A stretch of 64,000 nucleotides of DNA. Source: Alphaproteobacteria bacterium (GTDB lineage: Bacteria > Pseudomonadota > Alphaproteobacteria > TMED109). This document shows, piece after piece, positions 1 through 64,000 of the stretch. Location: the NCBI GenBank assembly GCA_022825705.1, contig JAJDWH010000036.1:1-64000 (forward strand). Direction: 5' to 3'. The notes beneath the pieces are model-generated. The model was given only the letters and a program-made list of their open reading frames with translations, made no database searches and was not told where the DNA came from. Made by a program: the position numbers and the translations under genes. The number at the start of each line of letters is the position of its first letter. Position 1 is the first letter of the stretch.

Positions 1-1
1 G

Positions 2-124
2 ATGCGCGACGCCCAGCAGCGCACCATCGAGGACACCTGGCGGCAGCTCGGCGCGCTCCTCGCCACTATCGAACCGCGCGAATGCCAGAACTACATCCGC
101 AACGCCGGCTATGGTTCCACGTAA
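2..124 (+). CDS. IS630-family transposase, C-terminal fragment (runs off left edge)
   Basis: The frame is open from the left edge and ends with the motif ECQNYIRNAGYGST, which closely matches the conserved C-terminus of IS630-family (DDE, Tc1/mariner-like) transposases (usual form ECxNYFxxAGY). Upstream residues such as TIEDTWRQLGALL fit the family's last helix. Only about 40 residues are inside the window, so the catalytic DDE residues cannot be checked and it is unknown whether the gene is intact. It marks the left side as mobile-element territory. Confidence 0.75.
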   Translation: MRDAQQRTIEDTWRQLGALLATIEPRECQNYIRNAGYGST

Positions 125-617
125 AGCAGACGCGCTCTAGCTTCATAAAATCCGGCGTCGATTCGGTAGGTCTCACCCCGGCGCCTGCCGCTCGCCACGC
201 CGGCACGTGGCTGATGTCGGAGGGAAGCGGCGAGCGCAGCGTCTCCCGAGATGGTTATCGCCTCGTCAATGAGCGCGGTTCAGCGCCGGAGCCGGATCGT
301 CCTGCGACGGCGACCCTTTCAAGAACACGGGCACGGTCGATCCCGTTCTGGGCCGGCTGTCCGTCTTGGTCGGGGACGCGGACTGACGCTCCTCTCTCTT
401 CCGCGCCGACATCGGCAGGAACCCGTACCAGCCCCCTGCTCGGCATCTCGATCATGGGGAGGCGCACACCGCCGTGGATGGTGCTCGCAGCTTGCTCCCT
501 CACCCCAGCCCCGCCGTTCCTAGGAGCCGTCCCGAACCAGCTGGGACGAGCCGACTCCGATGGACCCTTCCGCGCGCGTGGGCCTCTGACTCCCCGGATC
601 CGGGCGCCGGCGGCGGG
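125..617. other. Non-coding stretch between IS630 tail and hybrid kinase
   Basis: No reading frame here resembles a protein family; the open frames are GC-rich chance frames with arginine/proline-rich composition. The right end of the IS630 element should lie shortly after its stop codon, but without the left end its terminal inverted repeat cannot be identified. Confidence 0.5.
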
Positions 618-2972
618 TCAGCGTTGACCGGGCCTCGGTATCCGGTAGCCGACGCCGCGGTGGTTGAAGATCCAGGTCGGATCCTCGGCGCTGTCGCCGA
701 GCTTCTGCCGCAGGGTCCGCACGAAGATCCGGACCAGGTTTGCGTCCGCGCTTTCGCGCCCGTCCCAGATCCGGCGCAGGAGCGTCTCGAAATGCACGAC
801 CCGCCCGGCATTCACCGACAGCAGGCGCAGCAGCTCGAACTCCTTGTGGGTCAGCTTCACCTCGGCACCGCCCACCGTGACCCGGCGGCGCTCGTACTCG
901 ACTTCGAGCTCGCCCAGCACGAACGTCTCGGGCTCCCGGTGCCGGCGCAGGACCGCCCGGATGCGCGCGACCAGTTCCGTCGGCGAGAAGGGCTTCACGA
1001 TGTAATCGTCGGCGCCCAGCTCAAACGCCCGCGCCACCGTCTCGTCGCGGCCGTAGCCCGAGATGAAGATCACCGGGAGGTCTGAGAGCTCGGGCACCTC
1101 CTGCAGCAGCTCGATCCCGTCGCGCCCGGGCAGCATGAGGTCAAGGAGCACGAGCTCCGGCCGCTCCGCGCGGATCAGCCCCGCGAAGTCGTCCGGTGCG
1201 CCAGTCACGAGCGGCGCGTAGCCTGCCCCGGTCAGCGTGTCGCGCACGAAGCGGAGTGTCCGCGGATCATCATCGACCACCAGAACGCGCGGCTTCTCCT
1301 CCGGCTCCGCGCCCGTCCGCGCGCCGCTGCCGATGGCTCCCGCGCCGTCGGACTCCGACGCCGCCGGGATCGTGAAGGTGATGGTGGTCCCCTGCCCCGG
1401 GCCGTCGCTGGTCGCGCGGATGCGCCCGCCGTGCGCCTCGACGAGCCCTTTGCAGATGGCGAGCCCCAGGCCGTGGCTGGCAGCGCCGCCAGCACCGGCC
1501 ACATGCTTCTGGAAGAGGCGCGGCAGCAGTTCGAGCGCGACCCCCTCCCCGTCGTCGGCAACCGAGAACGCGACCTGCTCGGCCTCGCGCACGACCGCCA
1601 CGCGGATCACGGCGGCAGCCTCCGTGTGCCGGGCGGCGTTGGCAAGGAGATTGTTCAGCACCTGCACCACGCGCCGCCGGTCCGCCATGACGGGGGGCAG
1701 GTCATCCGCCAGGTCGACGACGATGCCGCGCCGGGTATCGCCGGTCAGGAAGGTGCTCCGGGCCCGCTCCACCAGGTCTGCCGCCGCCGACGGCTCGGGC
1801 GAGACCGAGAGCGTCCCAGAGTCGATCCGCCCCGTGTCGAGGAGGTCCGTGATGAGGCTCCGCATCTGTTCCGCCTGTTCGACGATGATGCGGACGAACT
1901 CGCGCATCTCGGCCGGATCCAGCCCGGCCGCCTGCTCCAGCAGCGTGACTGCCGATCCCTTGATCGACGTGAGCGGCGCGCGCAGCTCGTGGCTCACCAA
2001 GCCTAGGAACTCCGTGCGCATCCGCTCGATCTCGTCGAGCGGCGCGAGGTCCTGCAGGGTCACCACTACCGATCCCGCGCCGGACTCTTCTGCATAGGTC
2101 GGCGTGGCATTGATCAGGGTTCTCACACTGCGCCCGTCGGGAACCGAAAGCACGACCTCCTCAGAGCGCACGACCTCAGCGTCCGCGAACTGCAGCCCCA
2201 GCGGCAGTCTCGCCAGCGACACCTCGCGCCCGTCCGCGCGGCGGCACACAATGATCTCGAGCAGCTCCTCCAGTGGCCGACCCGGCGTGCGCAAGCTCTC
2301 GACGATCCGTCGCGCCTCCCGGTTGGACGACACCATCCGCCCGCTCTCCCCGTCGAAGACCGCCACGCCCACCGGCGAGGTCTCGATCAGGGCCTCAAGA
2401 TCCGTCCGTGCGCGCTGCTCGCTCCGGTACGTGCGCGCGTTCGCGATCGCCGCCGCGGCCTGCGATGCAAACAGCACCAGCACCTCCTCATCCGCATCGG
2501 TGAACGCCTCGCCACCCGCCTTATCGCCGAGGAAGAAGTTGCCGATATTCACGCCCCGGTGGCGCATCGGTGTGCCCTGGAATGCCATGGCGAAGCTCGG
2601 TAGCGGCATCAGGCCGAGCTCGCGGGCGTATACCGAGAAATCCCCCTGGCGCAACGGCCCGGGGAGCTCCCGGAAGTGCTCGAACAGCTCCAAACTGTGC
2701 GGCCAGGCGAGCATTTCGCCCTCCTCCTCGGGTGTGTACCCCGAGAAGAAGAACTCCCCCGGTGCTCCCGCCTCATCGACAGTGGAAATGATGCCGCGGC
2801 GGGCGCCCGTCAGGCCCTGGGCGACCTCGACGATCCTGCGCACCACGGTGTCCGGATCGAGGCTCTCGCTGATCTCAAGAATCGCTGCGGCCAGCGTCGA
2901 CGCACGGTCGCGCGAGCCCTCGGGTTCCTGCTGCTCAGGCCACCCGTGCGGGTTGGCATCGCGCTGCGTCAC
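618..2972 (-). CDS. GAF-PAS histidine kinase fused to receiver and OmpR-type DNA-binding domain
   Basis: Predicted cytoplasmic signalling protein of 784 residues that combines a sensor kinase and its own transcriptional response regulator. Order: GAF-like sensor (about 25-180), PAS (about 190-305), HisKA with phospho-acceptor His328 in SHELRAPLTS, HATPase with N box NNLLANAARH (440-449), G1 DDGEGV and G2 GLGLAICKG, receiver with VVDDD, phospho-acceptor Asp611 in LLDLMLPG and Lys660 in IVKPF, then an OmpR/PhoB winged helix (about 685-780) ending NHRGVGYRI. No membrane segment is visible. I chose the GTG at 2972 because GGGAGG lies just upstream; an in-frame GTG at 3077 would add 35 arginine-rich residues of no recognised domain. 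It stands alone, with no separate regulator next to it. Fusion of a kinase to an OmpR-type output domain is unusual. Confidence 0.9.
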   Translation of the reverse strand: MTQRDANPHGWPEQQEPEGSRDRASTLAAAILEISESLDPDTVVRRIVEVAQGLTGARRGIISTVDEAGAPGEFFFSGYTPEEEGEMLAWPHSLELFEHFRELPGPLRQGDFSVYARELGLMPLPSFAMAFQGTPMRHRGVNIGNFFLGDKAGGEAFTDADEEVLVLFASQAAAAIANARTYRSEQRARTDLEALIETSPVGVAVFDGESGRMVSSNREARRIVESLRTPGRPLEELLEIIVCRRADGREVSLARLPLGLQFADAEVVRSEEVVLSVPDGRSVRTLINATPTYAEESGAGSVVVTLQDLAPLDEIERMRTEFLGLVSHELRAPLTSIKGSAVTLLEQAAGLDPAEMREFVRIIVEQAEQMRSLITDLLDTGRIDSGTLSVSPEPSAAADLVERARSTFLTGDTRRGIVVDLADDLPPVMADRRRVVQVLNNLLANAARHTEAAAVIRVAVVREAEQVAFSVADDGEGVALELLPRLFQKHVAGAGGAASHGLGLAICKGLVEAHGGRIRATSDGPGQGTTITFTIPAASESDGAGAIGSGARTGAEPEEKPRVLVVDDDPRTLRFVRDTLTGAGYAPLVTGAPDDFAGLIRAERPELVLLDLMLPGRDGIELLQEVPELSDLPVIFISGYGRDETVARAFELGADDYIVKPFSPTELVARIRAVLRRHREPETFVLGELEVEYERRRVTVGGAEVKLTHKEFELLRLLSVNAGRVVHFETLLRRIWDGRESADANLVRIFVRTLRQKLGDSAEDPTWIFNHRGVGYRIPRPGQR

Positions 2973-3529
2973 GGGTCGCTCCCTCCCCCGGCCCCCCCGG
3001 GCACCAAGCCGGCGCGCCGGCGATCGACCGGTAGGCCGCCACATGCGATCGTCGGCGCCTGCGACAATGCCCTGCACTGTTCTTTATTGTAGTCACATGA
3101 AACTTGGGCATCACACACGGTTCTCATAAACGGGCGCGTCGCTTCTGCCCAGGTGGAGACCACCCGTCATGCACACGCGGAAGTTCGTTTGGACCGAACG
3201 GATTCCTTGAGCCTGCCGGAGGCCTTGCCGGACACGCGGGGCGGGGAACTCGCTCACCGACCCTCAGCCAGCATCGGCTCTCGATATCTCCAACGCGGCG
3301 TTGCCAACCGTATAACGCACCCGTTCATGCCCGCCCGGCCGCTTCGGGTCCGGGATCCGCCGGAAAATCACTCGGGGTGAGCTCAGTCATCAGGGGCGGC
3401 GGCGGGCGCATCGCTCCAGCGATGCGCGCGGGCGGCGGCAGCCCCGCGGCGCCCGCCAGCATGCCTTGGGCGAGCCGCTTGTGCGGGGCCTCGGACTGGC
3501 CCTGAAGGTCCTCCCCCGGTCACCAGAAC
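2973..3529. other. Region upstream of the hybrid kinase without recognisable genes
   Basis: Several short frames are open but none shows a domain, a ribosome binding site or homology I recognise. The promoter of the minus-strand hybrid kinase should lie here. Confidence 0.4.
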
Positions 3530-3604
3530 TTACCTCGACATCTCGATGCCGAACCATTGGACCGCAGCAAAGGCCGCCCCGCCGGCAAGCGAAACCCCTA
3601 GCGC
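3530..3604 (-). pseudogene. Remnant of a cytochrome b561 gene
   Basis: The translated minus strand reads GVSLAGGAAFAAVQWFGIEM before a stop, which matches AVQWFGVEM in the middle of the intact cytochrome b561 gene at 5830-6372. The nucleotides also match (for example catctcgatgccgaacca here against catctcgacgccgaacca there). About 25 residues survive; the rest, including the haem-binding histidines, is gone or unrecognisable. This looks like a decayed partial duplicate on the other side of the IS110 element. Confidence 0.5.
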
Positions 3605-3760
3605 GGTATGAGTTGACGGCTCCACGTCCCGGTCGACGTGGGCTCCCTCTCCGCCTAACGGAGTCCGTGGGTAATCGGCTGTTCGCTTGTCAACACACAA
3701 GATGGGGGCCTTTCCGTGCGGACGCATGACACAGCAGGCCCCAGCGCGACGCGCGTCCGC

Positions 3761-3849
3761 TCAATCTTCCTCCGCAACGGCCGGAACTTTCCGCCTTCTG
3801 CGTTTGACAATCCGGCGCCGGGCAGCCCAAGCGTGCAGATCTTCAATCT
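3761..3849 (-). pseudogene. Excisionase/AlpA-type HTH gene, C-terminal piece cut off by IS110
   Basis: Reading the minus strand leftwards from the IS110 end gives IEDLHAWAARRRIVKRRRRK and then a few residues to a TGA stop at 3761-3763. This is the normal tail of small excisionase-like helix-turn-helix proteins (xxDLxAW followed by a basic end). It joins in frame to the N-terminal piece at 5548-5716 when the IS110 element and one CT core are removed, giving VRYKIEDLHAW across the join with family-typical spacing. The rebuilt protein would be about 85 residues. Confidence 0.75.
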
Positions 3850-3866
3850 CTCAAGTAACACATCCG

Positions 3867-5276
3867 CTAAGCGGCTGTTACAGCTGGGGAAGGGATGTCA
3901 CCGTCGGTGGGTCTGATCAGCTCGTAGCCGATGGCCCTGGCCTTGCTGACAAGGCGTGCATGGGTGCGCTCGGCGCGCTGTTTCTCCCAGGCCTCGACGC
4001 CCTTCTCGATGTATTCCTGCCCCCGGGTCACCATCAGGTAGATCAGGCAGGCGAGTTCGCGCGCGGTCGCGTTGACGGCGACGGCCGCGTCCTTGCGGGC
4101 GAGGCGGGAGCGGTGCCGGGCGCCGACGAAGGACTGGCTTCGCCGGGCGCCCACGGCGGCCATGCGCAGCGCCTGCCCGACCGGATTGACCACTTTCGGC
4201 GCCCGGCCCGGCAGGGCCTTGCCGCCGCTGATCCGGGTGCCCGGCGCGACCCCCAGCCACGAGCAGAAGTGCTGGACGGAGGGGAAGGCGGAGAAGTCCG
4301 GGCCGATCTCGGCGGCGACCGTCAACGCCGTGCCCGTGCCGATGGTCGGGATCGCCGTCAGATCGACCCCCATCATCCGGTGCAGGGCCGCGCGCATGGC
4401 CTTGTCCGAGCGCGGATCGGTCAGGCGCCGGGCGGCCGGGGCCCCGCCGGACGATCCGTCGGCCGGGGCCCCGGGGCTGCCGGCCGACGGCGGCGCCGGC
4501 GGCGTCAGGTCGTCGATCATGGCCGCCATCCGCGTCTCGCAGGCCTGGATCTGCTGCTCCAGGAAGTCGTAGCGCTCGAGCGCCTGTTCCAGCGAGAACA
4601 GGTGCTCCTCGCGCCACGTCCCCTCCAGGCTCGCCGCGATCGTGTCGGCGCTGGCCTTGATCGCGCGATGCCGCAGCGACGCCAGCCGGTGCGGGTCCCG
4701 CTCGCCGGCCACGATCGCCCGCACGATCCGCAGCCCCGTCACCCCCGCCAGCTCGGAGATCACCGAGTCCAGGCGGACGTTCATCTCCGTCAGCGCCTTC
4801 TGCATGTGCTGCACGCTGCGCGACCGGTCCGCGATCAGCCGCCGCGCCTGGCGCACATACGCGCGGAGCGGGCAGATCGCATCCCGCGGCCGGAACGAGC
4901 CGCGCAGCAGGCCATACGACTGCAACTGCCAGATCCACTGGCAGTCCAGCACGTCGCTCTTGCGGCCCGAGATCTGCTTCGTCATCCGCGGCGACACCAG
5001 CAGCACCTCGAACCCCGCGCGCTCCAGCACCTCGTACACCGGAATCCAGTACACCGACGTCGATTCCATCGCCACCGTCTTCACCCCGCACGACGACAGC
5101 CACGCCGACAGCGCCACCAGACCCCGCGTGAACCCCCCGAACTCCCGCACCGGCTCCGCCGCACGCTCCGGTGAGACCGCCACCCAGTGCCGGTCCTTCC
5201 CGATGTCGATCCCGGCACAGTCCGGGTTCACTACCTGCAGGCTCTGCAGCCTCCGGGTCCTCGTCTTGCGCGCCAT
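3867..5276 (-). CDS. IS110-family transposase (DEDD recombinase)
   Basis: Full-length 469-residue transposase that catalyses excision and insertion of the surrounding element. The N-terminal RuvC-like DEDD domain shows GIDIGKDRH (first Asp), AMESTSVYW (Glu) and KSDVLDCQW (paired Asp). The C-terminal Transposase_20 domain has PTIGTGTALTVAAEIGP, then SWLGVAPGTRISGGK with the conserved serine of the SGG motif. A proline/glycine/serine-rich insert near residues 255-285 separates the two halves and makes the protein longer than many relatives. The ATG at 5276 has GGAG about 8 bases upstream. The frame is intact, so the element may be active. Confidence 0.95.
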   Translation of the reverse strand: MARKTRTRRLQSLQVVNPDCAGIDIGKDRHWVAVSPERAAEPVREFGGFTRGLVALSAWLSSCGVKTVAMESTSVYWIPVYEVLERAGFEVLLVSPRMTKQISGRKSDVLDCQWIWQLQSYGLLRGSFRPRDAICPLRAYVRQARRLIADRSRSVQHMQKALTEMNVRLDSVISELAGVTGLRIVRAIVAGERDPHRLASLRHRAIKASADTIAASLEGTWREEHLFSLEQALERYDFLEQQIQACETRMAAMIDDLTPPAPPSAGSPGAPADGSSGGAPAARRLTDPRSDKAMRAALHRMMGVDLTAIPTIGTGTALTVAAEIGPDFSAFPSVQHFCSWLGVAPGTRISGGKALPGRAPKVVNPVGQALRMAAVGARRSQSFVGARHRSRLARKDAAVAVNATARELACLIYLMVTRGQEYIEKGVEAWEKQRAERTHARLVSKARAIGYELIRPTDGDIPSPAVTAA

Positions 5277-5545
5277 CCCGCTCGCTCCTTCATCACACGC
5301 TCAGGGCGACCGGGGCAGAACCCTCACGGCAACTCTCAATCTCTCAAACGAGGTCACGGGCACGCCCGCGCCATCAGCGACGAAGCCGAACAGGGTCGAG
5401 CCAAGCTTGTATACGGATGCTCTCGCACGCCACTGACTGTACGGCTTCCACGACCCCGGCCAACCAACCTCTGGACCACCCGCACCGCGAATGCAACCCC
5501 TCGGTTACTGTCGTGACGAAGCCCTCGCGACCGCGGGGGTGTGGG
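5277..5545 (-). ncRNA. Candidate IS110 bridge RNA region (5' non-coding end)
   Basis: This 270-bp non-coding segment lies between the transposase start and the insertion junction, where IS110-group elements encode the bridge RNA that pairs with target and donor DNA. Two internal stretches copy the junctions: 5336-5347 is identical over 12 bases to 3843-3854 (host tcaat + CT core + element ctcaa), and 5405-5412 is identical over 8 bases to 5545-5552 (element g + CT core + host tgtat). Both copies have the same orientation as the target. Classical left and right target guides would be expected to match opposite strands, so assignment as guides is tentative. No RNA fold was computed. Confidence 0.45.
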
Positions 5546-5547
5546 CT

Positions 5548-5716
5548 TGTATCGAACCTTGCTCCCGAACTTGTAAAACGCCGGGCCGCTGTTCCGGGTC
5601 CGATATCGGTCCAGCGTTCGCCGGGAAATTCCTAGCAGATCGCTCGCCTCCTTCGGCGTCAGATACCGCTCCTCGAGCGGGAACGTGAGACCGGGCCTGC
5701 TGGTTCTTGGCACCAT
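5548..5716 (-). pseudogene. Excisionase/AlpA-type HTH gene, N-terminal piece interrupted by IS110
   Basis: The reading frame from the ATG at 5716 gives RYLTPKEASDLLGISRRTLD and then KFGSKVRYK. This is the MerR-like winged helix typical of excisionases and AlpA-type regulators, which usually sit beside integrases or toxin genes. After VRYK the frame runs into IS110 DNA and loses similarity; the missing end lies at 3761-3849. GGAG about 12 bases before the ATG could serve as ribosome binding site; an upstream in-frame start at 5788 is less likely. No integrase is visible nearby. It is non-functional unless the IS excises. Confidence 0.75.
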
Positions 5717-5829
5717 GGAACTGTTCTCCGGGTCCCGCTGCCACCGCGGGTTCTCTGGGTTGGCTGGGGGGTGCCCCGAAGGGCGCATCAGGCGCGGTGT
5801 CCCCGAGTCGGGTCAGCAACCCCCCCCCC

Positions 5830-6372
5830 TCATCTCCCGCCGAAGGTCATGCGGTGGATGACGTCGTGGCCATCGATCCAGCGATGCTTGTAGGCGGCCG
5901 CGACATGGCCTGCGGCGACCGCCAGCATCGTGTAGGCGAGCCACATGTGAACCTCCGCGGACAGGTCCTGGAGGTACTCCCCGGTCTCCGGGAAGACCGT
6001 GGGCATCTCGACGCCGAACCACTGAACGGCGTAGCCGCTGAAGTTGGTCTCCGCCCAGCCGACCGCGATCACCACGGCAGGCAGCGCGTAGAGCGCGGCG
6101 TGGCCGAGATGCGCCGCGGTGCGTTCGATTCCTCGGATCGAGTCGGGCAGCGGCGGCGGACGGTGGGCCATGCGAACGCCGATGCGTGTTGCGAGGAGCG
6201 CGAGCAGCGTCACCCCGACGGAGATGTGCAGGTCGAACAGCAACTCCTCCAGCGGCGAGTCCTCCTCCACCAGCGTCGTCATCGCATAACCGCACCCCCA
6301 CATGAAGACGAAGCCCAGCGCCATGCCCCAGTGAATGAGGCGGGCGGAGAGGTGGTACCTGTCATCGATCAT
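5830..6372 (-). CDS. Cytochrome b561 family protein
   Basis: Four-helix di-haem membrane protein of 180 residues that passes electrons across the inner membrane, usually between quinol and a periplasmic acceptor. Hydrophobic segments lie near residues 14-32, 48-64, 90-105 and 145-162. Histidines placed as in the family appear in RLIHWGMA, DLHISVGV, HLGHAALYA and AEVHMWLAY, with another in AAGHVAAAYKH. The length is typical. It stands alone on the minus strand; a fragment of a second copy lies at 3530-3604. The partner and substrate cannot be told from the sequence. Confidence 0.88.
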   Translation of the reverse strand: MIDDRYHLSARLIHWGMALGFVFMWGCGYAMTTLVEEDSPLEELLFDLHISVGVTLLALLATRIGVRMAHRPPPLPDSIRGIERTAAHLGHAALYALPAVVIAVGWAETNFSGYAVQWFGVEMPTVFPETGEYLQDLSAEVHMWLAYTMLAVAAGHVAAAYKHRWIDGHDVIHRMTFGGR

Positions 6373-6673
6373 CGCCGCGTTCCTCCAGCCGAGCTCTGGT
6401 CAAGCAGGCCGGCTCTGCCGACCGCGGAGAACCCGCTGACGGCCAGACGTCAATCCCTCACGCGGCACGTTTTCCGTGGTTTCCAAGCGAGGCGACGTCA
6501 CCGCCGGATCCTGTTCCGACCAACCGCACGATTACTGCATTGCTTACTCGTCGACATCCCATCTTTATGTTAGCATTATGGATATATTCCGATACTATAT
6601 TGCATGCAAATTCTCATCGTGGCCGTAGCAGCAGGACGGGGATACGATAAGCCGAGCACACCTGAACGTACCA
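6373..6673. promoter_or_regulatory. AT-rich intergenic patch, possible divergent promoter region
   Basis: Bases 6555-6605 are markedly AT-rich for this genome. On the minus strand TTGCAT and TATATC are 17 bases apart, a weak match to -35/-10 elements that could serve the b561 gene. No other gene was found in this stretch. Confidence 0.25.
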
Positions 6674-7138
6674 GTGGCAGCGCTGTGCGGATTGTTGGCC
6701 GTGATCGCAAGCGGCCCGGCACAGACCGCCGGGCGGAGCGGAGAGGCCACGTTCGACGATATGGAACTTGCGATCACATTTGGTTGCGAGCAGAGCTAGC
6801 AAGCGGTTTGGATTTACGAACCTGACCGGCCGGGCCTTTTCGCCGTGTGCGTGGATGATCTCTCTGAAGCGGACGTGGGGTGTGCTCATGTGAGCGAGGA
6901 GTTTGATCGGACTGCCGACGGCCTGATCGTCGGCGTGGGCGCGGCGGGATACGTGCCCTGCGATGCAGTGCCGGAACTACTCGCCAAACAGGTAGCCCCG
7001 CCGCCGCCAGATGCCACCATCGTTCTCCCGAACGTCTGCTACGTCGACGGCCAGGCGTTCAGCGAAGGTTCCGGGCACGATGGCCAAGTGTGCAGGCTCA
7101 ACCGGGGAGAGAGGCTCCGCTGCCGATGGGACCCGTAA
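6674..7138 (+). pseudogene. Secreted small protein gene with an in-frame amber codon
   Basis: One continuous frame has two halves separated only by a TAG at 6797-6799. The first half, from a GTG at 6674, starts with a short signal-peptide-like segment (AALCGLLAVIASGPAQTAG). It continues FDDMELAITFGCEQS, stop, then QAVWIYEPDRPGLFAVCVDD and about 90 more residues containing several cysteines, which suggests a disulfide-bonded periplasmic protein. No family was recognised. The frame staying open on both sides favours a recent nonsense mutation, or suppression or sequencing error. No clear ribosome binding site precedes the GTG, so the true start is uncertain. Confidence 0.35.
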
Positions 7139-7239
7139 CGGGCAGGCGGCTGGTCGCCCTGAGCGCCGTGCTGGTGCTGGGCGGGCTAGCGGGCCTGATC
7201 GTCGAAGCCGCCGTCCGCGCACCATGGTTTCGAGGGTGA
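7126..7239 (+). CDS. Small hydrophobic ORF, hypothetical
   Basis: A 37-residue frame beginning MGPVTGRRLVALSAVLVLGG overlaps the end of the preceding secreted-protein frame and consists mainly of one hydrophobic helix. It could be a tiny membrane protein or the severed signal peptide of a lost gene. The purine stretch gagagag is about 13 bases upstream of the ATG, which is a weak site. No homology is recognised. Confidence 0.25.
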   Translation: MGPVTGRRLVALSAVLVLGGLAGLIVEAAVRAPWFRG

Positions 7240-7762
7240 AGCTGCGCGCGTCGCTCGGGTAGACCCGGAGAATCAGGCCGGGCGCCGATGTCGTCGCGGA
7301 TGTCGGGGCGCCGGTCGTAGGGTGTGGCGGCGCGGCTGGGCGGTAATGCAGGAAGCAGCCGCGGCGGCGTTTTGTCGAGGAAGCGGCGCGGACGGTCGGA
7401 TCCGTTCGCTCTGTAAGGCTCTGGCCCTACAGGCGTTCCCGCCGGTTTTTGCGATGGCGAACACGGGCAGGAAGGGCGCCAGCGGGGCGCGTGTCTTGAA
7501 GAAAACCTGCTCCGGGTGACCCGTGGGGAACGCCTGCTGCGAGAGCGGCTGCGGCTACGTTTACCGCCTCAGCTTCCTCCCCTCCTGCGGTTGCGGTCTG
7601 CTTCTCTGTCTTGGTCGTTCTGACGATCCGGCCCGAACTTGCGTGAGACGGGCGGCGGACATTGTGTTATTCCTCGGCAGACGCTCGGATTCGGGGAAGT
7701 GCAATTGGGGCAACAGCACCCGAGGAAGCTGAATGCGAGGAACTAATCGTAATTAACGCAGC
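7240..7762. other. Gap before addB without recognisable genes
   Basis: Open frames here are short, have no initiation signals and no recognisable domain. The addBA promoter probably lies in the last part; the final 80 bases (about 7690-7762) become AT-richer. Confidence 0.4.
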
Positions 7763-10759
7763 ATGTTAGAACCGGCGGTGCAGCCACTGGTGTGGACGAT
7801 TCCCGCCGGGCTGCCGTTCGCCCGGCGCCTGGCAGGCGAACTGCTGCGGCGTGCCCATCCGTCGACCGACCTGGCCGACACGACGATCCTGGTACCGACC
7901 AACCGCGCCGCCCGGACCCTGTCGCGCGCCTTTACCTCGGCGGCGCATCCCCGGGCACTTCTGCTTCCCCGGATTACGCCCCTGGGGGAGGTCGGCGAAG
8001 AGGAGCTCAACCTTGGCTGGGACGACGACGGGGGGCCCGGGCCGTCGATGGCCGAGCTGCGGCCGGCCATCGGACCCGTGCACCGCAAGCTGCTCCTGAC
8101 CCAGCTGGTCGCCAGGATGCGCCGCGAGCGCGCGGGCGGTGCGCTCGCGGAAGCGGCGCGCCTCGCCAGCGAGCTCAGTACCTTGCTCGACGCGCTGCAA
8201 AACCAGGACGTGCAGTTGGCCGACCTCGAAACCCTAGTGGACGAGGACCTGGCCGAACACTGGCAGGAGACGCTCCAGTTTCTCGAGATCCTCCGCGATC
8301 ACTGGCCCCGTATCCTGGCCGAGGCTGGATGCATGGATCCCGTTGCCCGGCGCACCTGGCTGCTGCGGCACCAGGCCGCAATGTGGGAACGGTCCCCGCC
8401 GCGCGGCCCCGTGATCGTGGCCGGATCGACGGGTTCGATTCCGGCCGCCCGAACCCTCATTTCGACTGTGGCCAAGTTGCCCCGCGGCGAAGTCGTCCTG
8501 GCCGGCCTTGATCGGACGGTCGACGCGGAATCGTGGGAGACGCTCAACGAATCCCACCCGCAGTTCGGCCTGAAAAAGCTGCTGGAGACGCTTGGCTCGG
8601 ATCGCGTACGGGTTCGTGACTGGCCCGGGTCCGAGCCGACCCCGAAAGCGGTCGCCCGGACCCGGCTGCTGGCGGAAGTGATGCGGCCGGCCGCGACGTC
8701 GCACCGGTGGCCGGAGACGGTGCCGCAGATCGACGTCGACGCGGGCCTCGACGGCCTGCAGGTCATTGAAGCGCGCGATTCAGTCGAAGAGGCCGGCGCC
8801 ATCGCGGTCCTGATGCGCGAAGCACTCGAAACGCCCGGCAAGACCGCGGCCCTCGTCACCAGCGACCGGGAACTCGCCAGCCGGGTGCGGACCACGCTCC
8901 GGCGCTGGAATATCGACGTCGACGACTCGGGCGGCGAACCGCTGGGCAATACGTCTGCCGCCGTGCTGTTTCGCCTCGCCATCAGGGCGGCCGCCAGTAA
9001 CGGCCGGCCCCTCGACCTCCTGGCGCTGCTCAAGCATCGGCGGGCGACCGGGGGCGACAGCCGACATAGCTTCATTGCGAACGTCAGGGCGTTTGAACAC
9101 CACGTCGTCCGCCGGGTCTACGCGTGGCACGAACTTCCGGATGTCGAGGCGGAACTGCGCAGGCAGGTCGAGCGGCGGCCCCGGCTGGCCGGCCTTGAAC
9201 GGTGGTTCGAAGAGTTCCGGGAACGCATGGCACCGTTGCGAAAGGCCCTGGGAGCCACTACCGACGCCGGCGCCATCGTGGCGGCGCACCGGGCCTTCAC
9301 CGAATGGCTGGCGACCCCGGCCGACGGTGGCACGGACGGGCTCTACGCGGATCATTCCGGGGAGCGAGTTCAAAGGTTCGTGCGCGAATTCGAAGCGGCG
9401 GCCAGGCCCCTCGGGCCGATCCCGGGCGGCGAGTATCCCGCCCTGTTCGACGAGGCGCTCTCCGGCATCGCCATCTATCCGCGTATCGGCACCCATCCTC
9501 GCTTGAGCATCCTGAGCCCCCTGGAAGCGCGCCTCGTCAGTGCCGACCGGGTCATCGCCGGCGGGCTTGTCGAGGGCAGCTGGCCGCGGCGGGCAACGCC
9601 CAATCCCTGGCTCAGCCGCACCATGCAAACGGCGCTTGGCCTTCTGACGGATGCCCACCGCGCGGGCATGGGTGCCCATGACTTCGTCGACGCGGCGAGC
9701 GTGCCGGAGGCCTTCCTGTGCTTCGCCCGCAAGACGCGTGGCAATCCGACCATTCGCTCGCGGTGGCTCACGCGTCTCAACACGGTCCTCCGCTCGGCCG
9801 ACCGGACCCCGTCTGCCCCGCCGGCGATCGGTCTGTGGCAGCGGCTGACCGCTCCGCCCGCCTACAGGCCGCTGCCGCGGCCCCAATTCGCGCCGCCACT
9901 CTCGGTCCGGCCGCGACGTCTGTCGGTGACGCAGGTGCGGACGCTTCTGAAGGAACCCTACGCGACGTACGCGCGCCATGTGCTCGGGTTGCGGGCGCTC
10001 GACCGGCCCGGCCGCCGACCCGGACTGGCCGAATTCGGCAATGCAGTGCACGAAGTCCTGGAGAGATTCACGCAGGAACACGCGGGATCGAACCTGCCGG
10101 ATGACGCGGCGTCGCAGCTCCATGCGCTCGGGGCGGAGGTGCTTGCGCGGTTCCAGCCTGCGGACCGAGAGGACGAGCAATGGTGGGAGCGCTTCACGTG
10201 GGCGCACCGGCTCGATGCCATCGTGACGTGGTTTCTCCTTCAGGAGCAGCGCCACAGGAAAAACGTTGAAGCCGTCTGGGGAGAAACCTCGGGCGAGTAC
10301 ACGTTCGGCAACCCCCCCTTCACGCTCGTCGCCCGCGCCGACCGGATTGAAGTGGATCGCACCGATCGCTCGATGACGATCATCGACTACAAGACCGGAC
10401 TGGTCCCGAAGAAGAAGGATGTTGCCAGCGGCGTCGAGCCCCAGCTCCCGCTCGCCGGCGTGATTGCCGAAGCCGGCGGGTTTCCCGACCTTCCGGCCGA
10501 GGGGGCCGTCGGTCGGCTGGTCTACTGGAAGCTCACCGGGCGCCGGGATGGCGGCGAGTGCGGACCGGCGCTCGCGCCAGCGGACACATCGGCTGCTTTG
10601 GCCATGTCACTCGGCCGGCTCAAGGCGCTGATCCGTGCGTTCGAAGACCCGGAAACCGCCTATACCGCCACGCACGATCCGGAACCGTACTCGGATTACG
10701 CCGCCCTGGCCCGCACCCATGAATGGACCTTGGCGGGCCTCAAGGATCCCGACGAGTGA
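7763..10759 (+). CDS. addB: Double-strand break repair protein AddB
   Basis: Subunit of the AddAB helicase-nuclease that processes DNA double-strand breaks for recombination, the alphaproteobacterial counterpart of RecBCD. The 998-residue length fits alphaproteobacterial AddB. The N-terminal half has an inactivated helicase fold (for example LVPTNRAARTLSRAF near residue 50). The C-terminal third carries the PD-(D/E)XK nuclease signature FGNAVHEVLERF, then IDYKTG near residue 875. It overlaps addA by four bases, and the two products form one complex. Confidence 0.93.
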   Translation: MLEPAVQPLVWTIPAGLPFARRLAGELLRRAHPSTDLADTTILVPTNRAARTLSRAFTSAAHPRALLLPRITPLGEVGEEELNLGWDDDGGPGPSMAELRPAIGPVHRKLLLTQLVARMRRERAGGALAEAARLASELSTLLDALQNQDVQLADLETLVDEDLAEHWQETLQFLEILRDHWPRILAEAGCMDPVARRTWLLRHQAAMWERSPPRGPVIVAGSTGSIPAARTLISTVAKLPRGEVVLAGLDRTVDAESWETLNESHPQFGLKKLLETLGSDRVRVRDWPGSEPTPKAVARTRLLAEVMRPAATSHRWPETVPQIDVDAGLDGLQVIEARDSVEEAGAIAVLMREALETPGKTAALVTSDRELASRVRTTLRRWNIDVDDSGGEPLGNTSAAVLFRLAIRAAASNGRPLDLLALLKHRRATGGDSRHSFIANVRAFEHHVVRRVYAWHELPDVEAELRRQVERRPRLAGLERWFEEFRERMAPLRKALGATTDAGAIVAAHRAFTEWLATPADGGTDGLYADHSGERVQRFVREFEAAARPLGPIPGGEYPALFDEALSGIAIYPRIGTHPRLSILSPLEARLVSADRVIAGGLVEGSWPRRATPNPWLSRTMQTALGLLTDAHRAGMGAHDFVDAASVPEAFLCFARKTRGNPTIRSRWLTRLNTVLRSADRTPSAPPAIGLWQRLTAPPAYRPLPRPQFAPPLSVRPRRLSVTQVRTLLKEPYATYARHVLGLRALDRPGRRPGLAEFGNAVHEVLERFTQEHAGSNLPDDAASQLHALGAEVLARFQPADREDEQWWERFTWAHRLDAIVTWFLLQEQRHRKNVEAVWGETSGEYTFGNPPFTLVARADRIEVDRTDRSMTIIDYKTGLVPKKKDVASGVEPQLPLAGVIAEAGGFPDLPAEGAVGRLVYWKLTGRRDGGECGPALAPADTSAALAMSLGRLKALIRAFEDPETAYTATHDPEPYSDYAALARTHEWTLAGLKDPDE

Positions 10760-13700
10760 CCGACGCTGCGACCGAGGCGCGCCGCCGCCAGCGGGAGGCC
10801 GCGGACCCCGACATTTCGGCCTGGGTGTCGGCCAACGCCGGTACCGGGAAGACCAAGGTCCTGACCGATCGGTTCCTCCGCCTGCTGCTGAACGGCGTGC
10901 CGCCGGAGCACATCGTCGCCATCACCTTCACGAGGGCGGCGGCAGCCGAGATGGAAAACCGGCTGTTCGCGGAACTCACCAAGTGGGCGGCAGACGATGA
11001 CACCGCCATCAGAAAGAGGATCGAGGACTTGGTGGGTCACGCGCCAGGGGACCTGCAGGCCTCTGCCGAAGTCGCCCGCAGACTGCTCGTCCAGGTGCTC
11101 GAGTGCCCGGGGGGCATCCGGATCCAGACGATCCATGCGTTCTGCCAGTCCCTGCTGGCGAGTTTCCCGCTGGAGGCGGGGCTCGCGCCTCATTTCCGGG
11201 CTCTCGATGAGATCGAGGCGGCCGCGCTTCGCACGGAAGCCCGCACCAGCATGCTCCAGGCGGCCGGCCAGCAGGGCGGCGCGCTGGCGGAGGCCTTTCG
11301 GACTGTCGCCAGCACGCTTGCGGAAAGACAGATCGGCGAGGTCCTCAACGACTTCTCCTCGCGGCGCAGACCCTTTCACGAAATCGTGAATCGAAGCGGC
11401 GGCGTCGACGCATACGTGGGGCGGATCGCCGCCCGGCTGAACATCGATCCGACCGACACCGAAGCAGGTGTCATCCGCCGTGCGTGGTTCCGGACGGAAC
11501 CCGCCTCTGCCGGGAGTCCGGCGCGGCAGGCACTCGACGTCCTCGCCAGCGCAGCCGACCCGAAGACCCCGCTGGCCAAAGCTGCGGATGCCCTCGAGGC
11601 GTGGATCGACGCGCCGGACAATGACGACGCCCGCCTCGACTGCTGGAGCAGGTGGCGCGATGTGTTCGTTACCCAGAAGGGAACGCCGCGCCAGCGCCTT
11701 CCCTGGGCATCCCTCGACAACCCGGCCACCGTCAGGTTTATGGAAGCCGAATGCGGCGCGGTGCTGCAGGACATTGAAACGCTGAAGTCGATCCGCACGT
11801 TCAGCCTCAGTTCCGCCGTTGCGCGCCTGGCGGAAGAGGAACGGCGACGTTACGAGCGCCTGAAGCGAAACCTGGTCGCCGTCGACTACGACGACCTCCT
11901 GGTCCGCGCAGCCGACCTGCTCACCAAGCGTTCGGCCAGCGACTGGATCCTCTACAAGCTGGACGGCGGTGTGAGTCACATCCTGGTCGACGAGGCTCAG
12001 GACACCGCACCTTCCCAATGGCAGGTGATTTCAGCCGTCGCCGAGGACTTCTTCAGCGGCGTGAGCGCGGCCGAGGAAGCGCGACGCACGATCTTCGCCG
12101 TGGGCGACCCCAAGCAATCGATCTATCGCTTCCAGGGGGCGGATCCCGACGGCTTCGCCAGGAAGAGCCGCCAGTTCGAGGAGCGGGTCTCCGGCGCCAG
12201 ACTGCCCTGGAAGTCCGTCCAGCTTGATCTCTCGTTCCGGTCCGCACCGGCGCTGCTCAAGGCCGTCGACCAGTTCTGGAACACGGAACGGGAGGAACCT
12301 CGGGACGGCGAACAGACGACGCACACCGCCCAGCGAGCCGACGCGCACGGCCGGATTGAAGTGTGGCCGCCCGTGGAGCCCGAAGAGGGCGATGAGCGCC
12401 CGAATGCCCACGTCCGCCGGCTCGCCCGCCTCATGGCCGAACGAATCAGGACGCTCATCTACCCGAGTGACGGCACCCGGTCCAAGTACGGTCCAGGCGA
12501 CATCATGGTGCTGGTGCGTCAGCGGCTGCCCCTGATGCCCTTCGTCGTCCGGGCACTCCGCGAAGCCGGTATTCCCGTCGCGGGTGTCGACCGGATGCGC
12601 CTGATCGACCAGCCCCCGGTGATCGACCTGATCGAACTCGCGCGCTTCCTGCTGCACCCGCACGATGACCTGGCCCTCGCCAACGTGCTCAAGGGGCCCC
12701 TCGCCGGACTGGACCAGGGCCTGGAAGAGGACCAGCTCTTCGCGCTCGCGCACGATCGTGATGCGAAAAGCCTCTGGGACAGCCTTCGCGATCATGCGGA
12801 GGAGGACGCAACGTACCGCACAGCCTACGACCGGCTCCGGGTGCTTACCGCGAAGGCGGCCAGCGAAACTCCGTTCGACTTGTTCTCGTTCGCCCTCGAC
12901 GGCGAGCGGGGATCGCGCTCCGCGTTGCTCGCGCGCCTCGGGCCCGATGCAGCAGATGCCATCGAGGAATTCCTGTTCCAGGCCCTCGAATTCGGCCGTC
13001 GCGAGATCCCTTCGCTTGAACGCTTCACCAACTGGATCGAGGGCGAGAGCCTCGAGGTCAAGCGCGACATGGAACTGACGAGCGGCAGCGTCCGGATCAT
13101 GACCGTGCATGCAGCCAAGGGACTCGAGGCGCCCATCGTGTTCATTGCCGAGCGTGAGGGCAAACCGCGCCTGCGTTCCTCGATCGTCTGGGACCCCGAC
13201 GACACCGCCATCTTCAAGCTGCCCGAAGCGGAGCGGCCGGACGTCGTGACCGAGTTGCAACATGAATTCGCCGAGGAAGAGCAGCGGGAATACGAACGTC
13301 TGCTGTACGTCGCGATGACGCGAGCCAAGGACCGGATCGTCGTCGCGTCGTGGCAAAAGCGGCCCCAGAAGGAGCCGGGATCCTGGTGGTCGAACCTCGT
13401 ACGGAGCGCGCTGGTCGGCAATGCAGAGTTCGACGTGACCGTCGACCCCACGTTTCCGTGCGTCGACCGGGCGGAGACCCCGGCCTACGTCTTCGAGGAG
13501 AACGTGACGGGCTCGGGCGGGGAACCGAAGCCGGCCCCATCCGCTTCCGTCGAGCGACCCGATCTCCCGACATGGCTCGAGACCCTCGCCCCGTCCGAGC
13601 GCGCGCCGCGACTAGCGCGCCACGCCGCTCCCGACGTTGACGACGACAGCAAGGCCATGGCCCTAGCGCGCGGAACGCTGGCGCACCAGCTGCTCGAGCA

Positions 13701-14130
13701 TCTCGCCGGTCTCGGCGGCGCGGAGCGGCGTCAGCGCGCTGCAGCCCTTGCGGAGAGACTGGCCCCCGAACTGCCCGACAGCGTGCGTACAGCTCTCTGC
13801 TCGGTTGTGCTGGACGTGTTCGAACGCCCCGAGTTTGCGTTCATGTTTTCGGCAGACAGCCGGGCCGAAGTTCGCATTGCCGGCGAACTTGAGGGCCGCC
13901 TGGTCGAGGGACAGATTGACCGGCTCGTCGTGGCCGACGACGACGTGATCGTCATTGATTTCAAGACCGGGGCGCCGCCTCCTTCCTGGCAAGACGCGCC
14001 GGTCGGCTATCGCGACCAAATCGCCGATTACGTCGCACTCCTGACCAACGCCTACCCCGGAAGGAACATTCGAGGGATGCTGTTCTACATCGAAGGGCCG
14101 CTATTGCTCGAGACGAAAAGGGGATCCTGA
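10756..14130 (+). CDS. addA: Double-strand break repair helicase-nuclease AddA
   Basis: UvrD-like SF1 helicase plus nuclease subunit of AddAB, 1124 residues. Motifs in order: Walker A ANAGTGKTKV (about 25-34), ITFTRAAAAEM, Walker B ILVDEAQDTAPSQW, GDPKQSIYRFQGAD (motif III), LSFRS (IV), IMTVHAAKGLEAPIVF (V), LLYVAMTRAKDRIVV (VI), and a C-terminal RecB-like nuclease with VIVIDFKTG. I start at the GTG at 10756 because it overlaps the addB stop (GTGA); a frame extension upstream lies inside addB. In related genomes trxA follows directly, but here glycan genes intervene. Confidence 0.95.
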   Translation: MTDAATEARRRQREAADPDISAWVSANAGTGKTKVLTDRFLRLLLNGVPPEHIVAITFTRAAAAEMENRLFAELTKWAADDDTAIRKRIEDLVGHAPGDLQASAEVARRLLVQVLECPGGIRIQTIHAFCQSLLASFPLEAGLAPHFRALDEIEAAALRTEARTSMLQAAGQQGGALAEAFRTVASTLAERQIGEVLNDFSSRRRPFHEIVNRSGGVDAYVGRIAARLNIDPTDTEAGVIRRAWFRTEPASAGSPARQALDVLASAADPKTPLAKAADALEAWIDAPDNDDARLDCWSRWRDVFVTQKGTPRQRLPWASLDNPATVRFMEAECGAVLQDIETLKSIRTFSLSSAVARLAEEERRRYERLKRNLVAVDYDDLLVRAADLLTKRSASDWILYKLDGGVSHILVDEAQDTAPSQWQVISAVAEDFFSGVSAAEEARRTIFAVGDPKQSIYRFQGADPDGFARKSRQFEERVSGARLPWKSVQLDLSFRSAPALLKAVDQFWNTEREEPRDGEQTTHTAQRADAHGRIEVWPPVEPEEGDERPNAHVRRLARLMAERIRTLIYPSDGTRSKYGPGDIMVLVRQRLPLMPFVVRALREAGIPVAGVDRMRLIDQPPVIDLIELARFLLHPHDDLALANVLKGPLAGLDQGLEEDQLFALAHDRDAKSLWDSLRDHAEEDATYRTAYDRLRVLTAKAASETPFDLFSFALDGERGSRSALLARLGPDAADAIEEFLFQALEFGRREIPSLERFTNWIEGESLEVKRDMELTSGSVRIMTVHAAKGLEAPIVFIAEREGKPRLRSSIVWDPDDTAIFKLPEAERPDVVTELQHEFAEEEQREYERLLYVAMTRAKDRIVVASWQKRPQKEPGSWWSNLVRSALVGNAEFDVTVDPTFPCVDRAETPAYVFEENVTGSGGEPKPAPSASVERPDLPTWLETLAPSERAPRLARHAAPDVDDDSKAMALARGTLAHQLLEHLAGLGGAERRQRAAALAERLAPELPDSVRTALCSVVLDVFERPEFAFMFSADSRAEVRIAGELEGRLVEGQIDRLVVADDDVIVIDFKTGAPPPSWQDAPVGYRDQIADYVALLTNAYPGRNIRGMLFYIEGPLLLETKRGS

Positions 14131-14221
14131 GGCGGGCTTGGAAAGGTGGGCCGGCCACTCCGTTTCTCACCGGCATTCAGCGCCTGCATCTGAGCGCCGC
14201 TCGGGAGTCCAACAAGACGCG

Positions 14222-15010
14222 ATGTCCAAAGCCAGCACCTCATTGGCACTTCAACGAATCCTGTTCAATTTGCTTGTGCGCACCAGGTTCCTGCGTCCGA
14301 TCGTTCGCCGCCTTTGGCCCGCCGTGGAGGTGGAAGTTGGCAGACACCGCCTTCTTCTCCATCCGGCAGACAATCCTACCGAGCGCTACATGTGGTTGCG
14401 GGGAGCTAGGCGGGAAGCAGCCTCGATCGGACGGCTCACCCTACTGGTCGCAGGAAAACGGGCGCTGATCCTCGACGTGGGTGCAAACTGCGGAGCGTAT
14501 ACGCTGCCGTTGGCGGAAGCTGCGGGGGCAGGTTCCCGCATCGTTGCGTTCGAGCCGAATCCGGTCATGGCCGCACGGCTGCGACGGAACCTCGCATTGA
14601 ACAATCTGCAGGACTTGGTCGAACTCCTGGAAGTGTCCCTAGGTGCACGTGATGGTCATGCCGATCTCTGGATTAACGAGCGAAATCTTGGATTCTCGTC
14701 TCTTCATACGCCCCAAGGCTCCTTGACGAGATCTGTTCGGGTTCCGGTACGACGTCTTGTTGACTTCTCGCCCATAACTGGGAGTTCGTTCGATGTCTTC
14801 GTAATCAAAATCGACATCGAGGGTTTTGAAGATCAAGCCTTGGGGCCGTTTCTCGAAGCAGTTGCCGATGACGGCCTTCCCGCTGCAATCTTGGCCGAAA
14901 CCACCAGTTCGCATCTCTGGAGTTTGGACCTGTACAGTCTGATGAAGCGCAGGGGTTACACCCCGTACTTTTCCGGAGAGGACGGGAATACGTTATTTCT
15001 CAGGAACTGA
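14222..15010 (+). CDS. FkbM family methyltransferase
   Basis: SAM-dependent O-methyltransferase of about 262 residues, a family that commonly methylates sugars or glycolipids in surface-polysaccharide loci. SAM-binding motif I is ILDVGANCGAYTLPLAEAAG, followed by IVAFEPNPVMAARLRRNL (acidic post-I motif) and the family hallmark VIKIDIEGFEDQAL. The ATG at 14222 is preferred; a TTG at 14138 would add 28 residues of no family character. It follows addA by 90 bp on the same strand, but its lower GC and its function tie it to the glycosyltransferases that follow. Confidence 0.85.
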   Translation: MSKASTSLALQRILFNLLVRTRFLRPIVRRLWPAVEVEVGRHRLLLHPADNPTERYMWLRGARREAASIGRLTLLVAGKRALILDVGANCGAYTLPLAEAAGAGSRIVAFEPNPVMAARLRRNLALNNLQDLVELLEVSLGARDGHADLWINERNLGFSSLHTPQGSLTRSVRVPVRRLVDFSPITGSSFDVFVIKIDIEGFEDQALGPFLEAVADDGLPAAILAETTSSHLWSLDLYSLMKRRGYTPYFSGEDGNTLFLRN

Positions 15011-15214
15011 AGTGTTTCGATGTGAGCTACAACTCTTCATTGCACCCAGCGTCACTTGAATTGGGTAGTAGCGAAACTGCCCGACGTTCTCTTTCCGAGT
15101 TTCGCCGTATCCAGGAATTCTCAAGTCTGACGGAATGGACGCTGTTCGGAAAGTGTGCGGGCATCCGTTGCCGAGGGCGTGCTCGCACTGACCCAGTGTT
15201 GGGCGTTCCGGATG

Positions 15215-16261
15215 CTATGTCCACAGCTCCTTGTATACCCGGTGTATGCCTTCGATCTCTGCTTCCAGACCAAACAAGTTGATGGCTCGTTGCCTCGCCC
15301 GAATACTCATGCGATGCATTTCACCGGGATTGTCGAACATGTTTCGCGCGGACGAGATGATCTGGCTCGTATCCGATTGACCTACGAGAAACCCTGCCTC
15401 ATTGGCGCCTATGAAGGCTGGGAAAAAGCCTGTATCGCTGGCGACAACCGGCACGCCGCTGGCCATAGCCTCCAAGGGCGTCATGCCGTACCCTTCATAG
15501 CGAGCTACGGCAACAAGCAGCGACAGACTTCTGACCAGCTGCGGCAGCTGACCGGATGCAATCTCGCCTGTGAAGATGATCCGCTTGGTCAGGCCCGCCG
15601 CATCAATTTGCCGCTTGAGTTCGCCCTGGAAACTTCGCTGGGTAGCCGTAACTTTGCCTATGATCAGTGCGGTTGCGTCAGGATAGTGAGGCAGCAGCCG
15701 GATCATTGCCTCGACAAATAGATCAGTCCCCTTCTCCGGCCGAACCCGGCCGATCGTGGCAATCCCGAACTTGCCCGGGTATTGCCCAAGCTTCCAAGCA
15801 TCAGCCCGGTCTGCCGCCGGACGGAAGCGTTCTGCGTCCACACCGTGATGAACAACGGCATGGACGTTCGGAACGAATGCCGCAGCTTCCGCCGTCGTAG
15901 CTATCACCGCGTCCGCCTGGCCGATCAGCCAGCGCGGCACTGCAGAATGGCGGCGGCGCGCCGCAGATGTGAAGACGATGCGCACTGGCAGTTTCAGGAT
16001 ATCCCGCGCAAGCAGGGCGGCGCGCATCTCGTTGTTTCTTCGGACATGCCACAGGACAAACTTGTGTCCGGGTGCCGGGCTTCGAGAACGTCGGAGCGCC
16101 CGCCCGAGTGGAACCGAGGGCATGCAACCGGGTAGCGCTCGACCGGCGAGGAGCATGCGATAACGTCCTGCCTGCCTCTTGACAACAGCCGCTGCGGTAG
16201 CAGACACACCGGTGTAGTTTCGGTGCAGGTTGGTGACGACCAAGTCAATCCCGCTTCGCAT
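15215..16261 (-). CDS. Glycosyltransferase family 4
   Basis: GT-B fold glycosyltransferase of 348 residues that transfers a sugar from a nucleotide donor in surface-glycan assembly. The C-terminal donor domain shows IATIGRVRPEKGTDLFVEAM, then RIIFTGEI, and the EX7E motif in YEGYGMTPLEAMASGVPVVA followed by SDTG. The N-terminal half has the acceptor-site motif VVHHGVDAERFRP. It is encoded opposite to its neighbours. The exact sugar and acceptor cannot be inferred. Confidence 0.88.
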   Translation of the reverse strand: MRSGIDLVVTNLHRNYTGVSATAAAVVKRQAGRYRMLLAGRALPGCMPSVPLGRALRRSRSPAPGHKFVLWHVRRNNEMRAALLARDILKLPVRIVFTSAARRRHSAVPRWLIGQADAVIATTAEAAAFVPNVHAVVHHGVDAERFRPAADRADAWKLGQYPGKFGIATIGRVRPEKGTDLFVEAMIRLLPHYPDATALIIGKVTATQRSFQGELKRQIDAAGLTKRIIFTGEIASGQLPQLVRSLSLLVAVARYEGYGMTPLEAMASGVPVVASDTGFFPAFIGANEAGFLVGQSDTSQIISSARNMFDNPGEMHRMSIRARQRAINLFGLEAEIEGIHRVYKELWT

Positions 16262-16941
16262 TGCCAGTCAGCTTTCCGCGCTTGCTTGGGCGGCTCTGTT
16301 TCCAGTTCGCGGTCCTAACCTTCGGCAATCAGCATAACCCCGCCACCGCATTGCTGAACTGATGGAAGCGGCCTGATTCCGATGTGGCTCAGGGGAAAGG
16401 CACGTTATCAGCCACATGGCTACGAGTTTGACAAACGTTGCTGCTGCATCTCACTCGCTTCGTTCCGGTCCCGAGCGGTGTGGCTGTGAGCACGGTCTCC
16501 GCTGTCTTCTTGCGGGCACTTCGCATCCATCAAGGTTTCGTCGTTCTTTCCCCAACCAGGTTTGAAACGCCAAACGTGGTTTGTTACTTCTCCCCGTCGG
16601 TTGCGGCTGGACACCTTAACGTTGCGCTTGGGCATCCCGATGGCACGACCCTTGTCTTCGCACAGCATCATCTTCTGTTGCCGCAGCAGCTACGGCGCTG
16701 CGTCGACTGACCGATCGGGTTCCGCGCCCGACAAGAGCGTCTAGACCGAGCCCAGGTACATCAACAGCTGAAGTGCGTCTCCCAGAAACATCCAATCAGC
16801 AAAGCGAGCAGCCAGGGGCAATGAACCCTCCTCGGAGCACTTGGCATCCTTGCCAGCGGGCAGCTCGTGTCTTGGCACAAATTTCAGGCACTCTACCTGT
16901 GAAACCTCTCCGCTTGACGAATTCGGCGCGCCCGTGCGCCA
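16262..16941. other. Gap inside the glycan island without recognisable genes
   Basis: About 680 bp of lower-GC sequence separate two divergent glycosyltransferase genes. Open frames on both strands (about 80-90 codons) have no domain or initiation signals. Promoters for both genes probably lie here. Confidence 0.4.
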
Positions 16942-17730
16942 ATGACGTGTGACCTCAGTGCTGTGAAGTGCATCGTCGTCAACCTTCCAAGAGCGAAAGC
17001 TCGGCTCCAAGCCATTGTCGGACAGTTCAACCAGCTCAACATCGAATTCGAAACCCTAGAAGCAACCGACTGGCGCGACTTGAACGAACAGGATTACGAA
17101 TACGTTGACCGCGATACCCGCAGCAAGGAGGGACGACGCGCACTTTCTCCGGGGATGGTGGCCTGTCATCTAAGCCACAGAAGAGCAATCGCAGATGCAG
17201 CGTCCGGCGAGGCCGACCTAACGGCGATCTTCGAGGACGATGTAGCCCTGGCACCGAACATCGGGAGCGTGCTCCAAACGCTGCAGGAAGCGTATTCAGC
17301 AGGAACAAGCTTTGACCTTGTGTTTCTTCATCGGAACAAGACCTACCTGCAGTTTGTGGTACTGGAAACAATTGACGAGAACGTGAAGCTGGGTATCACC
17401 AAATACTCCGACTGGGGAGCTCACGGGTACGTCGTTTCGAAGACCGCCGCCGGCAAACTGCTGAACCGGTACCCGAGGATCATCCACAGATGTGATCACA
17501 CTCTTCACGCGTACTGGGAAAGCGGCTTAAACGTATTCTCACTGCACGAGCCTGTAGTTTCTCACGGCAATGAAGCCGGCGACCACTCATTCCTGCGGGA
17601 AGGCTCACGTCAGCGGATGCACTGGTCTGTCCCCAAGCTACCCCGTCGCGCAGCGAGCATCTTGAGAGAGGAAGTCTTGAAACGGAGATACTTCCGGCAA
17701 AAGTTGAAGAGAGCGAAACAAGCCACATAG
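16942..17730 (+). CDS. Glycosyltransferase family 25 (LPS-type)
   Basis: GT25 enzyme of 262 residues, a family known for lipooligosaccharide galactosyl/glucosyl transfer. It begins KCIVVNLPRAKARLQAIVGQ, the family's N-terminal strand. It has LSPGMVACHLSHRRAIADA, then the acidic pair in AIFEDDVAL, and the later GAHGYVVSKTAAGKLLNRYP plus HRCDHTLHAYWESGLNVF region. It is paralogous to the next gene. It lies in a lower-GC block between addA and trxA. Confidence 0.85.
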   Translation: MTCDLSAVKCIVVNLPRAKARLQAIVGQFNQLNIEFETLEATDWRDLNEQDYEYVDRDTRSKEGRRALSPGMVACHLSHRRAIADAASGEADLTAIFEDDVALAPNIGSVLQTLQEAYSAGTSFDLVFLHRNKTYLQFVVLETIDENVKLGITKYSDWGAHGYVVSKTAAGKLLNRYPRIIHRCDHTLHAYWESGLNVFSLHEPVVSHGNEAGDHSFLREGSRQRMHWSVPKLPRRAASILREEVLKRRYFRQKLKRAKQAT

Positions 17731-17802
17731 ATTCTGACCGCACACTTCCTGCGCGGTCGCCCCAGCCCCGCCGCAAGTACCTGGTCAGCAGAGGAAGAGA
17801 GC

Positions 17803-18582
17803 ATGCGAGTGTTCGTCATTAATCTGGCCCGTGCCGGGGCGCGCCGGAGTCGAATGCTTCAGCAATTCACCGAGCTTGGGCTGGAGGTGGAGTTTCATGA
17901 GGCCGTCGACGGCAGGCACCTGACCAGGGAACAGTACGCCCAGGTAGACCGGAACTCCCGGAGGCGCATGGGCCTGAAGCCACAAGCGGACGGCTCCATC
18001 GCCAATTGGTTGAGCCAGCGACGCGTGATGCAGGAAGTCGCAGAGGATGGGCCGGAAGTGTTCACGATCCTCGAGGATGATGCGGTGCTTTCACCAGACC
18101 TCCCATCCGTACTTGCAGCGCTGGAGCAGCGGCCTTTCGCCTTCGACATCGTCAAGCTGAATCGACGCAGCCCGGAAAAGGCGTTTGTGTCGTCCATGCG
18201 CCTTTCGACCGGCCACAGCGTGGGGCGCGTGCGTTATCACGATTTCGGATGCGAAGGCTATGTCATCACGCGAGAGGCAGCGCGACGTTTCCTGGCCGCT
18301 ACCCCCAAGATGACCTGGGAAATCGACCAGGCCATCAACTACTACTGGGAAAACGGACTGAACATCCTCTATCTGGATCCGCCGGTTGTCTTTCACGGCG
18401 ACCATGACGCTTCCCAGATCGAAGAAGGCCGTGCGCTGGCGCGCCAGCGACATCTACGCACGACGAACCCGGCGTACGTGCTCTGGCGCCGGGTGATCCG
18501 AAGCATTGCGCGTGAGTTTTCCAGACGCCGTGAGTTTCAACGACGGCTCCAGGAGGATCGGACGGGCATCGGACGCATGTGA
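17803..18582 (+). CDS. Glycosyltransferase family 25 (second paralogue)
   Basis: A 259-residue GT25 protein with the same layout as its upstream neighbour: MRVFVINLARAGARRSRMLQ at the N-terminus, the acidic motif TILEDDAVLSPDLPS, GCEGYVITREAARRFLA, and EIDQAINYYWENGLNILYLD followed by the HGDHD motif. The usual histidine-rich acceptor segment is reduced (SIANWLSQRRVM instead of ACHLSHRRAI). Divergence from its paralogue suggests an old duplication or separate acquisition, with each probably adding a different residue to one glycan. Confidence 0.83.
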   Translation: MRVFVINLARAGARRSRMLQQFTELGLEVEFHEAVDGRHLTREQYAQVDRNSRRRMGLKPQADGSIANWLSQRRVMQEVAEDGPEVFTILEDDAVLSPDLPSVLAALEQRPFAFDIVKLNRRSPEKAFVSSMRLSTGHSVGRVRYHDFGCEGYVITREAARRFLAATPKMTWEIDQAINYYWENGLNILYLDPPVVFHGDHDASQIEEGRALARQRHLRTTNPAYVLWRRVIRSIAREFSRRREFQRRLQEDRTGIGRM

Positions 18583-18763
18583 ACTCAAGCCACGACCTCG
18601 AGGCTTGCAGTTTTTCTGGAGGCCCATCCAGCCGGCGCACGAGGCACCAGCCGGCCGCATCTGCAGGCGCCGCATGACGTTTCAGGATGGGAGGCAACCC
18701 AAGCGTGCCATCGCTAGACTCCGCGACGCATTCATCCGTTGCATCTGAACGAGGACCGAGGCC

Positions 18764-19102
18764 ATGAGCACCAAGGCAGTTACCGATGATTCATTCGCGA
18801 CCGACGTATTGGAGTCGGAGATTCCGGTCCTCGTCGACTTCTGGGCGGAATGGTGCGGGCCGTGCAAGCAGATTGCCCCGATTCTCGACGAGGCCAGCAA
18901 GGAGTACGAAGGCAAACTGCAGATCGCGAAGGTCGACATCGATGCCAACCCTGCCACGCCGACCGAGTACGGAGTGCGCGGCATTCCCACCGTGATGCTG
19001 TTCAAGGGCGGCACGCTGGTGGACAGCCTCGTGGGTTCGGTCTCCAAGCAGGCCCTCTACAACTGGATTGACGACTCGCTGGGGGCCGGCAGCGGCGCCT
19101 GA
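18764..19102 (+). CDS. trxA: Thioredoxin
   Basis: Cytoplasmic disulfide reductase of 112 residues with the canonical active site WAEWCGPCK and the cis-proline loop RGIPTVMLFKGG. In alphaproteobacteria trxA usually sits directly beside addA and folC. Here it keeps folC (convergent, about 70 bp) but is separated from addA by the glycan island, which suggests it now has its own promoter in the 180 bp upstream. Confidence 0.95.
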   Translation: MSTKAVTDDSFATDVLESEIPVLVDFWAEWCGPCKQIAPILDEASKEYEGKLQIAKVDIDANPATPTEYGVRGIPTVMLFKGGTLVDSLVGSVSKQALYNWIDDSLGAGSGA

Positions 19103-19171
19103 TCGGTTAGTACGGCCGGGCCCCCCGTTGCTGTCGGCACGGACACGCGGGGCTCCGGCGCACCCTTCTCT

Positions 19172-20470
19172 TCAACCACCAATCGCGATTTCGTCCACTC
19201 CCGAACAGCCGAACGCCTGCCCGGCCAGCAGGAACGATCCGGCGATCAAGATCCTGTGATGCTGCCCCGTCTCGCCGGCCCGCCTCACGGCGGCTTCCAG
19301 TGAATCGTGCGGCGAGGCGCACAGACCGACGCTCTTCGCGATATCGGCCAGTTCAGCGGGCGACCACCCGGCAGCGCTCGACCCGAGCGATACGGTCCCC
19401 ACTCCCTGGGCAACGCCGCGAAACGGCCGGAAGAATGAAGCGGGATCCTTGGTCGTCAGGAGCCCGACGATCAACCGCAACGGCGGGCCTTCCCGCCCCC
19501 AGTCCGCAAGCACCCTGGCCGCGTCAGCGTTATGCCCCGTGTCCAGCCAGAGCTCGGACGGGGCAGCGATTTGGGCAAGCCTTCCTTCTTTCAGTCGCTC
19601 AAGCCGGCCCGGCCACCGCACGCGTTCGAATCCCCTGGCGGCGGTTTCTTCCAGTACGCCGAGTTCCGGAACCAGCGCGATGCTCGCGGCGACGATGGCC
19701 GCATTTTCGGCCTGGTGTGCGCCTGGCAACGCCGTGGGCAGGTCCATCCGGCGGCCGGCCGCATCAACGTACCGGGCCGGTGTTCCATCCGCCTGCAGAC
19801 GCCATTCCACCCCGTGGCGATGCAACGGCACACCCAGTGCGTGCGCGCGCTCGGTGATGACCCGCATCGCCGGCGGCTCTTGGCGCCCGACCACCGCCGG
19901 CACCCCCTTCTTCAGGATCCCGGCTTTCTCGGCAGCGATCTCGGGCAACGTTGCGCCGAGGCGGTCGCAATGATCCAGCCCGACCGGCGTGATCACCGTG
20001 AGCGCCGGCCGCTCCACCACGTTGGTGGCGTCGAGGCGTCCCCCGAGCCCGGTCTCCAGAAGTGTGATCTCCGCCGGGCGCGCACGAAACGCCAGAAACG
20101 CCGCCGCGGTCGTGATCTCGAAGAACGTGATCGGCGCGCCGGCATTGGCTTCCTCGGCCTCGTCGAGCGCGGCCACAAGGGAGCCGTCATCGATGGGTTG
20201 CCCGTCGATCAGGATCCGTTCGTTGAATCGCAGCAGGTGCGGGGACACGTAGGCATTGACCGTGCGCCCGGCTGCCCGCTGCACGGCGTCCAGCATCGCG
20301 ACAACGGACCCCTTCCCGTTGGTGCCGGCCACATGCACCACATGACCCAGATCCCGCTCGGGATTGCCCAGCTGCCGAAGCAGGTGCTGGATTCGCTCCA
20401 GCGAAAGGTCGATGGATCGCGGATGAAGCTCGGCAAGGCGGGTCAGCCGCGCGTCAAGCGATAACGGCAA
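19172..20470 (-). CDS. folC: Bifunctional folylpolyglutamate synthase / dihydrofolate synthase
   Basis: Adds L-glutamate to dihydropteroate and to folates. The 432-residue Mur-ligase fold shows the P-loop HVAGTNGKGSVVAMLD, then the folate-loop region AYVSPHLLRFNERI, LLETGLGGRLDATN and the C-terminal DTGHNADAAR. The apparent start is a TTG at 20470 overlapping the accD end by 17 bp, consistent with translational coupling. It is the last gene of the minus-strand operon. Confidence 0.95.
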   Translation of the reverse strand: MPLSLDARLTRLAELHPRSIDLSLERIQHLLRQLGNPERDLGHVVHVAGTNGKGSVVAMLDAVQRAAGRTVNAYVSPHLLRFNERILIDGQPIDDGSLVAALDEAEEANAGAPITFFEITTAAAFLAFRARPAEITLLETGLGGRLDATNVVERPALTVITPVGLDHCDRLGATLPEIAAEKAGILKKGVPAVVGRQEPPAMRVITERAHALGVPLHRHGVEWRLQADGTPARYVDAAGRRMDLPTALPGAHQAENAAIVAASIALVPELGVLEETAARGFERVRWPGRLERLKEGRLAQIAAPSELWLDTGHNADAARVLADWGREGPPLRLIVGLLTTKDPASFFRPFRGVAQGVGTVSLGSSAAGWSPAELADIAKSVGLCASPHDSLEAAVRRAGETGQHHRILIAGSFLLAGQAFGCSGVDEIAIGG

Positions 20471-21356
20471 CGCTGGTGGAACCCGCTGTCGTGTCTTCGC
20501 GAGGCGGCAGGGGGCCGTTGGTCAGATGCGCGAGAATGCGTACCAGCGTGGCCTTCAGCTCTGAGCGCGGCACCACGGCGTCGATCATTCCGAGCTCGCA
20601 CACCTTTTCGGCACGCTGGAAGTTCTCGGGGAGGGTTTCGCCGACCGTGTTCTCGATGACCCGCGGCCCGGCAAACCCGATCAACGCACCAGGCTCCGCC
20701 AGCGCCACGTCGCCGAGCATGGCAAACGACGCCGTCACCCCACCGGTGGTGGGATGCGTGAGGATCACGACGTACGGACATCCCGCTTCGCGCGCATCCT
20801 CGATCGCCGCGACCGTACGCGGCAACTGCATCAACGAGAGAATCCCCTCCTGCATGCGGGCGCCGCCGGAAGCGGTGACCGCGATCAACGGCTGGCTGTG
20901 CTTCTTGGCGAATTCCGCCGCTCGTACCAGCCCCTCGCCGACGGCCATCCCCATGGAGCCGCCCATGAAGCCGAAGTCAAGCACCGCGACCACCGAAGGA
21001 CGCAAGCCAATCTCCCCGGTGGCCACCGCAATCGCGTCGGCCGCATCCGATTCCGCGCGGGCAACTTTCAGCCGCTCCGTATAGCGCTTGCGGTCCCGGA
21101 ACCGGAGCGGGTCTTCCTCGACCGCCGGCAGCTCCATCAATTCGTAGCTGCCCTCGTCGAACAGGAGCTCGAGGCGGGCGCTGACCGGCATCTGCAGGTG
21201 ATGGCCGCACGCCGAACACACCCGGAGCTGCGCCTCCAGTTCCTTGTGGAACATCATGCGGTCGCAGCCGGGGCACTTGGTCCACAGGTCCGGAACGGCC
21301 TGCCGGCCCACGACCGCCTGCAGCTTGGGCCGGATGAATTCGGACAACCAGCTCAT
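20454..21356 (-). CDS. accD: Acetyl-CoA carboxylase carboxyltransferase subunit beta
   Basis: Beta subunit of the carboxyltransferase half of acetyl-CoA carboxylase, which makes malonyl-CoA for fatty-acid synthesis. At 300 residues it is typical. The N-terminal zinc ribbon has CPGCDRM and CSACGHH. The crotonase-like core includes [34 protein letters not shown] and [17 protein letters not shown]. Its ATG overlaps the trpA stop (ATGA), so it is translationally coupled in the trp-accD-folC arrangement common to alphaproteobacteria. Confidence 0.96.
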
Positions 21357-22180
21357 GCGCGACCTCCCCGGTCAGCCCCTCGCGCGGACAGCACGCCTGC
21401 CTTCAGTTCCTCCACGAGCTCGGACACCGCGGCCGCAGCGTTCTCGGGGGTTTGCTCAACCGCGCTGACAAGCGCCGAGCCGACCACCACGGCATCCGCG
21501 GTCTCGGCAATCCGCGAAGCCTGCTCGGGGCTTCTGATCCCGAACCCGACGGCGATGGGAAGGGTGGTATGCGCACGAATGCGGGCAAGTGCCCCGGCCA
21601 CCACGTCCGACTCCCCCACGCGAGTACCGGTGATCCCGGTGATCGAGACATAGTAGAGAAAACCCGACGCGTTCCGGAGGACGCTGGGCAGCCGGCGGTC
21701 GTCCGTGGTCGGGGTGGCCAGCCGGATGAAGTCGATCCCACAGGCACGCGCGGGAACGCAGAGTTCGGAATCCGCCTCGGGCGGCAGGTCCACGACAATC
21801 AGGCCGTCCACGCCGGCGCCGGTCGCGTCCTCGAGAAACCGGTCCACCCCGTAGGAGAAGATCGGGTTGTAGTACCCCATGAGCACGATCGGCGTGGCGT
21901 CGTCGCCGGACCGAAACTCGGCCACCATCGCGAGCGTCCCGGCCAATGTCTGACCCGCTTTGAGGGCCCGCAGCGAACTCTTCTGGATTGCCGGGCCATC
22001 CGCCATCGGATCGCTGAACGGCATGCCGAGCTCGATCACGTCGGCACCGGCCCTTGGCAGGTCGGCCAGGATGCGTCGGCTCTCGGCAGGGTTCGGGTCG
22101 CCAGCGGTCACGAACGTGACCAGGCCGGCCCGGCGTTCCTCGGCCAGCCGGCGGAACCGCGCATCGATGCGGTTGCTCAC
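21353..22180 (-). CDS. trpA: Tryptophan synthase alpha chain
   Basis: Cleaves indole-3-glycerol phosphate to indole, which is channelled to TrpB. The 275-residue TIM barrel has both catalytic acids in [19 protein letters not shown] (Glu and Asp), the strand [11 protein letters not shown], the loop VVDLPPEA and the phosphate-binding region GFGIRSPEQ. The GTG start overlaps the trpB stop by four bases. Confidence 0.96.
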
Positions 22181-23388
22181 AGCTCGACCCCCAGCGCCTC
22201 GGCAACCGAGAAGACGTCCTTGTCACCGCGCCCGCAGAGATTCATGACCAGCAGGTGATCGGCCGGCAGGTCCGGCGCGAGCTTCGCCACGTGCGCGAGC
22301 GCGTGGCTGGGCTCGAGCGCCGGCAGGATGCCCTCGAGCTCCGTGCAGAGCTGAAACGCCGCCAGTGCCTCGGTGTCGGTGACCGACACGTACTCGACCC
22401 GTCCGACGTCGTGCAGCCAGGCGTGTTCCGGCCCGATTCCCGGATAGTCGAGGCCCGCCGAGATCGAATGCGCGTCATTGATTTGGCCGTCGTCGTTCTG
22501 CAGCAGGTAGGTGCGATTACCGTGCAGCACGCCGGGCCGCCCCGCCGTGAGCGAGGCCGCATGGCGCCCCGTCTCGACGCCCTCGCCGCCAGCCTCGACG
22601 CCGATCAGGCGGACGTCGGGGTCGTCCAGGAACGGATGAAACAGCCCCATCGCGTTGGAGCCGCCGCCGATGCAGGCGACCAGCGTGTCCGGCAGCCGTC
22701 CCTCGGCCTCCACGATCTGCTCCCGCACCTCGTTGCCGATCACGGCCTGGAAGTCACGGACCAGCGCCGGGTACGGATGCGGTCCCGCCACCGTGCCGAT
22801 GATGTAGAAGGTGTCCTCGACGTTCGCGACCCAGTCGCGAAGCGCCTCGTTCATGGCGTCCTTCAGCGTGCGCGTACCCGAACTCACCGGGCGCACCTCG
22901 GCGCCGAGCAGGCGCATGCGAAAGACGTTCGGCTGCTGCCGTTCGATGTCCGTCTCGCCCATGTACACCGTGCACGGCATGCCGAACCGCGCGCACACGG
23001 TCGCGGTCGCGACGCCGTGCTGTCCGGCCCCGGTCTCGGCGATGATGCGGGTCTTCTTCATCCGCCGGGCCAACAGGATCTGCCCGATGCAGTTGTTGAT
23101 CTTGTGGGCCCCCGTGTGGTTGAGCTCGTCGCGCTTGAAATAGATCTTGGCGCCGCCGAACCGCTCGGTGATGCGCGGCGCGAAAGTCAGGGGGCTGGGG
23201 CGCCCGACGTAATGCTTGAGCAGATCGTTGAATTCGGACCAGAACGTTTCGTCCCGCGAGGCCGCCGCATAGTGTGCCTCCAGATCGAGGATCAGCGGCA
23301 TCAGGGTCTCGGCGACGAATCTGCCGCCGTACGTCCCGAAATGCCCGTCCTCGTCGGGTCCGCTCCGGAAGGTGTTGGACTGGTCCAT
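22177..23388 (-). CDS. trpB: Tryptophan synthase beta chain
   Basis: PLP enzyme of 403 residues that condenses indole with serine. The cofactor lysine lies in [13 protein letters not shown], the glutamate in [13 protein letters not shown], and the phosphate-binding glycine loop is GGGSNAMG. It starts [22 protein letters not shown], typical for the family. It lies 37 bp downstream of trpF and overlaps trpA, forming trpF-trpB-trpA. Confidence 0.96.
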
Positions 23389-23425
23389 AGTGCGTATCCG
23401 CCGACAGTGGGTCGTCGCGCCGACC

Positions 23426-24091
23426 TTACTGCAAAACAGGCGCCGGGCGTTGCACGGGTGCCCGCGCGGCGGCCAGGAATTCCACGATCAGCGCCTCGTC
23501 CTTCTCACCGGGCGCGCGCTCGATCCCTGACGAGACATCGACGGCCGCCGCGCCCGACCTCGCAACGGCCTCCCCGACGTTGGCCGGCGTCAGCCCGCCC
23601 GAGAGAATCCACGGGAGCTGGAGGTCGAGGCCGCTGAGGACCTGCCAGTCGAACGCCCGCGCATTGCCCCCTGGACGCGTGGCCCCTTCGGGCGGTCGGG
23701 CGTCGAAGAGAATCATGTCGGCGGCCCCGCTGAATGACGCGGCGCGGCGTGCATCGTCCTGCGTGGAGATCCCCAGGGCCTTGATCACGGGAACGCCCGC
23801 GACCCGTTTCACGGCCGCGATCCGCTCCGGCGTCTCGCGGCCGTGCAGTTGCAGGGCGCCAAGGCCGCTGGCGGCGGCCGCCTGCACCGCCTCGTCATCA
23901 GGGTCCACCATCACCCCGACCGCCTCGACCGCCGGCGGCAGAACGTCTGCGATCGCGCGTGCCCGGTCGAGTTCTACGTACCGGGGCGAGGGAGGGAAAA
24001 ACACCACCCCGATCCACCGAGCCCCGTGCGCCGCCGCCAGGACGGCATGTCCCGGCTCGCGGAGACCGCAGATCTTCACCTGCACGCTCAT
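23426..24091 (-). CDS. trpF: Phosphoribosylanthranilate isomerase
   Basis: Isomerises phosphoribosylanthranilate in tryptophan synthesis. The 221-residue barrel starts [10 protein letters not shown] with the catalytic cysteine, has LQLHGRET and ILFDARPP, and ends with WILSGGLTP and the catalytic aspartate in VDVSSGIE. The frame is open much further upstream, but that part is antisense to pyrF. The ATG at 24091 overlaps the pyrF stop by four bases and fits the family N-terminus. Confidence 0.95.
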
Positions 24092-24798
24092 CGCCGGGCG
24101 GCCCGCAGCTCGGACACGAGGGCAGCAAGGGCTTCGGCCGGATGCTCGGCGCCCGTGATCGGCCTGCCGATGACCAACAGGTCGGCGCCGGCCTCCGCTG
24201 CCGCCGACGGCGTGGCCACGCGTTTCTGATCCTGTACCGCGGCCGAGGCCGGGCGGATACCCGGGGTCACGATCAGGAAGTCGGGTCCGGTCTCGCTGCG
24301 CACCCGCGCCGCCTCGGTCGGCGCACAGACGATGCCTGCGAGGCCGGCGTTGCGGGCAAGCATGGCCAGCCGGACCACCTGGTCGGAAGTGGAACCGTGG
24401 ACCCCGATCGCCGCGGTGTCGTCTGAATCGAGACTGGTGAGGGTGGTCACGCCGAGCAGCGCCGGCGGTTCTTCGTAGGTCAGGGCTGCCGCCTGCGCGG
24501 AAGCCAGCATGGCGCTGCCACCCGCAGTGTGCACGGTCAGCATGGCGGGGGCGAGCGGCCGAAGCGCCCGTATTGCGCCCACCACCGTGTTCGGAATGTC
24601 GTGCAGCTTCAGATCCAGGAACAACGAGGCTCCGGCCTCCCCGACACGCTGTACGCCCGATGGTCCCTGCGCCGCAAAGAACTCGAGCCCGAGTTTCACC
24701 GCCGCCGCCGACCGGCACTCGCACGCGAGCGCCTCAGCGCGTTCGACGTCGGGCGTATCGATGGCGACGATGATTCCCGCGCCAGACCGCGGCGTCAC
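24088..24798 (-). CDS. pyrF: Orotidine-5'-phosphate decarboxylase
   Basis: Final step of UMP synthesis, OMP to UMP. The 236-residue protein starts with IIVAIDTPD and KLGLEFF, has the catalytic tetrad region LFLDLKLHDIPNTV, then LTVHTAGG and the phosphate-gripper end VTPGIRP followed later by LLVIGRPITGA. It starts at a GTG overlapping the lapA stop. Confidence 0.95.
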   Translation of the reverse strand: MTPRSGAGIIVAIDTPDVERAEALACECRSAAAVKLGLEFFAAQGPSGVQRVGEAGASLFLDLKLHDIPNTVVGAIRALRPLAPAMLTVHTAGGSAMLASAQAAALTYEEPPALLGVTTLTSLDSDDTAAIGVHGSTSDQVVRLAMLARNAGLAGIVCAPTEAARVRSETGPDFLIVTPGIRPASAAVQDQKRVATPSAAAEAGADLLVIGRPITGAEHPAEALAALVSELRAARR

Positions 24799-25034
24799 GA
24801 CGACACGCGCCCCGGACGTCCGCGTGACCCCAGCCGCTCAACCAGCCGTGCGAAGCCACCGAGGACGATCCCCAGGGCGAGTACCGCCACCAGAAGCAGG
24901 TAGAGAGGCACCTCGACGACTCCTTCGAAGGGCCAGAAGGCCAGCGCCACGCCCTGCCGGTTCGACAGCGCAAACGGGATGAACAGCAGCGTGAGAAGCA
25001 GGACGGCGATGCGCCGCGCAAGGCGCAGCATCAT
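24795..25034 (-). CDS. LapA family inner-membrane protein (DUF1049)
   Basis: A 79-residue protein with two hydrophobic helices: LARRIAVLLLTLLFIPFAL, then PLYLLLVAVLALGIVLGG. Between them is the LapA-domain loop SNRQGVALAFWPF. Family members take part in lipopolysaccharide assembly and regulation at the inner membrane. The ihfB-lapA-pyrF arrangement is shared with other alphaproteobacteria. The gene overlaps pyrF by three bases and lies 24 bp after ihfB. Confidence 0.82.
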   Translation of the reverse strand: MMLRLARRIAVLLLTLLFIPFALSNRQGVALAFWPFEGVVEVPLYLLLVAVLALGIVLGGFARLVERLGSRGRPGRVSS

Positions 25035-25058
25035 GTGATCCCGGGTCGATCCCCGCGA

Positions 25059-25343
25059 TTACTCCTCGGTATCGACCCTTTTCCTGAGTTCCTTGCCGGC
25101 GCGGAAGTACGGCACGCTCTTTTCCGGTACCTGCACTGCGGCGCCGGTCTTCGGATTGCGTCCGGTATGGGCGGGGCGAAGACGCACCGAGAAGCTGCCA
25201 AACCCGCGAAACTCGGCACGATCCCCCCTGGCAAGAGTTTCCTCGATCTCGTTGAAGACGATTCGGACGACCCGGTCGGCTTCCACACCATGCAGGTCTG
25301 GATATGCCTTCTGGATCCGCTTTACCAAGTCAGACCGGTTCAC
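25059..25343 (-). CDS. ihfB: Integration host factor subunit beta
   Basis: DNA-bending nucleoid protein of 94 residues. It starts MNRSDLVKRIQKAYPDL and has the GDRAEFRGFGSFSVRLRPA turn and the beta-arm RNPKTGAAVQVPEKSVPYFR, with the intercalating proline in NPKTG. It follows rpsA by about 90 bp, the usual rpsA-ihfB pairing of proteobacteria. Confidence 0.95.
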   Translation of the reverse strand: MNRSDLVKRIQKAYPDLHGVEADRVVRIVFNEIEETLARGDRAEFRGFGSFSVRLRPAHTGRNPKTGAAVQVPEKSVPYFRAGKELRKRVDTEE

Positions 25344-25436
25344 GGGGACGTACCTCCCATGGACGAATCTCCACGCTGATTCCTGCCAAATCGCGGCGAG
25401 CCGGTCAAACCGTGGACCAGCTCCGCCACCGGGGCG

Positions 25437-27143
25437 TCACTCCTCCTTCGGCTTCAGCGCCTCGCTCAGGATGTCGCCGAGCGACGCTCCGGATTCGCTG
25501 GACCCGTATTCGCGGAGGACGCGCTGCTCCTCCTCGATCTCGAGGGATTTGATCGACAGGACCAGGCGCGCCGCCTTGGTGTCAATCGACACCACCTTGG
25601 CGTCCACCCGCTCGCCAACCGCAAACCGGTGCGGATTCTGATCGGTGCGGAGCTTCGACAGGTCGCTGCGACGAATGAAGCCGTTGACCTCGTCGACCGT
25701 CACCCGCAGGCCGCTGTCGGTAACCTCCGTGACCACGCAGGTCACGACCTGGCCGCGCGAATATGGAGCCAGCGCGCCGGCCACCTTCTCTTCCTCGAGC
25801 TGGCGCGTGCTGAGGTTGATGCGCTCCTTCTCGACGTCGATTTCGAGCACCTTCGCCCGGACCCGGTCGCCTTTCCGGAATTCCTTGATGGCCTCTTCAC
25901 CGGGACGCGAGGCATCGAGGTCGCTCAGGTGAATGAGGCCGTCGATGTCGCCCGGCATGCCCAGGAACACACCGAACTCGGTGATGTTGCGGACTTCACC
26001 CTCGATGACGCTGCCGACCGGATGCTCGTCGGCAAACTTCTCCCAAGGGTTCCCGGCGCACTGGCGCATCCCCAGGCTGACGCGACGGCGGTTGGGGTCC
26101 ACTCCGAGGATCATCACTTCGACTTCCTCGCTCGTGGACACCAGCTTCGACGGCGGCACGTTCTTGCGGGTCCAGCTCATTTCGGAGACATGGACCAGGC
26201 CCTCGATACCGGGCTCCAGTTCCACGAAAGCGCCGTACTCGGTGATGTTCGTGACGCGGCCTCGGAACTTGGTGCTCTTCGGATACTTCTCGACGACCCC
26301 TTCCCACGGGTCCGCCTCGAGCTGCTTGATTCCGAGGCTGATCCGCTGCGTGGCCGGGTTGAACCGCACCACCTGCACGCGCAGCTTCTGCCCGACCGAC
26401 ACGACTTCGCTCGGGTGGTGCACGCGCCGCCAGCTCATGTCCGCCACATGCAGCAGACCGTCCACCTCGCCCAGGTCCACGAAGGCGCCGTACTCGGTGA
26501 TGTTCTTGACCACCCCGTCGAGAATCTGCCCTTCCTTGAGCGTGGCCACCAGTTCGGCGCGGGCCTCGGCGCGGGTTTCCTCCAGGACTGCGCGCCGCGA
26601 GATCACGATGTTCCCGCGTCGGCGGTCCATCTTCAGGATGTAGAACGGCTGCTTGGTGCCGAACAAATGCTGGGCGTCGCGGACAGGTCGGAGGTCCACC
26701 TGGCTGCGGGGGAGAAATGCGCTGGCCCCCTGAAGGTCGACCGTGTAGCCGCCCTTGACTCGCCCCCAGATGATCCCCGTGACCTGCGTCTTGGCTTCGA
26801 ATGCTTCCTCGAGTTCAGCCCAGGCCTGCTCCCGCCTCGCACGGTCGCGCGACAGCACCGCTTCGCCGTTCCGATTTTCGATCCGGTCGAGAAATACCTC
26901 GACCTCGTCCCCGACGGCAGGTTCGCTGCCGTGTCCATGCGCGATGAATTCCTTGAACGGGACGCGGCCTTCGGCCTTGAGGCCAACATCAATCACGGCG
27001 GCGTCGTTCTCCAAGGCGATGACCTTGCCAACGACAACGGTGCCTTCACGTTTCTCGGTGGCGGCGATCGACGCCGCGAACAGCTCGTCGAAGTTCTCCT
27101 CGAATGCGGGGTGCGTCTCGGCGGACGGCACTGTGTTGCTCAT
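25437..27143 (-). CDS. rpsA: 30S ribosomal protein S1
   Basis: RNA-binding ribosomal protein of 568 residues that recruits structured mRNAs. Six S1/OB repeats are visible, for example GTVVVGKVIALENDAAVIDV (first), GVVKNITEYGAFVDLGEVDG (third), GRVTNITEYGAFVELEPGIE (fourth), GEVRNITEFGVFLGMPGDID (fifth) and CVVTEVTDSGLRVTVDEVNG (sixth). The start ATG overlaps the cmk stop, so it is probably cotranscribed with aroA-cmk, although rpsA usually also has its own promoter. Confidence 0.97.
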   Translation of the reverse strand: MSNTVPSAETHPAFEENFDELFAASIAATEKREGTVVVGKVIALENDAAVIDVGLKAEGRVPFKEFIAHGHGSEPAVGDEVEVFLDRIENRNGEAVLSRDRARREQAWAELEEAFEAKTQVTGIIWGRVKGGYTVDLQGASAFLPRSQVDLRPVRDAQHLFGTKQPFYILKMDRRRGNIVISRRAVLEETRAEARAELVATLKEGQILDGVVKNITEYGAFVDLGEVDGLLHVADMSWRRVHHPSEVVSVGQKLRVQVVRFNPATQRISLGIKQLEADPWEGVVEKYPKSTKFRGRVTNITEYGAFVELEPGIEGLVHVSEMSWTRKNVPPSKLVSTSEEVEVMILGVDPNRRRVSLGMRQCAGNPWEKFADEHPVGSVIEGEVRNITEFGVFLGMPGDIDGLIHLSDLDASRPGEEAIKEFRKGDRVRAKVLEIDVEKERINLSTRQLEEEKVAGALAPYSRGQVVTCVVTEVTDSGLRVTVDEVNGFIRRSDLSKLRTDQNPHRFAVGERVDAKVVSIDTKAARLVLSIKSLEIEEEQRVLREYGSSESGASLGDILSEALKPKEE

Positions 27144-27853
27144 GGGCTCTCCTGGTTCCGCACCTTCAGGGCGGTGTCCGATAGTTCGCCGCTGATCGCG
27201 CGAACCGTCCTGCGTGAGGCCCTCGGACTCGACCTCACCAGCCGACAGGCCGTATCAAGCACAGTGTCGGCGTCAAGTTCTGTGGTATCGATCACATGCG
27301 CGTCGGTAGCGGCCGCAAGCGGTGCTGCCGCGCGGGACCGGTCGCGCTGGTCACGCTCTCGCATGTCCTGCTCAACACGGGCTTGTATAAACGGCTCTCC
27401 GCGGCCCCGCAACTCCTTGACCCGCCGAGCTAACCGGACTTCGGGCGATCCGGCCAGAAAAATCTTCACGTCGGCGTCGGGCAGTACCACGGTTCCGATG
27501 TCCCGTCCGTCGAGCACGGCACCGTCCGCCCCGCCGGGCGGATGACGCGCAAAGTTCCGCTGGCGCTCCAGCAGCGAGTTCCGAACGCCCGGGTGCACGG
27601 CCACCTTCGAAGCGACACGGCCCACACGTTCACTCCGCAGATCGGGCTCGGCCAGGTCCTGCATCGTGACGGCCCGCGCTGCTTCCTCGGCGCCGACCGG
27701 ATCGGAGCCGTCGCCGCCGGTCGCGAGCACGCGGGCGGCGACGGCTCGGTACAGGAGCCCGCTGTCGAGATGGGCCAGGTTGAACCGTTCCGCCAGTCCC
27801 CGGGCCAGCGTGCCGGTGCCGACTGCCGCCGGCCCGTCAACCGCGATGATCAC
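27140..27853 (-). CDS. cmk: Cytidylate (CMP) kinase, P-loop lysine replaced
   Basis: Phosphorylates CMP and dCMP. The 237-residue protein has family features: LDSGLLYRAVA (CMP site), LDGRDIGTVVLPDADVKIFL, and the LID arginines in RVKELRGRGEP and RDQRDRSRAAAPL. The P-loop reads GPAAVGTGTLA: the position normally held by the ATP-binding lysine (GxxGKGT) is threonine (Thr13). The rest of the motif is intact and the gene sits in its usual aroA-cmk-rpsA place, overlapping both neighbours. Either this lineage tolerates the change or another residue compensates. Confidence 0.9.
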   Translation of the reverse strand: MIIAVDGPAAVGTGTLARGLAERFNLAHLDSGLLYRAVAARVLATGGDGSDPVGAEEAARAVTMQDLAEPDLRSERVGRVASKVAVHPGVRNSLLERQRNFARHPPGGADGAVLDGRDIGTVVLPDADVKIFLAGSPEVRLARRVKELRGRGEPFIQARVEQDMRERDQRDRSRAAAPLAAATDAHVIDTTELDADTVLDTACRLVRSSPRASRRTVRAISGELSDTALKVRNQESP

Positions 27854-29217
27854 GGTGCAGCCGTCCCTGTGTCGATCGCAGCACCAAGGCGACGCATGGC
27901 CGAGCCGAATTCCGGCCAGCTGGTACGGATCGTGCCCGCCCCACCCACTTCGATGGGTTCTGCGCAGGCCGTTCCCAGGACCAGGAACGCCATGGCAATC
28001 CGGTGATCCAGCGACGCCTCGATCCGCACGCCGCCGCGGGGGCGCGGCGTGCCCTCGATCAGCAGGTCGTCATCCTCGACCCGCGCGGCAACCCCTGCAG
28101 CGACCAAGCCGGAACGAAGCGCCTCGAGCCGATCGCTTTCCTTGACCCGGAGCTCGCCGACGCCGCGGAACCGACTTACGCCATCGGCACAGGCGGCGGC
28201 CATCGCCAGCGCGGGATACTCGTCGATGGTTCGGGGCGCGTATTCGGGCCCGAGATCCACTGCCCGCAAACCGCCGGCGCGGCCGCGCACGCGGAGGTTG
28301 GCCATCGGTTCGGCTCCCGCGCCTACCGCGGGCTCCTCGTCGATGTCCGCCCCCATCGCACGGAGCGCGTCCAGAACGCCGGTCCGGGTCGGATTGGTGC
28401 CGACTCTCTCGAGTTCCACCTCGGAGCCGTCGGCAAGCAGCGCGGCCACGATCGGAAACGCTGCCGACGACACGTCCCCGGGAACCGAAATTGCCGTCGG
28501 GCGCAGCGTCGCGTTGCCCTCCACCGACACGGCCTGGCCGCCATCAACCGCCGCCGTAGACACCGCCGCGCCGAACCCGCGCAGCATGCGCTCGCCGTGA
28601 TCCCGGCTTGGGCGGGGTTCCACTACGGTGGTGGTACCGCTCGCATGCAACCCGGCCAGCAGCACACACGTCTTCACCTGTGCGGACGGCACCGCGCTGT
28701 TCCAATCGAGCGGCAGCAGTTCGTCGGTCCCGGTGACGGTCATCGGCAGCCTGCCGTCCCGGGACGTGAGAAACTCGGCACCCATGGCCATGAGCGGGTC
28801 GATCACCCGGCGCATGGGCCGGCTCCGCAGCGAGGTGTCGCCGGAAAGCACTGCAGAAAAGGTGTGCCCGGCAAGAATCCCTGCCAGCAGGCGGGCGGCC
28901 GTGCCGCTGTTGCCGCAGTCGAGAACGCCGTCGGATGGCGCCAGCCCGTGGACCCCGCGGCCGTGAATCCGGTAGGCGCCCGAAGCGGTTTGCCGGATCT
29001 CCACACCCAGTGCGCGGAGGCACGCCTGCGTGGCCAGCACATCGTCCGATTCGAGGCAGCCGTCGGCATGCGACTCGCCGACCGCAAGGGCCGAGATCAG
29101 GAAGGCGCGGTGGGATATGGACTTGTCGCCGGGCACCCGCAAGCGACCGGACAGGACGCCGCCGGGGCGACCGACGGCAGTCCCGGCCGAAGGTGAGTCA
29201 GAACTGGGTTGCGTCAT
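27850..29217 (-). CDS. aroA: 3-phosphoshikimate 1-carboxyvinyltransferase (EPSP synthase)
   Basis: Joins PEP to shikimate-3-phosphate in chorismate synthesis. At 455 residues it has the class II N-terminal signature RVPGDKSISHR, the PEP loop DCGNSGTAARLLAG, the AQVKTCVLLAGL helix, the catalytic aspartate in IDEYPALAMAAA, LRVKESDRLEAL and the C-terminal SLDHRIAMAFLVLG. It heads the core operon and overlaps cmk by four bases (GTGA). Confidence 0.96.
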   Translation of the reverse strand: MTQPSSDSPSAGTAVGRPGGVLSGRLRVPGDKSISHRAFLISALAVGESHADGCLESDDVLATQACLRALGVEIRQTASGAYRIHGRGVHGLAPSDGVLDCGNSGTAARLLAGILAGHTFSAVLSGDTSLRSRPMRRVIDPLMAMGAEFLTSRDGRLPMTVTGTDELLPLDWNSAVPSAQVKTCVLLAGLHASGTTTVVEPRPSRDHGERMLRGFGAAVSTAAVDGGQAVSVEGNATLRPTAISVPGDVSSAAFPIVAALLADGSEVELERVGTNPTRTGVLDALRAMGADIDEEPAVGAGAEPMANLRVRGRAGGLRAVDLGPEYAPRTIDEYPALAMAAACADGVSRFRGVGELRVKESDRLEALRSGLVAAGVAARVEDDDLLIEGTPRPRGGVRIEASLDHRIAMAFLVLGTACAEPIEVGGAGTIRTSWPEFGSAMRRLGAAIDTGTAAP

Positions 29218-29441
29218 TCCGATTCACCGGCCGCCCGCCGTCTGGACCACAGGAGCGGGCGGTCAGGCACCGCGAAGAGGACCTGCATTCGACGACGCCG
29301 GCCTTCGCGAAGCCACCAGGCAGTCAGGCCCTCGGGATCGCGAGACGACGTCGCGGCCACAACCGACGGGCCTGCGGTCGATCGACGCGGGCATCGTTCC
29401 AATTGGTGTCGCCCGCTCGTGTGGGAACGGGCCACGGTCAT
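29214..29441 (-). CDS. Small hypothetical ORF between ATPase and aroA
   Basis: A 75-residue arginine-rich frame from the ATG at 29441 ends PDRPLLWSRRRAAGESE. Its ATG overlaps the stop of the upstream ATPase gene and its TGA overlaps the aroA ATG, as expected for a translationally coupled gene. No family is recognised, no clear ribosome binding site is present and the arginine-rich composition could also be a chance GC-rich frame. Confidence 0.3.
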   Translation of the reverse strand: MTVARSHTSGRHQLERCPRRSTAGPSVVAATSSRDPEGLTAWWLREGRRRRMQVLFAVPDRPLLWSRRRAAGESE

Positions 29442-30754
29442 CATAGGTCCGCGAACGGGTGGGCGGTCACGCCCGGACCCAAAGGCAACTGCACGTCGCC
29501 TGGATGAACCACGTAGCCAGCCATGGCCTGATCGCCGAAATCCCCTCGCATCGTGCGGATCGAGGCCGCCATGCCGGGCCGCGGTGTGGCGGAGAGCTTG
29601 ACCTCGATGGGCACGAGCTTCCCCGCACGCACCACGAGGAAATCGACCTCGGTTCCCGCCGAGGTTCGCCAAAAGAACACTTGCGGTGCAATCCCTCTGT
29701 GAGTCAACGCCTTCACGATCTCCGACAGTACCGCTGTCTCCATGATGGCGCCCCCCATTGGTCCGGACGCGGCATGTCCAGCATCCCGGAGGCCCGCGAG
29801 ATGGCAGAGCGTTCCGGTGTCCGTGAAATAGACCTTCGCAGTCTTGACGAGTCGCTTCCCGACATTGGCATGGTACGGGCGGAGCACAAACACCTGGTAG
29901 GTCGCCTCCAGCACGGATATCCAGGCCTTGATCGTGTTGACGGCCAGACCCAGATCGCGCGCAATTCCCGTGAGATTCAGCAATTGCCCGCTTCGGGCCG
30001 TCAGGACCTGCAGGAAATTACGGAATCCCGTGAGGTCGCCAACCTGCCGAAGCGCACGAACGTCCCGCTCCAGATAGGTCTGGATGTAGCTCCCGTGCCA
30101 CAGCACAGCATCGCGCTCCGGCTGGGCGCGGAGCTCGGGAAACCCTCCTCTCAGGAATGCCCTCCAGAGCTCGTCGTAAGTAAAACGTCTGGCCAGGGTC
30201 GGCGGGCGCTGTGCTTCCCACGGCAGCAGGAGGTCTGGCCGTCCTTCCGCCTCCCGTCGGGAAAGCGGCAGCAAGCACAGCATGGCGATGCGGCCTGCCA
30301 GCGACTCGTTGATGTCCTCCGCCAACGACAGGTTCTGTGAGCCCGTCAACAGGTACTGCCCGGCATGATGTCGATCCGCGTCGATCTTCTCCTTTACGTA
30401 GGGGAACAGACTCGGTGCGTATTGCGCCTCGTCGAAGATGACAGGGGGTTTGAACATTTCCAGAAATGCACGGGGATCGGCTGTGGCCGCCGCATGAACG
30501 TCTGGCGGCTCCAAGGAGACGTACCGATGCGTCTCGCCGAACAGCCGCTGCAAGAGCGTTGTCTTGCCGGACTGCCGCGGCCCAGTGACCGCGACAGCAG
30601 GAAACTCGGCGGCGGCTCTCTTCAGGACCGGCTCGATAGAGCGGGCGATATATGATTCGGTCACAGATAGGTCGATATCATGCATTTTGAATGCACGATA
30701 TCGACCATATAGTCCCCTTTTCAGCCTTGCAACACCGTCACGGTCCTTTGGCAC
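29441..30754 (-). CDS. AAA ATPase with DUF4143 nuclease-like C-terminus
   Basis: AAA_14/DUF4143 protein of 437 residues, a widespread accessory family of unknown cellular role. The ATPase has Walker A VTGPRQSGKTTLLQRLFG and Walker B PPVIFDEAQYAPSLF, followed by sensor YLLTGSQNLSL. The C-terminal DUF4143 part has FRNFLQVLTARSGQLLNLT, a winged helix, and the PD-(D/E)XK-like FWRTSAGTEVDFLV, then LVPIEVKLS. The GTG at 30754 gives the longest form; an ATG at 30685 (MHDIDLSVTESYIARSIEP) fits the family start better but lies inside a long inverted repeat. Such genes are often horizontally acquired. Confidence 0.85.
   Translation of the reverse strand: MPKDRDGVARLKRGLYGRYRAFKMHDIDLSVTESYIARSIEPVLKRAAAEFPAVAVTGPRQSGKTTLLQRLFGETHRYVSLEPPDVHAAATADPRAFLEMFKPPVIFDEAQYAPSLFPYVKEKIDADRHHAGQYLLTGSQNLSLAEDINESLAGRIAMLCLLPLSRREAEGRPDLLLPWEAQRPPTLARRFTYDELWRAFLRGGFPELRAQPERDAVLWHGSYIQTYLERDVRALRQVGDLTGFRNFLQVLTARSGQLLNLTGIARDLGLAVNTIKAWISVLEATYQVFVLRPYHANVGKRLVKTAKVYFTDTGTLCHLAGLRDAGHAASGPMGGAIMETAVLSEIVKALTHRGIAPQVFFWRTSAGTEVDFLVVRAGKLVPIEVKLSATPRPGMAASIRTMRGDFGDQAMAGYVVHPGDVQLPLGPGVTAHPFADL
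30670..30706. repeat. 37-bp near-perfect inverted repeat at the ATPase start
   Basis: The left arm ggtcgatatcatgcatt (30670-30686) and right arm aatgcacgatatcgacc (30690-30706) pair over 17 bases with one mismatch around a 3-base spacer. The repeat covers the likely ATG (30685) of the AAA ATPase gene. It could be an operator for a dimeric repressor or an mRNA hairpin hiding the start codon. No run of T follows, so it is not a terminator. Confidence 0.7.
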
Positions 30755-30863
30755 GAAATTTCGGCCGCCAGCAACGCGAGCAGGTCATTCCACGTCGCAT
30801 TCAAGAAACCCGCCCGCAGAGTTACCTGGCACCGCCGCGTTCGTGCCCGTCCCGGATGCCGAC

Positions 30864-32141
30864 CTATAGCGAAGCCAGAAACGCAAGCAGTGCCGCCCGG
30901 TCCGCAGCCTCGAGCGCACGGAACCGGTCGCGGGCAGGGGCCGCCTCCCCCCCATGCCAGAGGATGGCTTCGACGAACCCCCGTGCCCGCCCGTCATGCA
31001 GGAGGCGGCGATGCCCGTTGACCGCGAATATCCGACCGGCTCCCCATAGGGGCGCGGTGCGCCACTCGCGATTGCCCAGGCTGCCGTCGACCCTGCGGTC
31101 TGCCAGCCCGGGTCCAAGATCGTGCAGGAGCAAATCCGTGTAGGGCCGAATGACGCGGCAGGGCGTGCCCTCGAGTTCCCATTCAGCGGTGTGACAGGCG
31201 GTACACCCGATGGCATCGAAGACCTCGCTGCCGGCGTCGGCAGCGGGTGAGACACGCGGTGCCGGCGGCGCCAGATTTCTGACGTACGCCACCAACGCCT
31301 GGAACGCTACATCCGATATCTCGATTCCGTCGCCGGCCTGCACCGCGCACGCGTCGTGGCCGACAGCGCAGTTCGCCGATGGCTGGAGGCTGCTGGTCAC
31401 CCCCATGTCCTCGTGCAGGGCCCGCGCGACCTGCGCCTCGACGCCGGGGAGTTCCGCCCGCCAGCCGAGCCGCCCATTGCCGTCTCCGCCGCGTCGCCCG
31501 GAAATGCCGTCACCATCCCGGTCGTGGGGATCGACCAACGCCGCCAGCGCCGCCTCCGGAATCCGTTCGAGCAGTCCGGTGCCCGCGACGTGCGGGGCCA
31601 CCCTCGGCGATAGCTCCACGGGCGGCGCGGGCGGGCCGAGCGCCGGTTTCCGGATGGCCACACGGGCCGAGGGCAAGGGCCACGCCACGCCGTCGAGCTC
31701 GACGTGCACCACCGGATTCGGCAGGAACACCGCCCGCCCTTCGGGCTCCACGCCCGACACGGCCTTGTCGTTGAGCTGCCTGCCGTACTGCGATCCGGGA
31801 CCGAGGCGGATCACCATGGTGGTCAGCGGCGCAGCATCGCTCGCCGGCGGGCGCCCCCGGCCGTTCCGGACATGACAGCCGGAGCAAGACGTGCGGTTGA
31901 ACACAGGCCCGAGACCGCCGCTCCCGTCCGCGCGCGCGCCCGACAGCCGGATGGTCCGAAACTGCGCCCGGCCAAGCGCAAAACCGGCCAGTTCCTCGCC
32001 CTCGAGGCTAGGCAGCGGCCTTGAGAAATCGTCCCGCGGCGCGTCGGGCTCAGCGGCCGCAACGGCGCCAGTCAGGAGACCGGCGCCGGCAATCGAGAGG
32101 GCGAGTCGCGCCGCGGAGCCCGCGGCACGGGATCCGATCAC
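30864..32141 (-). CDS. Di-haem oxidoreductase (DUF1111, putative peroxidase)
   Basis: Exported c-type cytochrome of 425 residues related to DHOR/MauG-like proteins. A signal peptide (LALSIAGAGLLTGAVAAAE) is followed by the first haem motif CSGCH near residue 85 and the second, CTACH, near residue 314. Conserved regions include GTGLLERIPEAALAAL, DGISGR and the C-terminal RTAPLWGAGR and LLHDGRARGFVEAILWHGGE. It overlaps the upstream enolase-superfamily gene by four bases, suggesting a coupled periplasmic oxidation step. The substrate is unknown. Confidence 0.9.
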   Translation of the reverse strand: MIGSRAAGSAARLALSIAGAGLLTGAVAAAEPDAPRDDFSRPLPSLEGEELAGFALGRAQFRTIRLSGARADGSGGLGPVFNRTSCSGCHVRNGRGRPPASDAAPLTTMVIRLGPGSQYGRQLNDKAVSGVEPEGRAVFLPNPVVHVELDGVAWPLPSARVAIRKPALGPPAPPVELSPRVAPHVAGTGLLERIPEAALAALVDPHDRDGDGISGRRGGDGNGRLGWRAELPGVEAQVARALHEDMGVTSSLQPSANCAVGHDACAVQAGDGIEISDVAFQALVAYVRNLAPPAPRVSPAADAGSEVFDAIGCTACHTAEWELEGTPCRVIRPYTDLLLHDLGPGLADRRVDGSLGNREWRTAPLWGAGRIFAVNGHRRLLHDGRARGFVEAILWHGGEAAPARDRFRALEAADRAALLAFLASL

Positions 32142-33319
32142 GGCCAGACGAGGAGGTCCGTGCGGTTGCGCTCAATGAAGTCCCAGTCGTACTCCACGCC
32201 GAGGCCAGGGCCCTTGGGAACCGGCACGCAGCCATCCGCCGGCAGGTCCTCCTGCTGGTCCGAGTAACCGGCGTCGTAGACGGGCGGCACGCAGTTCGCC
32301 ATCCCTGGGCCAATCAGCGCCATCTCGTAGAAATGCGTGTTGCGTGCGGTGGCGGACACCGCCCGGTGGGCCGGCCCGCAGGCGTGTACCTGGACGTCGA
32401 GCCCGAAGGCCTCGGCGACGTGCACGATCTTCATTGCCCCGGTGATGCCGAGATCGTACTCGGGGTCCACGTGGATCATGTCGCATCCGCCGCCGATCAG
32501 GAACTCGGCCTTCTCCTCGACGCTGCGGATATGCTCGCTCACCAGCACCGGCGTCTGCAGGCGCTCGCGCAGCCGGCGGTGGCCGGTGATCGAGACCCCG
32601 CTGTCGCGGTAGGGATCCTCGTACCAGAAGCACCCGACCTCATCGCACACGCGTCCGACCGCCAGGGCATCCATCCACGTGCGGAGCTCGCAGGCCGCAT
32701 CGAGCATGAGCGGCATGTCATCGCCGATCCGTGCCCGCACCTGCCTGAGGTTCTCCGATTCACGCGCGACGTCGCCGTCGTTCCAGCCGTGAATCTTGAA
32801 GCCGTGGAAGCCGCGTTCCCGGCAGGCGGCAGCGTAATCGGCGAACGCGGCCGGCGTGTCGAGGCCGCCGGGCGTTGACTGCCCGTGATAGGTGCTCGCA
32901 TACGTGGGCAGCCGCTCGCGAAAGGCGCCCAGCATCGCCGCCACCGACATGCCGTGCTGCCGCCCGGCCAGGTCCCAGAGGGCAATGTCGAGCGGGCCCT
33001 GTCCCATGTGGTCGTAGGCCCGGAGCTCGCGTTTCATATCGTCGTGCAGGGCTTCGCGGTGGGCGGGGTCACGCCCGATCAGCAGCGGCGCCAGCATCTC
33101 CGTCTGCCCCAGCGCAGCCCGGGTGCCCACCCAGTGCGTCACGTAGGAACCGACGGCGCCGTCATCGGTGTAGATGCGAACGGCAAAGCGGGTGGGCGTC
33201 AGGGTTGCGCCCTGCTCAAAGACGACATTGCCGACACCGGGGCCGCGGGCCTTCCCGACTCCCAGGTTGGGAAGCGAGAAACTAAAGACGTGGACTTCAA
33301 CGCGATCGATGGTGCTCAT
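32138..33319 (-). CDS. Mandelate racemase / muconate lactonising enzyme family protein
   Basis: Enolase-superfamily enzyme of 393 residues, probably an acid-sugar dehydratase or racemase. The capping domain is N-terminal. Barrel residues seen: KxH in GFKIHGWND (the mandelate racemase group normally has KxK), metal ligands LMLDAAC, FWYEDP and VSEHI, then the Asp-His dyad candidate DPEYDLGITG and VQVHACG, and a late glutamate in THFYEMA. This residue set fits the mandelate-racemase subgroup. It is transcribed away from the PhyH/TRAP genes, only about 85 bp apart, so both operons are likely co-regulated. Confidence 0.85.
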   Translation of the reverse strand: MSTIDRVEVHVFSFSLPNLGVGKARGPGVGNVVFEQGATLTPTRFAVRIYTDDGAVGSYVTHWVGTRAALGQTEMLAPLLIGRDPAHREALHDDMKRELRAYDHMGQGPLDIALWDLAGRQHGMSVAAMLGAFRERLPTYASTYHGQSTPGGLDTPAAFADYAAACRERGFHGFKIHGWNDGDVARESENLRQVRARIGDDMPLMLDAACELRTWMDALAVGRVCDEVGCFWYEDPYRDSGVSITGHRRLRERLQTPVLVSEHIRSVEEKAEFLIGGGCDMIHVDPEYDLGITGAMKIVHVAEAFGLDVQVHACGPAHRAVSATARNTHFYEMALIGPGMANCVPPVYDAGYSDQQEDLPADGCVPVPKGPGLGVEYDWDFIERNRTDLLVWP

Positions 33320-33403
33320 GCTGGCAGTTTAGCCCTTCCGATCCAGGTCCGTGGACCGACCGTGGTAGTCTGCACCGCGAATCTTTTTGGAGGAAACCCG
33401 ATC

Positions 33404-34243
33404 ATGGCCGAGACGCTCGGGCCTGAGGCCGTCGAGACCTACCAAAGGGATGGCGCGCTCCATCCGGTCCGGGCGATGCCGACCGACGAGGCGGCGGCGC
33501 TCCGGCAGAAGCTGGAAGCGGCCGAGGCAGCGGCTGGCGGGAAGCTGGAGGGTGGCCTCAAGTTCAAGCCGCACCTGCTGTACCCGTGGCTGTACGACCT
33601 GGTCAGCGACCCCCGCATCACCGGCCCGGTGTCGGAAGTTCTCGGCGATGACGTCCTTTGCTGGGCATCCAATTTCTTCACCAAGGAGGCGAACGACCCA
33701 GCCTACGTCTCCTGGCACCAGGACTCGACCTACTGGGGCCTGTCGGGACCGGAAGTCTGCACGGCGTGGATCGCGCTTAGCCCGAGCACCGTGTCGAGCG
33801 GCTGCATGCGCGTCGTGCCGGGCACCCATGCGGAGCAGATCGGCCATACCGACACCCACGCAGAGGGCAACATGCTTTCACGCGGGCAGGTGGTCGAGGC
33901 CGAGGTCGACGACGACGCTGCCGTCGACGTCCTGCTGGAGCCGGGCGAAATGTCGCTGCATCACGTCCGGCTGATCCACGGGTCACGGGCCAACACTTCC
34001 AACGACCGGCGGATCGGCTACGCGATCCGCTATGCGGCGCCCCACCTTCACCAGCTCTACAGCGACGAGGACTCGGCGACGCTGGTACGCGGACAGGACC
34101 GCTACCAGCACTTTGCCCCCGAGCCACGGCCGGACAGCGATCTGGATCCGGCGGCGCTCGACCGGCATCGCCACCTGCTCGAGGTGCACACGAAGATCCT
34201 GTACCGGGGTACCCACGGCAGCCTCGGGACGGTCCCCGGCTGA
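33404..34243 (+). CDS. Phytanoyl-CoA dioxygenase family protein
   Basis: Non-haem Fe(II)/2-oxoglutarate oxygenase of 279 residues. The iron triad is visible as SWHQDSTYWG (His and Asp) and LIHGSRAN (distal His), with an arginine near RRIGYAIRY for 2-oxoglutarate binding. The ATG at 33404 has a strong ttggagga site; a longer open frame upstream is antisense to the divergent dehydratase gene. Bacterial PhyH proteins hydroxylate varied small substrates; here it is likely linked to whatever the following TRAP system imports. Confidence 0.9.
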   Translation: MAETLGPEAVETYQRDGALHPVRAMPTDEAAALRQKLEAAEAAAGGKLEGGLKFKPHLLYPWLYDLVSDPRITGPVSEVLGDDVLCWASNFFTKEANDPAYVSWHQDSTYWGLSGPEVCTAWIALSPSTVSSGCMRVVPGTHAEQIGHTDTHAEGNMLSRGQVVEAEVDDDAAVDVLLEPGEMSLHHVRLIHGSRANTSNDRRIGYAIRYAAPHLHQLYSDEDSATLVRGQDRYQHFAPEPRPDSDLDPAALDRHRHLLEVHTKILYRGTHGSLGTVPG

Positions 34244-34251
34244 ACGCCGCC

Positions 34252-35340
34252 ATGGACCGATCCCGCCGTTATCTCATCGCCGGCGCCGTCGCTGTCGGCG
34301 CCGGCATCCTGATCGGCGCCCTGCTCCTCCGGAGCCCGCCGCCCGAAGAAGCGGCCCCGGCGGTCGAGCCGGAACCCACCCAGGCCGATACCGCAATCCG
34401 CTGGAAGATGCAGTCGCCGTGGCAGGCCGGCAGCATCAACCAGGAGGTCTTCGCCCGCTTCTGTGACCGCGTCGGCGCCATGAGCGGCGGCCGCCTCATC
34501 ATCGAACCCCTGCCGGTCGGGTCGGTGGTCGCCTACCACGAGACCCTGGACGCGGTCAGCGCCGGCATCCTCGACGGACAGAACGGCGGCACCGGGTACT
34601 TCTCGGGCAAGGATGCGGCGTTTGCGCTGCTGGCCGACCTCAACGGCGCGTACGAGACTCCGCGCCAGATCCTGATGTGGCTCGAGTACGGCGGCGGCAT
34701 GGAGCTCGCCCGCGAATTGTTCGCCCGCTACGGCCTCTTCTACATCGGGGGCGTGCCGTGGGCGGCGGAGTCGATCCCGGCCAAGACGCCGATCCGCACC
34801 ATCGAAGACTTCCAGGGTGTCAAGATCCGGGCCCCGGAAGGCATGAGCCAGGAGATCTTCGCGTCCATCGGGGCGGCGCCGGTCAACCTGCCGGGCGCCG
34901 AGGTCTACACGGCGCTGGAGCGGGGCGTGGTGGATGCCGCCGACTGGGGGTCGATCGGCATGAACGACGAGCTGGGATTCCACCAGATCGCTCCCTACCC
35001 GCTGTTTCCGGGCTTCCACTCGCTGCCCCTGACAGACGTCTCGGTGCGCCAGGAACGGTGGGACGAGCTGCCCGACGACCTCCAGCGAATCGTGACGCTG
35101 GCCGTGCGGACGTTTGCGCTCGACATGGTGGAAACGATCGCCATGCAGGACGCGGAAGTGATCCGGGACGCCGAGGCCAAGGGGATCGAGCTCATCCGCT
35201 GGTCCGACGCCGACCGCCGGACGTTCCGGGAAGCGGCCCAGAAGGTCTGGGCGGAGTACGGAGCCCGCAGCGAGATGGCCGGGCGGATCTACGAATCCCA
35301 CCTTGCCTTCCTGAGGCAGATTGGACTGCTGGACGAATGA
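34252..35340 (+). CDS. TRAP transporter substrate-binding protein (DctP family), first copy
   Basis: Periplasmic solute receptor of 362 residues. The N-terminus SRRYLIAGAVAVGAGILIGA resembles a Tat-type or uncleaved anchor signal and is followed by a proline/glutamate-rich linker. The DctP core has LPVGSVVAYHETLDAVSAGI, the ligand-binding arginine in VKIRAPEGMSQEIF and the hinge VNLPGAEVYTALERGVVDAA. Its stop overlaps the start of a second, paralogous receptor. The ligand is probably an organic acid but cannot be specified. Confidence 0.9.
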   Translation: MDRSRRYLIAGAVAVGAGILIGALLLRSPPPEEAAPAVEPEPTQADTAIRWKMQSPWQAGSINQEVFARFCDRVGAMSGGRLIIEPLPVGSVVAYHETLDAVSAGILDGQNGGTGYFSGKDAAFALLADLNGAYETPRQILMWLEYGGGMELARELFARYGLFYIGGVPWAAESIPAKTPIRTIEDFQGVKIRAPEGMSQEIFASIGAAPVNLPGAEVYTALERGVVDAADWGSIGMNDELGFHQIAPYPLFPGFHSLPLTDVSVRQERWDELPDDLQRIVTLAVRTFALDMVETIAMQDAEVIRDAEAKGIELIRWSDADRRTFREAAQKVWAEYGARSEMAGRIYESHLAFLRQIGLLDE

Positions 35341-36371
35341 TGCGTGCCCGTGACCGAGCTGCCTCCCTGCTGCTGGCAGGCGTTCTCGCCCTCGCCGCCG
35401 GCGCCGCGCCCGCCCACGCGCAGACCGAGCGGTGGAAAATGCAGGCGGCCACCCAGGCCGGCGAGATCGCATTCCAGATCATGAAGGAGTTCACCGACAG
35501 CATCGGCCCGTTGACCGGCGGCCGGCTGCAGGTTGAGCTGCTGCCGGTCGGCTCGGTGGTGCAGTACAGCGAGACGCTGGATGCCGTCGGCACCGGCATC
35601 CTCGACGGCCAGGTCACGGCGCCCGTCTACTTTTCCGGGAAGAACCCGGCCTTCGCGCTGCTCGGCGACCTGATCGCCGCCTACAACCACACCGAGGAGA
35701 TGTTCCTGTTCCTGCGGCGTGGCGGCGGCGACGGCCTCCTGCGGGATCTCTACGCCGAGTACGGCGTGTACTACATCGGCGGCGCGGCGACCGGCAAGGA
35801 AGCCCTCGTTTCCACGATCCCGCTCCGTGGCGTGGACGACCTGGATGGCATCAAGATCCGGGCCCCTGAAGGCATGGCCCAGGACATCTTCAGCGTGGTG
35901 GGTGCGGCCCCGGTCAACCTGCCCGCGGCCGAAGTGTTCACGGCGATCGAACGCGGCGTCGTGGACGCCGCCGACTGGGCGACGTTCTCAATGAACCACC
36001 AGCTCGGCTTTCACCGGATCGCGCAGTACCCCGTATACCCGGGCATCCATTCCCTGCCGGTGATCGACGTCGCCGTGAATCAGGAACGCTGGGATGCGCT
36101 GGCGCCCGATGTCCAGGCCATCCTGGAGGCGGCCGTCTGGGATTTCAGCCGTGACATCACATATCGGCTCGAACTCCGCGACCTAGCGGACGTGGCGGCG
36201 GCCAGGGCGGACGGCGTCGAGATCATCGACTGGCCCATGGAGGAACGGTCCCGCCTGCGTGAAATTGCGACCGGGATCTGGGCGGACTGGAGCAGCCGCA
36301 GCCCCGAAGCCGAAGCCGCCTACACCGCCCAGATCGCGTTCCTGCGGGAGCTCGGTCTGCTCGCCAAGTAG
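35337..36371 (+). CDS. TRAP transporter substrate-binding protein (DctP family), second copy
   Basis: A 344-residue paralogue of the preceding receptor with a classical cleavable signal peptide (AASLLLAGVLALAAGAAPAHAQ). The same motifs recur: LPVGSVVQYSETLDAVGTGI, IKIRAPEGMAQDIF and VNLPAAEVFTAIERGVVDAA. Adjacent ATG codons at 35337 and 35340 are both possible; the first overlaps the upstream stop. Two receptors with one permease pair suggest either two related ligands or different tethering. Confidence 0.92.
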   Translation: MMRARDRAASLLLAGVLALAAGAAPAHAQTERWKMQAATQAGEIAFQIMKEFTDSIGPLTGGRLQVELLPVGSVVQYSETLDAVGTGILDGQVTAPVYFSGKNPAFALLGDLIAAYNHTEEMFLFLRRGGGDGLLRDLYAEYGVYYIGGAATGKEALVSTIPLRGVDDLDGIKIRAPEGMAQDIFSVVGAAPVNLPAAEVFTAIERGVVDAADWATFSMNHQLGFHRIAQYPVYPGIHSLPVIDVAVNQERWDALAPDVQAILEAAVWDFSRDITYRLELRDLADVAAARADGVEIIDWPMEERSRLREIATGIWADWSSRSPEAEAAYTAQIAFLRELGLLAK

Positions 36372-36391
36372 CCGCCGGACACCAGAGCGAG

Positions 36392-36880
36392 ATGAAGTCC
36401 GGTAACACGGCCGTAGAGAGAACCTGCCGCCGGGCAGGAGAAATCTTCAGCTACCTCTTCTTCGCGTGCATGGTGATCATCGCGATTGAGGTGGTTGCCC
36501 GGTACGGTTTCGGGGCTCCGACCGTGTGGGCACACGATGTCATCACGATTCTGGCGGCCGTCGGTTTCGTGATGAGCGGCTTCTACACGATGGAGCGCCG
36601 GGCCCATATCCGGGTAACGCTGATCTACGATCGTCTCCCGCCGGCGGTCCGCCGAGGAATCGACATCCTCAACGGGGTCATCGTGCTGACCTTCGTCGGG
36701 CTGCTCGGTGCACAGACCGCCGTCGATGCCTGGGGCTCCATCCTGATCATGGAGACGGCGGGAACAGCCTCGCGCCTGCCGCTGCCGCCGATTGTGAAGT
36801 CGTCGTTGGCAATCGCGTGCGCCGCCATGTTCATGCTGGGCGCCGTGCATCTTGCCCGCGCCATCCGCGCGCGCGACTGA
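36392..36880 (+). CDS. TRAP transporter small permease (DctQ family)
   Basis: A 162-residue membrane protein with four hydrophobic segments: IFSYLFFACMVIIAIEVVAR, VITILAAVGFVMSGFYTM, ILNGVIVLTFVGLLGA, and SLAIACAAMFMLGAVHLA. The family-typical WAHDVITILAAVGFV and GFYTMERRAHIRV region is present. It pairs with the large permease 12 bp downstream and lies 20 bp after the second receptor. Confidence 0.9.
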   Translation: MKSGNTAVERTCRRAGEIFSYLFFACMVIIAIEVVARYGFGAPTVWAHDVITILAAVGFVMSGFYTMERRAHIRVTLIYDRLPPAVRRGIDILNGVIVLTFVGLLGAQTAVDAWGSILIMETAGTASRLPLPPIVKSSLAIACAAMFMLGAVHLARAIRARD

Positions 36881-36892
36881 CCTCCCTACCCC

Positions 36893-38212
36893 ATGGGAAT
36901 TGAACTCGCCACCATCGTCCTCGTCGGGTCGATGGCGGTTCTGCTGGTACTGGGGCTGCCGCTGGCCTTCGTCACGGGATTCGTGGCACTGGCTTTCGCC
37001 TTCGGCTATTTCGGGCTGCCCGGCCTCTATCTGATCGAGAGCCGGATTTTCAGCTTCGTCCGCGAATTCGTCCTCGTCGCCGTTCCGATGTTCATCCTGA
37101 TGGCATCGGTGCTGGAGCGATCCGGCGTCGCCCGGGACCTGTATAGGGCCATGCATATCTGGGCCGGCGGACTCCGCGGCGGCCTGGCAATCCAGACGAT
37201 GGCGGTCGCCATCTTGATGGCCGCCATGACCGGCATCATCGGCGGCGAGATCATCCTATTGGGGCTCGTCGCGCTGCCGCAGATGCTGCGCCTGCACTAT
37301 GACCGCAGCCTCGCGATCGGGACCATCTGCGCCGGCGGCTCGCTCGGCACCATGATCCCGCCGAGCATCGTCCTGATCATCTACGGACTGACCGCGGGCG
37401 TGGACATCGGCGAGTTGTTCATCGCGACCATCGTCCCCGGCCTCCTGCTGGCGACCCTCTACGTGTCGTACATCATGGTCCGCTGCCACCTGAACCCGGC
37501 CCTGGGACCGCCGGCGCCGATCGAGGAGCGGGCCCTGCCGCGCGACGAGAAGCTGCGGCTGCTGCGGGGGCTTGTGCTGCCGATCGGCGTAGGCGCCGGG
37601 GTGCTGGGCTCGATTTATCTGGGCATCGCTTCCGTGAGCGAAGCGGCTGGGATGGGCGCGCTCGGAGCCATCGCCTCGGCGTGGGTGCGCCGTGAGCTCT
37701 CGTGGGCGATGCTCCGCGATGCGCTCTACCAGACCATGAACACGTGCGGCACGCTGCTCTGGATCACCTTCGGGGCCACCGCGCTCATCGGGACCTACAA
37801 CCTGATCGGCGGCAACACGTTCGTCGAAGACCTGATCACGGGACTCCCGCTCCCGCCGCTGGGCATCGTCGTCGTGATGATGGGCATCCTCTTGGTGCTT
37901 GGCCTGTTCATGGACTGGATCGGGATCTGCCTGCTGACCATGCCGATCTTCGTGCCGGTCGTTGCCTCGCTGGGCTACAGCCCGGTCTGGTTCGGGATCC
38001 TGTTCTGCATGAACATGCAGACGAGCTACCTGACCCCGCCGTTCGGACCGGCCGCCTTCTACCTCAAGAGCGTGGCGCCCGAAAACATCAAGCTTGGGCA
38101 CATCTATCAGGCGATGTGGCCGTTCATCGCCCTGCAGGTCATCGGCCTGGCCATCGTGTTGTTCTGGCCGGAACTCGCGCTCTGGCTGCCCCGCACCATC
38201 CGGGGAGAATGA
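36893..38212 (+). CDS. TRAP transporter large permease (DctM family)
   Basis: Sodium-coupled permease subunit of 439 residues with about 11-12 hydrophobic segments. DctM signatures include LGLPLAFVTGFVALAFAFG, VPMFILMASVLERSGVARDL, MTGIIGGEIILLGLVALPQM, AGGSLGTMIPPSIVLIIYGL, and FMDWIGICLLTMPIFVPVV. With DctQ and the two receptors it completes a TRAP importer. The ligand may be the substrate of the neighbouring oxygenase, dehydratase or deaminase. Confidence 0.93.
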   Translation: MGIELATIVLVGSMAVLLVLGLPLAFVTGFVALAFAFGYFGLPGLYLIESRIFSFVREFVLVAVPMFILMASVLERSGVARDLYRAMHIWAGGLRGGLAIQTMAVAILMAAMTGIIGGEIILLGLVALPQMLRLHYDRSLAIGTICAGGSLGTMIPPSIVLIIYGLTAGVDIGELFIATIVPGLLLATLYVSYIMVRCHLNPALGPPAPIEERALPRDEKLRLLRGLVLPIGVGAGVLGSIYLGIASVSEAAGMGALGAIASAWVRRELSWAMLRDALYQTMNTCGTLLWITFGATALIGTYNLIGGNTFVEDLITGLPLPPLGIVVVMMGILLVLGLFMDWIGICLLTMPIFVPVVASLGYSPVWFGILFCMNMQTSYLTPPFGPAAFYLKSVAPENIKLGHIYQAMWPFIALQVIGLAIVLFWPELALWLPRTIRGE

Positions 38213-38329
38213 CCGTTCCGGATGTCGCGGGACCCGTGACGTGCACCCAACCGAGAATTTCGCCGGCATTCTGATCCATCCGTTTTCGACGCGGATGGGT
38301 CGAGCCCGGTTGTTGCCCCCAGGCCGCTG

Positions 38330-39694
38330 ATGGCAGGCAACTCGGGCGGTTCTCCTGGGGCGCGGGCGATCCTCGGGAGCGTGGTCAGCTTTCGCGACGA
38401 TCCTTCCCATTCGGGCAGTCGGCGGGCCGTCAGGTACTACCGGCGAGGCGCGGTCGCCATCGACGAGAGCGGGCGTGTCGCCTGGCGCGGCCACGCGGCG
38501 CGGCTACCGCGCGCGTACCTGGACCTGCCGGTGGACGACTACCAAGGCGCGCTCGTGCTGCCGGGATTCATTGATGCCCACATCCATTTTCCCCAGCACC
38601 GGATGCTTGCAGCGCCGGGCAGCGACCTGCTGGACTGGCTGGAGCGCTTCACCTTCCCGGAGGAATCCCGTTACGCATCGAAGGCACACGCCCGCGCCGC
38701 CGCCGATGCATTCCTCGACCGGCTGGCCCAGCATGGGACGACCGCGGCAGTCGTGTTTTCCAGCGTCCACCGGTCAGCCACCGAAGCGCTTTTCGCCGCA
38801 GGCAATCGCCGCCGGCATTTCATCGTCTGCGGCAAGTCGATGATGGACCGCAACGCGCCCGCCAGCCTGCGCGACGACCCTGCATCGAGCGCCCGTGACA
38901 CCGAGGCGCTGATCAAGCGCTGGCACGGCAGGCCCCGGTCCCGTTACGCGATCACCGTACGGTTTGCCGTCACATCGACCGAAGAACAACTGCGGGCAGC
39001 CGGCGCCCTCGCCGCCCGGTATCCGGACTGCTACGTGCAGGGCCATCTCGCCGAATCCAGCAAAGAGATGACGCTCGTCAAGCAGCTGTTCCCCTGGGCG
39101 AGCAATCACACCGACATCTACGACCGCTTTGGCCTGCTTGGGCCGCGCAGCCTGTACGCGCATGGCATCCACCTCTCAGAGCGCGAATGCTCCCGGCTGT
39201 CCGCCACCGGAACCACGATCGTGCACTGCCCGACGTCGAACACCTTTCTCGGCTCGGGGCTCTTCGACGCGAAACACCTCGGCCGCCGGGACCGTCCCGT
39301 CCCCATCGCCATCGCCACCGACGTCGCTGGCGGCACCAGCTATTCGATGCTCCAGACGCTTGCTGAGGCCTACAAGATCGCCAAGTTGCGCGGCCACGTG
39401 TTCACCGCCCACGAACTCTTCCATTTGGCAACGCGCGGCAACGCCGTGCGCCTCGGGCTTGCGGATGAGATCGGGACGCTCGACCCGGGACGGTGGGCGG
39501 ACATCGTTGTCCTGGACCCCTCGGCAACTCCCGTCCTGGAAGCGCGCCAGGCGCTGTCGAGGAATCTCGAGGACACGCTGTTCACCCTGATGCTGCTGGG
39601 CGACGACCGGGCCGTACGAGCGACGTACCTTGCCGGGCGCAAAGTGTGGGGAACGGTACCGGCGACCCGACACCGGCCCAGCGTGGGCCGGTGA
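38330..39694 (+). CDS. guaD: Guanine deaminase (amidohydrolase superfamily)
   Basis: Converts guanine to xanthine and ammonia. The 454-residue protein shows metal ligands in PGFIDAHIHFPQ (HxH), QGHLAES, YAHGIHLSE and IATDVAGGTSY, plus HCPTSNTFLGSG, all in the order of GuaD-type deaminases. It follows the TRAP operon by about 120 bp on the same strand, so the transporter could import purine-derived compounds; this link is inference from proximity. Confidence 0.85.
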   Translation: MAGNSGGSPGARAILGSVVSFRDDPSHSGSRRAVRYYRRGAVAIDESGRVAWRGHAARLPRAYLDLPVDDYQGALVLPGFIDAHIHFPQHRMLAAPGSDLLDWLERFTFPEESRYASKAHARAAADAFLDRLAQHGTTAAVVFSSVHRSATEALFAAGNRRRHFIVCGKSMMDRNAPASLRDDPASSARDTEALIKRWHGRPRSRYAITVRFAVTSTEEQLRAAGALAARYPDCYVQGHLAESSKEMTLVKQLFPWASNHTDIYDRFGLLGPRSLYAHGIHLSERECSRLSATGTTIVHCPTSNTFLGSGLFDAKHLGRRDRPVPIAIATDVAGGTSYSMLQTLAEAYKIAKLRGHVFTAHELFHLATRGNAVRLGLADEIGTLDPGRWADIVVLDPSATPVLEARQALSRNLEDTLFTLMLLGDDRAVRATYLAGRKVWGTVPATRHRPSVGR

Positions 39695-40138
39695 TTCTGC
39701 GCGATCAAGCCGCCAGGGCGCTCGGGACTGCGCGACCGAGGCGGCACGTGAAATGCTGCCCGACCGCGGTTCCGCCAGCGCCGGCCAGGTGGCTTCGACG
39801 GCCCCGGGGACGGCTTCCCTCGCTGTGCGACGGCCGCAACCCCGGCATTTCGCTTGGATGGCTGACCAGCTTCCCTGCCGCGCCGCGCAGCACCGGCGCT
39901 TCCCCGACGCGGGGATGGCGGCTTCGCTTCGCACTGAAGGCGGATTCGAAACGGACTGAACGAATTCGCCTGTCCGGATTCCGGTGACGAGCACCGGCAA
40001 ATTTCACAGCAACCTGTTTCCGCAGAAATCGCTCAGCTTCTATCTGCGATACCTAAGCGGCCAACCTCGCGACTCCTGCTCCGGTGCGACCGCTAGCGGG
40101 ACAAAGGCCCGCGCGTCCGTCAGCAACAGCCTGTCGAA
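39695..40138. other. Gap between guaD and peroxiredoxin without genes
   Basis: No frame on either strand has recognisable content; the region separates two convergent genes. Confidence 0.4.
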
Positions 40139-40177
40139 AGGCACATCCGAACGCGGTACGCGAGCCCGGATGTGCCT
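40139..40177 (-). terminator. Candidate terminator hairpin after the peroxiredoxin gene
   Basis: Arms aggcacatccg (40139-40149) and cggatgtgcct (40167-40177) are perfectly complementary over 11 bp around a 17-base loop. It lies 20 bp past the peroxiredoxin stop. On the minus strand the hairpin is followed by only a short TTT, so termination efficiency is uncertain. Confidence 0.5.
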
Positions 40178-40196
40178 CTCCTTCAACCTCGAAGGA

Positions 40197-40853
40197 TCAA
40201 TTCGGCTGCGGCACGATCCGCATGTACGGCTTCGGCGATTTCCATTCGGGAAACTGCTTTCGCGCCTCGTCGTCCGGAACCGCCGGCACGATGATGACGT
40301 CCTCTCCGCTCTGCCAGTTGACCGGAGTGGCGACCTTGTAGTTGGCCGTCAGCTGAAGCGAATCGATGACCCGAAGGATCTCGTCGAAATTGCGACCGGT
40401 GCTCATCGGGTAGGACAGCATCAGCTTGATCTGCTTGTCGGGGCCAACCACGAAGACCGTTCGCACGGTCGCGTTGTCAATCGGGGTCCGCCCCTCGGAT
40501 CCGCCGGCGGTGTCAGCCGGAAGCATTCCGTACAGCTTCGAAACCGCCAGGTCCGTATCCCCGATCATCGGGTAGTTCGGAGCGTGACCGGTCACGTCGG
40601 CAATGTCCTTGGACCATTCCTGGTGACGGTCGGCCGGGTCCACGCTGAGACCGATGATCTTGCAGTTCCGCTTTTCGAATTCGGGTTGCAGCCCTGCCAT
40701 GTATCCGAGTTCCGTGGTACAGACCGGGGTAAAGTCCTTCGGGTGCGAAAACAGGACGCACCATGAATCGCCTATCCAGTCGTGGAAGCTGATTTTTCCG
40801 ACCGTCGTCTCCGCGACAAAGTCGGGAGCCACGTCACCGATACGAAGAGACAT
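40197..40853 (-). CDS. 1-Cys peroxiredoxin (Prx6 type)
   Basis: Thiol peroxidase of 218 residues that reduces hydrogen and organic peroxides. The peroxidatic cysteine is in KDFTPVCTTELGYMAG. The family arginine is in TVRTVFVVGPDKQIKLML, and the extended C-terminal dimerisation arm (VATPVNWQSGEDVIIVPAV) marks the Prx6 subgroup. There is no C-terminal resolving cysteine, so an external thiol such as glutathione must reduce it. Confidence 0.93.
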   Translation of the reverse strand: MSLRIGDVAPDFVAETTVGKISFHDWIGDSWCVLFSHPKDFTPVCTTELGYMAGLQPEFEKRNCKIIGLSVDPADRHQEWSKDIADVTGHAPNYPMIGDTDLAVSKLYGMLPADTAGGSEGRTPIDNATVRTVFVVGPDKQIKLMLSYPMSTGRNFDEILRVIDSLQLTANYKVATPVNWQSGEDVIIVPAVPDDEARKQFPEWKSPKPYMRIVPQPN

Positions 40854-41462
40854 GCAAGAACTCCGGATCTCAAGGGTTACAGCCCGACGCGCCTAAGGTT
40901 CCGCTCGACCGCGCTGGGATGATCAGGTGGAGATGGTGGCGGAGCACCAAGCGTCTGAGTGCAAACTGAACCTGATGGCCCACCCAACTGTCCAAATTAT
41001 AGGAACACAACATTCGAACGCAACAAAATCCCGGTTCCAATTGTGTCTAACTCGTGGTTCCTAGTTTTACTGTCAAGAAAATCTTCCGAGCTAAAGTGAA
41101 ATTGTATCAATCTACTTTCACAAATAAAACGTCGTTCCCGTGTTTAGGCTCTATCAAGTTTAGTCCTGTCAAGCAAACTTTGGAGTATTATCGTTGACGT
41201 TTACATTTGGAAAAGCAATTGGCCGCCCATCGGGACTATCGAACGTTTGCAGTGCACGCTGCCATCGACATCTTCTACTCATGCCGGCGGCATCGTGACC
41301 GCCGTCGCCGGAGTCTCGGCAGACGCGGGGCCTGGACCGCACGGGACTCGTGTGCCGCCACCGGGTTCGCGCAGCGGTCGAGCCGCCACGCGAATCCGGC
41401 GTTTGATCTGCCCGGACCACGATGATTCGCGACCAAGCCCCGCGATAGACGTCGCGACGGGG
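40854..41462. other. AT-rich spacer upstream of the peroxiredoxin gene
   Basis: Bases about 40975-41215 are strikingly AT-rich compared with the rest of the window (runs such as aacaaaatcccggttccaat and gaaattgtatcaatctactt). No protein frame is convincing. It could hold the peroxiredoxin promoter, a small RNA, or be a scar of foreign DNA. Confidence 0.4.
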
Positions 41463-41466
41463 CTAG
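41436..41466 (-). terminator. Possible hairpin at the end of the TonB receptor gene
   Basis: The sequence agcccc-gcga...tcgc-gac-ggggct forms an interrupted stem overlapping the receptor's stop codon. No T-run follows on the minus strand, so it is a weak terminator candidate. Confidence 0.25.
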
Positions 41467-43307
41467 TAGCGTAACCGCAGGCCGAGTGATCCGGACAGGC
41501 TCGGCGTTCCGTAGCCCAGAACTTGCTGATAGTCGTGGTCAAGCAGGTTCTCGATGCGACCAAACAGCTCCACGCTGTCGGAGAGACCGTAGGCGCCGAT
41601 GATATCGATGCGGCTCCAGCTTCCGAGTGAAGCATCGCTCCCGGCTCGTTCCGTTCCGTTGTGACGCAACAACACGGTTCCCGAGAACGGACCGTCGGGG
41701 TCGAACCGCGCGGCGAGGTCTCCCGAGTGTTTCGGAAGTCGCGCGAGCGGCTCCCCGGTTCCCCGCCTCGCATCGATGTAGGCATAGTCGATGGTCAGCG
41801 AGAGCCAGTCGTTGAGACGGTAGCTTCCGGCAATTTCCACGCCTCGGGAATCGACCTTCGCAATGTTCTCGTAGCCCCCGAGTGCGAACGAAAAGTCGAT
41901 CTGATCCTTGGTGCGCTGATCGAAATACGTGACCGCCACCGTCGCCCGGTCATCGACGCCGCGCCATTCAACTCCGGTGTCGAACGACTCCGACGTCTCT
42001 GCGCGCAGCCCGCTGTTGGGCGCCGTCGCACCGCAGCAGAAAAAGGTGGTCTGAAAGATGGTGGGGGCCTTGAAGCCCTGCCCCCAGCTGGCGCGGAGCG
42101 TGACCGAGTCACTTGCAGACCACGCTGCCGCCAAACGGCCGGCACTTTGCGAACCGAAACGCCCGTGTTCGTCGACGCGCCATCCGGCGGTCAGAACGAG
42201 TGGCTCCACTGGCTTCGCTTCGTAGAGCGCAAAGTAACCATCCGATGAAGCTTCATCGCCGTTCGCCATGGTCTCTTCGCGTTCAAGACCGAAGGCGAGG
42301 GCGTTGCGGGCGTCGACGGCGAGCGTGCCTTGATAGCGATAGATCCGGCGTTTGCCGTCGGCCGTGAATGTGGTCAGCTCCCCCGCCAGACTGCGCCTCT
42401 CGATCTCGGCATGGCCGACTGACACGACGTTCTCGAGCCGCCCGTCGAACAGCGGCCAACTGAGGCGCACGTTCCCTGTGAGTTCCGTGGTTTCGTCATC
42501 CTCGTCCCCGTCCGCGACATTGCCCTGCGCATCGGCTGAATAGCTGTCGAATGCCGTGTCTGCCGTGCTCCATTGCAGGCTTGCTTCGAGCCGAGTGTCC
42601 ACTCCCAGGTGCCATCCCCCACGGGAATAGATCGCGCGGGAGCTGTACGGATCCTCCTCAGGATTGCGGTTTCGCCGGTCTGCCTTGGAGATCCCGTCTG
42701 TTTCCGTTCCCGTGAGCCCCAGCCGGAACTCGCCCCGACTGCTCGCATAGCCGACCGACGATCCACCGCGAAACGTGTTGAACGACCCATATTCGCCGAA
42801 TGCGCTCGCTTCGAAAGGTTCCTCCTGTCGCTTGGTGGTAATGGACACGACGCCGCCGATCGCGTCCGTTCCCCAGAACGTGGATTGCGGCCCCTTCAGG
42901 ACTTCGATGCGTTCGATATCGGCGGTGTCGAGGCGTGCGAAATTGAATCCGCCCCCGGGGGCGGTGGGATCGTTCACCGGTACTCCGTCCACGAGAACGA
43001 GCGTCTGCTCGCTGCCGGCGCCGCGAATTCGCATGCTAGCGACGCCGCCGAAGCTGCCGTTCGAATTGATCGTGACGCCGGGAGCCGCAGCCAACGCGTC
43101 GACCGCGAAGCTGACACCGAGCGCTTCGATGTCCTCAGCCGTGATGACGGTCACGCTGGAGCCGACTTCCGGAAGCGTTTGATCGAGCCGAAATCCCTCC
43201 ACCACGATGTGGTCGAGTGCCCGTTCCCCGCGGTCCTCCGGGAGCGCGGTGGCGGGTATCGCGGCAGCCAGTGCCGCCGCACCGAGAAGAATTTTTCTGT
43301 GTGGCAT
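41463..43307 (-). CDS. btuB: TonB-dependent outer-membrane receptor, probable vitamin B12 receptor
   Basis: Outer-membrane barrel of 614 residues that imports a ligand with TonB energy. The signal peptide is MPHRKILLGAAALAAAIPAT. The plug domain shows a VVEGFRLDQ TonB-box-like start, VTVITAEDIEALG, VRIRG-type motif SMRIRGAGSEQTLVLVDGVP and DIERIEVLKGPQSTFWGTDA. The barrel ends LGYGTPSLSGSLGLRLRY with the usual terminal aromatic. The start at 43307 has GGAAAGG just upstream; an in-frame start at 43364 has no signal peptide at its end. The cobalamin riboswitch about 185 bp upstream is the main reason for calling it BtuB. No other B12 genes lie nearby. Confidence 0.88.
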   Translation of the reverse strand: MPHRKILLGAAALAAAIPATALPEDRGERALDHIVVEGFRLDQTLPEVGSSVTVITAEDIEALGVSFAVDALAAAPGVTINSNGSFGGVASMRIRGAGSEQTLVLVDGVPVNDPTAPGGGFNFARLDTADIERIEVLKGPQSTFWGTDAIGGVVSITTKRQEEPFEASAFGEYGSFNTFRGGSSVGYASSRGEFRLGLTGTETDGISKADRRNRNPEEDPYSSRAIYSRGGWHLGVDTRLEASLQWSTADTAFDSYSADAQGNVADGDEDDETTELTGNVRLSWPLFDGRLENVVSVGHAEIERRSLAGELTTFTADGKRRIYRYQGTLAVDARNALAFGLEREETMANGDEASSDGYFALYEAKPVEPLVLTAGWRVDEHGRFGSQSAGRLAAAWSASDSVTLRASWGQGFKAPTIFQTTFFCCGATAPNSGLRAETSESFDTGVEWRGVDDRATVAVTYFDQRTKDQIDFSFALGGYENIAKVDSRGVEIAGSYRLNDWLSLTIDYAYIDARRGTGEPLARLPKHSGDLAARFDPDGPFSGTVLLRHNGTERAGSDASLGSWSRIDIIGAYGLSDSVELFGRIENLLDHDYQQVLGYGTPSLSGSLGLRLRY

Positions 43308-43489
43308 GGGCCTTTCCCTGTCGCACCTCGCCGCCCATCGAGGAGGTGCGTTTCGCAACGACATGCGGCCCCACTGACGCCAGCGCGGACGGCTGGGCCG
43401 ATTCGGGTGTCGCTACTCAGGAAAGACGCCTGCTACGTGCGCTTACTCTTTCCCGCCCGCTGGGCGAATCCCGGCCCACGGACGAACGA

Positions 43490-43680
43490 CGCGACGGCAG
43501 GTCTCCTGGCTCGCCGATCCACGCCCTTGGCCGCCTTCCCAGGAATTGCTTCCCAGTGGCATTCTTGGCCATCAGCTCCCGGCTAACAGTTACGGGTACA
43601 GCACCGGATTCTCACCGGTTTCCCTCTTAGGCCCCAGTTACGGGGCACCATCTGCGCCGCTTCATGTAGCAGGTGCCGGC
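43490..43680 (-). promoter_or_regulatory. Cobalamin (adenosylcobalamin) riboswitch
   Basis: Minus-strand leader of the btuB-like gene. Core elements appear in canonical order: accggtgagaatccggt (43603-43619), ctgtacccgtaactgt (about 43585-43600), the B12 box gccactggg (43552-43560), gggaaggcgg, and the closing gagccaggagacctgcc (43496-43512). In this class coenzyme B12 binding represses expression of the downstream gene, here through the 180-nt leader before the receptor start. Outer limits are approximate because the P1 stem was not folded. Confidence 0.93.
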
Positions 43681-44059
43681 CATTGTCAACTCATGGGGAG
43701 GACAGGTCGGGCCGGCTCTAAGGCGTTGGTTCCCTGCGCGAGTCCGTTGCCGACGGCGGTCGCACGTGCCGCGGTTCGACGAAGCTTCGCGAATGCCCGT
43801 CCCTGCCTGCATCCCGGGTGCGCCGGCCAGGTCCGCGCGCCGGGCGGACGTGTTGCAGGGTCCCGTGACCCAAGGTTGACGGATGAAGACCTGTCGAGGC
43901 CGGGGCCGCCGAAAGCCGCGACCCCAGCCCCGGTACGTGCTGCGAGGCATTTCGCCTCACACCACGATGGATGGGGCGGTCAGTGCCTCGTCTCGACCGT
44001 TCTTCAGGCCCGAGAGCCGAAACCCGTCAGGTCAGTACCAATGAGAAGAACGGCCCCAC
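43681..44059. other. Spacer between riboswitch and TauD-type gene
   Basis: About 380 bp with no recognisable gene; the promoter of the riboswitch-controlled receptor should lie at its left end. Confidence 0.4.
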
Positions 44060-44944
44060 TTAAGTGGGCTCGTCGACCGACGGGGCATCTCCCGCCACCG
44101 TGCTCCTGTGCATGACCCGGATGTACTCGCCTTCCGGCCACGGCTTGCCACGGTGCATCACCCGTCGGTTATCCCACAAGACCACGTCCCCTTCGTTCCA
44201 TGTGTGCGAATACACGCGCTCGGGCCGCACGCACCAGTCGATCAGTTCGTCCAGCAGGTCGCGACTGCGCTGCTCTTCCCAGCCCTCGATGTAGGCCGCG
44301 TGCGACCCCACGTAGAAATTGCGCCTACCCGTCGCGGGGTGGCGACGAATGAGGCGCTGCCGCGAGCCCGGCAGCGTGGCCTTCTCGGCTTCGTCGAAGA
44401 TGTCACCGGTATTGCGCATGCGCGAATAGATGATGCTGTGGGCGCAGATCTCGTCCGCCAACTCTTCCTTGTCGACGCCTTGCTCGCCGCCGGTCCAGCT
44501 GTCGTACCCGTCCCGGGCATCGGCGAATTCCGTGGCCCCGCCTTCGCCCGGAAGAATGCGCGCCGACAGAATGGAGAACTTGGCCGGCACCTCCTTGAAC
44601 GAACTGTCGGAATGCCACGACCGATTGCCGCGGTCGTAGACCACCTTCTTGCTTTCGGCGGCATGGCATTGCCCGTTGGCATCCATGTTCCCGAGATGCT
44701 GGATCTCGGGCGGGAAGCCGTGCGCAACGCTGTCTTCCAGAATGCTGGTTTCCAGCGGGCCGAACCGACGGCTGAAGGCCAACTGAACGGAATCGTCCAT
44801 GATCTGGTCGGGCACCACCAGTACCGCATAACGATTCGCGGCTGCCTCGAACGCCGTGAAGGTCTCGTCGTCCATGGAGCCGAGATCGACACCGGTGATC
44901 CGCGCGCCGAACTCGATCGAAGGGAGGATAGGCTCAATCTGCAT
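44060..44944 (-). CDS. TauD/TfdA family 2-oxoglutarate dioxygenase
   Basis: Fe(II)/2-oxoglutarate oxygenase of 294 residues. The HxD motif lies in RSWHSDSSFKEVPAKFSIL, followed by GGATEFADARDGYDSW, and the distal histidine and 2-oxoglutarate arginine in VLWDNRRVMHRGKPW and RVMHRSTVAG. The ATG at 44944 (MQIEPILPSIEFGARITGVD) matches the family start; an ATG four codons upstream (44956) is an alternative, and the long open frame beyond it is antisense to smc. Substrates of such enzymes range from taurine to aromatic ethers and carnitine precursors; none can be chosen here. Confidence 0.88.
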   Translation of the reverse strand: MQIEPILPSIEFGARITGVDLGSMDDETFTAFEAAANRYAVLVVPDQIMDDSVQLAFSRRFGPLETSILEDSVAHGFPPEIQHLGNMDANGQCHAAESKKVVYDRGNRSWHSDSSFKEVPAKFSILSARILPGEGGATEFADARDGYDSWTGGEQGVDKEELADEICAHSIIYSRMRNTGDIFDEAEKATLPGSRQRLIRRHPATGRRNFYVGSHAAYIEGWEEQRSRDLLDELIDWCVRPERVYSHTWNEGDVVLWDNRRVMHRGKPWPEGEYIRVMHRSTVAGDAPSVDEPT

Positions 44945-45125
44945 GGCGCGGAGCATCGTCCATCGTCCCAGACCGGTCAACCGAAGCCCATCAGCAACCT
45001 GCTCACCCGTCTGACGCGGCAGACGGCTACACGCCATATGGGTAAGATTCTGCCCTGAACTACCAAATGCTGTGTCATTTCCGCTGCGATGGTATATTTG
45101 CGGCAATCTCCACGGAGTGCCTCCG

Positions 45126-48100
45126 GTGCGATTGACGCACGTCGCCCTAACCGGGTTCAAGTCCTTCGTCGAAGAGACGACGTTCGAAATCGGCCCCGGC
45201 ATGACCGGTGTCGTGGGCCCGAACGGCTGCGGCAAGTCCAACCTGGTCGAAGCCCTTCGCTGGGCGATGGGGGAACACGCCCCCCGCAGCGTGCGTGCGG
45301 CCGAAATGGACGACGTCATCTTCGACGGAACTGCGGCCCGCCCTGCCCGGAATCTCGCCGAAATCCGGATCGTCATCGACAACGAGGACCGGAGCGCCCC
45401 ACCGCCGTTCAACGACTCGGACACGATCGAGATCTGTCGCCGCATTCGGCGGGGCCAGGGCTCCTCCTTCTTCGTCAACCAACGCGAAGTGCGCGCCCGG
45501 GACGTGCAGTTGCTGTTTGCCGACAGCGCGCTCGGCGCCCGCTCGCATGCCATCGTGGCGCAGGGGCATGTCGACGCGATCATTCACGCCAAGCCGGCGG
45601 ATCGCCGGCGGCTGCTGGAAGAGGCCGCAGGCATTGTGGGTGTGCATTCCCGACGGCATGAGGCCGAACTCCGACTCCGATCCACTGAAGAGAACCTCAC
45701 CCGCGTGGACGACCTGCTGGGCACCCAGCAGGCGCGGCTTGCCGTGCTTCGCCGACAAGCCCGTCAGGCCGCGCGATACCGCTCGGTATCCGACCGGCTG
45801 CGGACCGCTGACGCCAGACTGTCCCTCCATCGCTGGCGGGCAGCGCAGGAAGAGGGCGAGACGGCGCGGTCGGACCTCGACGGCGCCAGACGGAACGTCA
45901 CGGCGGCCACGGCCGCGGCCGCTGAAGAAAGTTCGCGGCAAGCTTCCCTGCAAGACGAATTGCCGCAGCTGCGGGAGGCGGAAGCGAAGGCGAGCGCCGC
46001 TGTCCAGCGGATCGCGCACGAGCGCGCTCTCCTCAACCGCGAACTCGACGACGTGGCCGGTCGCCGGCGGCAGCTCGAGACCGAGTGCAGCCAAACGCGA
46101 AACGACCAGACACGCGAACGGGAGAGCCTGAACGACTTTGCCCGCGAGCAGGCGGCGCTTCAGGATGAGCAGGAGACGATCGAGGCTGAGCACCGGGGTC
46201 AGGCCGAGACCCGTGCTGATCTTGAAACGAGCCTCACCGCGTCCAGGACCGTCCTGGAGACCGCGCAAGCGGCGCAGGCCGAGGCGGACCGGGCCCTTAC
46301 CCGGGCCGAAGCACAGGCTGCGGCCCTGGCGCAGGACGTCGACGAAAAGGCCAGCGCACTCGATCGACTGGACGGCCGTATCGCTGCGACCGAAGCGGCG
46401 CTCGAGGAGCTGGCGGCAGGGGACCAGACGCCACTTGGCGACCCGGATGCGCTGGAGGCCGACGTTCGAGCCGTCGACGCGCGCGCAGACGCCGCAGAGG
46501 CATTGGAAGCCACGGCACGAAGCCAGCTTGCCGAAACCGAGAAGACGGGCAAGTCCGCTGCCGAATCCCTCGAGACAGCAAGGGCCCAGCTGGTCGCTGC
46601 CGATCGCCGCCTCGACCCGCTCCGTGCCGAACGTGACACGCTCGCCCTCCAACTCGACGCAAGCGGCAAGAGCACGCTGGCCCAGTTGGTGGAGATACAG
46701 CCGGGTTTCGAGCGTGCCGCCGCCGCCGCACTGGGTGACGACCTGGAGGCGGACCCCGCTGGCGGCCCGGTGACCTGGCATGACCTGGGGGAACTCGCCG
46801 CCAGCGCACTGCCGGCCGGCTGCGTGCCGCTGTCCGAATACGTCAGCGGCCCGGCGGCGCTGCAGCGACGACTCGCCTTCACCGGCGTCGTCGCCGATGA
46901 CGCGGGCAATGCCCTTCAGGGGAAACTAGTTCCCGGTCAGCGGCTGGTTGACCGCACCGGCGCGCTCTGGCGGTGGGATGGGTACACACATTCCTCGGGC
47001 GAAACGACTCCGGTGTCCCGCCGGTTCCAGCAGAAGAACCGGTTCGACGAGCTGGCCCGCGCAATCGATGCCGCCGAGCAGCACCGTGCCGAGGCGCAGA
47101 CCCGCGCGAGCGCCGCCGACGAGCGTGCCCGGGTCGCCGATGCCGGCACTGCCGAGGCTCGGGAGGCCCTGAACCACGCCGTCGAGGGCCGCCAAGCGGC
47201 CGAACAGGAACGCAATGCCGCGCGCGACCGCCATGCCGCCGCACTCGCCGCCAGCGTCGAAGTCCGAGCCAAGCATGCGTCGCTCACCGAAGCGCACGTG
47301 CGTCTGACCGAAGAGCGCACGTTGCACCAGCGATCGCTCGACGACGCCCGCTCCGCGGCCGGCAGCTACTCCGGGGCAGAGCCTCTGGCTCGGGCCGCGG
47401 AGGAGCGACAGCAGGAAACAGAGGCCGCGCTCACGGATTTCAATCGGGCCCTGGAGTCCCACACCCGCATGCAGGAAGCGGAAACCCATCGGCAGCAGCG
47501 CCTCGAGACCGTGCGTCAGCAGTGGCAGAACTGGGAGCGAAGGAAGAGCGCGACAGAGCAGCACCTGGTGGAGCTTCGTCGGCGTCTCGATGAACTAGAT
47601 GGTCAGCTTGCCGTGCTGGACCGGAAACCGCAGGAACTCGAGAAGCAGCTGGAAGGGCTAGTCGATCACCTGCAGGAGGCTGAGCGTCAGCAACAGTCCG
47701 CGGCGGATGCGCGCGTGTCGCGCGAATCGGCGCTCCGCGAGGCCAACCAGGCCGTCGCGGAGGCCAACAACCGACAAGCGGAGGCCCGGGAAGCGATGGC
47801 CCGGGCCGAGGGTGCCTGCAAGCAGGTAGAGGAACGCCTGACCGGCGAACGCGAACGGATCCGGGAGCGGCTGGGTGCCGCTCCTGACCGGCTTTCCGAA
47901 CTCGCCGGTCTCAAGGAAGGCGAAACGCTTGCGCCCCGCGATCAGCTTGAACGCACGCTGGAGCGGCTCTACCGCGAACGCGACAACGTGGGTTCCGTCA
48001 ATCTGCGCGCCGAAGTGGAGGCAGACGAGGCCGCGGCCGAAATCGACAAGCTTTCCGAAAGCCGCTCGGAGCTGGTCCAGGCCGTGGAAAAGCTGCGAAG

Positions 48101-48614
48101 CGCGATCAACCGGCTGAACCGCGAAGCCAGGGGGCGTCTGCGAAGCACGTTCGGCACGGTCGACCAGCACTTTCAGTCCGTGTTCAAGACCCTGTTCCAG
48201 GGCGGCGAAGCGCGCCTCGAACTGGTCGATTCGGAAGATCCGCTCGAGGCGGGGCTGGAGATCGTGGCCAGCCCGCCGGGCAAGCAGCTCCAGAAAATCT
48301 CGCTGCTGTCGGGCGGGGAGAAGGCGTTGGCCGCCCTTTCCCTGATCTTCGCCATGTTCCTGACGCGGCCCGCCCCTCTTTGTGTCCTGGACGAAGTCGA
48401 CGCCGCGCTGGACGACAGCAACGTCGAGCGGTTCTGCGGGTTGCTCACCGAGATCGCCAAGGCTTCGAACACCCGCCTGCTGGTGGTCACGCACCACCCG
48501 TTCACCATGACCCAGATGGATCGGCTCTACGGCGTGACGATGCAAGAGCCGGGCGTCTCTACGCTCGTCTCGGTAGACCTCGCGCACGCGGAAGGACTGC
48601 GCGAGGCCAGCTGA
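45126..48614 (+). CDS. smc: Chromosome segregation protein SMC
   Basis: Condensin ATPase of 1162 residues. The N-terminal head has Walker A VVGPNGCGKSNLVEALRWAM (about 28-47), followed by ARSHAIVAQGHVDAIIHAKP. Long heptad-rich coiled coils run about 170-480 and 650-1000. The hinge lies about 520-640 (VPLSEYVSGPAALQRRLAF). The C-terminal head has SLLSGGEKALAALSLIFAMF and Walker B LCVLDEVDAALDDSNVERF. The GTG at 45126 is preferred because CGGAG precedes it by 8 bases and it gives the family start RLTHVALTGFKSF. An upstream in-frame start adds 18 unrelated residues. Confidence 0.95.
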   Translation: MRLTHVALTGFKSFVEETTFEIGPGMTGVVGPNGCGKSNLVEALRWAMGEHAPRSVRAAEMDDVIFDGTAARPARNLAEIRIVIDNEDRSAPPPFNDSDTIEICRRIRRGQGSSFFVNQREVRARDVQLLFADSALGARSHAIVAQGHVDAIIHAKPADRRRLLEEAAGIVGVHSRRHEAELRLRSTEENLTRVDDLLGTQQARLAVLRRQARQAARYRSVSDRLRTADARLSLHRWRAAQEEGETARSDLDGARRNVTAATAAAAEESSRQASLQDELPQLREAEAKASAAVQRIAHERALLNRELDDVAGRRRQLETECSQTRNDQTRERESLNDFAREQAALQDEQETIEAEHRGQAETRADLETSLTASRTVLETAQAAQAEADRALTRAEAQAAALAQDVDEKASALDRLDGRIAATEAALEELAAGDQTPLGDPDALEADVRAVDARADAAEALEATARSQLAETEKTGKSAAESLETARAQLVAADRRLDPLRAERDTLALQLDASGKSTLAQLVEIQPGFERAAAAALGDDLEADPAGGPVTWHDLGELAASALPAGCVPLSEYVSGPAALQRRLAFTGVVADDAGNALQGKLVPGQRLVDRTGALWRWDGYTHSSGETTPVSRRFQQKNRFDELARAIDAAEQHRAEAQTRASAADERARVADAGTAEAREALNHAVEGRQAAEQERNAARDRHAAALAASVEVRAKHASLTEAHVRLTEERTLHQRSLDDARSAAGSYSGAEPLARAAEERQQETEAALTDFNRALESHTRMQEAETHRQQRLETVRQQWQNWERRKSATEQHLVELRRRLDELDGQLAVLDRKPQELEKQLEGLVDHLQEAERQQQSAADARVSRESALREANQAVAEANNRQAEAREAMARAEGACKQVEERLTGERERIRERLGAAPDRLSELAGLKEGETLAPRDQLERTLERLYRERDNVGSVNLRAEVEADEAAAEIDKLSESRSELVQAVEKLRSAINRLNREARGRLRSTFGTVDQHFQSVFKTLFQGGEARLELVDSEDPLEAGLEIVASPPGKQLQKISLLSGGEKALAALSLIFAMFLTRPAPLCVLDEVDAALDDSNVERFCGLLTEIAKASNTRLLVVTHHPFTMTQMDRLYGVTMQEPGVSTLVSVDLAHAEGLREAS

Positions 48615-48770
48615 GCTCGACGACGCCCCTGGCGTCGGCCAGCCATCCGCCACGTCGGATCTGCTGTCAGGGCAAAGGCGCTGCACTCTCGCGCCCGGTC
48701 CCAAGTGGCGCTTTCGAGGCGGGTTCCTGGCAGCCGCGCCGCCGGCAAACTTCCCTGGGGTACTGGCAGT

Positions 48771-49067
48771 TCAATCGCCAGCCGAAAGGAGGGCGTTGGC
48801 AATTGCCGCCCATTCTTCGTCCAGCGGCGCCGAGCAGACGGGCTTGCCGGCGCGGCGGTACCAGTACGTCGCATTGGACAGGTCGCCCTCGATCCGATGC
48901 AGGTGGGCATGGATCCACGCCCCGTCGCTGCCCAGCCCCGACTGCACCAATCGGTGCGCGGCGTCCCATTCGTCGTTGGCAATCCGCCACAGTGCCTCGA
49001 GTGGTCGTGACAGACTTGCGGGCGGCGTTGCCTCGCGGAGCGTCTCGCGGAATTCGTCCAGGTTCAT
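48771..49067 (-). CDS. Conserved small hypothetical protein
   Basis: A 98-residue protein beginning MNLDEFRETLREATPPASLS with GGGGAGA just upstream of the ATG. The conserved-looking core is IANDEWDAAHRLVQ, then WIHAHLHRIEGDLSNATYWY and RRAGKP. It resembles small alphaproteobacterial proteins of unknown function that I know by pattern but cannot name. It is rich in Trp, His and Tyr, which suggests a compact fold. The longer frame upstream is GC-rich filler. Confidence 0.7.
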   Translation of the reverse strand: MNLDEFRETLREATPPASLSRPLEALWRIANDEWDAAHRLVQSGLGSDGAWIHAHLHRIEGDLSNATYWYRRAGKPVCSAPLDEEWAAIANALLSAGD

Positions 49068-49405
49068 CGGTCGTCTCCCCACGGAGCCAGCATAGGTCTG
49101 CGGGAGGCGCGCCACCGCTTGCGCGAACGCTTGTGCCGACATCCGGGGAGTTCCGGCGGCGGGCGGTCGTGGACGAGTAGCCGGCCGCGCGCATCCGACG
49201 TCAGGCCGGCACCCGAGGCCGCCGGTGACCGCGGCTTCGCCAGATGAAACCACCGGCATGATCGGCTGATCGCGCGAGCCCCGGATTGCTTGCCCTCGGG
49301 AGGCCGTCACGGCCGCGGCAACCGACCACCGCCGCCCGCACGGGAGCCCCACCCGACATCCCGTTCCGACGTTCTGCCCCTATCGCCGACGTGCAGAGCA
49401 CGCAG
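49068..49405. other. Spacer without recognisable genes
   Basis: About 340 bp between two minus-strand genes; no frame carries recognisable content and the small conserved gene's promoter probably lies here. Confidence 0.35.
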
Positions 49406-50848
49406 TCAGGCGCCGGCCGCCTTCCCCCGGCTGCCGGAAGCAAAATGCTCGATGGAATTGGCGTAGAAAGCAAGCACATCCAGGGCGTCGTCGCTCGTGC
49501 GGTAGAGCCCGTTCGACGTCGTCACCAGATGCCGGAGCGTAAGCATGCGCAGGCCGACCGTGACCGCGTAGTCGCGGTCGGCGCGTGGGATATGAACGTA
49601 CGCTTCACGATGCTCGAGATCCTCGATCAGGCGATGTGCACGCGCCTTGATTTCCAGTTCGCTCATCGCTTCGGTCGGATTCCGCACAAACACCGTCGCG
49701 ACAGCAGCAACCGGTGTCACGGGAATGCAACGGGCAACAGCGTCCAGCAATTGCGTTCCCAGTAACTGGAGCGCCGCCTCGCTGGCGTCCGCGTCGTCGG
49801 ATCGAAAGTCGACACCGTGCTCGCGGACATAGGATCGCATGGACAACGGCTGCCCGAAGCTCAGGCAAGCGTAGCCAAATCGATACCAGCGCCCGCTCAG
49901 CATGAGCCACACGTTGTGACCGATCCACGTCAAGACCGTCCTGAAGATGAATGCTCGAGTTCGTCGGGCGGCGCCGGGATCAAGCGCGCGGACCAGCGAA
50001 CGATCCTCGAGGACACGGTCGTAGTTGATTCCGACTGGCACGAAGACCAGGTCACGGTCGCCATCCGGATCGAACTCCGAGACCATGTACTTGATCAGGC
50101 CGAGCTTAGGTGTACGGAGGCGCCCATCCCGGGTCAGGCCTCCTTCCGGAAACACCGCCTGCGCCATTCCGCCGGCGGTTGCGAACTGAACGTATCGGGC
50201 GAGAACCTTCCGGTAGAGACTGTTCCCCGAGCCTCGCCGGACGAAGTACGCCCCCAGCGTCCGAATCAGCGTCTGCAGCGGCCAAATCCTCGCCCATTCG
50301 CCAACGGCGTAGCTCAGCGCCGACCGATTGACCACCATGTAGGCGAGGATCAGGTAATCCATGTTGCTGCGGTGGTTGATGACGAACACGATGCTGGAAT
50401 TGTGATCGATCGTGGCCAGCGCCTGTTCGTTAGTTGACCCGAGTCGCACGCGGTACAGCAGCTGAATGAGCCGCCGAGCCAAGTAGTGGCCGATGCGGAA
50501 GTACGCATAGGCATTGAACGACGGCACGATTTCCCGGGCGTACCGAGCGGCCTCCCCCATCAGCACGTCTCGCGGGGTTCCCGTCGCGGACGACTGCTGA
50601 TCGACAGCTTCCAGCACTTCGGGGTCGTAGGTCAGGCGATCGATGAGGACCTGGCGCTTGGTTCTCGCGAAGCGGGGAATCTCGAACTGCAGCCGCTCGT
50701 TGAGGTCTTCGATCACGCGATTGAGGCGACGGCGCAGAAACCAGCGAACGCTCGGCACCAGCATGCGGTCGACAATCGACCAAGCCGCGAGTAGAGCTCC
50801 CGCGACCACCAGCCAGAGCGGGAGCGTCACGGCGTCATCGGCGATCAC
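49406..50848 (-). CDS. PlsB-like 1-acylglycerol/glycerol-3-phosphate acyltransferase
   Basis: Membrane-associated acyltransferase of about 480 residues. Block I is VINHRSNMDYLILAYMVV (HX4D), then YFVRRGSGNSLYRKVLARYV (block II), AVFPEGGLTRDGRLRTPKLG (block III) and FVPVGINYDRVLED (block IV), the order found in glycerol-3-phosphate acyltransferases. An N-terminal hydrophobic segment (TLPLWLVVAGALLAAWSIVD) anchors it. I chose the GTG at 50848, which precedes that segment; the frame stays open further upstream without domain content. Role: probably phospholipid synthesis. Confidence 0.8.
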   Translation of the reverse strand: MIADDAVTLPLWLVVAGALLAAWSIVDRMLVPSVRWFLRRRLNRVIEDLNERLQFEIPRFARTKRQVLIDRLTYDPEVLEAVDQQSSATGTPRDVLMGEAARYAREIVPSFNAYAYFRIGHYLARRLIQLLYRVRLGSTNEQALATIDHNSSIVFVINHRSNMDYLILAYMVVNRSALSYAVGEWARIWPLQTLIRTLGAYFVRRGSGNSLYRKVLARYVQFATAGGMAQAVFPEGGLTRDGRLRTPKLGLIKYMVSEFDPDGDRDLVFVPVGINYDRVLEDRSLVRALDPGAARRTRAFIFRTVLTWIGHNVWLMLSGRWYRFGYACLSFGQPLSMRSYVREHGVDFRSDDADASEAALQLLGTQLLDAVARCIPVTPVAAVATVFVRNPTEAMSELEIKARAHRLIEDLEHREAYVHIPRADRDYAVTVGLRMLTLRHLVTTSNGLYRTSDDALDVLAFYANSIEHFASGSRGKAAGA

Positions 50849-51156
50849 TCGCCGCCCAGGATCCGACGGGCCGGTTCGAACGCATCCGCTTCTCCGGCGA
50901 GTTCGTCCGACCAGCATGCCACAACGAATCAGCAAGCACCTGATCCTGTCCGTCCGGTAGGCCGCGGCGATAGGGCGTGCATATGCTCGCGTGTTCCGTG
51001 CTCCCATTGCGGCCCCGGGCCGCAGGCAGGATGTCGCGGATGCCTGGTGCGGATGCGGCCGGCGAGTGGCAACGTTCGTCCGCACCGCCGGCGGCTGGCC
51101 GGGCCCTTGCTCGTACCGCCGCCGGATCACTGCTACCACGCGAGGTGCTTTCGGTG

Positions 51157-51618
51157 ATGGAAATTCGTCGCGGCGGGCTGGAGGATCCACGCGTACAGGA
51201 CCTCCTTCGGACCCATCTTCGTCAGGCTCGCTCCGAAACCGCGCCCGGCAGCGCCCATGCGCTGGATCTTCAAGACCTGCATGCGCCAGACATCGACTTC
51301 TGGTCGGCATGGTGCGAGGACGAACTGCTTGCGGTCGGCGCCATGAAGCGGTTGTCCGGCCACCACTTCGAGATCAAGTCGATGCACACGGCGACCGCCA
51401 GCCGGCGCACCGGGGTCGGCAGCGCCATGCTGCTGCACATCATTGAGGCCGCACGTCGGCGCGGCGCGCGGCGGCTTAGCCTCGAAACCGGCTCGTGGTC
51501 ATACTTTGAGCCCGCCCGCGCGCTCTACCGGAAACGCGGGTTCGTCGAATGCGAGCCCTTCGCCGAATACGTTCCAGACCGGAACAGCGTCTTCATGACT
51601 CTCGTGCTGGCGCCCTGA
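51157..51618 (+). CDS. GNAT family N-acetyltransferase
   Basis: Acetyl-CoA-dependent transferase of 153 residues. The GNAT fold shows LLAVGAMKRLSGHHFEIKSM, then the pyrophosphate loop ASRRTGVGSAMLLHIIEAAR, and the terminal LSLETGSWSYFEPARALYRK followed by RGFVECEPFAEY. The ATG at 51157 (MEIRRGGLEDPRVQDLLRTH) fits the family start. This subtype resembles YsnE-like acetyltransferases; the substrate is unknown. Confidence 0.87.
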   Translation: MEIRRGGLEDPRVQDLLRTHLRQARSETAPGSAHALDLQDLHAPDIDFWSAWCEDELLAVGAMKRLSGHHFEIKSMHTATASRRTGVGSAMLLHIIEAARRRGARRLSLETGSWSYFEPARALYRKRGFVECEPFAEYVPDRNSVFMTLVLAP

Positions 51619-51840
51619 TCCGGGACTTCGCACCCCGACGGGCGACGATGCCGGACGGCGCCCCCGGATCGGAACTGCGAGGTTGGCCGCCGGCCTGCAT
51701 GCGGCAAACTCGTCACACTCGGCCTGAACGCTCGCGCGACATGCGGCGTCGCAACCGAGCCGCGCGGCCTCCGGCACTCGCTACTCCCGGCAAATTGTGG
51801 GTAGTCTTTGCTCCACCGCGCTCTCGTTGGAACTCCGCCC

Positions 51841-53517
51841 GTGACAGACCTACACCCTTGGCTCAACGCCTACCCTGATCACGTGTCCTGGGAAGCAGAA
51901 TTGTCAGGACGCCCCGTCTCCGCGCTGCTTGACGATTCCGTGGCCAGGTTCCCTACCCACGAATGTATGGATTTCCTGGGCAAGACCTACACGTATGCGG
52001 AACTCGGTGAACTGGTCGAACGGGCCGCCGCCGGGTTCCGGTCACTGGGCGTGGAGAAGGGCGTGAAGGTCGGCCTGTTCCTGCCGAACTGCCCGCAGTT
52101 CGTCATCGCCTATTTCGGCGTCCTGCGCACGGGCGGGACCGTCGTGAACTACAGCCCCCTGTATGCCGAGGAGGACCTGGTTCGGCAGATCGAGGACTCC
52201 GGCACCACCGTCATGGTGACGCTGAGCCTCAAGGCCTTGTACCCGAAGATGGCGTCGGCGATGAAGAAGAGCGGCGTCCGGAAGCTCGTCGTCGGGGACC
52301 TGCAGGATGTCCTGCCCTTCCCGAAGAATTTCCTGTTCCCCTTGTTCAAACGCGCCGAGATCGCCGACGTCGCCGATGACGACACGCATGTCACCTTCCG
52401 CGAACTGGTCGCGCCGCGGGCTCCGTGCCCGCCCGTCGACATCCAGCCCGAGCAGGACATCGCCGTCCTCCAGTACACCGGCGGCACCACCGGCGTCTCG
52501 AAAGGCGCCATGCTGACGCACGCGAACATCTACACCAACATCCAGCAGGCCCTGCTCTGGAACCAGGAGGTTGAGCGGGGCCAAGAGCGCATGATGGGCG
52601 TGCTTCCGTTCTTCCATGTGTTCGCCATGACGGTGGTGATGGGGCTGACACTGGCCGTGGGCGGCTCGATCGTCATGCATCCACGGTTCGAGCTCGAAGC
52701 CGTCCTCAAGGACATCGTCAAGAAGAAACCGACCCTGTTCCCCGGTGTGCCGACGATGTACATGGCCATCATCAACCATCCGAAGATCGGGCGCTTCGAT
52801 CTCACCTCCATCAAGACGTGCATGGCAGGCGGCGCGCCGTTACCCATGGAAGTCAAGCAGCGCTTCGAGACACTCTCCGGCTGTTCGCTGGTCGAGGGCT
52901 ACGGCCTCACGGAATGCTCGCCGATGGCCACCGCCAATCCAATCGGCGCCCCGGGCAAGGAAGGGTCGGTCGGGATGCCGCTGCCGGCCACCACCATCAC
53001 GATCGTCGACAAGGAAGATCCGCAGACGCTGCTGCCGCTGGGCGAGGCCGGGGAGATCTGCATTTCCGGCCCGCAGGTCATGCGGGGCTACTGGGGGCGC
53101 GAAGAGGCCACTGCCGAGACCATCGTCGAGGGCCGCCTGCGCACCGGCGACGTCGGCTATCTCGATGAAGAAGGCTACCTCTTCATCATCGATCGGATGA
53201 AGGACCTGATCCTGGTGAGTGGGTTCAACGTGTTCCCGCGCAACGTGGAGGAAGGGATCTACCGCCACCCGGCGGTGGACGAGGTCACGGTGATAGGCGT
53301 GCCCGACGACTACACCGGCGAAGCCGTCAAGGCTTTCATCAAGCTCAAGGACGGCAGCAGCCTCGACGCCGACGGACTCCGGGCGTTCCTCAAGGACAAG
53401 GTCGGCCGGCACGAGATGCCGAAACACATCGAGTTCCGTGACGCACTCCCGAAGACCATGATCGGGAAGCTCTCCAAGAAGGAATTGGTCGCCGAGGAGG
53501 CGGCCCGGCGCGCATAG
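51841..53517 (+). CDS. fadD: Long-chain fatty acid-CoA ligase
   Basis: AMP-forming acyl-CoA synthetase of 558 residues that activates fatty acids. Key motifs: P-loop LQYTGGTTGVSKGAMLTHAN, VLPFFHVFAMTVVMG, the A5 motif VEGYGLTECSP, the A7/A8 region RTGDVGYLDEEGYLFIIDRM and KDLILVSGFNVFPRNVEE, and the catalytic lysine in LPKTMIGKLSKKEL. The GTG at 51841 gives the usual start VTDLHPWLNAYPD. Confidence 0.92.
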   Translation: MTDLHPWLNAYPDHVSWEAELSGRPVSALLDDSVARFPTHECMDFLGKTYTYAELGELVERAAAGFRSLGVEKGVKVGLFLPNCPQFVIAYFGVLRTGGTVVNYSPLYAEEDLVRQIEDSGTTVMVTLSLKALYPKMASAMKKSGVRKLVVGDLQDVLPFPKNFLFPLFKRAEIADVADDDTHVTFRELVAPRAPCPPVDIQPEQDIAVLQYTGGTTGVSKGAMLTHANIYTNIQQALLWNQEVERGQERMMGVLPFFHVFAMTVVMGLTLAVGGSIVMHPRFELEAVLKDIVKKKPTLFPGVPTMYMAIINHPKIGRFDLTSIKTCMAGGAPLPMEVKQRFETLSGCSLVEGYGLTECSPMATANPIGAPGKEGSVGMPLPATTITIVDKEDPQTLLPLGEAGEICISGPQVMRGYWGREEATAETIVEGRLRTGDVGYLDEEGYLFIIDRMKDLILVSGFNVFPRNVEEGIYRHPAVDEVTVIGVPDDYTGEAVKAFIKLKDGSSLDADGLRAFLKDKVGRHEMPKHIEFRDALPKTMIGKLSKKELVAEEAARRA

Positions 53518-53599
53518 CCGTCGACAGGAAGCCGTCCGTCACGTCGCCGCGCCTGCTGTCTGCCGGCTTCCGCCGGGGCAGGCTCCCGCCTGACGTCGA

Positions 53600-54814
53600 T
53601 CAGCTCTCCGCCGACTCCGGATCCGGCGGGCGCGACACCAGCACGCCGTCGTCGGTCAGCTTCCGCACCTCGTCCGTCCCGTAGCCCAACTCTGCGAGAA
53701 TGTCGGCGTTGTCGGCACCGAGAAACGGGGCCATGCGACGGATGGTTGCGGGAGTCGCCTCGAAGCGGGCGGCTGGTCTCGGCTGACGCACCGGGCCCAG
53801 GACCGGGTCCTCGTGCACCTCGATGATCCGGTTCTGCTCAACCTGATCGTTCTCGAGCACGTCCATTCGGCTCAAGATCGGCGCACACGGGACCTGGCGC
53901 GCCTGCAGGCGCTCGATCAGGTCGGCCGAGGCATGCTTGGCGATTTCTCCGGCCGTGATTTCGCGGCGTTCCGCCGCATTCCGAAACCGGGCGCCCGGCG
54001 TGCGGAAGCGCTCGTCCTCGACCAGATCGGGACGCTCCAGCGCATCGCACATGCCGAGCCATTCGGCGTCGGTCACCGCCCCGGCCGTGATGTACCCGTC
54101 CTGCGTCTGATAGATCAGGTCGAGACCCATCTGCCCGCGGGCCGGGTCGCCCTCGCGTCCCACGTAGTTGAGCGCGGACATGCTCTCGGGCCAGAGATAC
54201 GCCACCATGGTGTCGAGCATCGAGAGCCGCACATGCTGCGCGCGGCCGGTGCGTTCGCGGGCAAGCAGGGCGGCGGTAATCGCCTGCGCCGCGGTGACGG
54301 CCGTGGTCTTGTCCGGAACGATGGTGCGCACCATCCGGGGCGTCCCAGTCTTGCGGTCGGACTGGATCTCGGCAAGACCGCACAACGCCTGAATCACCGG
54401 GTCGTACACCCGTTGCCCGGAGTAGGGCCCGCTTTCGCCGAAGCCGCTGATCGAGACGTAGACGATGTCCGGCTGGATCGCGCGCACCGTTTCCTCGCCC
54501 AGTCCCATCCGGTCGATGGCGCCGGGACGGAAGTTCTGCACGAGGACATCCGCCGTGCCCACCAGTTTTCGCACCACGGCGAGGCCTTCCGGCGCCTTGA
54601 GGTCGACGGCAAGCGATCGCTTGCTTCTGTTGCAGGACAGGAACGACGACGCCATGCCCCGGTTGTCGATGCCGACCCGGCGCATCAGTTCGCCGGCAGG
54701 CGGCTCGATCTTGATGACGTCGGCGCCCTGATCAGCCAGCATCATGGTGGCCACTGGGCCCGAGACCATGGCCGTCAGGTCAAGAACGCGAAATCCGTCG
54801 AGGGGTCCCGTCAT
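53600..54814 (-). CDS. CaiB/BaiF family (class III) CoA-transferase
   Basis: Formyl-CoA transferase-like enzyme of 404 residues that moves CoA between carboxylic acids. It starts LDGFRVLDLTAMVSGPVATM, then LADQGADVIKIEPPAGELMR and NRSKRSLAVDLKAPEG. The predicted catalytic aspartate is in VRLSMLDTMVAYLWPES, and the glycine-rich loop is GFGESGPYSGQRVYDPVIQA. It is the last gene of a three-gene overlapping operon (reductase, GST, CoA-transferase). Confidence 0.92.
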   Translation of the reverse strand: MTGPLDGFRVLDLTAMVSGPVATMMLADQGADVIKIEPPAGELMRRVGIDNRGMASSFLSCNRSKRSLAVDLKAPEGLAVVRKLVGTADVLVQNFRPGAIDRMGLGEETVRAIQPDIVYVSISGFGESGPYSGQRVYDPVIQALCGLAEIQSDRKTGTPRMVRTIVPDKTTAVTAAQAITAALLARERTGRAQHVRLSMLDTMVAYLWPESMSALNYVGREGDPARGQMGLDLIYQTQDGYITAGAVTDAEWLGMCDALERPDLVEDERFRTPGARFRNAAERREITAGEIAKHASADLIERLQARQVPCAPILSRMDVLENDQVEQNRIIEVHEDPVLGPVRQPRPAARFEATPATIRRMAPFLGADNADILAELGYGTDEVRKLTDDGVLVSRPPDPESAES

Positions 54815-55467
54815 GCTGTCTTCCCGTTGTCAAACCGTTCCGGAAAATTGAGTCGAAGCGCCGTCCGGTAGGCCGGCCGGCGGGCCGTGAAGTCCCGATA
54901 AGCAACCAGGCGGCCGGGCAGGTCGATCTCGTAGGCGATCGCCCAGTCGACGATGGTGGTCATCAGGACGTCGGCGATGCTGAAGTCCTCGAGCAGGTAG
55001 CCGCTGGCAGGCACCCGCTCGGCAACCGCGCCGACCTGCGTCGAGAAGTACTCGACTGCCGATTCGCACGCCTCGGGCGCCTCGCCGTAGATCTCGGGCA
55101 GATAACGGTGCCGGCGCAACAGGTAGAGGGAGTGCGCATCAAGCTCCATGCTGGCGAACGACACCCATTCGTCGAGGCGGGCCTGGGCACGCGGTTCCCG
55201 AGGAACGAAGAACCCGGGCGGCACCGGAAAGGCCCGGGTGAGGTAGGCCACGATGGCGCCGCTTTCTGACAGCACGAAGTCATCGTGCTGCAGGGTCGGG
55301 ATCTTCCGCTTGGGATTGACGTGACCGTACTCCTCGGTCCGAGTCTCGCCGGTCCGGGAGCGAATCGGCCGAACCGCGCACGGGATGCCCAGTTCAGCAA
55401 CCGTCCAGTGGACCCGGAATGTCCGCGTGGACCCGATCCCCCAAACGGTAACCGCGGGGTCGGTCAC
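54811..55467 (-). CDS. Glutathione S-transferase family protein
   Basis: A 218-residue GST. The thioredoxin-fold N-terminus shows the active-site stretch WGIGSTRTFRVHWTVAELGI, then NPKRKIPTLQHDDFVLSESG (cis-proline and the glutathione-binding Glu-Ser pair). The all-helical C-terminal domain has FSIADVLMTTIVDWA (N-capping box). The GTG at 55467 overlaps the upstream reductase stop (GTGA) and its own stop overlaps the CoA-transferase ATG. Confidence 0.88.
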   Translation of the reverse strand: MTDPAVTVWGIGSTRTFRVHWTVAELGIPCAVRPIRSRTGETRTEEYGHVNPKRKIPTLQHDDFVLSESGAIVAYLTRAFPVPPGFFVPREPRAQARLDEWVSFASMELDAHSLYLLRRHRYLPEIYGEAPEACESAVEYFSTQVGAVAERVPASGYLLEDFSIADVLMTTIVDWAIAYEIDLPGRLVAYRDFTARRPAYRTALRLNFPERFDNGKTA

Positions 55468-56444
55468 GCCTTGTCCGCATTCTCGAAGCTGGCTTCCCAC
55501 GCCTCATAGTCGAGATCAGGCTCGTGCACGGCCCGTATTTGCGCGAGTTCACGTCCCCGCAGCAGCGCGACCAGTGATTCGTTGTACGGCACCGAGATGC
55601 CGAGCGCCTTGGCTTCCCGCACCAACGCGCCGTTCAGCGTGTCGATCTCCGTCTGACGTCCCATGCGAACATGCTGCAGCATCGACGGACGGTTCATCCG
55701 ACGGCCACCTGCGCAGATTCGCTTGATCAGTTCGGGGTCCGGAAGCGTGATGCCCTTCGCGTCCAGCACGGTCATGACCTCCTCGACGACGCGAACGCGA
55801 TATTCCATGAGGTCCGGGATGTCGACAAACTCGCCCGACCGCAGGCCGGTGACGGCGGCCACCGCATTCGCCGAGCAGTTCACGACGAACTTCTGCCAGA
55901 TCTCGGCCATGATGTCGGGTGCTGGTTTCGATGGGAAACCCGCAGCTTCCAGGGCCGCCAAGAACGCGTCCACACGCTGACTTGAACCGCCCTTGACCTC
56001 GCCGACCGACGTCGGTCCGAGATGGGTCAGCGACACGTGTCCGGGACCAATCGTTGCCGCGCTGCACATGCTTGAGCCGCCAACCACGCGCTCCTTGCCG
56101 ACGACCTCCTGGAGGATCTCGACGTTGCCGATCCCGTTCTGGGAGGTGACCACAAAGCCGTCCGGCGACAGGATGTCGGCGATCGTGCGGGCCGCATCGC
56201 CGGTACCGTTCGTGTCCGTAAACATCAGCACGACATCGGCCGAGTGCCCTGCGCCCGGCTCAGTGGCAGCCTCGAGGCGCAGGCGATGCTCGCCGTTTGC
56301 ACCGTCGACCTGCAGGCCATCGCGATTGATGGCGTCGACGTGATCCTGCCACGTGTCGATCAGGCTCACCCGGTTCCCGGCGGCCGCAAGCAGTCCACCG
56401 TAGGAGCCGCCCATGGCGCCCGCCCCCACTACTGTGATGTCCAT
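55464..56444 (-). CDS. 2-dehydropantoate 2-reductase family protein (ApbA/PanE)
   Basis: NADPH-dependent ketoacid reductase of 326 residues. The Rossmann motif is ITVVGAGAMGGSYGGLLAAA, then TSQNGIGNVEIL, and the catalytic lysine in IWQKFVVNCSANAVAAVTG, followed by RPSMLQHVRMGRQTEIDTLN. It may make pantoate, but its place in an operon with a GST and a CoA-transferase suggests a paralogue acting on another ketoacid. It starts divergently from the plus-strand GST gene. Confidence 0.88.
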   Translation of the reverse strand: MDITVVGAGAMGGSYGGLLAAAGNRVSLIDTWQDHVDAINRDGLQVDGANGEHRLRLEAATEPGAGHSADVVLMFTDTNGTGDAARTIADILSPDGFVVTSQNGIGNVEILQEVVGKERVVGGSSMCSAATIGPGHVSLTHLGPTSVGEVKGGSSQRVDAFLAALEAAGFPSKPAPDIMAEIWQKFVVNCSANAVAAVTGLRSGEFVDIPDLMEYRVRVVEEVMTVLDAKGITLPDPELIKRICAGGRRMNRPSMLQHVRMGRQTEIDTLNGALVREAKALGISVPYNESLVALLRGRELAQIRAVHEPDLDYEAWEASFENADKA

Positions 56445-56589
56445 GTTTCCCTCCCTGCGGGATTTCCGGGGCCGATCTTAGTCGGGTGGCGGCCGCAGCG
56501 TTCGGGAGCGTCAGGAGCCGTTCGCGGCGGGCGTGTATGGTGTGCCGTTCTCCCTGACGGAAGCCCGCCCCGAGCGGGCCGCGAAGCCA

Positions 56590-57363
56590 GTGTCCAAGTT
56601 CCGCATCTTCTCCTATCTGCCCAACCCCAGGGTCTGGAAATCCATGATTGCCGGGCGTATCGGCGGCGTGGACATCGAAGTGGTCGGCGACCGGCCCAAG
56701 GCGCTGGCCGATTGGCTCTGGGACTTCGATGCCCGCCCGCTGGCCGAGGTGGAGCGCGACCCTGACAGTCCGCACGCACGCACCGCGCGGCGCGGCTTCG
56801 GCGCCACCCTCTACAAGACCGATGCGTTCCTCGAGGCCCATCCTTTCGGCACCGTGCCAGCGGCCTTCGACTCCACCGGCTCGGTCGGCATCTTCGAATC
56901 GAACAGCATCCTCCGTGCCGTGGCCCGGGCCGGCGATGCCGACCTGTACGGGGCCAACGATCTCGAGGCCTCACGGATCGACAGCTTTCTCGACCAAAGC
57001 CTGGTTTTTGCCCGGGAAGCACAGGTCTATCTCCTCGCTCTCCAGGCCCGTGACGTCAGCCCGGAGCTGTCGGAGCGGATGCGCGACGCATACGATTTCT
57101 ACCTGGCCGGCATCGACGCGGCCACGACTCAAGCCCCTGCCGGCCTGGTGGGCGGCAGGCTGTCGATTGCCGATATCGCGTTCGTCTGCGACCTGGCCCA
57201 GTTCCGACGGGAGCGCCGCTTCCATGACTGGCTCACGGAGCAGGAGCTCCGGCCCATTGTGGAGCCGGGCGCCTATCCGAACGCCCTTGCCCATTTCCGC
57301 CGCCTCCTCGCGGAGCCGGCCATCGCTGCAGATCTCGCCGCTTACGAAAACGGAGCTAGTTGA
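56590..57363 (+). CDS. Glutathione S-transferase family protein (divergent type)
   Basis: A protein of about 257 residues. The N-terminal thioredoxin-like part (KFRIFSYLPNPRVWKSMIAG) carries an insertion, and FGTVPAAFDS with SVGIFESNSILRAVARAG provides the cis-proline and glutathione-binding motif. The C-terminal helices contain GGRLSIADIAFVCDLAQF. This layout resembles eEF1B-gamma-like GSTs. The GTG at 56590 is chosen; a GTG at 56533 would add 19 residues. Neither has a strong ribosome binding site. Its stop overlaps the next gene's ATG (TGATG). Confidence 0.8.
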   Translation: MSKFRIFSYLPNPRVWKSMIAGRIGGVDIEVVGDRPKALADWLWDFDARPLAEVERDPDSPHARTARRGFGATLYKTDAFLEAHPFGTVPAAFDSTGSVGIFESNSILRAVARAGDADLYGANDLEASRIDSFLDQSLVFAREAQVYLLALQARDVSPELSERMRDAYDFYLAGIDAATTQAPAGLVGGRLSIADIAFVCDLAQFRRERRFHDWLTEQELRPIVEPGAYPNALAHFRRLLAEPAIAADLAAYENGAS

Positions 57364-58073
57364 TGACCCGTCCCGTCTGTCTTGTCACCGGTGTCGGCCC
57401 TGAAAACGGTACCGGGGCGGAGATCGCCCGACGCTTCGCCGACGGCGGTTACAGCGTTGCCATGCTGGCCCGCGATGCCGAGCGGCTCGCTTGCCTCGAA
57501 GACGCCTACGAGAACGCGACAGCGTTTCCGTGCGACGTCGGCGATCTGGATGCGCTGACCGACACGATCGGCCGCGTCCGAACCGACCTGGGTGCGCCGA
57601 GTATCTTTGTGCACAACGCGCCCCGCGCGACCCGCGGCCCGATCCTCGAGCAGAACCCGGCTGATCTCGAGGCCAACTTCCGGGTCAACGCCACGGCGCT
57701 CTTTGTGCTGGCACGCGAGCTGATCCCGGCCATGCTCGAGGCTGGCAAGGGCGCGATCATGGTCACCGGCAATACCTCGGCCACGCGCGGCAAGGCGCAA
57801 TGGGGCTTCTTCGCCTCGACCAAGGCGGCGCAGCGCATCCTGTCGGAATCCCTGGCCCGCGAGTTCGGTCCCCAGGGCATCCACGTGGCGTATTTCATCA
57901 TCGACGCCATGATCGACACCCCGCGCACACGGCCGTTGCTCGCGCCGGACAAGCCCGACGAGTTCTTCGCCAAGCCGACTGCCATTGCGGAAGAGATTTA
58001 CCGGGTGGCGCACCAGGACCGCTCGGCCTGGTCATTCCAGGTCGAAATGCGCCCCTACTGCGAACAGTGGTGA
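57363..58073 (+). CDS. Short-chain dehydrogenase/reductase-like protein, catalytic Tyr replaced
   Basis: SDR-fold protein of 236 residues. The cofactor motif is CLVTGVGPENGTGAEIARRF and NAPRA takes the place of the usual NNAG. The YxxxK catalytic motif appears as FFASTKAAQRILSESLAREF, so tyrosine is phenylalanine while lysine is kept. A known SDR subgroup (typical end GIHVAYFIIDAMIDT) has this change. The reaction, if any, is therefore uncertain. It is coupled to the upstream GST gene. Confidence 0.83.
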   Translation: MTRPVCLVTGVGPENGTGAEIARRFADGGYSVAMLARDAERLACLEDAYENATAFPCDVGDLDALTDTIGRVRTDLGAPSIFVHNAPRATRGPILEQNPADLEANFRVNATALFVLARELIPAMLEAGKGAIMVTGNTSATRGKAQWGFFASTKAAQRILSESLAREFGPQGIHVAYFIIDAMIDTPRTRPLLAPDKPDEFFAKPTAIAEEIYRVAHQDRSAWSFQVEMRPYCEQW

Positions 58074-58120
58074 CCGGCTTGTCGATCGGTATCGGGTCAG
58101 CGTGACCTGAGGACCGGGAA

Positions 58121-58780
58121 GTGACGACCCCACGGGCGACGCGGCCCATGCCGCTCAAGGATGTGGCCGAGGCGTTCGAACGGTTCGCGCGCGCCAATCC
58201 GTCGCCGCGCAGCGATCTCGAGTACACCAACACGTACACTCTGCTGGTGGCGGTGGTGCTCTCGGCGCAGGCGACCGACGCCGGCGTCAACCGGGCCACC
58301 GGGCCGCTCTTCCGGTCGGTTGACAATCCCGCCGCAATGGTCGCGCTCGGCGAGGAACGGCTGCGCGAGGCCATCCGGACCATCGGGCTCTACCGCAACA
58401 AGGCGAAGAACGTGATTGCGCTGTCCAGGCGCCTGGTCAAAGAGTTCGGCGGCGAAGTGCCGGCCGACCGCGAACAGCTCGAGAGCCTGCCCGGAGTCGG
58501 CCGCAAGACCGCGAACGTCGTCCTCAACGTGGCCTTCGGCGAGCCCACGATGGCCGTCGACACGCACATCTTCCGGGTCTCCAACCGAACGGGACTGGCG
58601 CCCGGGCGGGATCCGCTGGCGGTGGAAAAAGCCCTGCTCAGGCGGATCCCGGAAGCGTACCGGCTGCACGCCCACCACTGGCTGATCCTGCACGGTCGCT
58701 ATACGTGCGTGGCCAGGAAGCCGAAATGCGCTGAGTGTCCGATACCTGACCTCTGCCGGTTCCCCGAGCGCACTGCCTGA
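58121..58780 (+). CDS. nth: Endonuclease III
   Basis: Base-excision repair glycosylase/AP lyase of 219 residues that removes oxidised pyrimidines. The HhH motif LESLPGVGRKTANVVLNVAF carries the catalytic lysine, and the catalytic aspartate is in MAVDTHIFRVSNR. The 4Fe-4S cluster motif CX6CX2CX5C is present as CVARKPKCAECPIPDLC. Confidence 0.96.
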   Translation: MTTPRATRPMPLKDVAEAFERFARANPSPRSDLEYTNTYTLLVAVVLSAQATDAGVNRATGPLFRSVDNPAAMVALGEERLREAIRTIGLYRNKAKNVIALSRRLVKEFGGEVPADREQLESLPGVGRKTANVVLNVAFGEPTMAVDTHIFRVSNRTGLAPGRDPLAVEKALLRRIPEAYRLHAHHWLILHGRYTCVARKPKCAECPIPDLCRFPERTA

Positions 58781-59067
58781 CGTCTCGGCCGCGGTCGGCG
58801 GGGCCGGGCGGGCACGGCTGCGGCACGGGGACCGCCGCCTCGTCTCTCGGGCTGGCGGACGCGCTCGCCGCGTGAGGGTTCCCGACCTCGACGGGGACAT
58901 CGGCGCGGCCTGGCTCGGGCTGCCTGCTATCGGACGCCGGGTCGGGAGAAGATCGGTGCCGATAGCTATCCGCAAGTCCTGATGCCAGGACCCGTGCGGG
59001 CGGGGCTCGGCAAAATGGAGAGCCGCAGTATGGTAGAAACGGCCCAGACACACGCGCGACAAGCCCG

Positions 59068-59682
59068 ATGCCTGATCTCACCCGCCGCGAAGCGAAGCTC
59101 CTGGAAGCATTCGAACGGCACGTCGAGCGGACGGGTGAGGTTCCGTCGCGCACAGAACTCCGCATCGCCATGGGCTGGGAGTCCCTGGGCACGGTCCAGT
59201 ATTTCCTGAACCGCCTGACGAGCAAGGGCGCGATCGAGATCGTTCACGGCGAGTCCCGGAGGGTTGGCCTGGCGAGCCCGGTTTCCGGCGCCGACGACAT
59301 TCCGATTATCGGCCGGATGGTCCCCGACGCCGCCCTGCTCGCCGAGGAGAACATCGAGGACACCGTCTCCGCATCGACCGCGGCCGCCCTGTTCCAAACC
59401 CGGACGGACTTCTTGTTGCGGGTCCGGGACGAATCCATGGCGGGCGCCGGGATCCATACCGGCGATCTGGTCGCCGCCCAGAAGGCCTCGGACGCCCGGC
59501 ATGGCAGCCTTGTCGTGGCCTCAGTGGACGGCGAAGCCGCCGTTCGCCGGCTGCTCCGCGACAACGGGCACGCAGACCTGGTGCCCGATAACCCTGACTT
59601 TCAGCGCGTTTCGTCTGGCGACGGCCAATTCGAAATCAAGGGAATCGTCGTCGGGTCCGTGCGACACCGGGGCTCGACGTGA
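59068..59682 (+). CDS. lexA: LexA-family repressor lacking cleavage-site and catalytic-lysine residues
   Basis: SOS-type repressor homologue of 204 residues. The winged helix is TRREAKLLEAFERHVERTGE, then VPSRTELRIAMGWESLGTVQ. The C-terminal peptidase-like domain has IPIIGRM, LLAEENIED and the nucleophile serine in RDESMAGAGIHTGDLV (Ser123). Two self-cleavage features are changed: the scissile Ala-Gly aligns with Pro86-Asp87 (GRMVPDAALLA against E. coli GRVAAGEPLLA), and the catalytic lysine aligns with Arg160 (EAAVRRLLR against VTVKRL). The protein should bind DNA but probably cannot auto-cleave. No GAAC-N7-GTTC box was seen in the 90 bp upstream. Confidence 0.87.
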   Translation: MPDLTRREAKLLEAFERHVERTGEVPSRTELRIAMGWESLGTVQYFLNRLTSKGAIEIVHGESRRVGLASPVSGADDIPIIGRMVPDAALLAEENIEDTVSASTAAALFQTRTDFLLRVRDESMAGAGIHTGDLVAAQKASDARHGSLVVASVDGEAAVRRLLRDNGHADLVPDNPDFQRVSSGDGQFEIKGIVVGSVRHRGST

Positions 59683-59875
59683 TGGCGCGGATCAGGCCGC
59701 ACCGCCGCCAGCTTGACCCGAAGGGCAAGGCCCGTGCGCGCGGCGGAACCCCCGCCCGGCGGCGGACCGGACGGCGCGCCCCGTCACCAGACGGCCTCGC
59801 AACTGACCAGTCGCGTGCCGGGCTTGACGGCCACTACGTAGGATACGACGGCATCCTGCATCGCTGAATGCGAGT

Positions 59876-60574
59876 TCAGACATCGGCGCCGCCTGGATGG
59901 AACTCCAGCAGGGTCAGGCGCGCAGGCGGGAAACGGTCCGCATAGCAAGCGCCAGTATCGATCCAGGTCACCTTCCCGCGCGTCCTCGGCTGCCCGATCA
60001 CGGTGTGACCGCAATACACGTGCAGGATCCGCTCCCCGGCGTCCGGCACCGGCGCGTCCTCCCGGACATGGGTGCGCGACCACAGCACTTCCGCCATCAC
60101 GTCGCGATCACCCCGGTTCAGCGCATCGAGAAGGCCGTCCCAGGTGCATCCGCGCGGCAGGTCAGCATGCACGATGCCGATCGGCCCGCGGGCAGTCTCG
60201 ACCTCCATCGCGAATGGAAGGGCGAGACAAGCCTCGACAAAGGCGTCCCGCCGCGCGGCCGGGACGTCCACCCACCATGTTCCGCCGTTCATCGCCCACA
60301 GCGACCAACGCGTCGGGTCCCGGTGGCAGTCCAGCAGCAGTTGCTCGTGATTCCCGCGACAGGCATGGAACCAGGGGAGGTTCCACCACTCCAGCGCGTC
60401 CGCCGACGCCGGACCACGATCCACGATGTCGCCGACCGAGAACAGCCGGTCGCTGGCGACGTCGAACTGAACCTCGTTGAGCTTTGCCTCCAGCTCCGGA
60501 AACGTCCCGTGAATGTCGCCCACGACGAAGTCGCGGCCCGCCTCATTCGGGGCGAATTTTTGGACCGCGGCCAC
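59876..60574 (-). CDS. PP1-like Ser/Thr protein phosphatase / metallophosphoesterase
   Basis: A 232-residue metallophosphatase of the lambda-phosphatase/PrpA type. Metal and catalytic motifs occur in order: VVGDIHGTFPELEAKL, FSVGDIVDRGPAS, CRGNHEQLL, VHADLP and YCGHTVIGQP, then WIDTGACY. It probably removes phosphate from proteins or small phosphorylated compounds in the cytoplasm. It is a single gene on the minus strand, convergent with lexA. Confidence 0.88.
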   Translation of the reverse strand: MAAVQKFAPNEAGRDFVVGDIHGTFPELEAKLNEVQFDVASDRLFSVGDIVDRGPASADALEWWNLPWFHACRGNHEQLLLDCHRDPTRWSLWAMNGGTWWVDVPAARRDAFVEACLALPFAMEVETARGPIGIVHADLPRGCTWDGLLDALNRGDRDVMAEVLWSRTHVREDAPVPDAGERILHVYCGHTVIGQPRTRGKVTWIDTGACYADRFPPARLTLLEFHPGGADV

Positions 60575-60620
60575 GATCAGGGACCCGCTTTACGCCGTTG
60601 ACTGCATGATGGCACGGCGC

Positions 60621-61316
60621 TCACGGGCCGTGCCGCGACAGACCGCGCTCCACGACGTGCACCATCAGGGCCGTCCCGAAACTTGGCGCGAACAACGCCG
60701 AGAACGGAACCATGAACGCGCCCGCGATGAGCAGTCCCGCCCCCCACATTTCCAGAAACCTGGACCGGCGAAGGGCCGCGGCCCGGTCCAGTGAACAGCG
60801 GCGCCCCGCCACTGCGTCGAAGTACTCGCGCCCCAACAGGTAACCGAGGATGACGATCCACAGCGGGAACCAGACCGGCGTCCCGGCGAACAGCAGCCAG
60901 AGCGGAAACACCATCACGACGGTCACCATCGCCGTCACGCCGATCAGCCGCAATCCCGACCCGACCCCGGCCCACACGCCCATGTCCCGTGCCACCACGT
61001 GCGGATAGTGGGCCTGCTCCACAACGGCGGCGATCCGGTCCGTGAACAAGCCGGCAAACGTCGTGACGAGAGCGGGAAAGAGCAGCGCCGTGATCAACAA
61101 CGCGAGGGCGGCACCCACGCCGAAGACGAAATAGTCGACCAGCAGGTCGTCGAGCCAGCCGATTCCCGTGGAGAACGGCAGCAGCCAGTAAGCGAGCGCC
61201 GACCAGAACGCGGCCACGGCGGCCGCGGCCACGAGCGCCGTGGCCAAGACCCAGACGAGTACCTGCCTCCGGAAGAGATCCCGGCACGCCGCGACGACTG
61301 CGCCCCCGAACGTCAC
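60621..61316 (-). CDS. EI24 domain (CysZ-like) membrane protein
   Basis: A 231-residue membrane protein with five to six hydrophobic segments, for example VLVWVLATALVAAAAVAAFW, ALALLITALLFPALVTTFAG, LIGVTAMVTVVMVFPLWLLF and LLIAGAFMVPFSALFAPSFG. The family motif FPLWIVILGYLLGREYFDAV is present. EI24/CysZ relatives include sulfate channels, but function here is open. The GTG at 61316 overlaps the amidase stop (GTGA), so the two are cotranslated. Confidence 0.82.
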   Translation of the reverse strand: MTFGGAVVAACRDLFRRQVLVWVLATALVAAAAVAAFWSALAYWLLPFSTGIGWLDDLLVDYFVFGVGAALALLITALLFPALVTTFAGLFTDRIAAVVEQAHYPHVVARDMGVWAGVGSGLRLIGVTAMVTVVMVFPLWLLFAGTPVWFPLWIVILGYLLGREYFDAVAGRRCSLDRAAALRRSRFLEMWGAGLLIAGAFMVPFSALFAPSFGTALMVHVVERGLSRHGP

Positions 61317-62758
61317 CCGGTCGCAGGATCCCTGGGCACGCCGTCGGCAATCCCGGCAAGCTCCTCGAACCGGCGCGCCCAGTACAGGAGCCGTCCCTCG
61401 TGGCGCGCGGGCGCGATCACCTGCAGGCCCACGGGCAAGCCCGCCTCCGTGTAGCCGCAGGGCACCGAGAGCGCCGGGCAGTCGGTGAGCGAAATCGTGG
61501 CCGCCGTCATCAGCCAGCCCACGTAGTTGTCGAACTCGACCCCCGCGACCGAGCGCGGCCACGGGACATCCGCCGAGAACGGCGGGACCATCGCGACCGG
61601 CGCGAGCAGGAGATCGTGATCGACGAAGAAGTCCTGTACTTCGGCCAGCATCCGGCCGCGCGCCAGCGCCGCCCGGCCCGCGTCCGCTCGTTCCAGTGCA
61701 AGCCCCAGCTCAATGTTCCAGCGCAGATCCGCCTTCAGCGAATCACCGTGCGCCGCGTGGAGCGCACCCTTGTCGGTGGCGAGCAGGTCGGCACGGAGCG
61801 TCTGGAAGATGTCCTCGGCCTGCCCGAGGTCCATCTCTGCGGGCACCACGTCCGCACCGAGTTTAGCGAACCGCCCGGCCGCGCGCTCGGTGATGGCCGC
61901 CACCTCCGGGTCGCACGGGAGGTAGCCGAACCCGGTGGTCCAGGCTACCCGCCGAAGCCGTGGCCGAGCCGGCCAGGCTTCCGGATCGAGGGCCTCCGTG
62001 TACGTCGCCGGCCCGCCCACCGGGTCCGGGGTACGCGGCCGCGACAGCGGATCACGGGCGTCGAACCCGGCCATGGTGTCGAGAAACAGGGCGAGGTCGG
62101 CAATGTCACGCGCCATGGGCCCGCTGATCATCAGGGAATCCCAGGCGAGTTCGCGCGGCCCGTGCGCGACCGTCCCCGAACTGCAGCGCAACCCGGTAAC
62201 GGAGCAGAACGACGCCGGGTTCCGAAGACTGCCGCCGAGATCGGAACCGGTTGCCAGCCAGGCCGAACCCGCCGCCAGCGCCGCGGCCGCACCACCGGAC
62301 GAACCGCCGACCGTCTTGGAAGGATCCCAGGGGTTGCGGGTGACGCCGAACACCTTATTGAACGTCTGTGAACCGGCACCGAACTCCGGCGTGTTCGTTT
62401 TTCCCAGAACGACCCCGCCCATGCGCTCGATGCGTTCGACCACAATGTCGGAGCGCTCGGGGACGTGATCTGCATACACAGGGGATCCGTACGTGGTGCG
62501 GACGCCTTCCACGTCCGTGAGGTCCTTGATCAGTACCGGCAGCCCGTGCAGGTATCCCGGATCGTCCCGCCGGTCGGTCGGCAGGCGGCTGGCGCGACGG
62601 CGCGCCCGGTCCTCGCACAGCGTGGGCACCGCGTTGATCACCGGATCGGTCTCCCGAATGCGCTCGAGCGCAGCGTCGATCGCTGCGGCCGGGGTCACTT
62701 CACCGTTCCTGAGCGCCGCGACGACTGCGCGCGCGCTCATGCGAGCGAGTTCGTGCAT
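61313..62758 (-). CDS. Amidase (amidase-signature family)
   Basis: Hydrolase of 481 residues. The Ser-cisSer-Lys triad is visible: lysine in LPVLIKDLTDVEGVRTTYGS, serines in TVGGSSGGAAAALAAGSAWL and GSDLGGSLRNPASFCSVTGL. GatA-like enzymes share this layout, but no gatB or gatC lies nearby, so a catabolic amidase is likelier. It is divergent from the DUF6941-like gene. Confidence 0.9.
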   Translation of the reverse strand: MHELARMSARAVVAALRNGEVTPAAAIDAALERIRETDPVINAVPTLCEDRARRRASRLPTDRRDDPGYLHGLPVLIKDLTDVEGVRTTYGSPVYADHVPERSDIVVERIERMGGVVLGKTNTPEFGAGSQTFNKVFGVTRNPWDPSKTVGGSSGGAAAALAAGSAWLATGSDLGGSLRNPASFCSVTGLRCSSGTVAHGPRELAWDSLMISGPMARDIADLALFLDTMAGFDARDPLSRPRTPDPVGGPATYTEALDPEAWPARPRLRRVAWTTGFGYLPCDPEVAAITERAAGRFAKLGADVVPAEMDLGQAEDIFQTLRADLLATDKGALHAAHGDSLKADLRWNIELGLALERADAGRAALARGRMLAEVQDFFVDHDLLLAPVAMVPPFSADVPWPRSVAGVEFDNYVGWLMTAATISLTDCPALSVPCGYTEAGLPVGLQVIAPARHEGRLLYWARRFEELAGIADGVPRDPATG

Positions 62759-62925
62759 GGTGTGTCTGTCCTCGTCCTGCCGATCAAGGTCCTGCCGCCC
62801 GGTCCGGGGCCAGGACTTTTCGCAGGCATGCTAGCCGGGTGCACGCGGAAGCGTCCCCCGGCCCGATCTGACTTTGCAAGCGTCCGAGGTTGTGGCAATA
62901 CTCGATACCACGCTCGGAGGGTGAT

Positions 62926-63348
62926 ATGGCATCACCACGTCTGCAGGCATTCCTGATCTGTGACGGCGCCCTCCGCGACAAGTCGAGCGGTAAGATTCAG
63001 ATTACCGGTGTGTTCGACCACATCGCCGTCAAGGAACTGCCCGCGGTGCACCGCGACGCCACCGTCTACGTCCGCTTGGTGCTGCCGCAGCAGATGCAGG
63101 GGGTCGAGATGGGCCTTGCCATCGTGACCCCTTCGGGCAAGCGGGCCACCACGGAAACCCACAGCTACAACGCCTCGCCGGGCGGAGTCGTGGAAAGCAC
63201 GTCCAATCTCTCCGAGATTCACCTCCCGGAGACCGGCACCTACCGGTTCGAACTGCTGGTGAACGGTGAAACGCTGGCCGAATACGGCCTCGACGTGGTC
63301 CGGAACGCTGCTCTTGATGCAGTCCCGGACGGCGCGACGATTCACTGA
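62926..63348 (+). CDS. Small conserved protein, DUF6941-like
   Basis: A 140-residue soluble protein with GGAGG just before the ATG at 62926. It begins ASPRLQAFLICDGALRDKSS, followed by GKIQITGVFDHIAVKELPAV and a beta-rich C-terminus (LPETGTYRFELLVNGETLAE). The pattern matches small beta-sandwich proteins of unknown function (DUF6941). No catalytic residues can be proposed. Confidence 0.7.
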   Translation: MASPRLQAFLICDGALRDKSSGKIQITGVFDHIAVKELPAVHRDATVYVRLVLPQQMQGVEMGLAIVTPSGKRATTETHSYNASPGGVVESTSNLSEIHLPETGTYRFELLVNGETLAEYGLDVVRNAALDAVPDGATIH

Positions 63349-63377
63349 CGACCGCCTCGGGAGCCGTCGCCCGCTCT

Positions 63378-64000
63378 ATGGCCACGCCGGCCTCAGCCCG
63401 GGATGTGGTCGCGCTCGGCAACGCGATCATGGATCTGGTTGCCGACGTCGACGACGACTTCGTCGCGCAGCACGGATTCGAGCGCGGGCGCATGATTCTC
63501 GGAAGCCAGCCGGACGCGCTGGCCGTTACCGCCAAACTTCACGCTGCCCGCCAGGTCGCGGGCGGCTCGGCCGCCAACACGGCGGTCGGCGTCGCAGCGC
63601 TCGGCGGCACTGCCGCCTTTCTTGGAAGATGCGCTGACGACCCCATGGGACGCGCGTTCCGGGACAGCCTGGAGGCTGCGGGGGTCGCGCATCCGATTGA
63701 TTTCGGCCCCCCCGACCCACCAACCGGTCGATCGATCATTCTGGTGTCTCCTGACCACGAGCGCTCCATGATGACGTTTCCGGGAGCGGCCGCGACGCTC
63801 GCCAGGGACCATCTGAATCCCGCGCACGTGACCGGTGGCGCCACGCTGTTCATCGAGGCCTATCTGTTCTACGCCGAGCGCACGGCGCAGGCGGCGCTGG
63901 CCGCGGCGGCGTGGGGCGATACGCACGGGTGCACGGTCGCGCTATCGCTGTCCGACCCCAACTGCGTGGAGCACAACCGGAAACCGCTGCTGGACCTGGT
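63378..64000 (+). CDS. PfkB-family kinase, adenosine-kinase-like, N-terminal part
   Basis: A sugar/nucleoside kinase truncated by the right edge after about 207 residues. It begins ATPASARDVVALGNAIMDLV, has the substrate loop GSQPDALAVTAKLHAARQVA and the PfkB signature GGSAANTAVGVAALGGTAAF, then MMTFPGAATLARDHLNPAHV. Alphaproteobacterial adenosine-kinase-annotated proteins have this form. The catalytic GAGD motif lies outside the window. Confidence 0.85.
   Translation, partial: MATPASARDVVALGNAIMDLVADVDDDFVAQHGFERGRMILGSQPDALAVTAKLHAARQVAGGSAANTAVGVAALGGTAAFLGRCADDPMGRAFRDSLEAAGVAHPIDFGPPDPPTGRSIILVSPDHERSMMTFPGAAATLARDHLNPAHVTGGATLFIEAYLFYAERTAQAALAAAAWGDTHGCTVALSLSDPNCVEHNRKPLLDL

What the first reader, a model, noticed from the sequence alone, without database searches (positions are those of the whole stretch)
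5277..5545. Possible bridge RNA whose sequence copies both insertion junctions
The 5' non-coding end of the element contains tcaatctctcaa (5336-5347), identical to the left junction (3843-3854), and gcttgtat (5405-5412), identical to the right junction (5545-5552), about 60 bases apart. A 12-base match in 270 bp is unlikely by chance. Guides of IS110 bridge RNAs are expected to match the target around the core. However, both copies have the same orientation, whereas left and right guides should address opposite strands, so the arrangement may differ from the described one.
Basis: partly seen in the sequence, partly recalled or inferred. Interest (0 to 1): 0.75.

Follow-up and report, generated by a model that had tools for sequence, protein, structure and literature searches.

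The report
Bridge RNA of an IS110 element
The two repeated strings are real guide sequences in the RNA of a jumping gene: one reads the site where the element landed, the other reads the element's own end; the system is known, but its guides lie in an unusual order.

Summary
The element is an IS110-family insertion sequence on the minus strand (5545-3850, recombinase 5276-3867). An uninterrupted copy of its target in a congeneric genome fixes its ends to the base, with core AG at each end. The 8-base match is a left target guide (LTG): ATACAAG is target plus core. The 12-base match is a left donor guide (LDG): TTGAGAG is the element's right end plus core; its last five bases lie in the flank. 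In relatives each LTG matches its own left junction (32 of 40; shuffled mean 2.3) and each LDG its own right end (35 of 40; shuffled mean 7.2). A two-loop RNA with 22 of 30 covarying pairs covers 5459-5292. One real difference from IS621 and ISEc21: left guides lie 3' of their hairpins and the right target guide 5', the order reported for IS1111, although the RNA is upstream of the recombinase as in IS110. No right donor guide was found. New variant of a known kind; transcription and activity untested.

The parts
3850..5545 (-). IS110-family insertion sequence between its two AG cores (1696 bp; LE begins at 5545, RE ends at 3850)
   Evidence: empty site in G024 contig 53 aligns 565 of 573 bases without gaps across the joined flanks, one AG only
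3867..5276 (-). IS110 recombinase, 469 aa; DEDD-type and SG motifs present (roles of the residues recalled and from PMC11208158)
   Evidence: Pfam DEDD_Tnp_IS110 and Transposase_20; NCBIfam transpos_IS110 E 1.9e-77; motifs located
5292..5459 (-). predicted bridge RNA (covariance-model match, 163 positions)
   Evidence: 97.9 bits; the window and copy C40 are the only two matches at E up to 0.001 in the own genome; both are in the model's training set
5436..5441 (-). predicted right target guide (RTG), 5' strand of the target loop; pairs at 5 of 6 positions with right flank ATTGAA, one of them G-U
   Evidence: register found by a scan over the RNA, retested with new elements
5414..5432 (-). hairpin 1, apex of the target-binding loop
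   Evidence: helix 3
5406..5413 (-). left target guide slot (TATACAAG; 7 matched bases 5412-5406, core AG last)
5404..5405 (-). handshake-like dinucleotide after the LTG (CT); its first base equals the first base of the LE, the second does not
   Evidence: family test
5350..5375 (-). hairpin 2, apex of the donor-binding loop
   Evidence: helix 6, 100% of cells paired
5341..5348 (-). left donor guide slot (TTTGAGAG; 7 matched bases 5347-5341, core AG last)
5546..5552 (-). left target ATACAAG with left core AG (5547-5546); belongs to the target, not the element
   Evidence: present in the uninterrupted site
3848..3854 (-). left donor (RE end) TTGAG with right core AG (3849-3848)
   Evidence: TTGAG is not at this place in the uninterrupted site
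3842..3847 (-). right target ATTGAA (flank)
5504..5509 (-). left arm of a short subterminal inverted repeat (AGTAAC)
3854..3859 (-). right arm of that repeat (GTTACT), next to and overlapping the left donor
5546..5788 (-). 5' part of the interrupted excisionase-like HTH_17 gene; its 3' part continues from 3847 downwards
   Evidence: intact 117-codon stop-to-stop frame in the G024 empty site, HTH_17 E 1.1e-12

Best explanation
5459-5292 (minus) encodes the bridge RNA of an IS110-family element. SHOWN FROM SEQUENCE: the exact insertion point; a two-loop structure conserved with compensatory changes; an LTG that equals the left target plus AG core; an LDG that equals the element's right end plus AG core; and, with weaker but repeated statistical support, an RTG complementary to the right target. 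INFERRED from IS621: the recombinase binds this RNA, the first loop pairs with target DNA and the second with the joined RE-core-LE of the circular element, and strands are exchanged at AG. Bases after the LTG tend to equal the first bases of the LE, which fits the 'handshake' pairing known in IS621. In both loops the left guide is 3' of the hairpin, and the right target guide is 5' of its hairpin. This is the order reported for IS1111 seekRNAs and the reverse of IS621 and ISEc21.
For: Empty site with a single AG. LTG 32 of 40 and LDG 35 of 40 distinct elements match their own ends at 6 bases or more, against shuffled means 2.3 (max 7) and 7.2 (max 14) in 1000 shuffles. Seven AG-core elements not used: 6 of 7 LTGs match the own left end by 7-8 bases. 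Structure: 92.4% of cells paired, 22 of 30 pairs with two-sided changes, 0 of 500 shuffles reach the covariation score, slid versions 37-48% paired. RTG: register 5' of hairpin 1 ranks first of 228 scanned; fixed in advance and with all anchors right, 123.5 of 235 against 77.8 shuffled, 0 of 10000; the ten new pairs alone 28.5 of 50 against 19.7, P 0.0011. Handshake-like match 25 of 30 at the first base against 13.5, and avoidance of the cognate right target, 4 of 32 against 9.5.
Against: The single-sequence fold is no more stable than shuffles (z +1.12). No right donor guide was found. RTG pairing is poor in many elements; the runner-up register had z 3.7 against 4.4; in a column-based scan a place 3' of the donor loop scored higher (4.5) than the RTG place (4.0); Watson-Crick pairs in the first three positions of the ten new pairs reach only P 0.050. 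One structure measure, further pair types, is not special (54 against 50.7; 61 of 500 shuffles). Shuffles do not remove relatedness. LTG match fails in 8 of 40, LDG in 5 of 40. Nothing here shows that the RNA is made or that the element moves.
Confidence: 0.93

Rival explanations
1. Bridge RNA with the ordinary IS621-like order: the left guides are as described, but the true right guides lie 3' of them and the 5' RTG signal is an artefact of relatedness.
For: A register 3' of the LTG start scored z 3.7 against 4.4; a place 3' of the donor loop beat the RTG place in the column-based scan; right donor guide not found; shuffles ignore phylogeny.
Against: LTG and LDG sit 3' of hairpins within covarying helices, whereas IS621 has them 5' (PMC11208158, passages). 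The 5' register kept its signal in ten new pairs (P 0.0011), with 5-base runs in L181 and L228. The neighbouring base tracks the second core base: C with AG in 33 of 36, T with AA in 11 of 11, the AA elements being close kin.
Confidence: 0.13
2. The strings are only duplicated recombinase binding sites or chance repeats, with no RNA guide.
For: Short direct repeats of ends occur in many elements (general knowledge); single-sequence fold not significant.
Against: Variable guide slots sit in a fixed conserved frame and track their own flanks or ends in most elements tested. The left string matches target DNA, which differs between elements.
Confidence: 0.02
3. The RNA family is real but this copy no longer moves.
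For: Only two complete copies in the draft genome; many fragments in the genus.
Against: Open 469 aa frame with its motifs; exact guides and ends; flanks 565 of 573 identical to the empty site, so the insertion is probably recent (inference).
Confidence: 0.25

Closest known systems
IS621 bridge RNA (IS110 group; PMC11208160, PMC11208158)
   Same: recombinase family, RNA in the upstream non-coding end, target loop then donor loop, guides that include a dinucleotide core, handshake-like bases after the 3' guide of the target loop
   Different: core AG instead of CT; left guides 3' of the hairpin instead of 5'; 7-base matches of the left guides; recombinase 469 aa and only weakly similar (phmmer E 5.9e-7 to 8wt6)
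IS1111 seekRNAs (ISEc11, ISPa11 and others; PMC11187229)
   Same: top-strand match (right guide) 5' of bottom-strand match (left guide); a subterminal inverted repeat is present
   Different: RNA upstream of the recombinase gene instead of downstream; the repeat is short (5-10 bp) and its left arm lies 31-42 bp inside
ISEc21 seekRNA (IS110 type; PMC11187229)
   Same: upstream non-coding region
   Different: reported guide order (section 12) is the reverse of the one found here
ISPpu9 / ISPpu10 (Pseudomonas, REP targets; PMC1525189, passages)
   Same: those elements lie in REP sequences with 2-bp direct repeats; the seven P. zanjanensis copies here all lie at one REP-like site with AG on both sides (that the site is a REP is recalled)
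   Different: not compared directly; the published ISPpu10 RNA figure could not be seen, so it may already show this guide order

Membership tests
IS110 family | DEDD RuvC-like domain plus Transposase_20 domain with catalytic serine | tested here: met
   domains; SG motif located (role of the serine from PMC11208158, not tested)
IS110 family | non-coding RNA with target and donor guide loops | tested here: met
   by sequence only; expression not testable here
IS110 group (IS621 type) | bridge RNA upstream of the recombinase (long LE, short RE) | tested here: met
   LE 269 bp, RE 17 bp (ORF with the ends)
IS110 group (IS621 type) | left guide 5' and right guide 3' of the loop hairpin | tested here: not met
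   left guides 3' of hairpins; RTG 5'
IS110 group (IS621 type) | right donor guide in the donor loop | tested here: inconclusive
   no register stands out
IS1111 group | bridge RNA downstream of the recombinase | tested here: not met
IS1111 group | subterminal inverted repeats of 7-17 bp near both ends | tested here: not met
   6 bp in the window element; 5-10 bp in 29 elements, left arm 31-42 bp inside
IS1111 group | right (top-strand) match 5' of left (bottom-strand) match | tested here: met

The most novel reading that the evidence does not exclude
A whole branch of IS110 elements (relatives from Proteobacteria, Cyanobacteria and other phyla) carries an upstream bridge RNA with IS1111-type guide polarity. 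Relative to IS621 the RNA is mounted in mirror orientation: the 3' guide of each loop, with handshake bases, reads the left half, so the 3' donor guide reads the end far from the RNA gene. This could be the intermediate behind the proposed move of the RNA from one end of the element to the other (proposal in PMC11208160, section 12).
Probability: 0.47. Interest if true: 0.6.

Novelty: new variant of a known kind. Interest (0 to 1): 0.45.

Why it matters
It gives an IS110 branch whose left guides, core (AG) and exact ends can be read straight from sequence, with a natural before-and-after pair for the insertion. If the guide order is confirmed, RNA location and guide polarity are separable traits, which bears on how IS110 and IS1111 diverged and on the choice of new programmable recombinases.

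Tried and rejected
Rfam: no family in 5250-5600 at E up to 1 and only a cobalamin riboswitch elsewhere in the window; five relatives gave only a group II intron. Single-strand folding was uninformative. A right donor guide was sought over three anchors and not found (an earlier scan gave scattered z up to 4.6 with no consistent run). The first LTG extraction (LTG 36 of 51, LDG 44 of 51) misread several loci; I re-extracted with a stricter frame and give. RTG counts (four rows of the AA-core group; nine rows, among them L051, L053 and L126) used a wrong anchor in some rows; one search repeats the test with the anchors mended and its numbers are the ones given (one search had 110 against 74.3; new pairs P 0.0086). 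AA-core elements have poly-A guides, so their LTG matches say little. Is ATTGA of the 12-mer part of the guide? Identity beyond the core on that side is 5 bases in the window, 2 in three elements and 0-1 in the other 30 of 34 (L044 and L078 have no flank and count as 0), so it is probably coincidence, perhaps helped by handshake pairing. A scan of viral contigs with six peptide patterns of the recombinase matched nothing.

Full report
OBSERVATION. Both repeats are at the stated places. TCAATCTCTCAA occurs only at 3843 and 5336 in the 64 kb. GCTTGTAT occurs at 5405, 5545 and once elsewhere, at 27381. On the element's strand (minus) they read TTGAGAGATTGA and ATACAAGC.

THE ELEMENT. The ORF 5276-3867 (minus, 469 aa) is an IS110-family recombinase: DEDD_Tnp_IS110 and Transposase_20, NCBIfam transpos_IS110 E 1.9e-77, weak similarity to IS621 in the PDB, E 5.9e-7. 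A second copy lies in the own genome on contig 40, 77% identical in DNA over window 3924-5540.

EXACT ENDS. A congeneric genome (G024, contig 53) holds the flanks without the element. Window 5546-5800 matches with one mismatch and window 3530-3849 at 98%, and the two matches overlap by 2 bp. The joined flanks align to it over 573 bases, 565 identical, no gaps. The empty site reads GGTTCGATACAAG-ATTGAAGATC. So ATACAAG is target, the element starts at 5545 with CCCACACC, and it ends with TTGAG at 3850; AG (5547-5546 and 3849-3848) is present at both ends and once in the empty site. Another congeneric genome, G025, has the same region uninterrupted at 79% identity (444 of 561). The interrupted gene is an excisionase-like HTH_17 protein.

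WHAT THE TWO STRINGS ARE. ATACAAG in the RNA (5412-5406) equals left target plus core: a left target guide. TTGAGAG in the RNA (5347-5341) equals the element's right end plus core: a left donor guide. In IS621 the left guides pair with the bottom strands of the left target and left donor and the right guides with the top strands (PMC11208160, passages). Both strings are left guides, so they share orientation. ATTGA of the 12-mer lies in the right flank.

TEST ACROSS RELATIVES. The search for related loci kept the best 80 of 115 loci. I used 53 of the 80 (27 left out: further copies from genomes already represented, and the partial matches L077 and L118) plus the window and C40, 55 in all. Fifty of 55 show the conserved frame, CCCG or a close variant, then N8 ending AG or AA, two bases and TGG/TGA, followed by the donor-guide frame (L046, L050, L111, L121 and L122 do not). 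Ten near-duplicates were dropped. Of the 40 left, 32 LTGs match their own left junction at 6 bases or more (shuffled mean 2.3, max 7 of 1000) and 35 LDGs match their own right end (shuffled mean 7.2, max 14). Misses: LTG 8 of 40, LDG 5 of 40. The own second copy is instructive: LTG TGCAGGAG with junction GCAGGAG, LDG TTCGAGAG with right end TCGAGAG. In 28 loci read later, 23 showed the frame and 5 did not; seven AG-core elements among them were not, and six of the seven LTGs match by 7-8 bases, the miss being L222. L183 and L220 share the segment before hairpin 1, differ by one base in the LTG, and each matches its own junction.

STRUCTURE. One sequence folded alone is not more stable than shuffles (z +1.12). 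The alignment of 27 relatives carries a clear structure: 92.4% of 789 cells paired, 22 of 30 pairs changed on both sides, covariation score 0.576 against 0.230 shuffled (0 of 500), slid versions 37-48% paired; the count of further pair types is not special (61 of 500 shuffles reach it). The structure was derived from this alignment, which favours it over slid versions. The covariance model R1 finds only the window copy and C40 in the own genome, both in its training set. Outside the training set, 27 matches at E below 0.01 fell in 26 of 58 held sources (some are near-copies of training members and some sources are fragments without this region), and 10 matches, two of them the own genome's, in 8 of 398 genomes of the phylum.

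GUIDE ORDER. In this structure the LTG follows hairpin 1 and the LDG follows hairpin 2. In IS621 LTG (A50-U58) and LDG (A123-C130) precede their stem loops (PMC11208158, passages). A scan of 228 registers for complementarity to the right target put the best one 5' of hairpin 1 (z 4.4; next 3.7; 32 elements). Against this, a column-based scan ranked a place 3' of the donor loop higher (4.5) than this one (4.0). Retested at the fixed register with all anchors right, 47 distinct pairs score 123.5 of 235 against 77.8, 0 of 10000 shuffles; the ten new pairs alone 28.5 of 50 against 19.7, P 0.0011, though their Watson-Crick pairs in the first three positions reach only P 0.050. The pairs come from 43 of 50 earlier and 14 of 25 later frames that had a right flank; nine identical pairs and one without anchor were dropped. 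The next base tracks the second core base: C with AG in 33 of 36, T with AA in 11 of 11, the AA group being close kin; the base after it does not pair with the first core base in the AG elements. In the window RTG and right target pair at 5 of 6 positions, one of them G-U. Siddiquee et al. report the top-strand match 5' of the bottom-strand match in IS1111 seekRNAs and the reverse in the one IS110-type element tested, ISEc21 (PMC11187229, abstract, passages and section 12). So this branch has an IS110-like RNA position with an IS1111-like guide order. In searches and in the passages and sections I saw, there was no statement of this combination. Figures are not held, and the ISPpu10 panel of Durrant 2024 might show it.

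HANDSHAKE-LIKE BASES. The first base after the LTG equals the first base of the LE in 25 of 30 (shuffled 13.5, 0 of 5000), the second in 14 of 30 (7.9, P 0.007). The first avoids equality with the cognate right target, 4 of 32 against 9.5 (P 0.008), the second does not (9 of 32 against 7.8). In the donor loop the trends are weak: non-cognate right target 13 of 32 against 10.7 (P 0.027) and 10 of 32 against 7.9 (P 0.24); cognate LE 2 of 30 against 2.2 and 2 of 30 against 5.6 (P 0.037). IS621 handshake guides pair with the non-cognate DNA, and cognate pairing inhibits exchange (PMC11208158, section 11). Relatedness is not removed by these shuffles.

SUBTERMINAL REPEAT. In 29 elements a 5-10 bp inverted repeat links the LE (31-42 bp inside) to the RE next to the left donor: mean 7.5 against 5.6 shuffled, max 6.3 of 300.

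NOT FOUND. The right donor guide, an Rfam family, and any evidence of transcription (none could be sought with these tools).

VERDICT. A real IS110-family bridge RNA.

Noticed in passing
G000 contig 21:142786-142933 (L006, L173); G026 contig 67:4473-4622 (L174): Two MITE-like short derivatives keep LE and RE of this element family but are too short (about 150 bp) for the gene or the guides. The own-genome one ends TTGAGAG (window type), the other TCGAGAG (C40 type), so each fits a different donor guide; the left junction of the second is unclear.
   Followed up: partly
window 5788-5546 and 3847 downwards, minus strand: The insertion splits an excisionase-like HTH_17 gene within its helix-turn-helix domain (KVRYK/IEDL); intact in G024.
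   Followed up: partly
window 43667-43480, minus strand: Cobalamin riboswitch, 130.8 bits.
   Followed up: no
Nostocales HT-58-2 copies L079-L087, L105: Nine of ten copies share a longer left flank (GGTGCAAGATGTGAG) with ten different right flanks, as if the element lands at the edge of another repeat.
   Followed up: no
Bradyrhizobium, Microvirga, Agrobacterium and related loci (L098, L100, L103, L108, L124, L182): A sub-branch uses core AA and left target guides that are nearly all A.
   Followed up: no
L074 3339-3460: Group II intron match (36 bits, threshold 34) just downstream of the recombinase match in Paracaedibacter.
   Followed up: no
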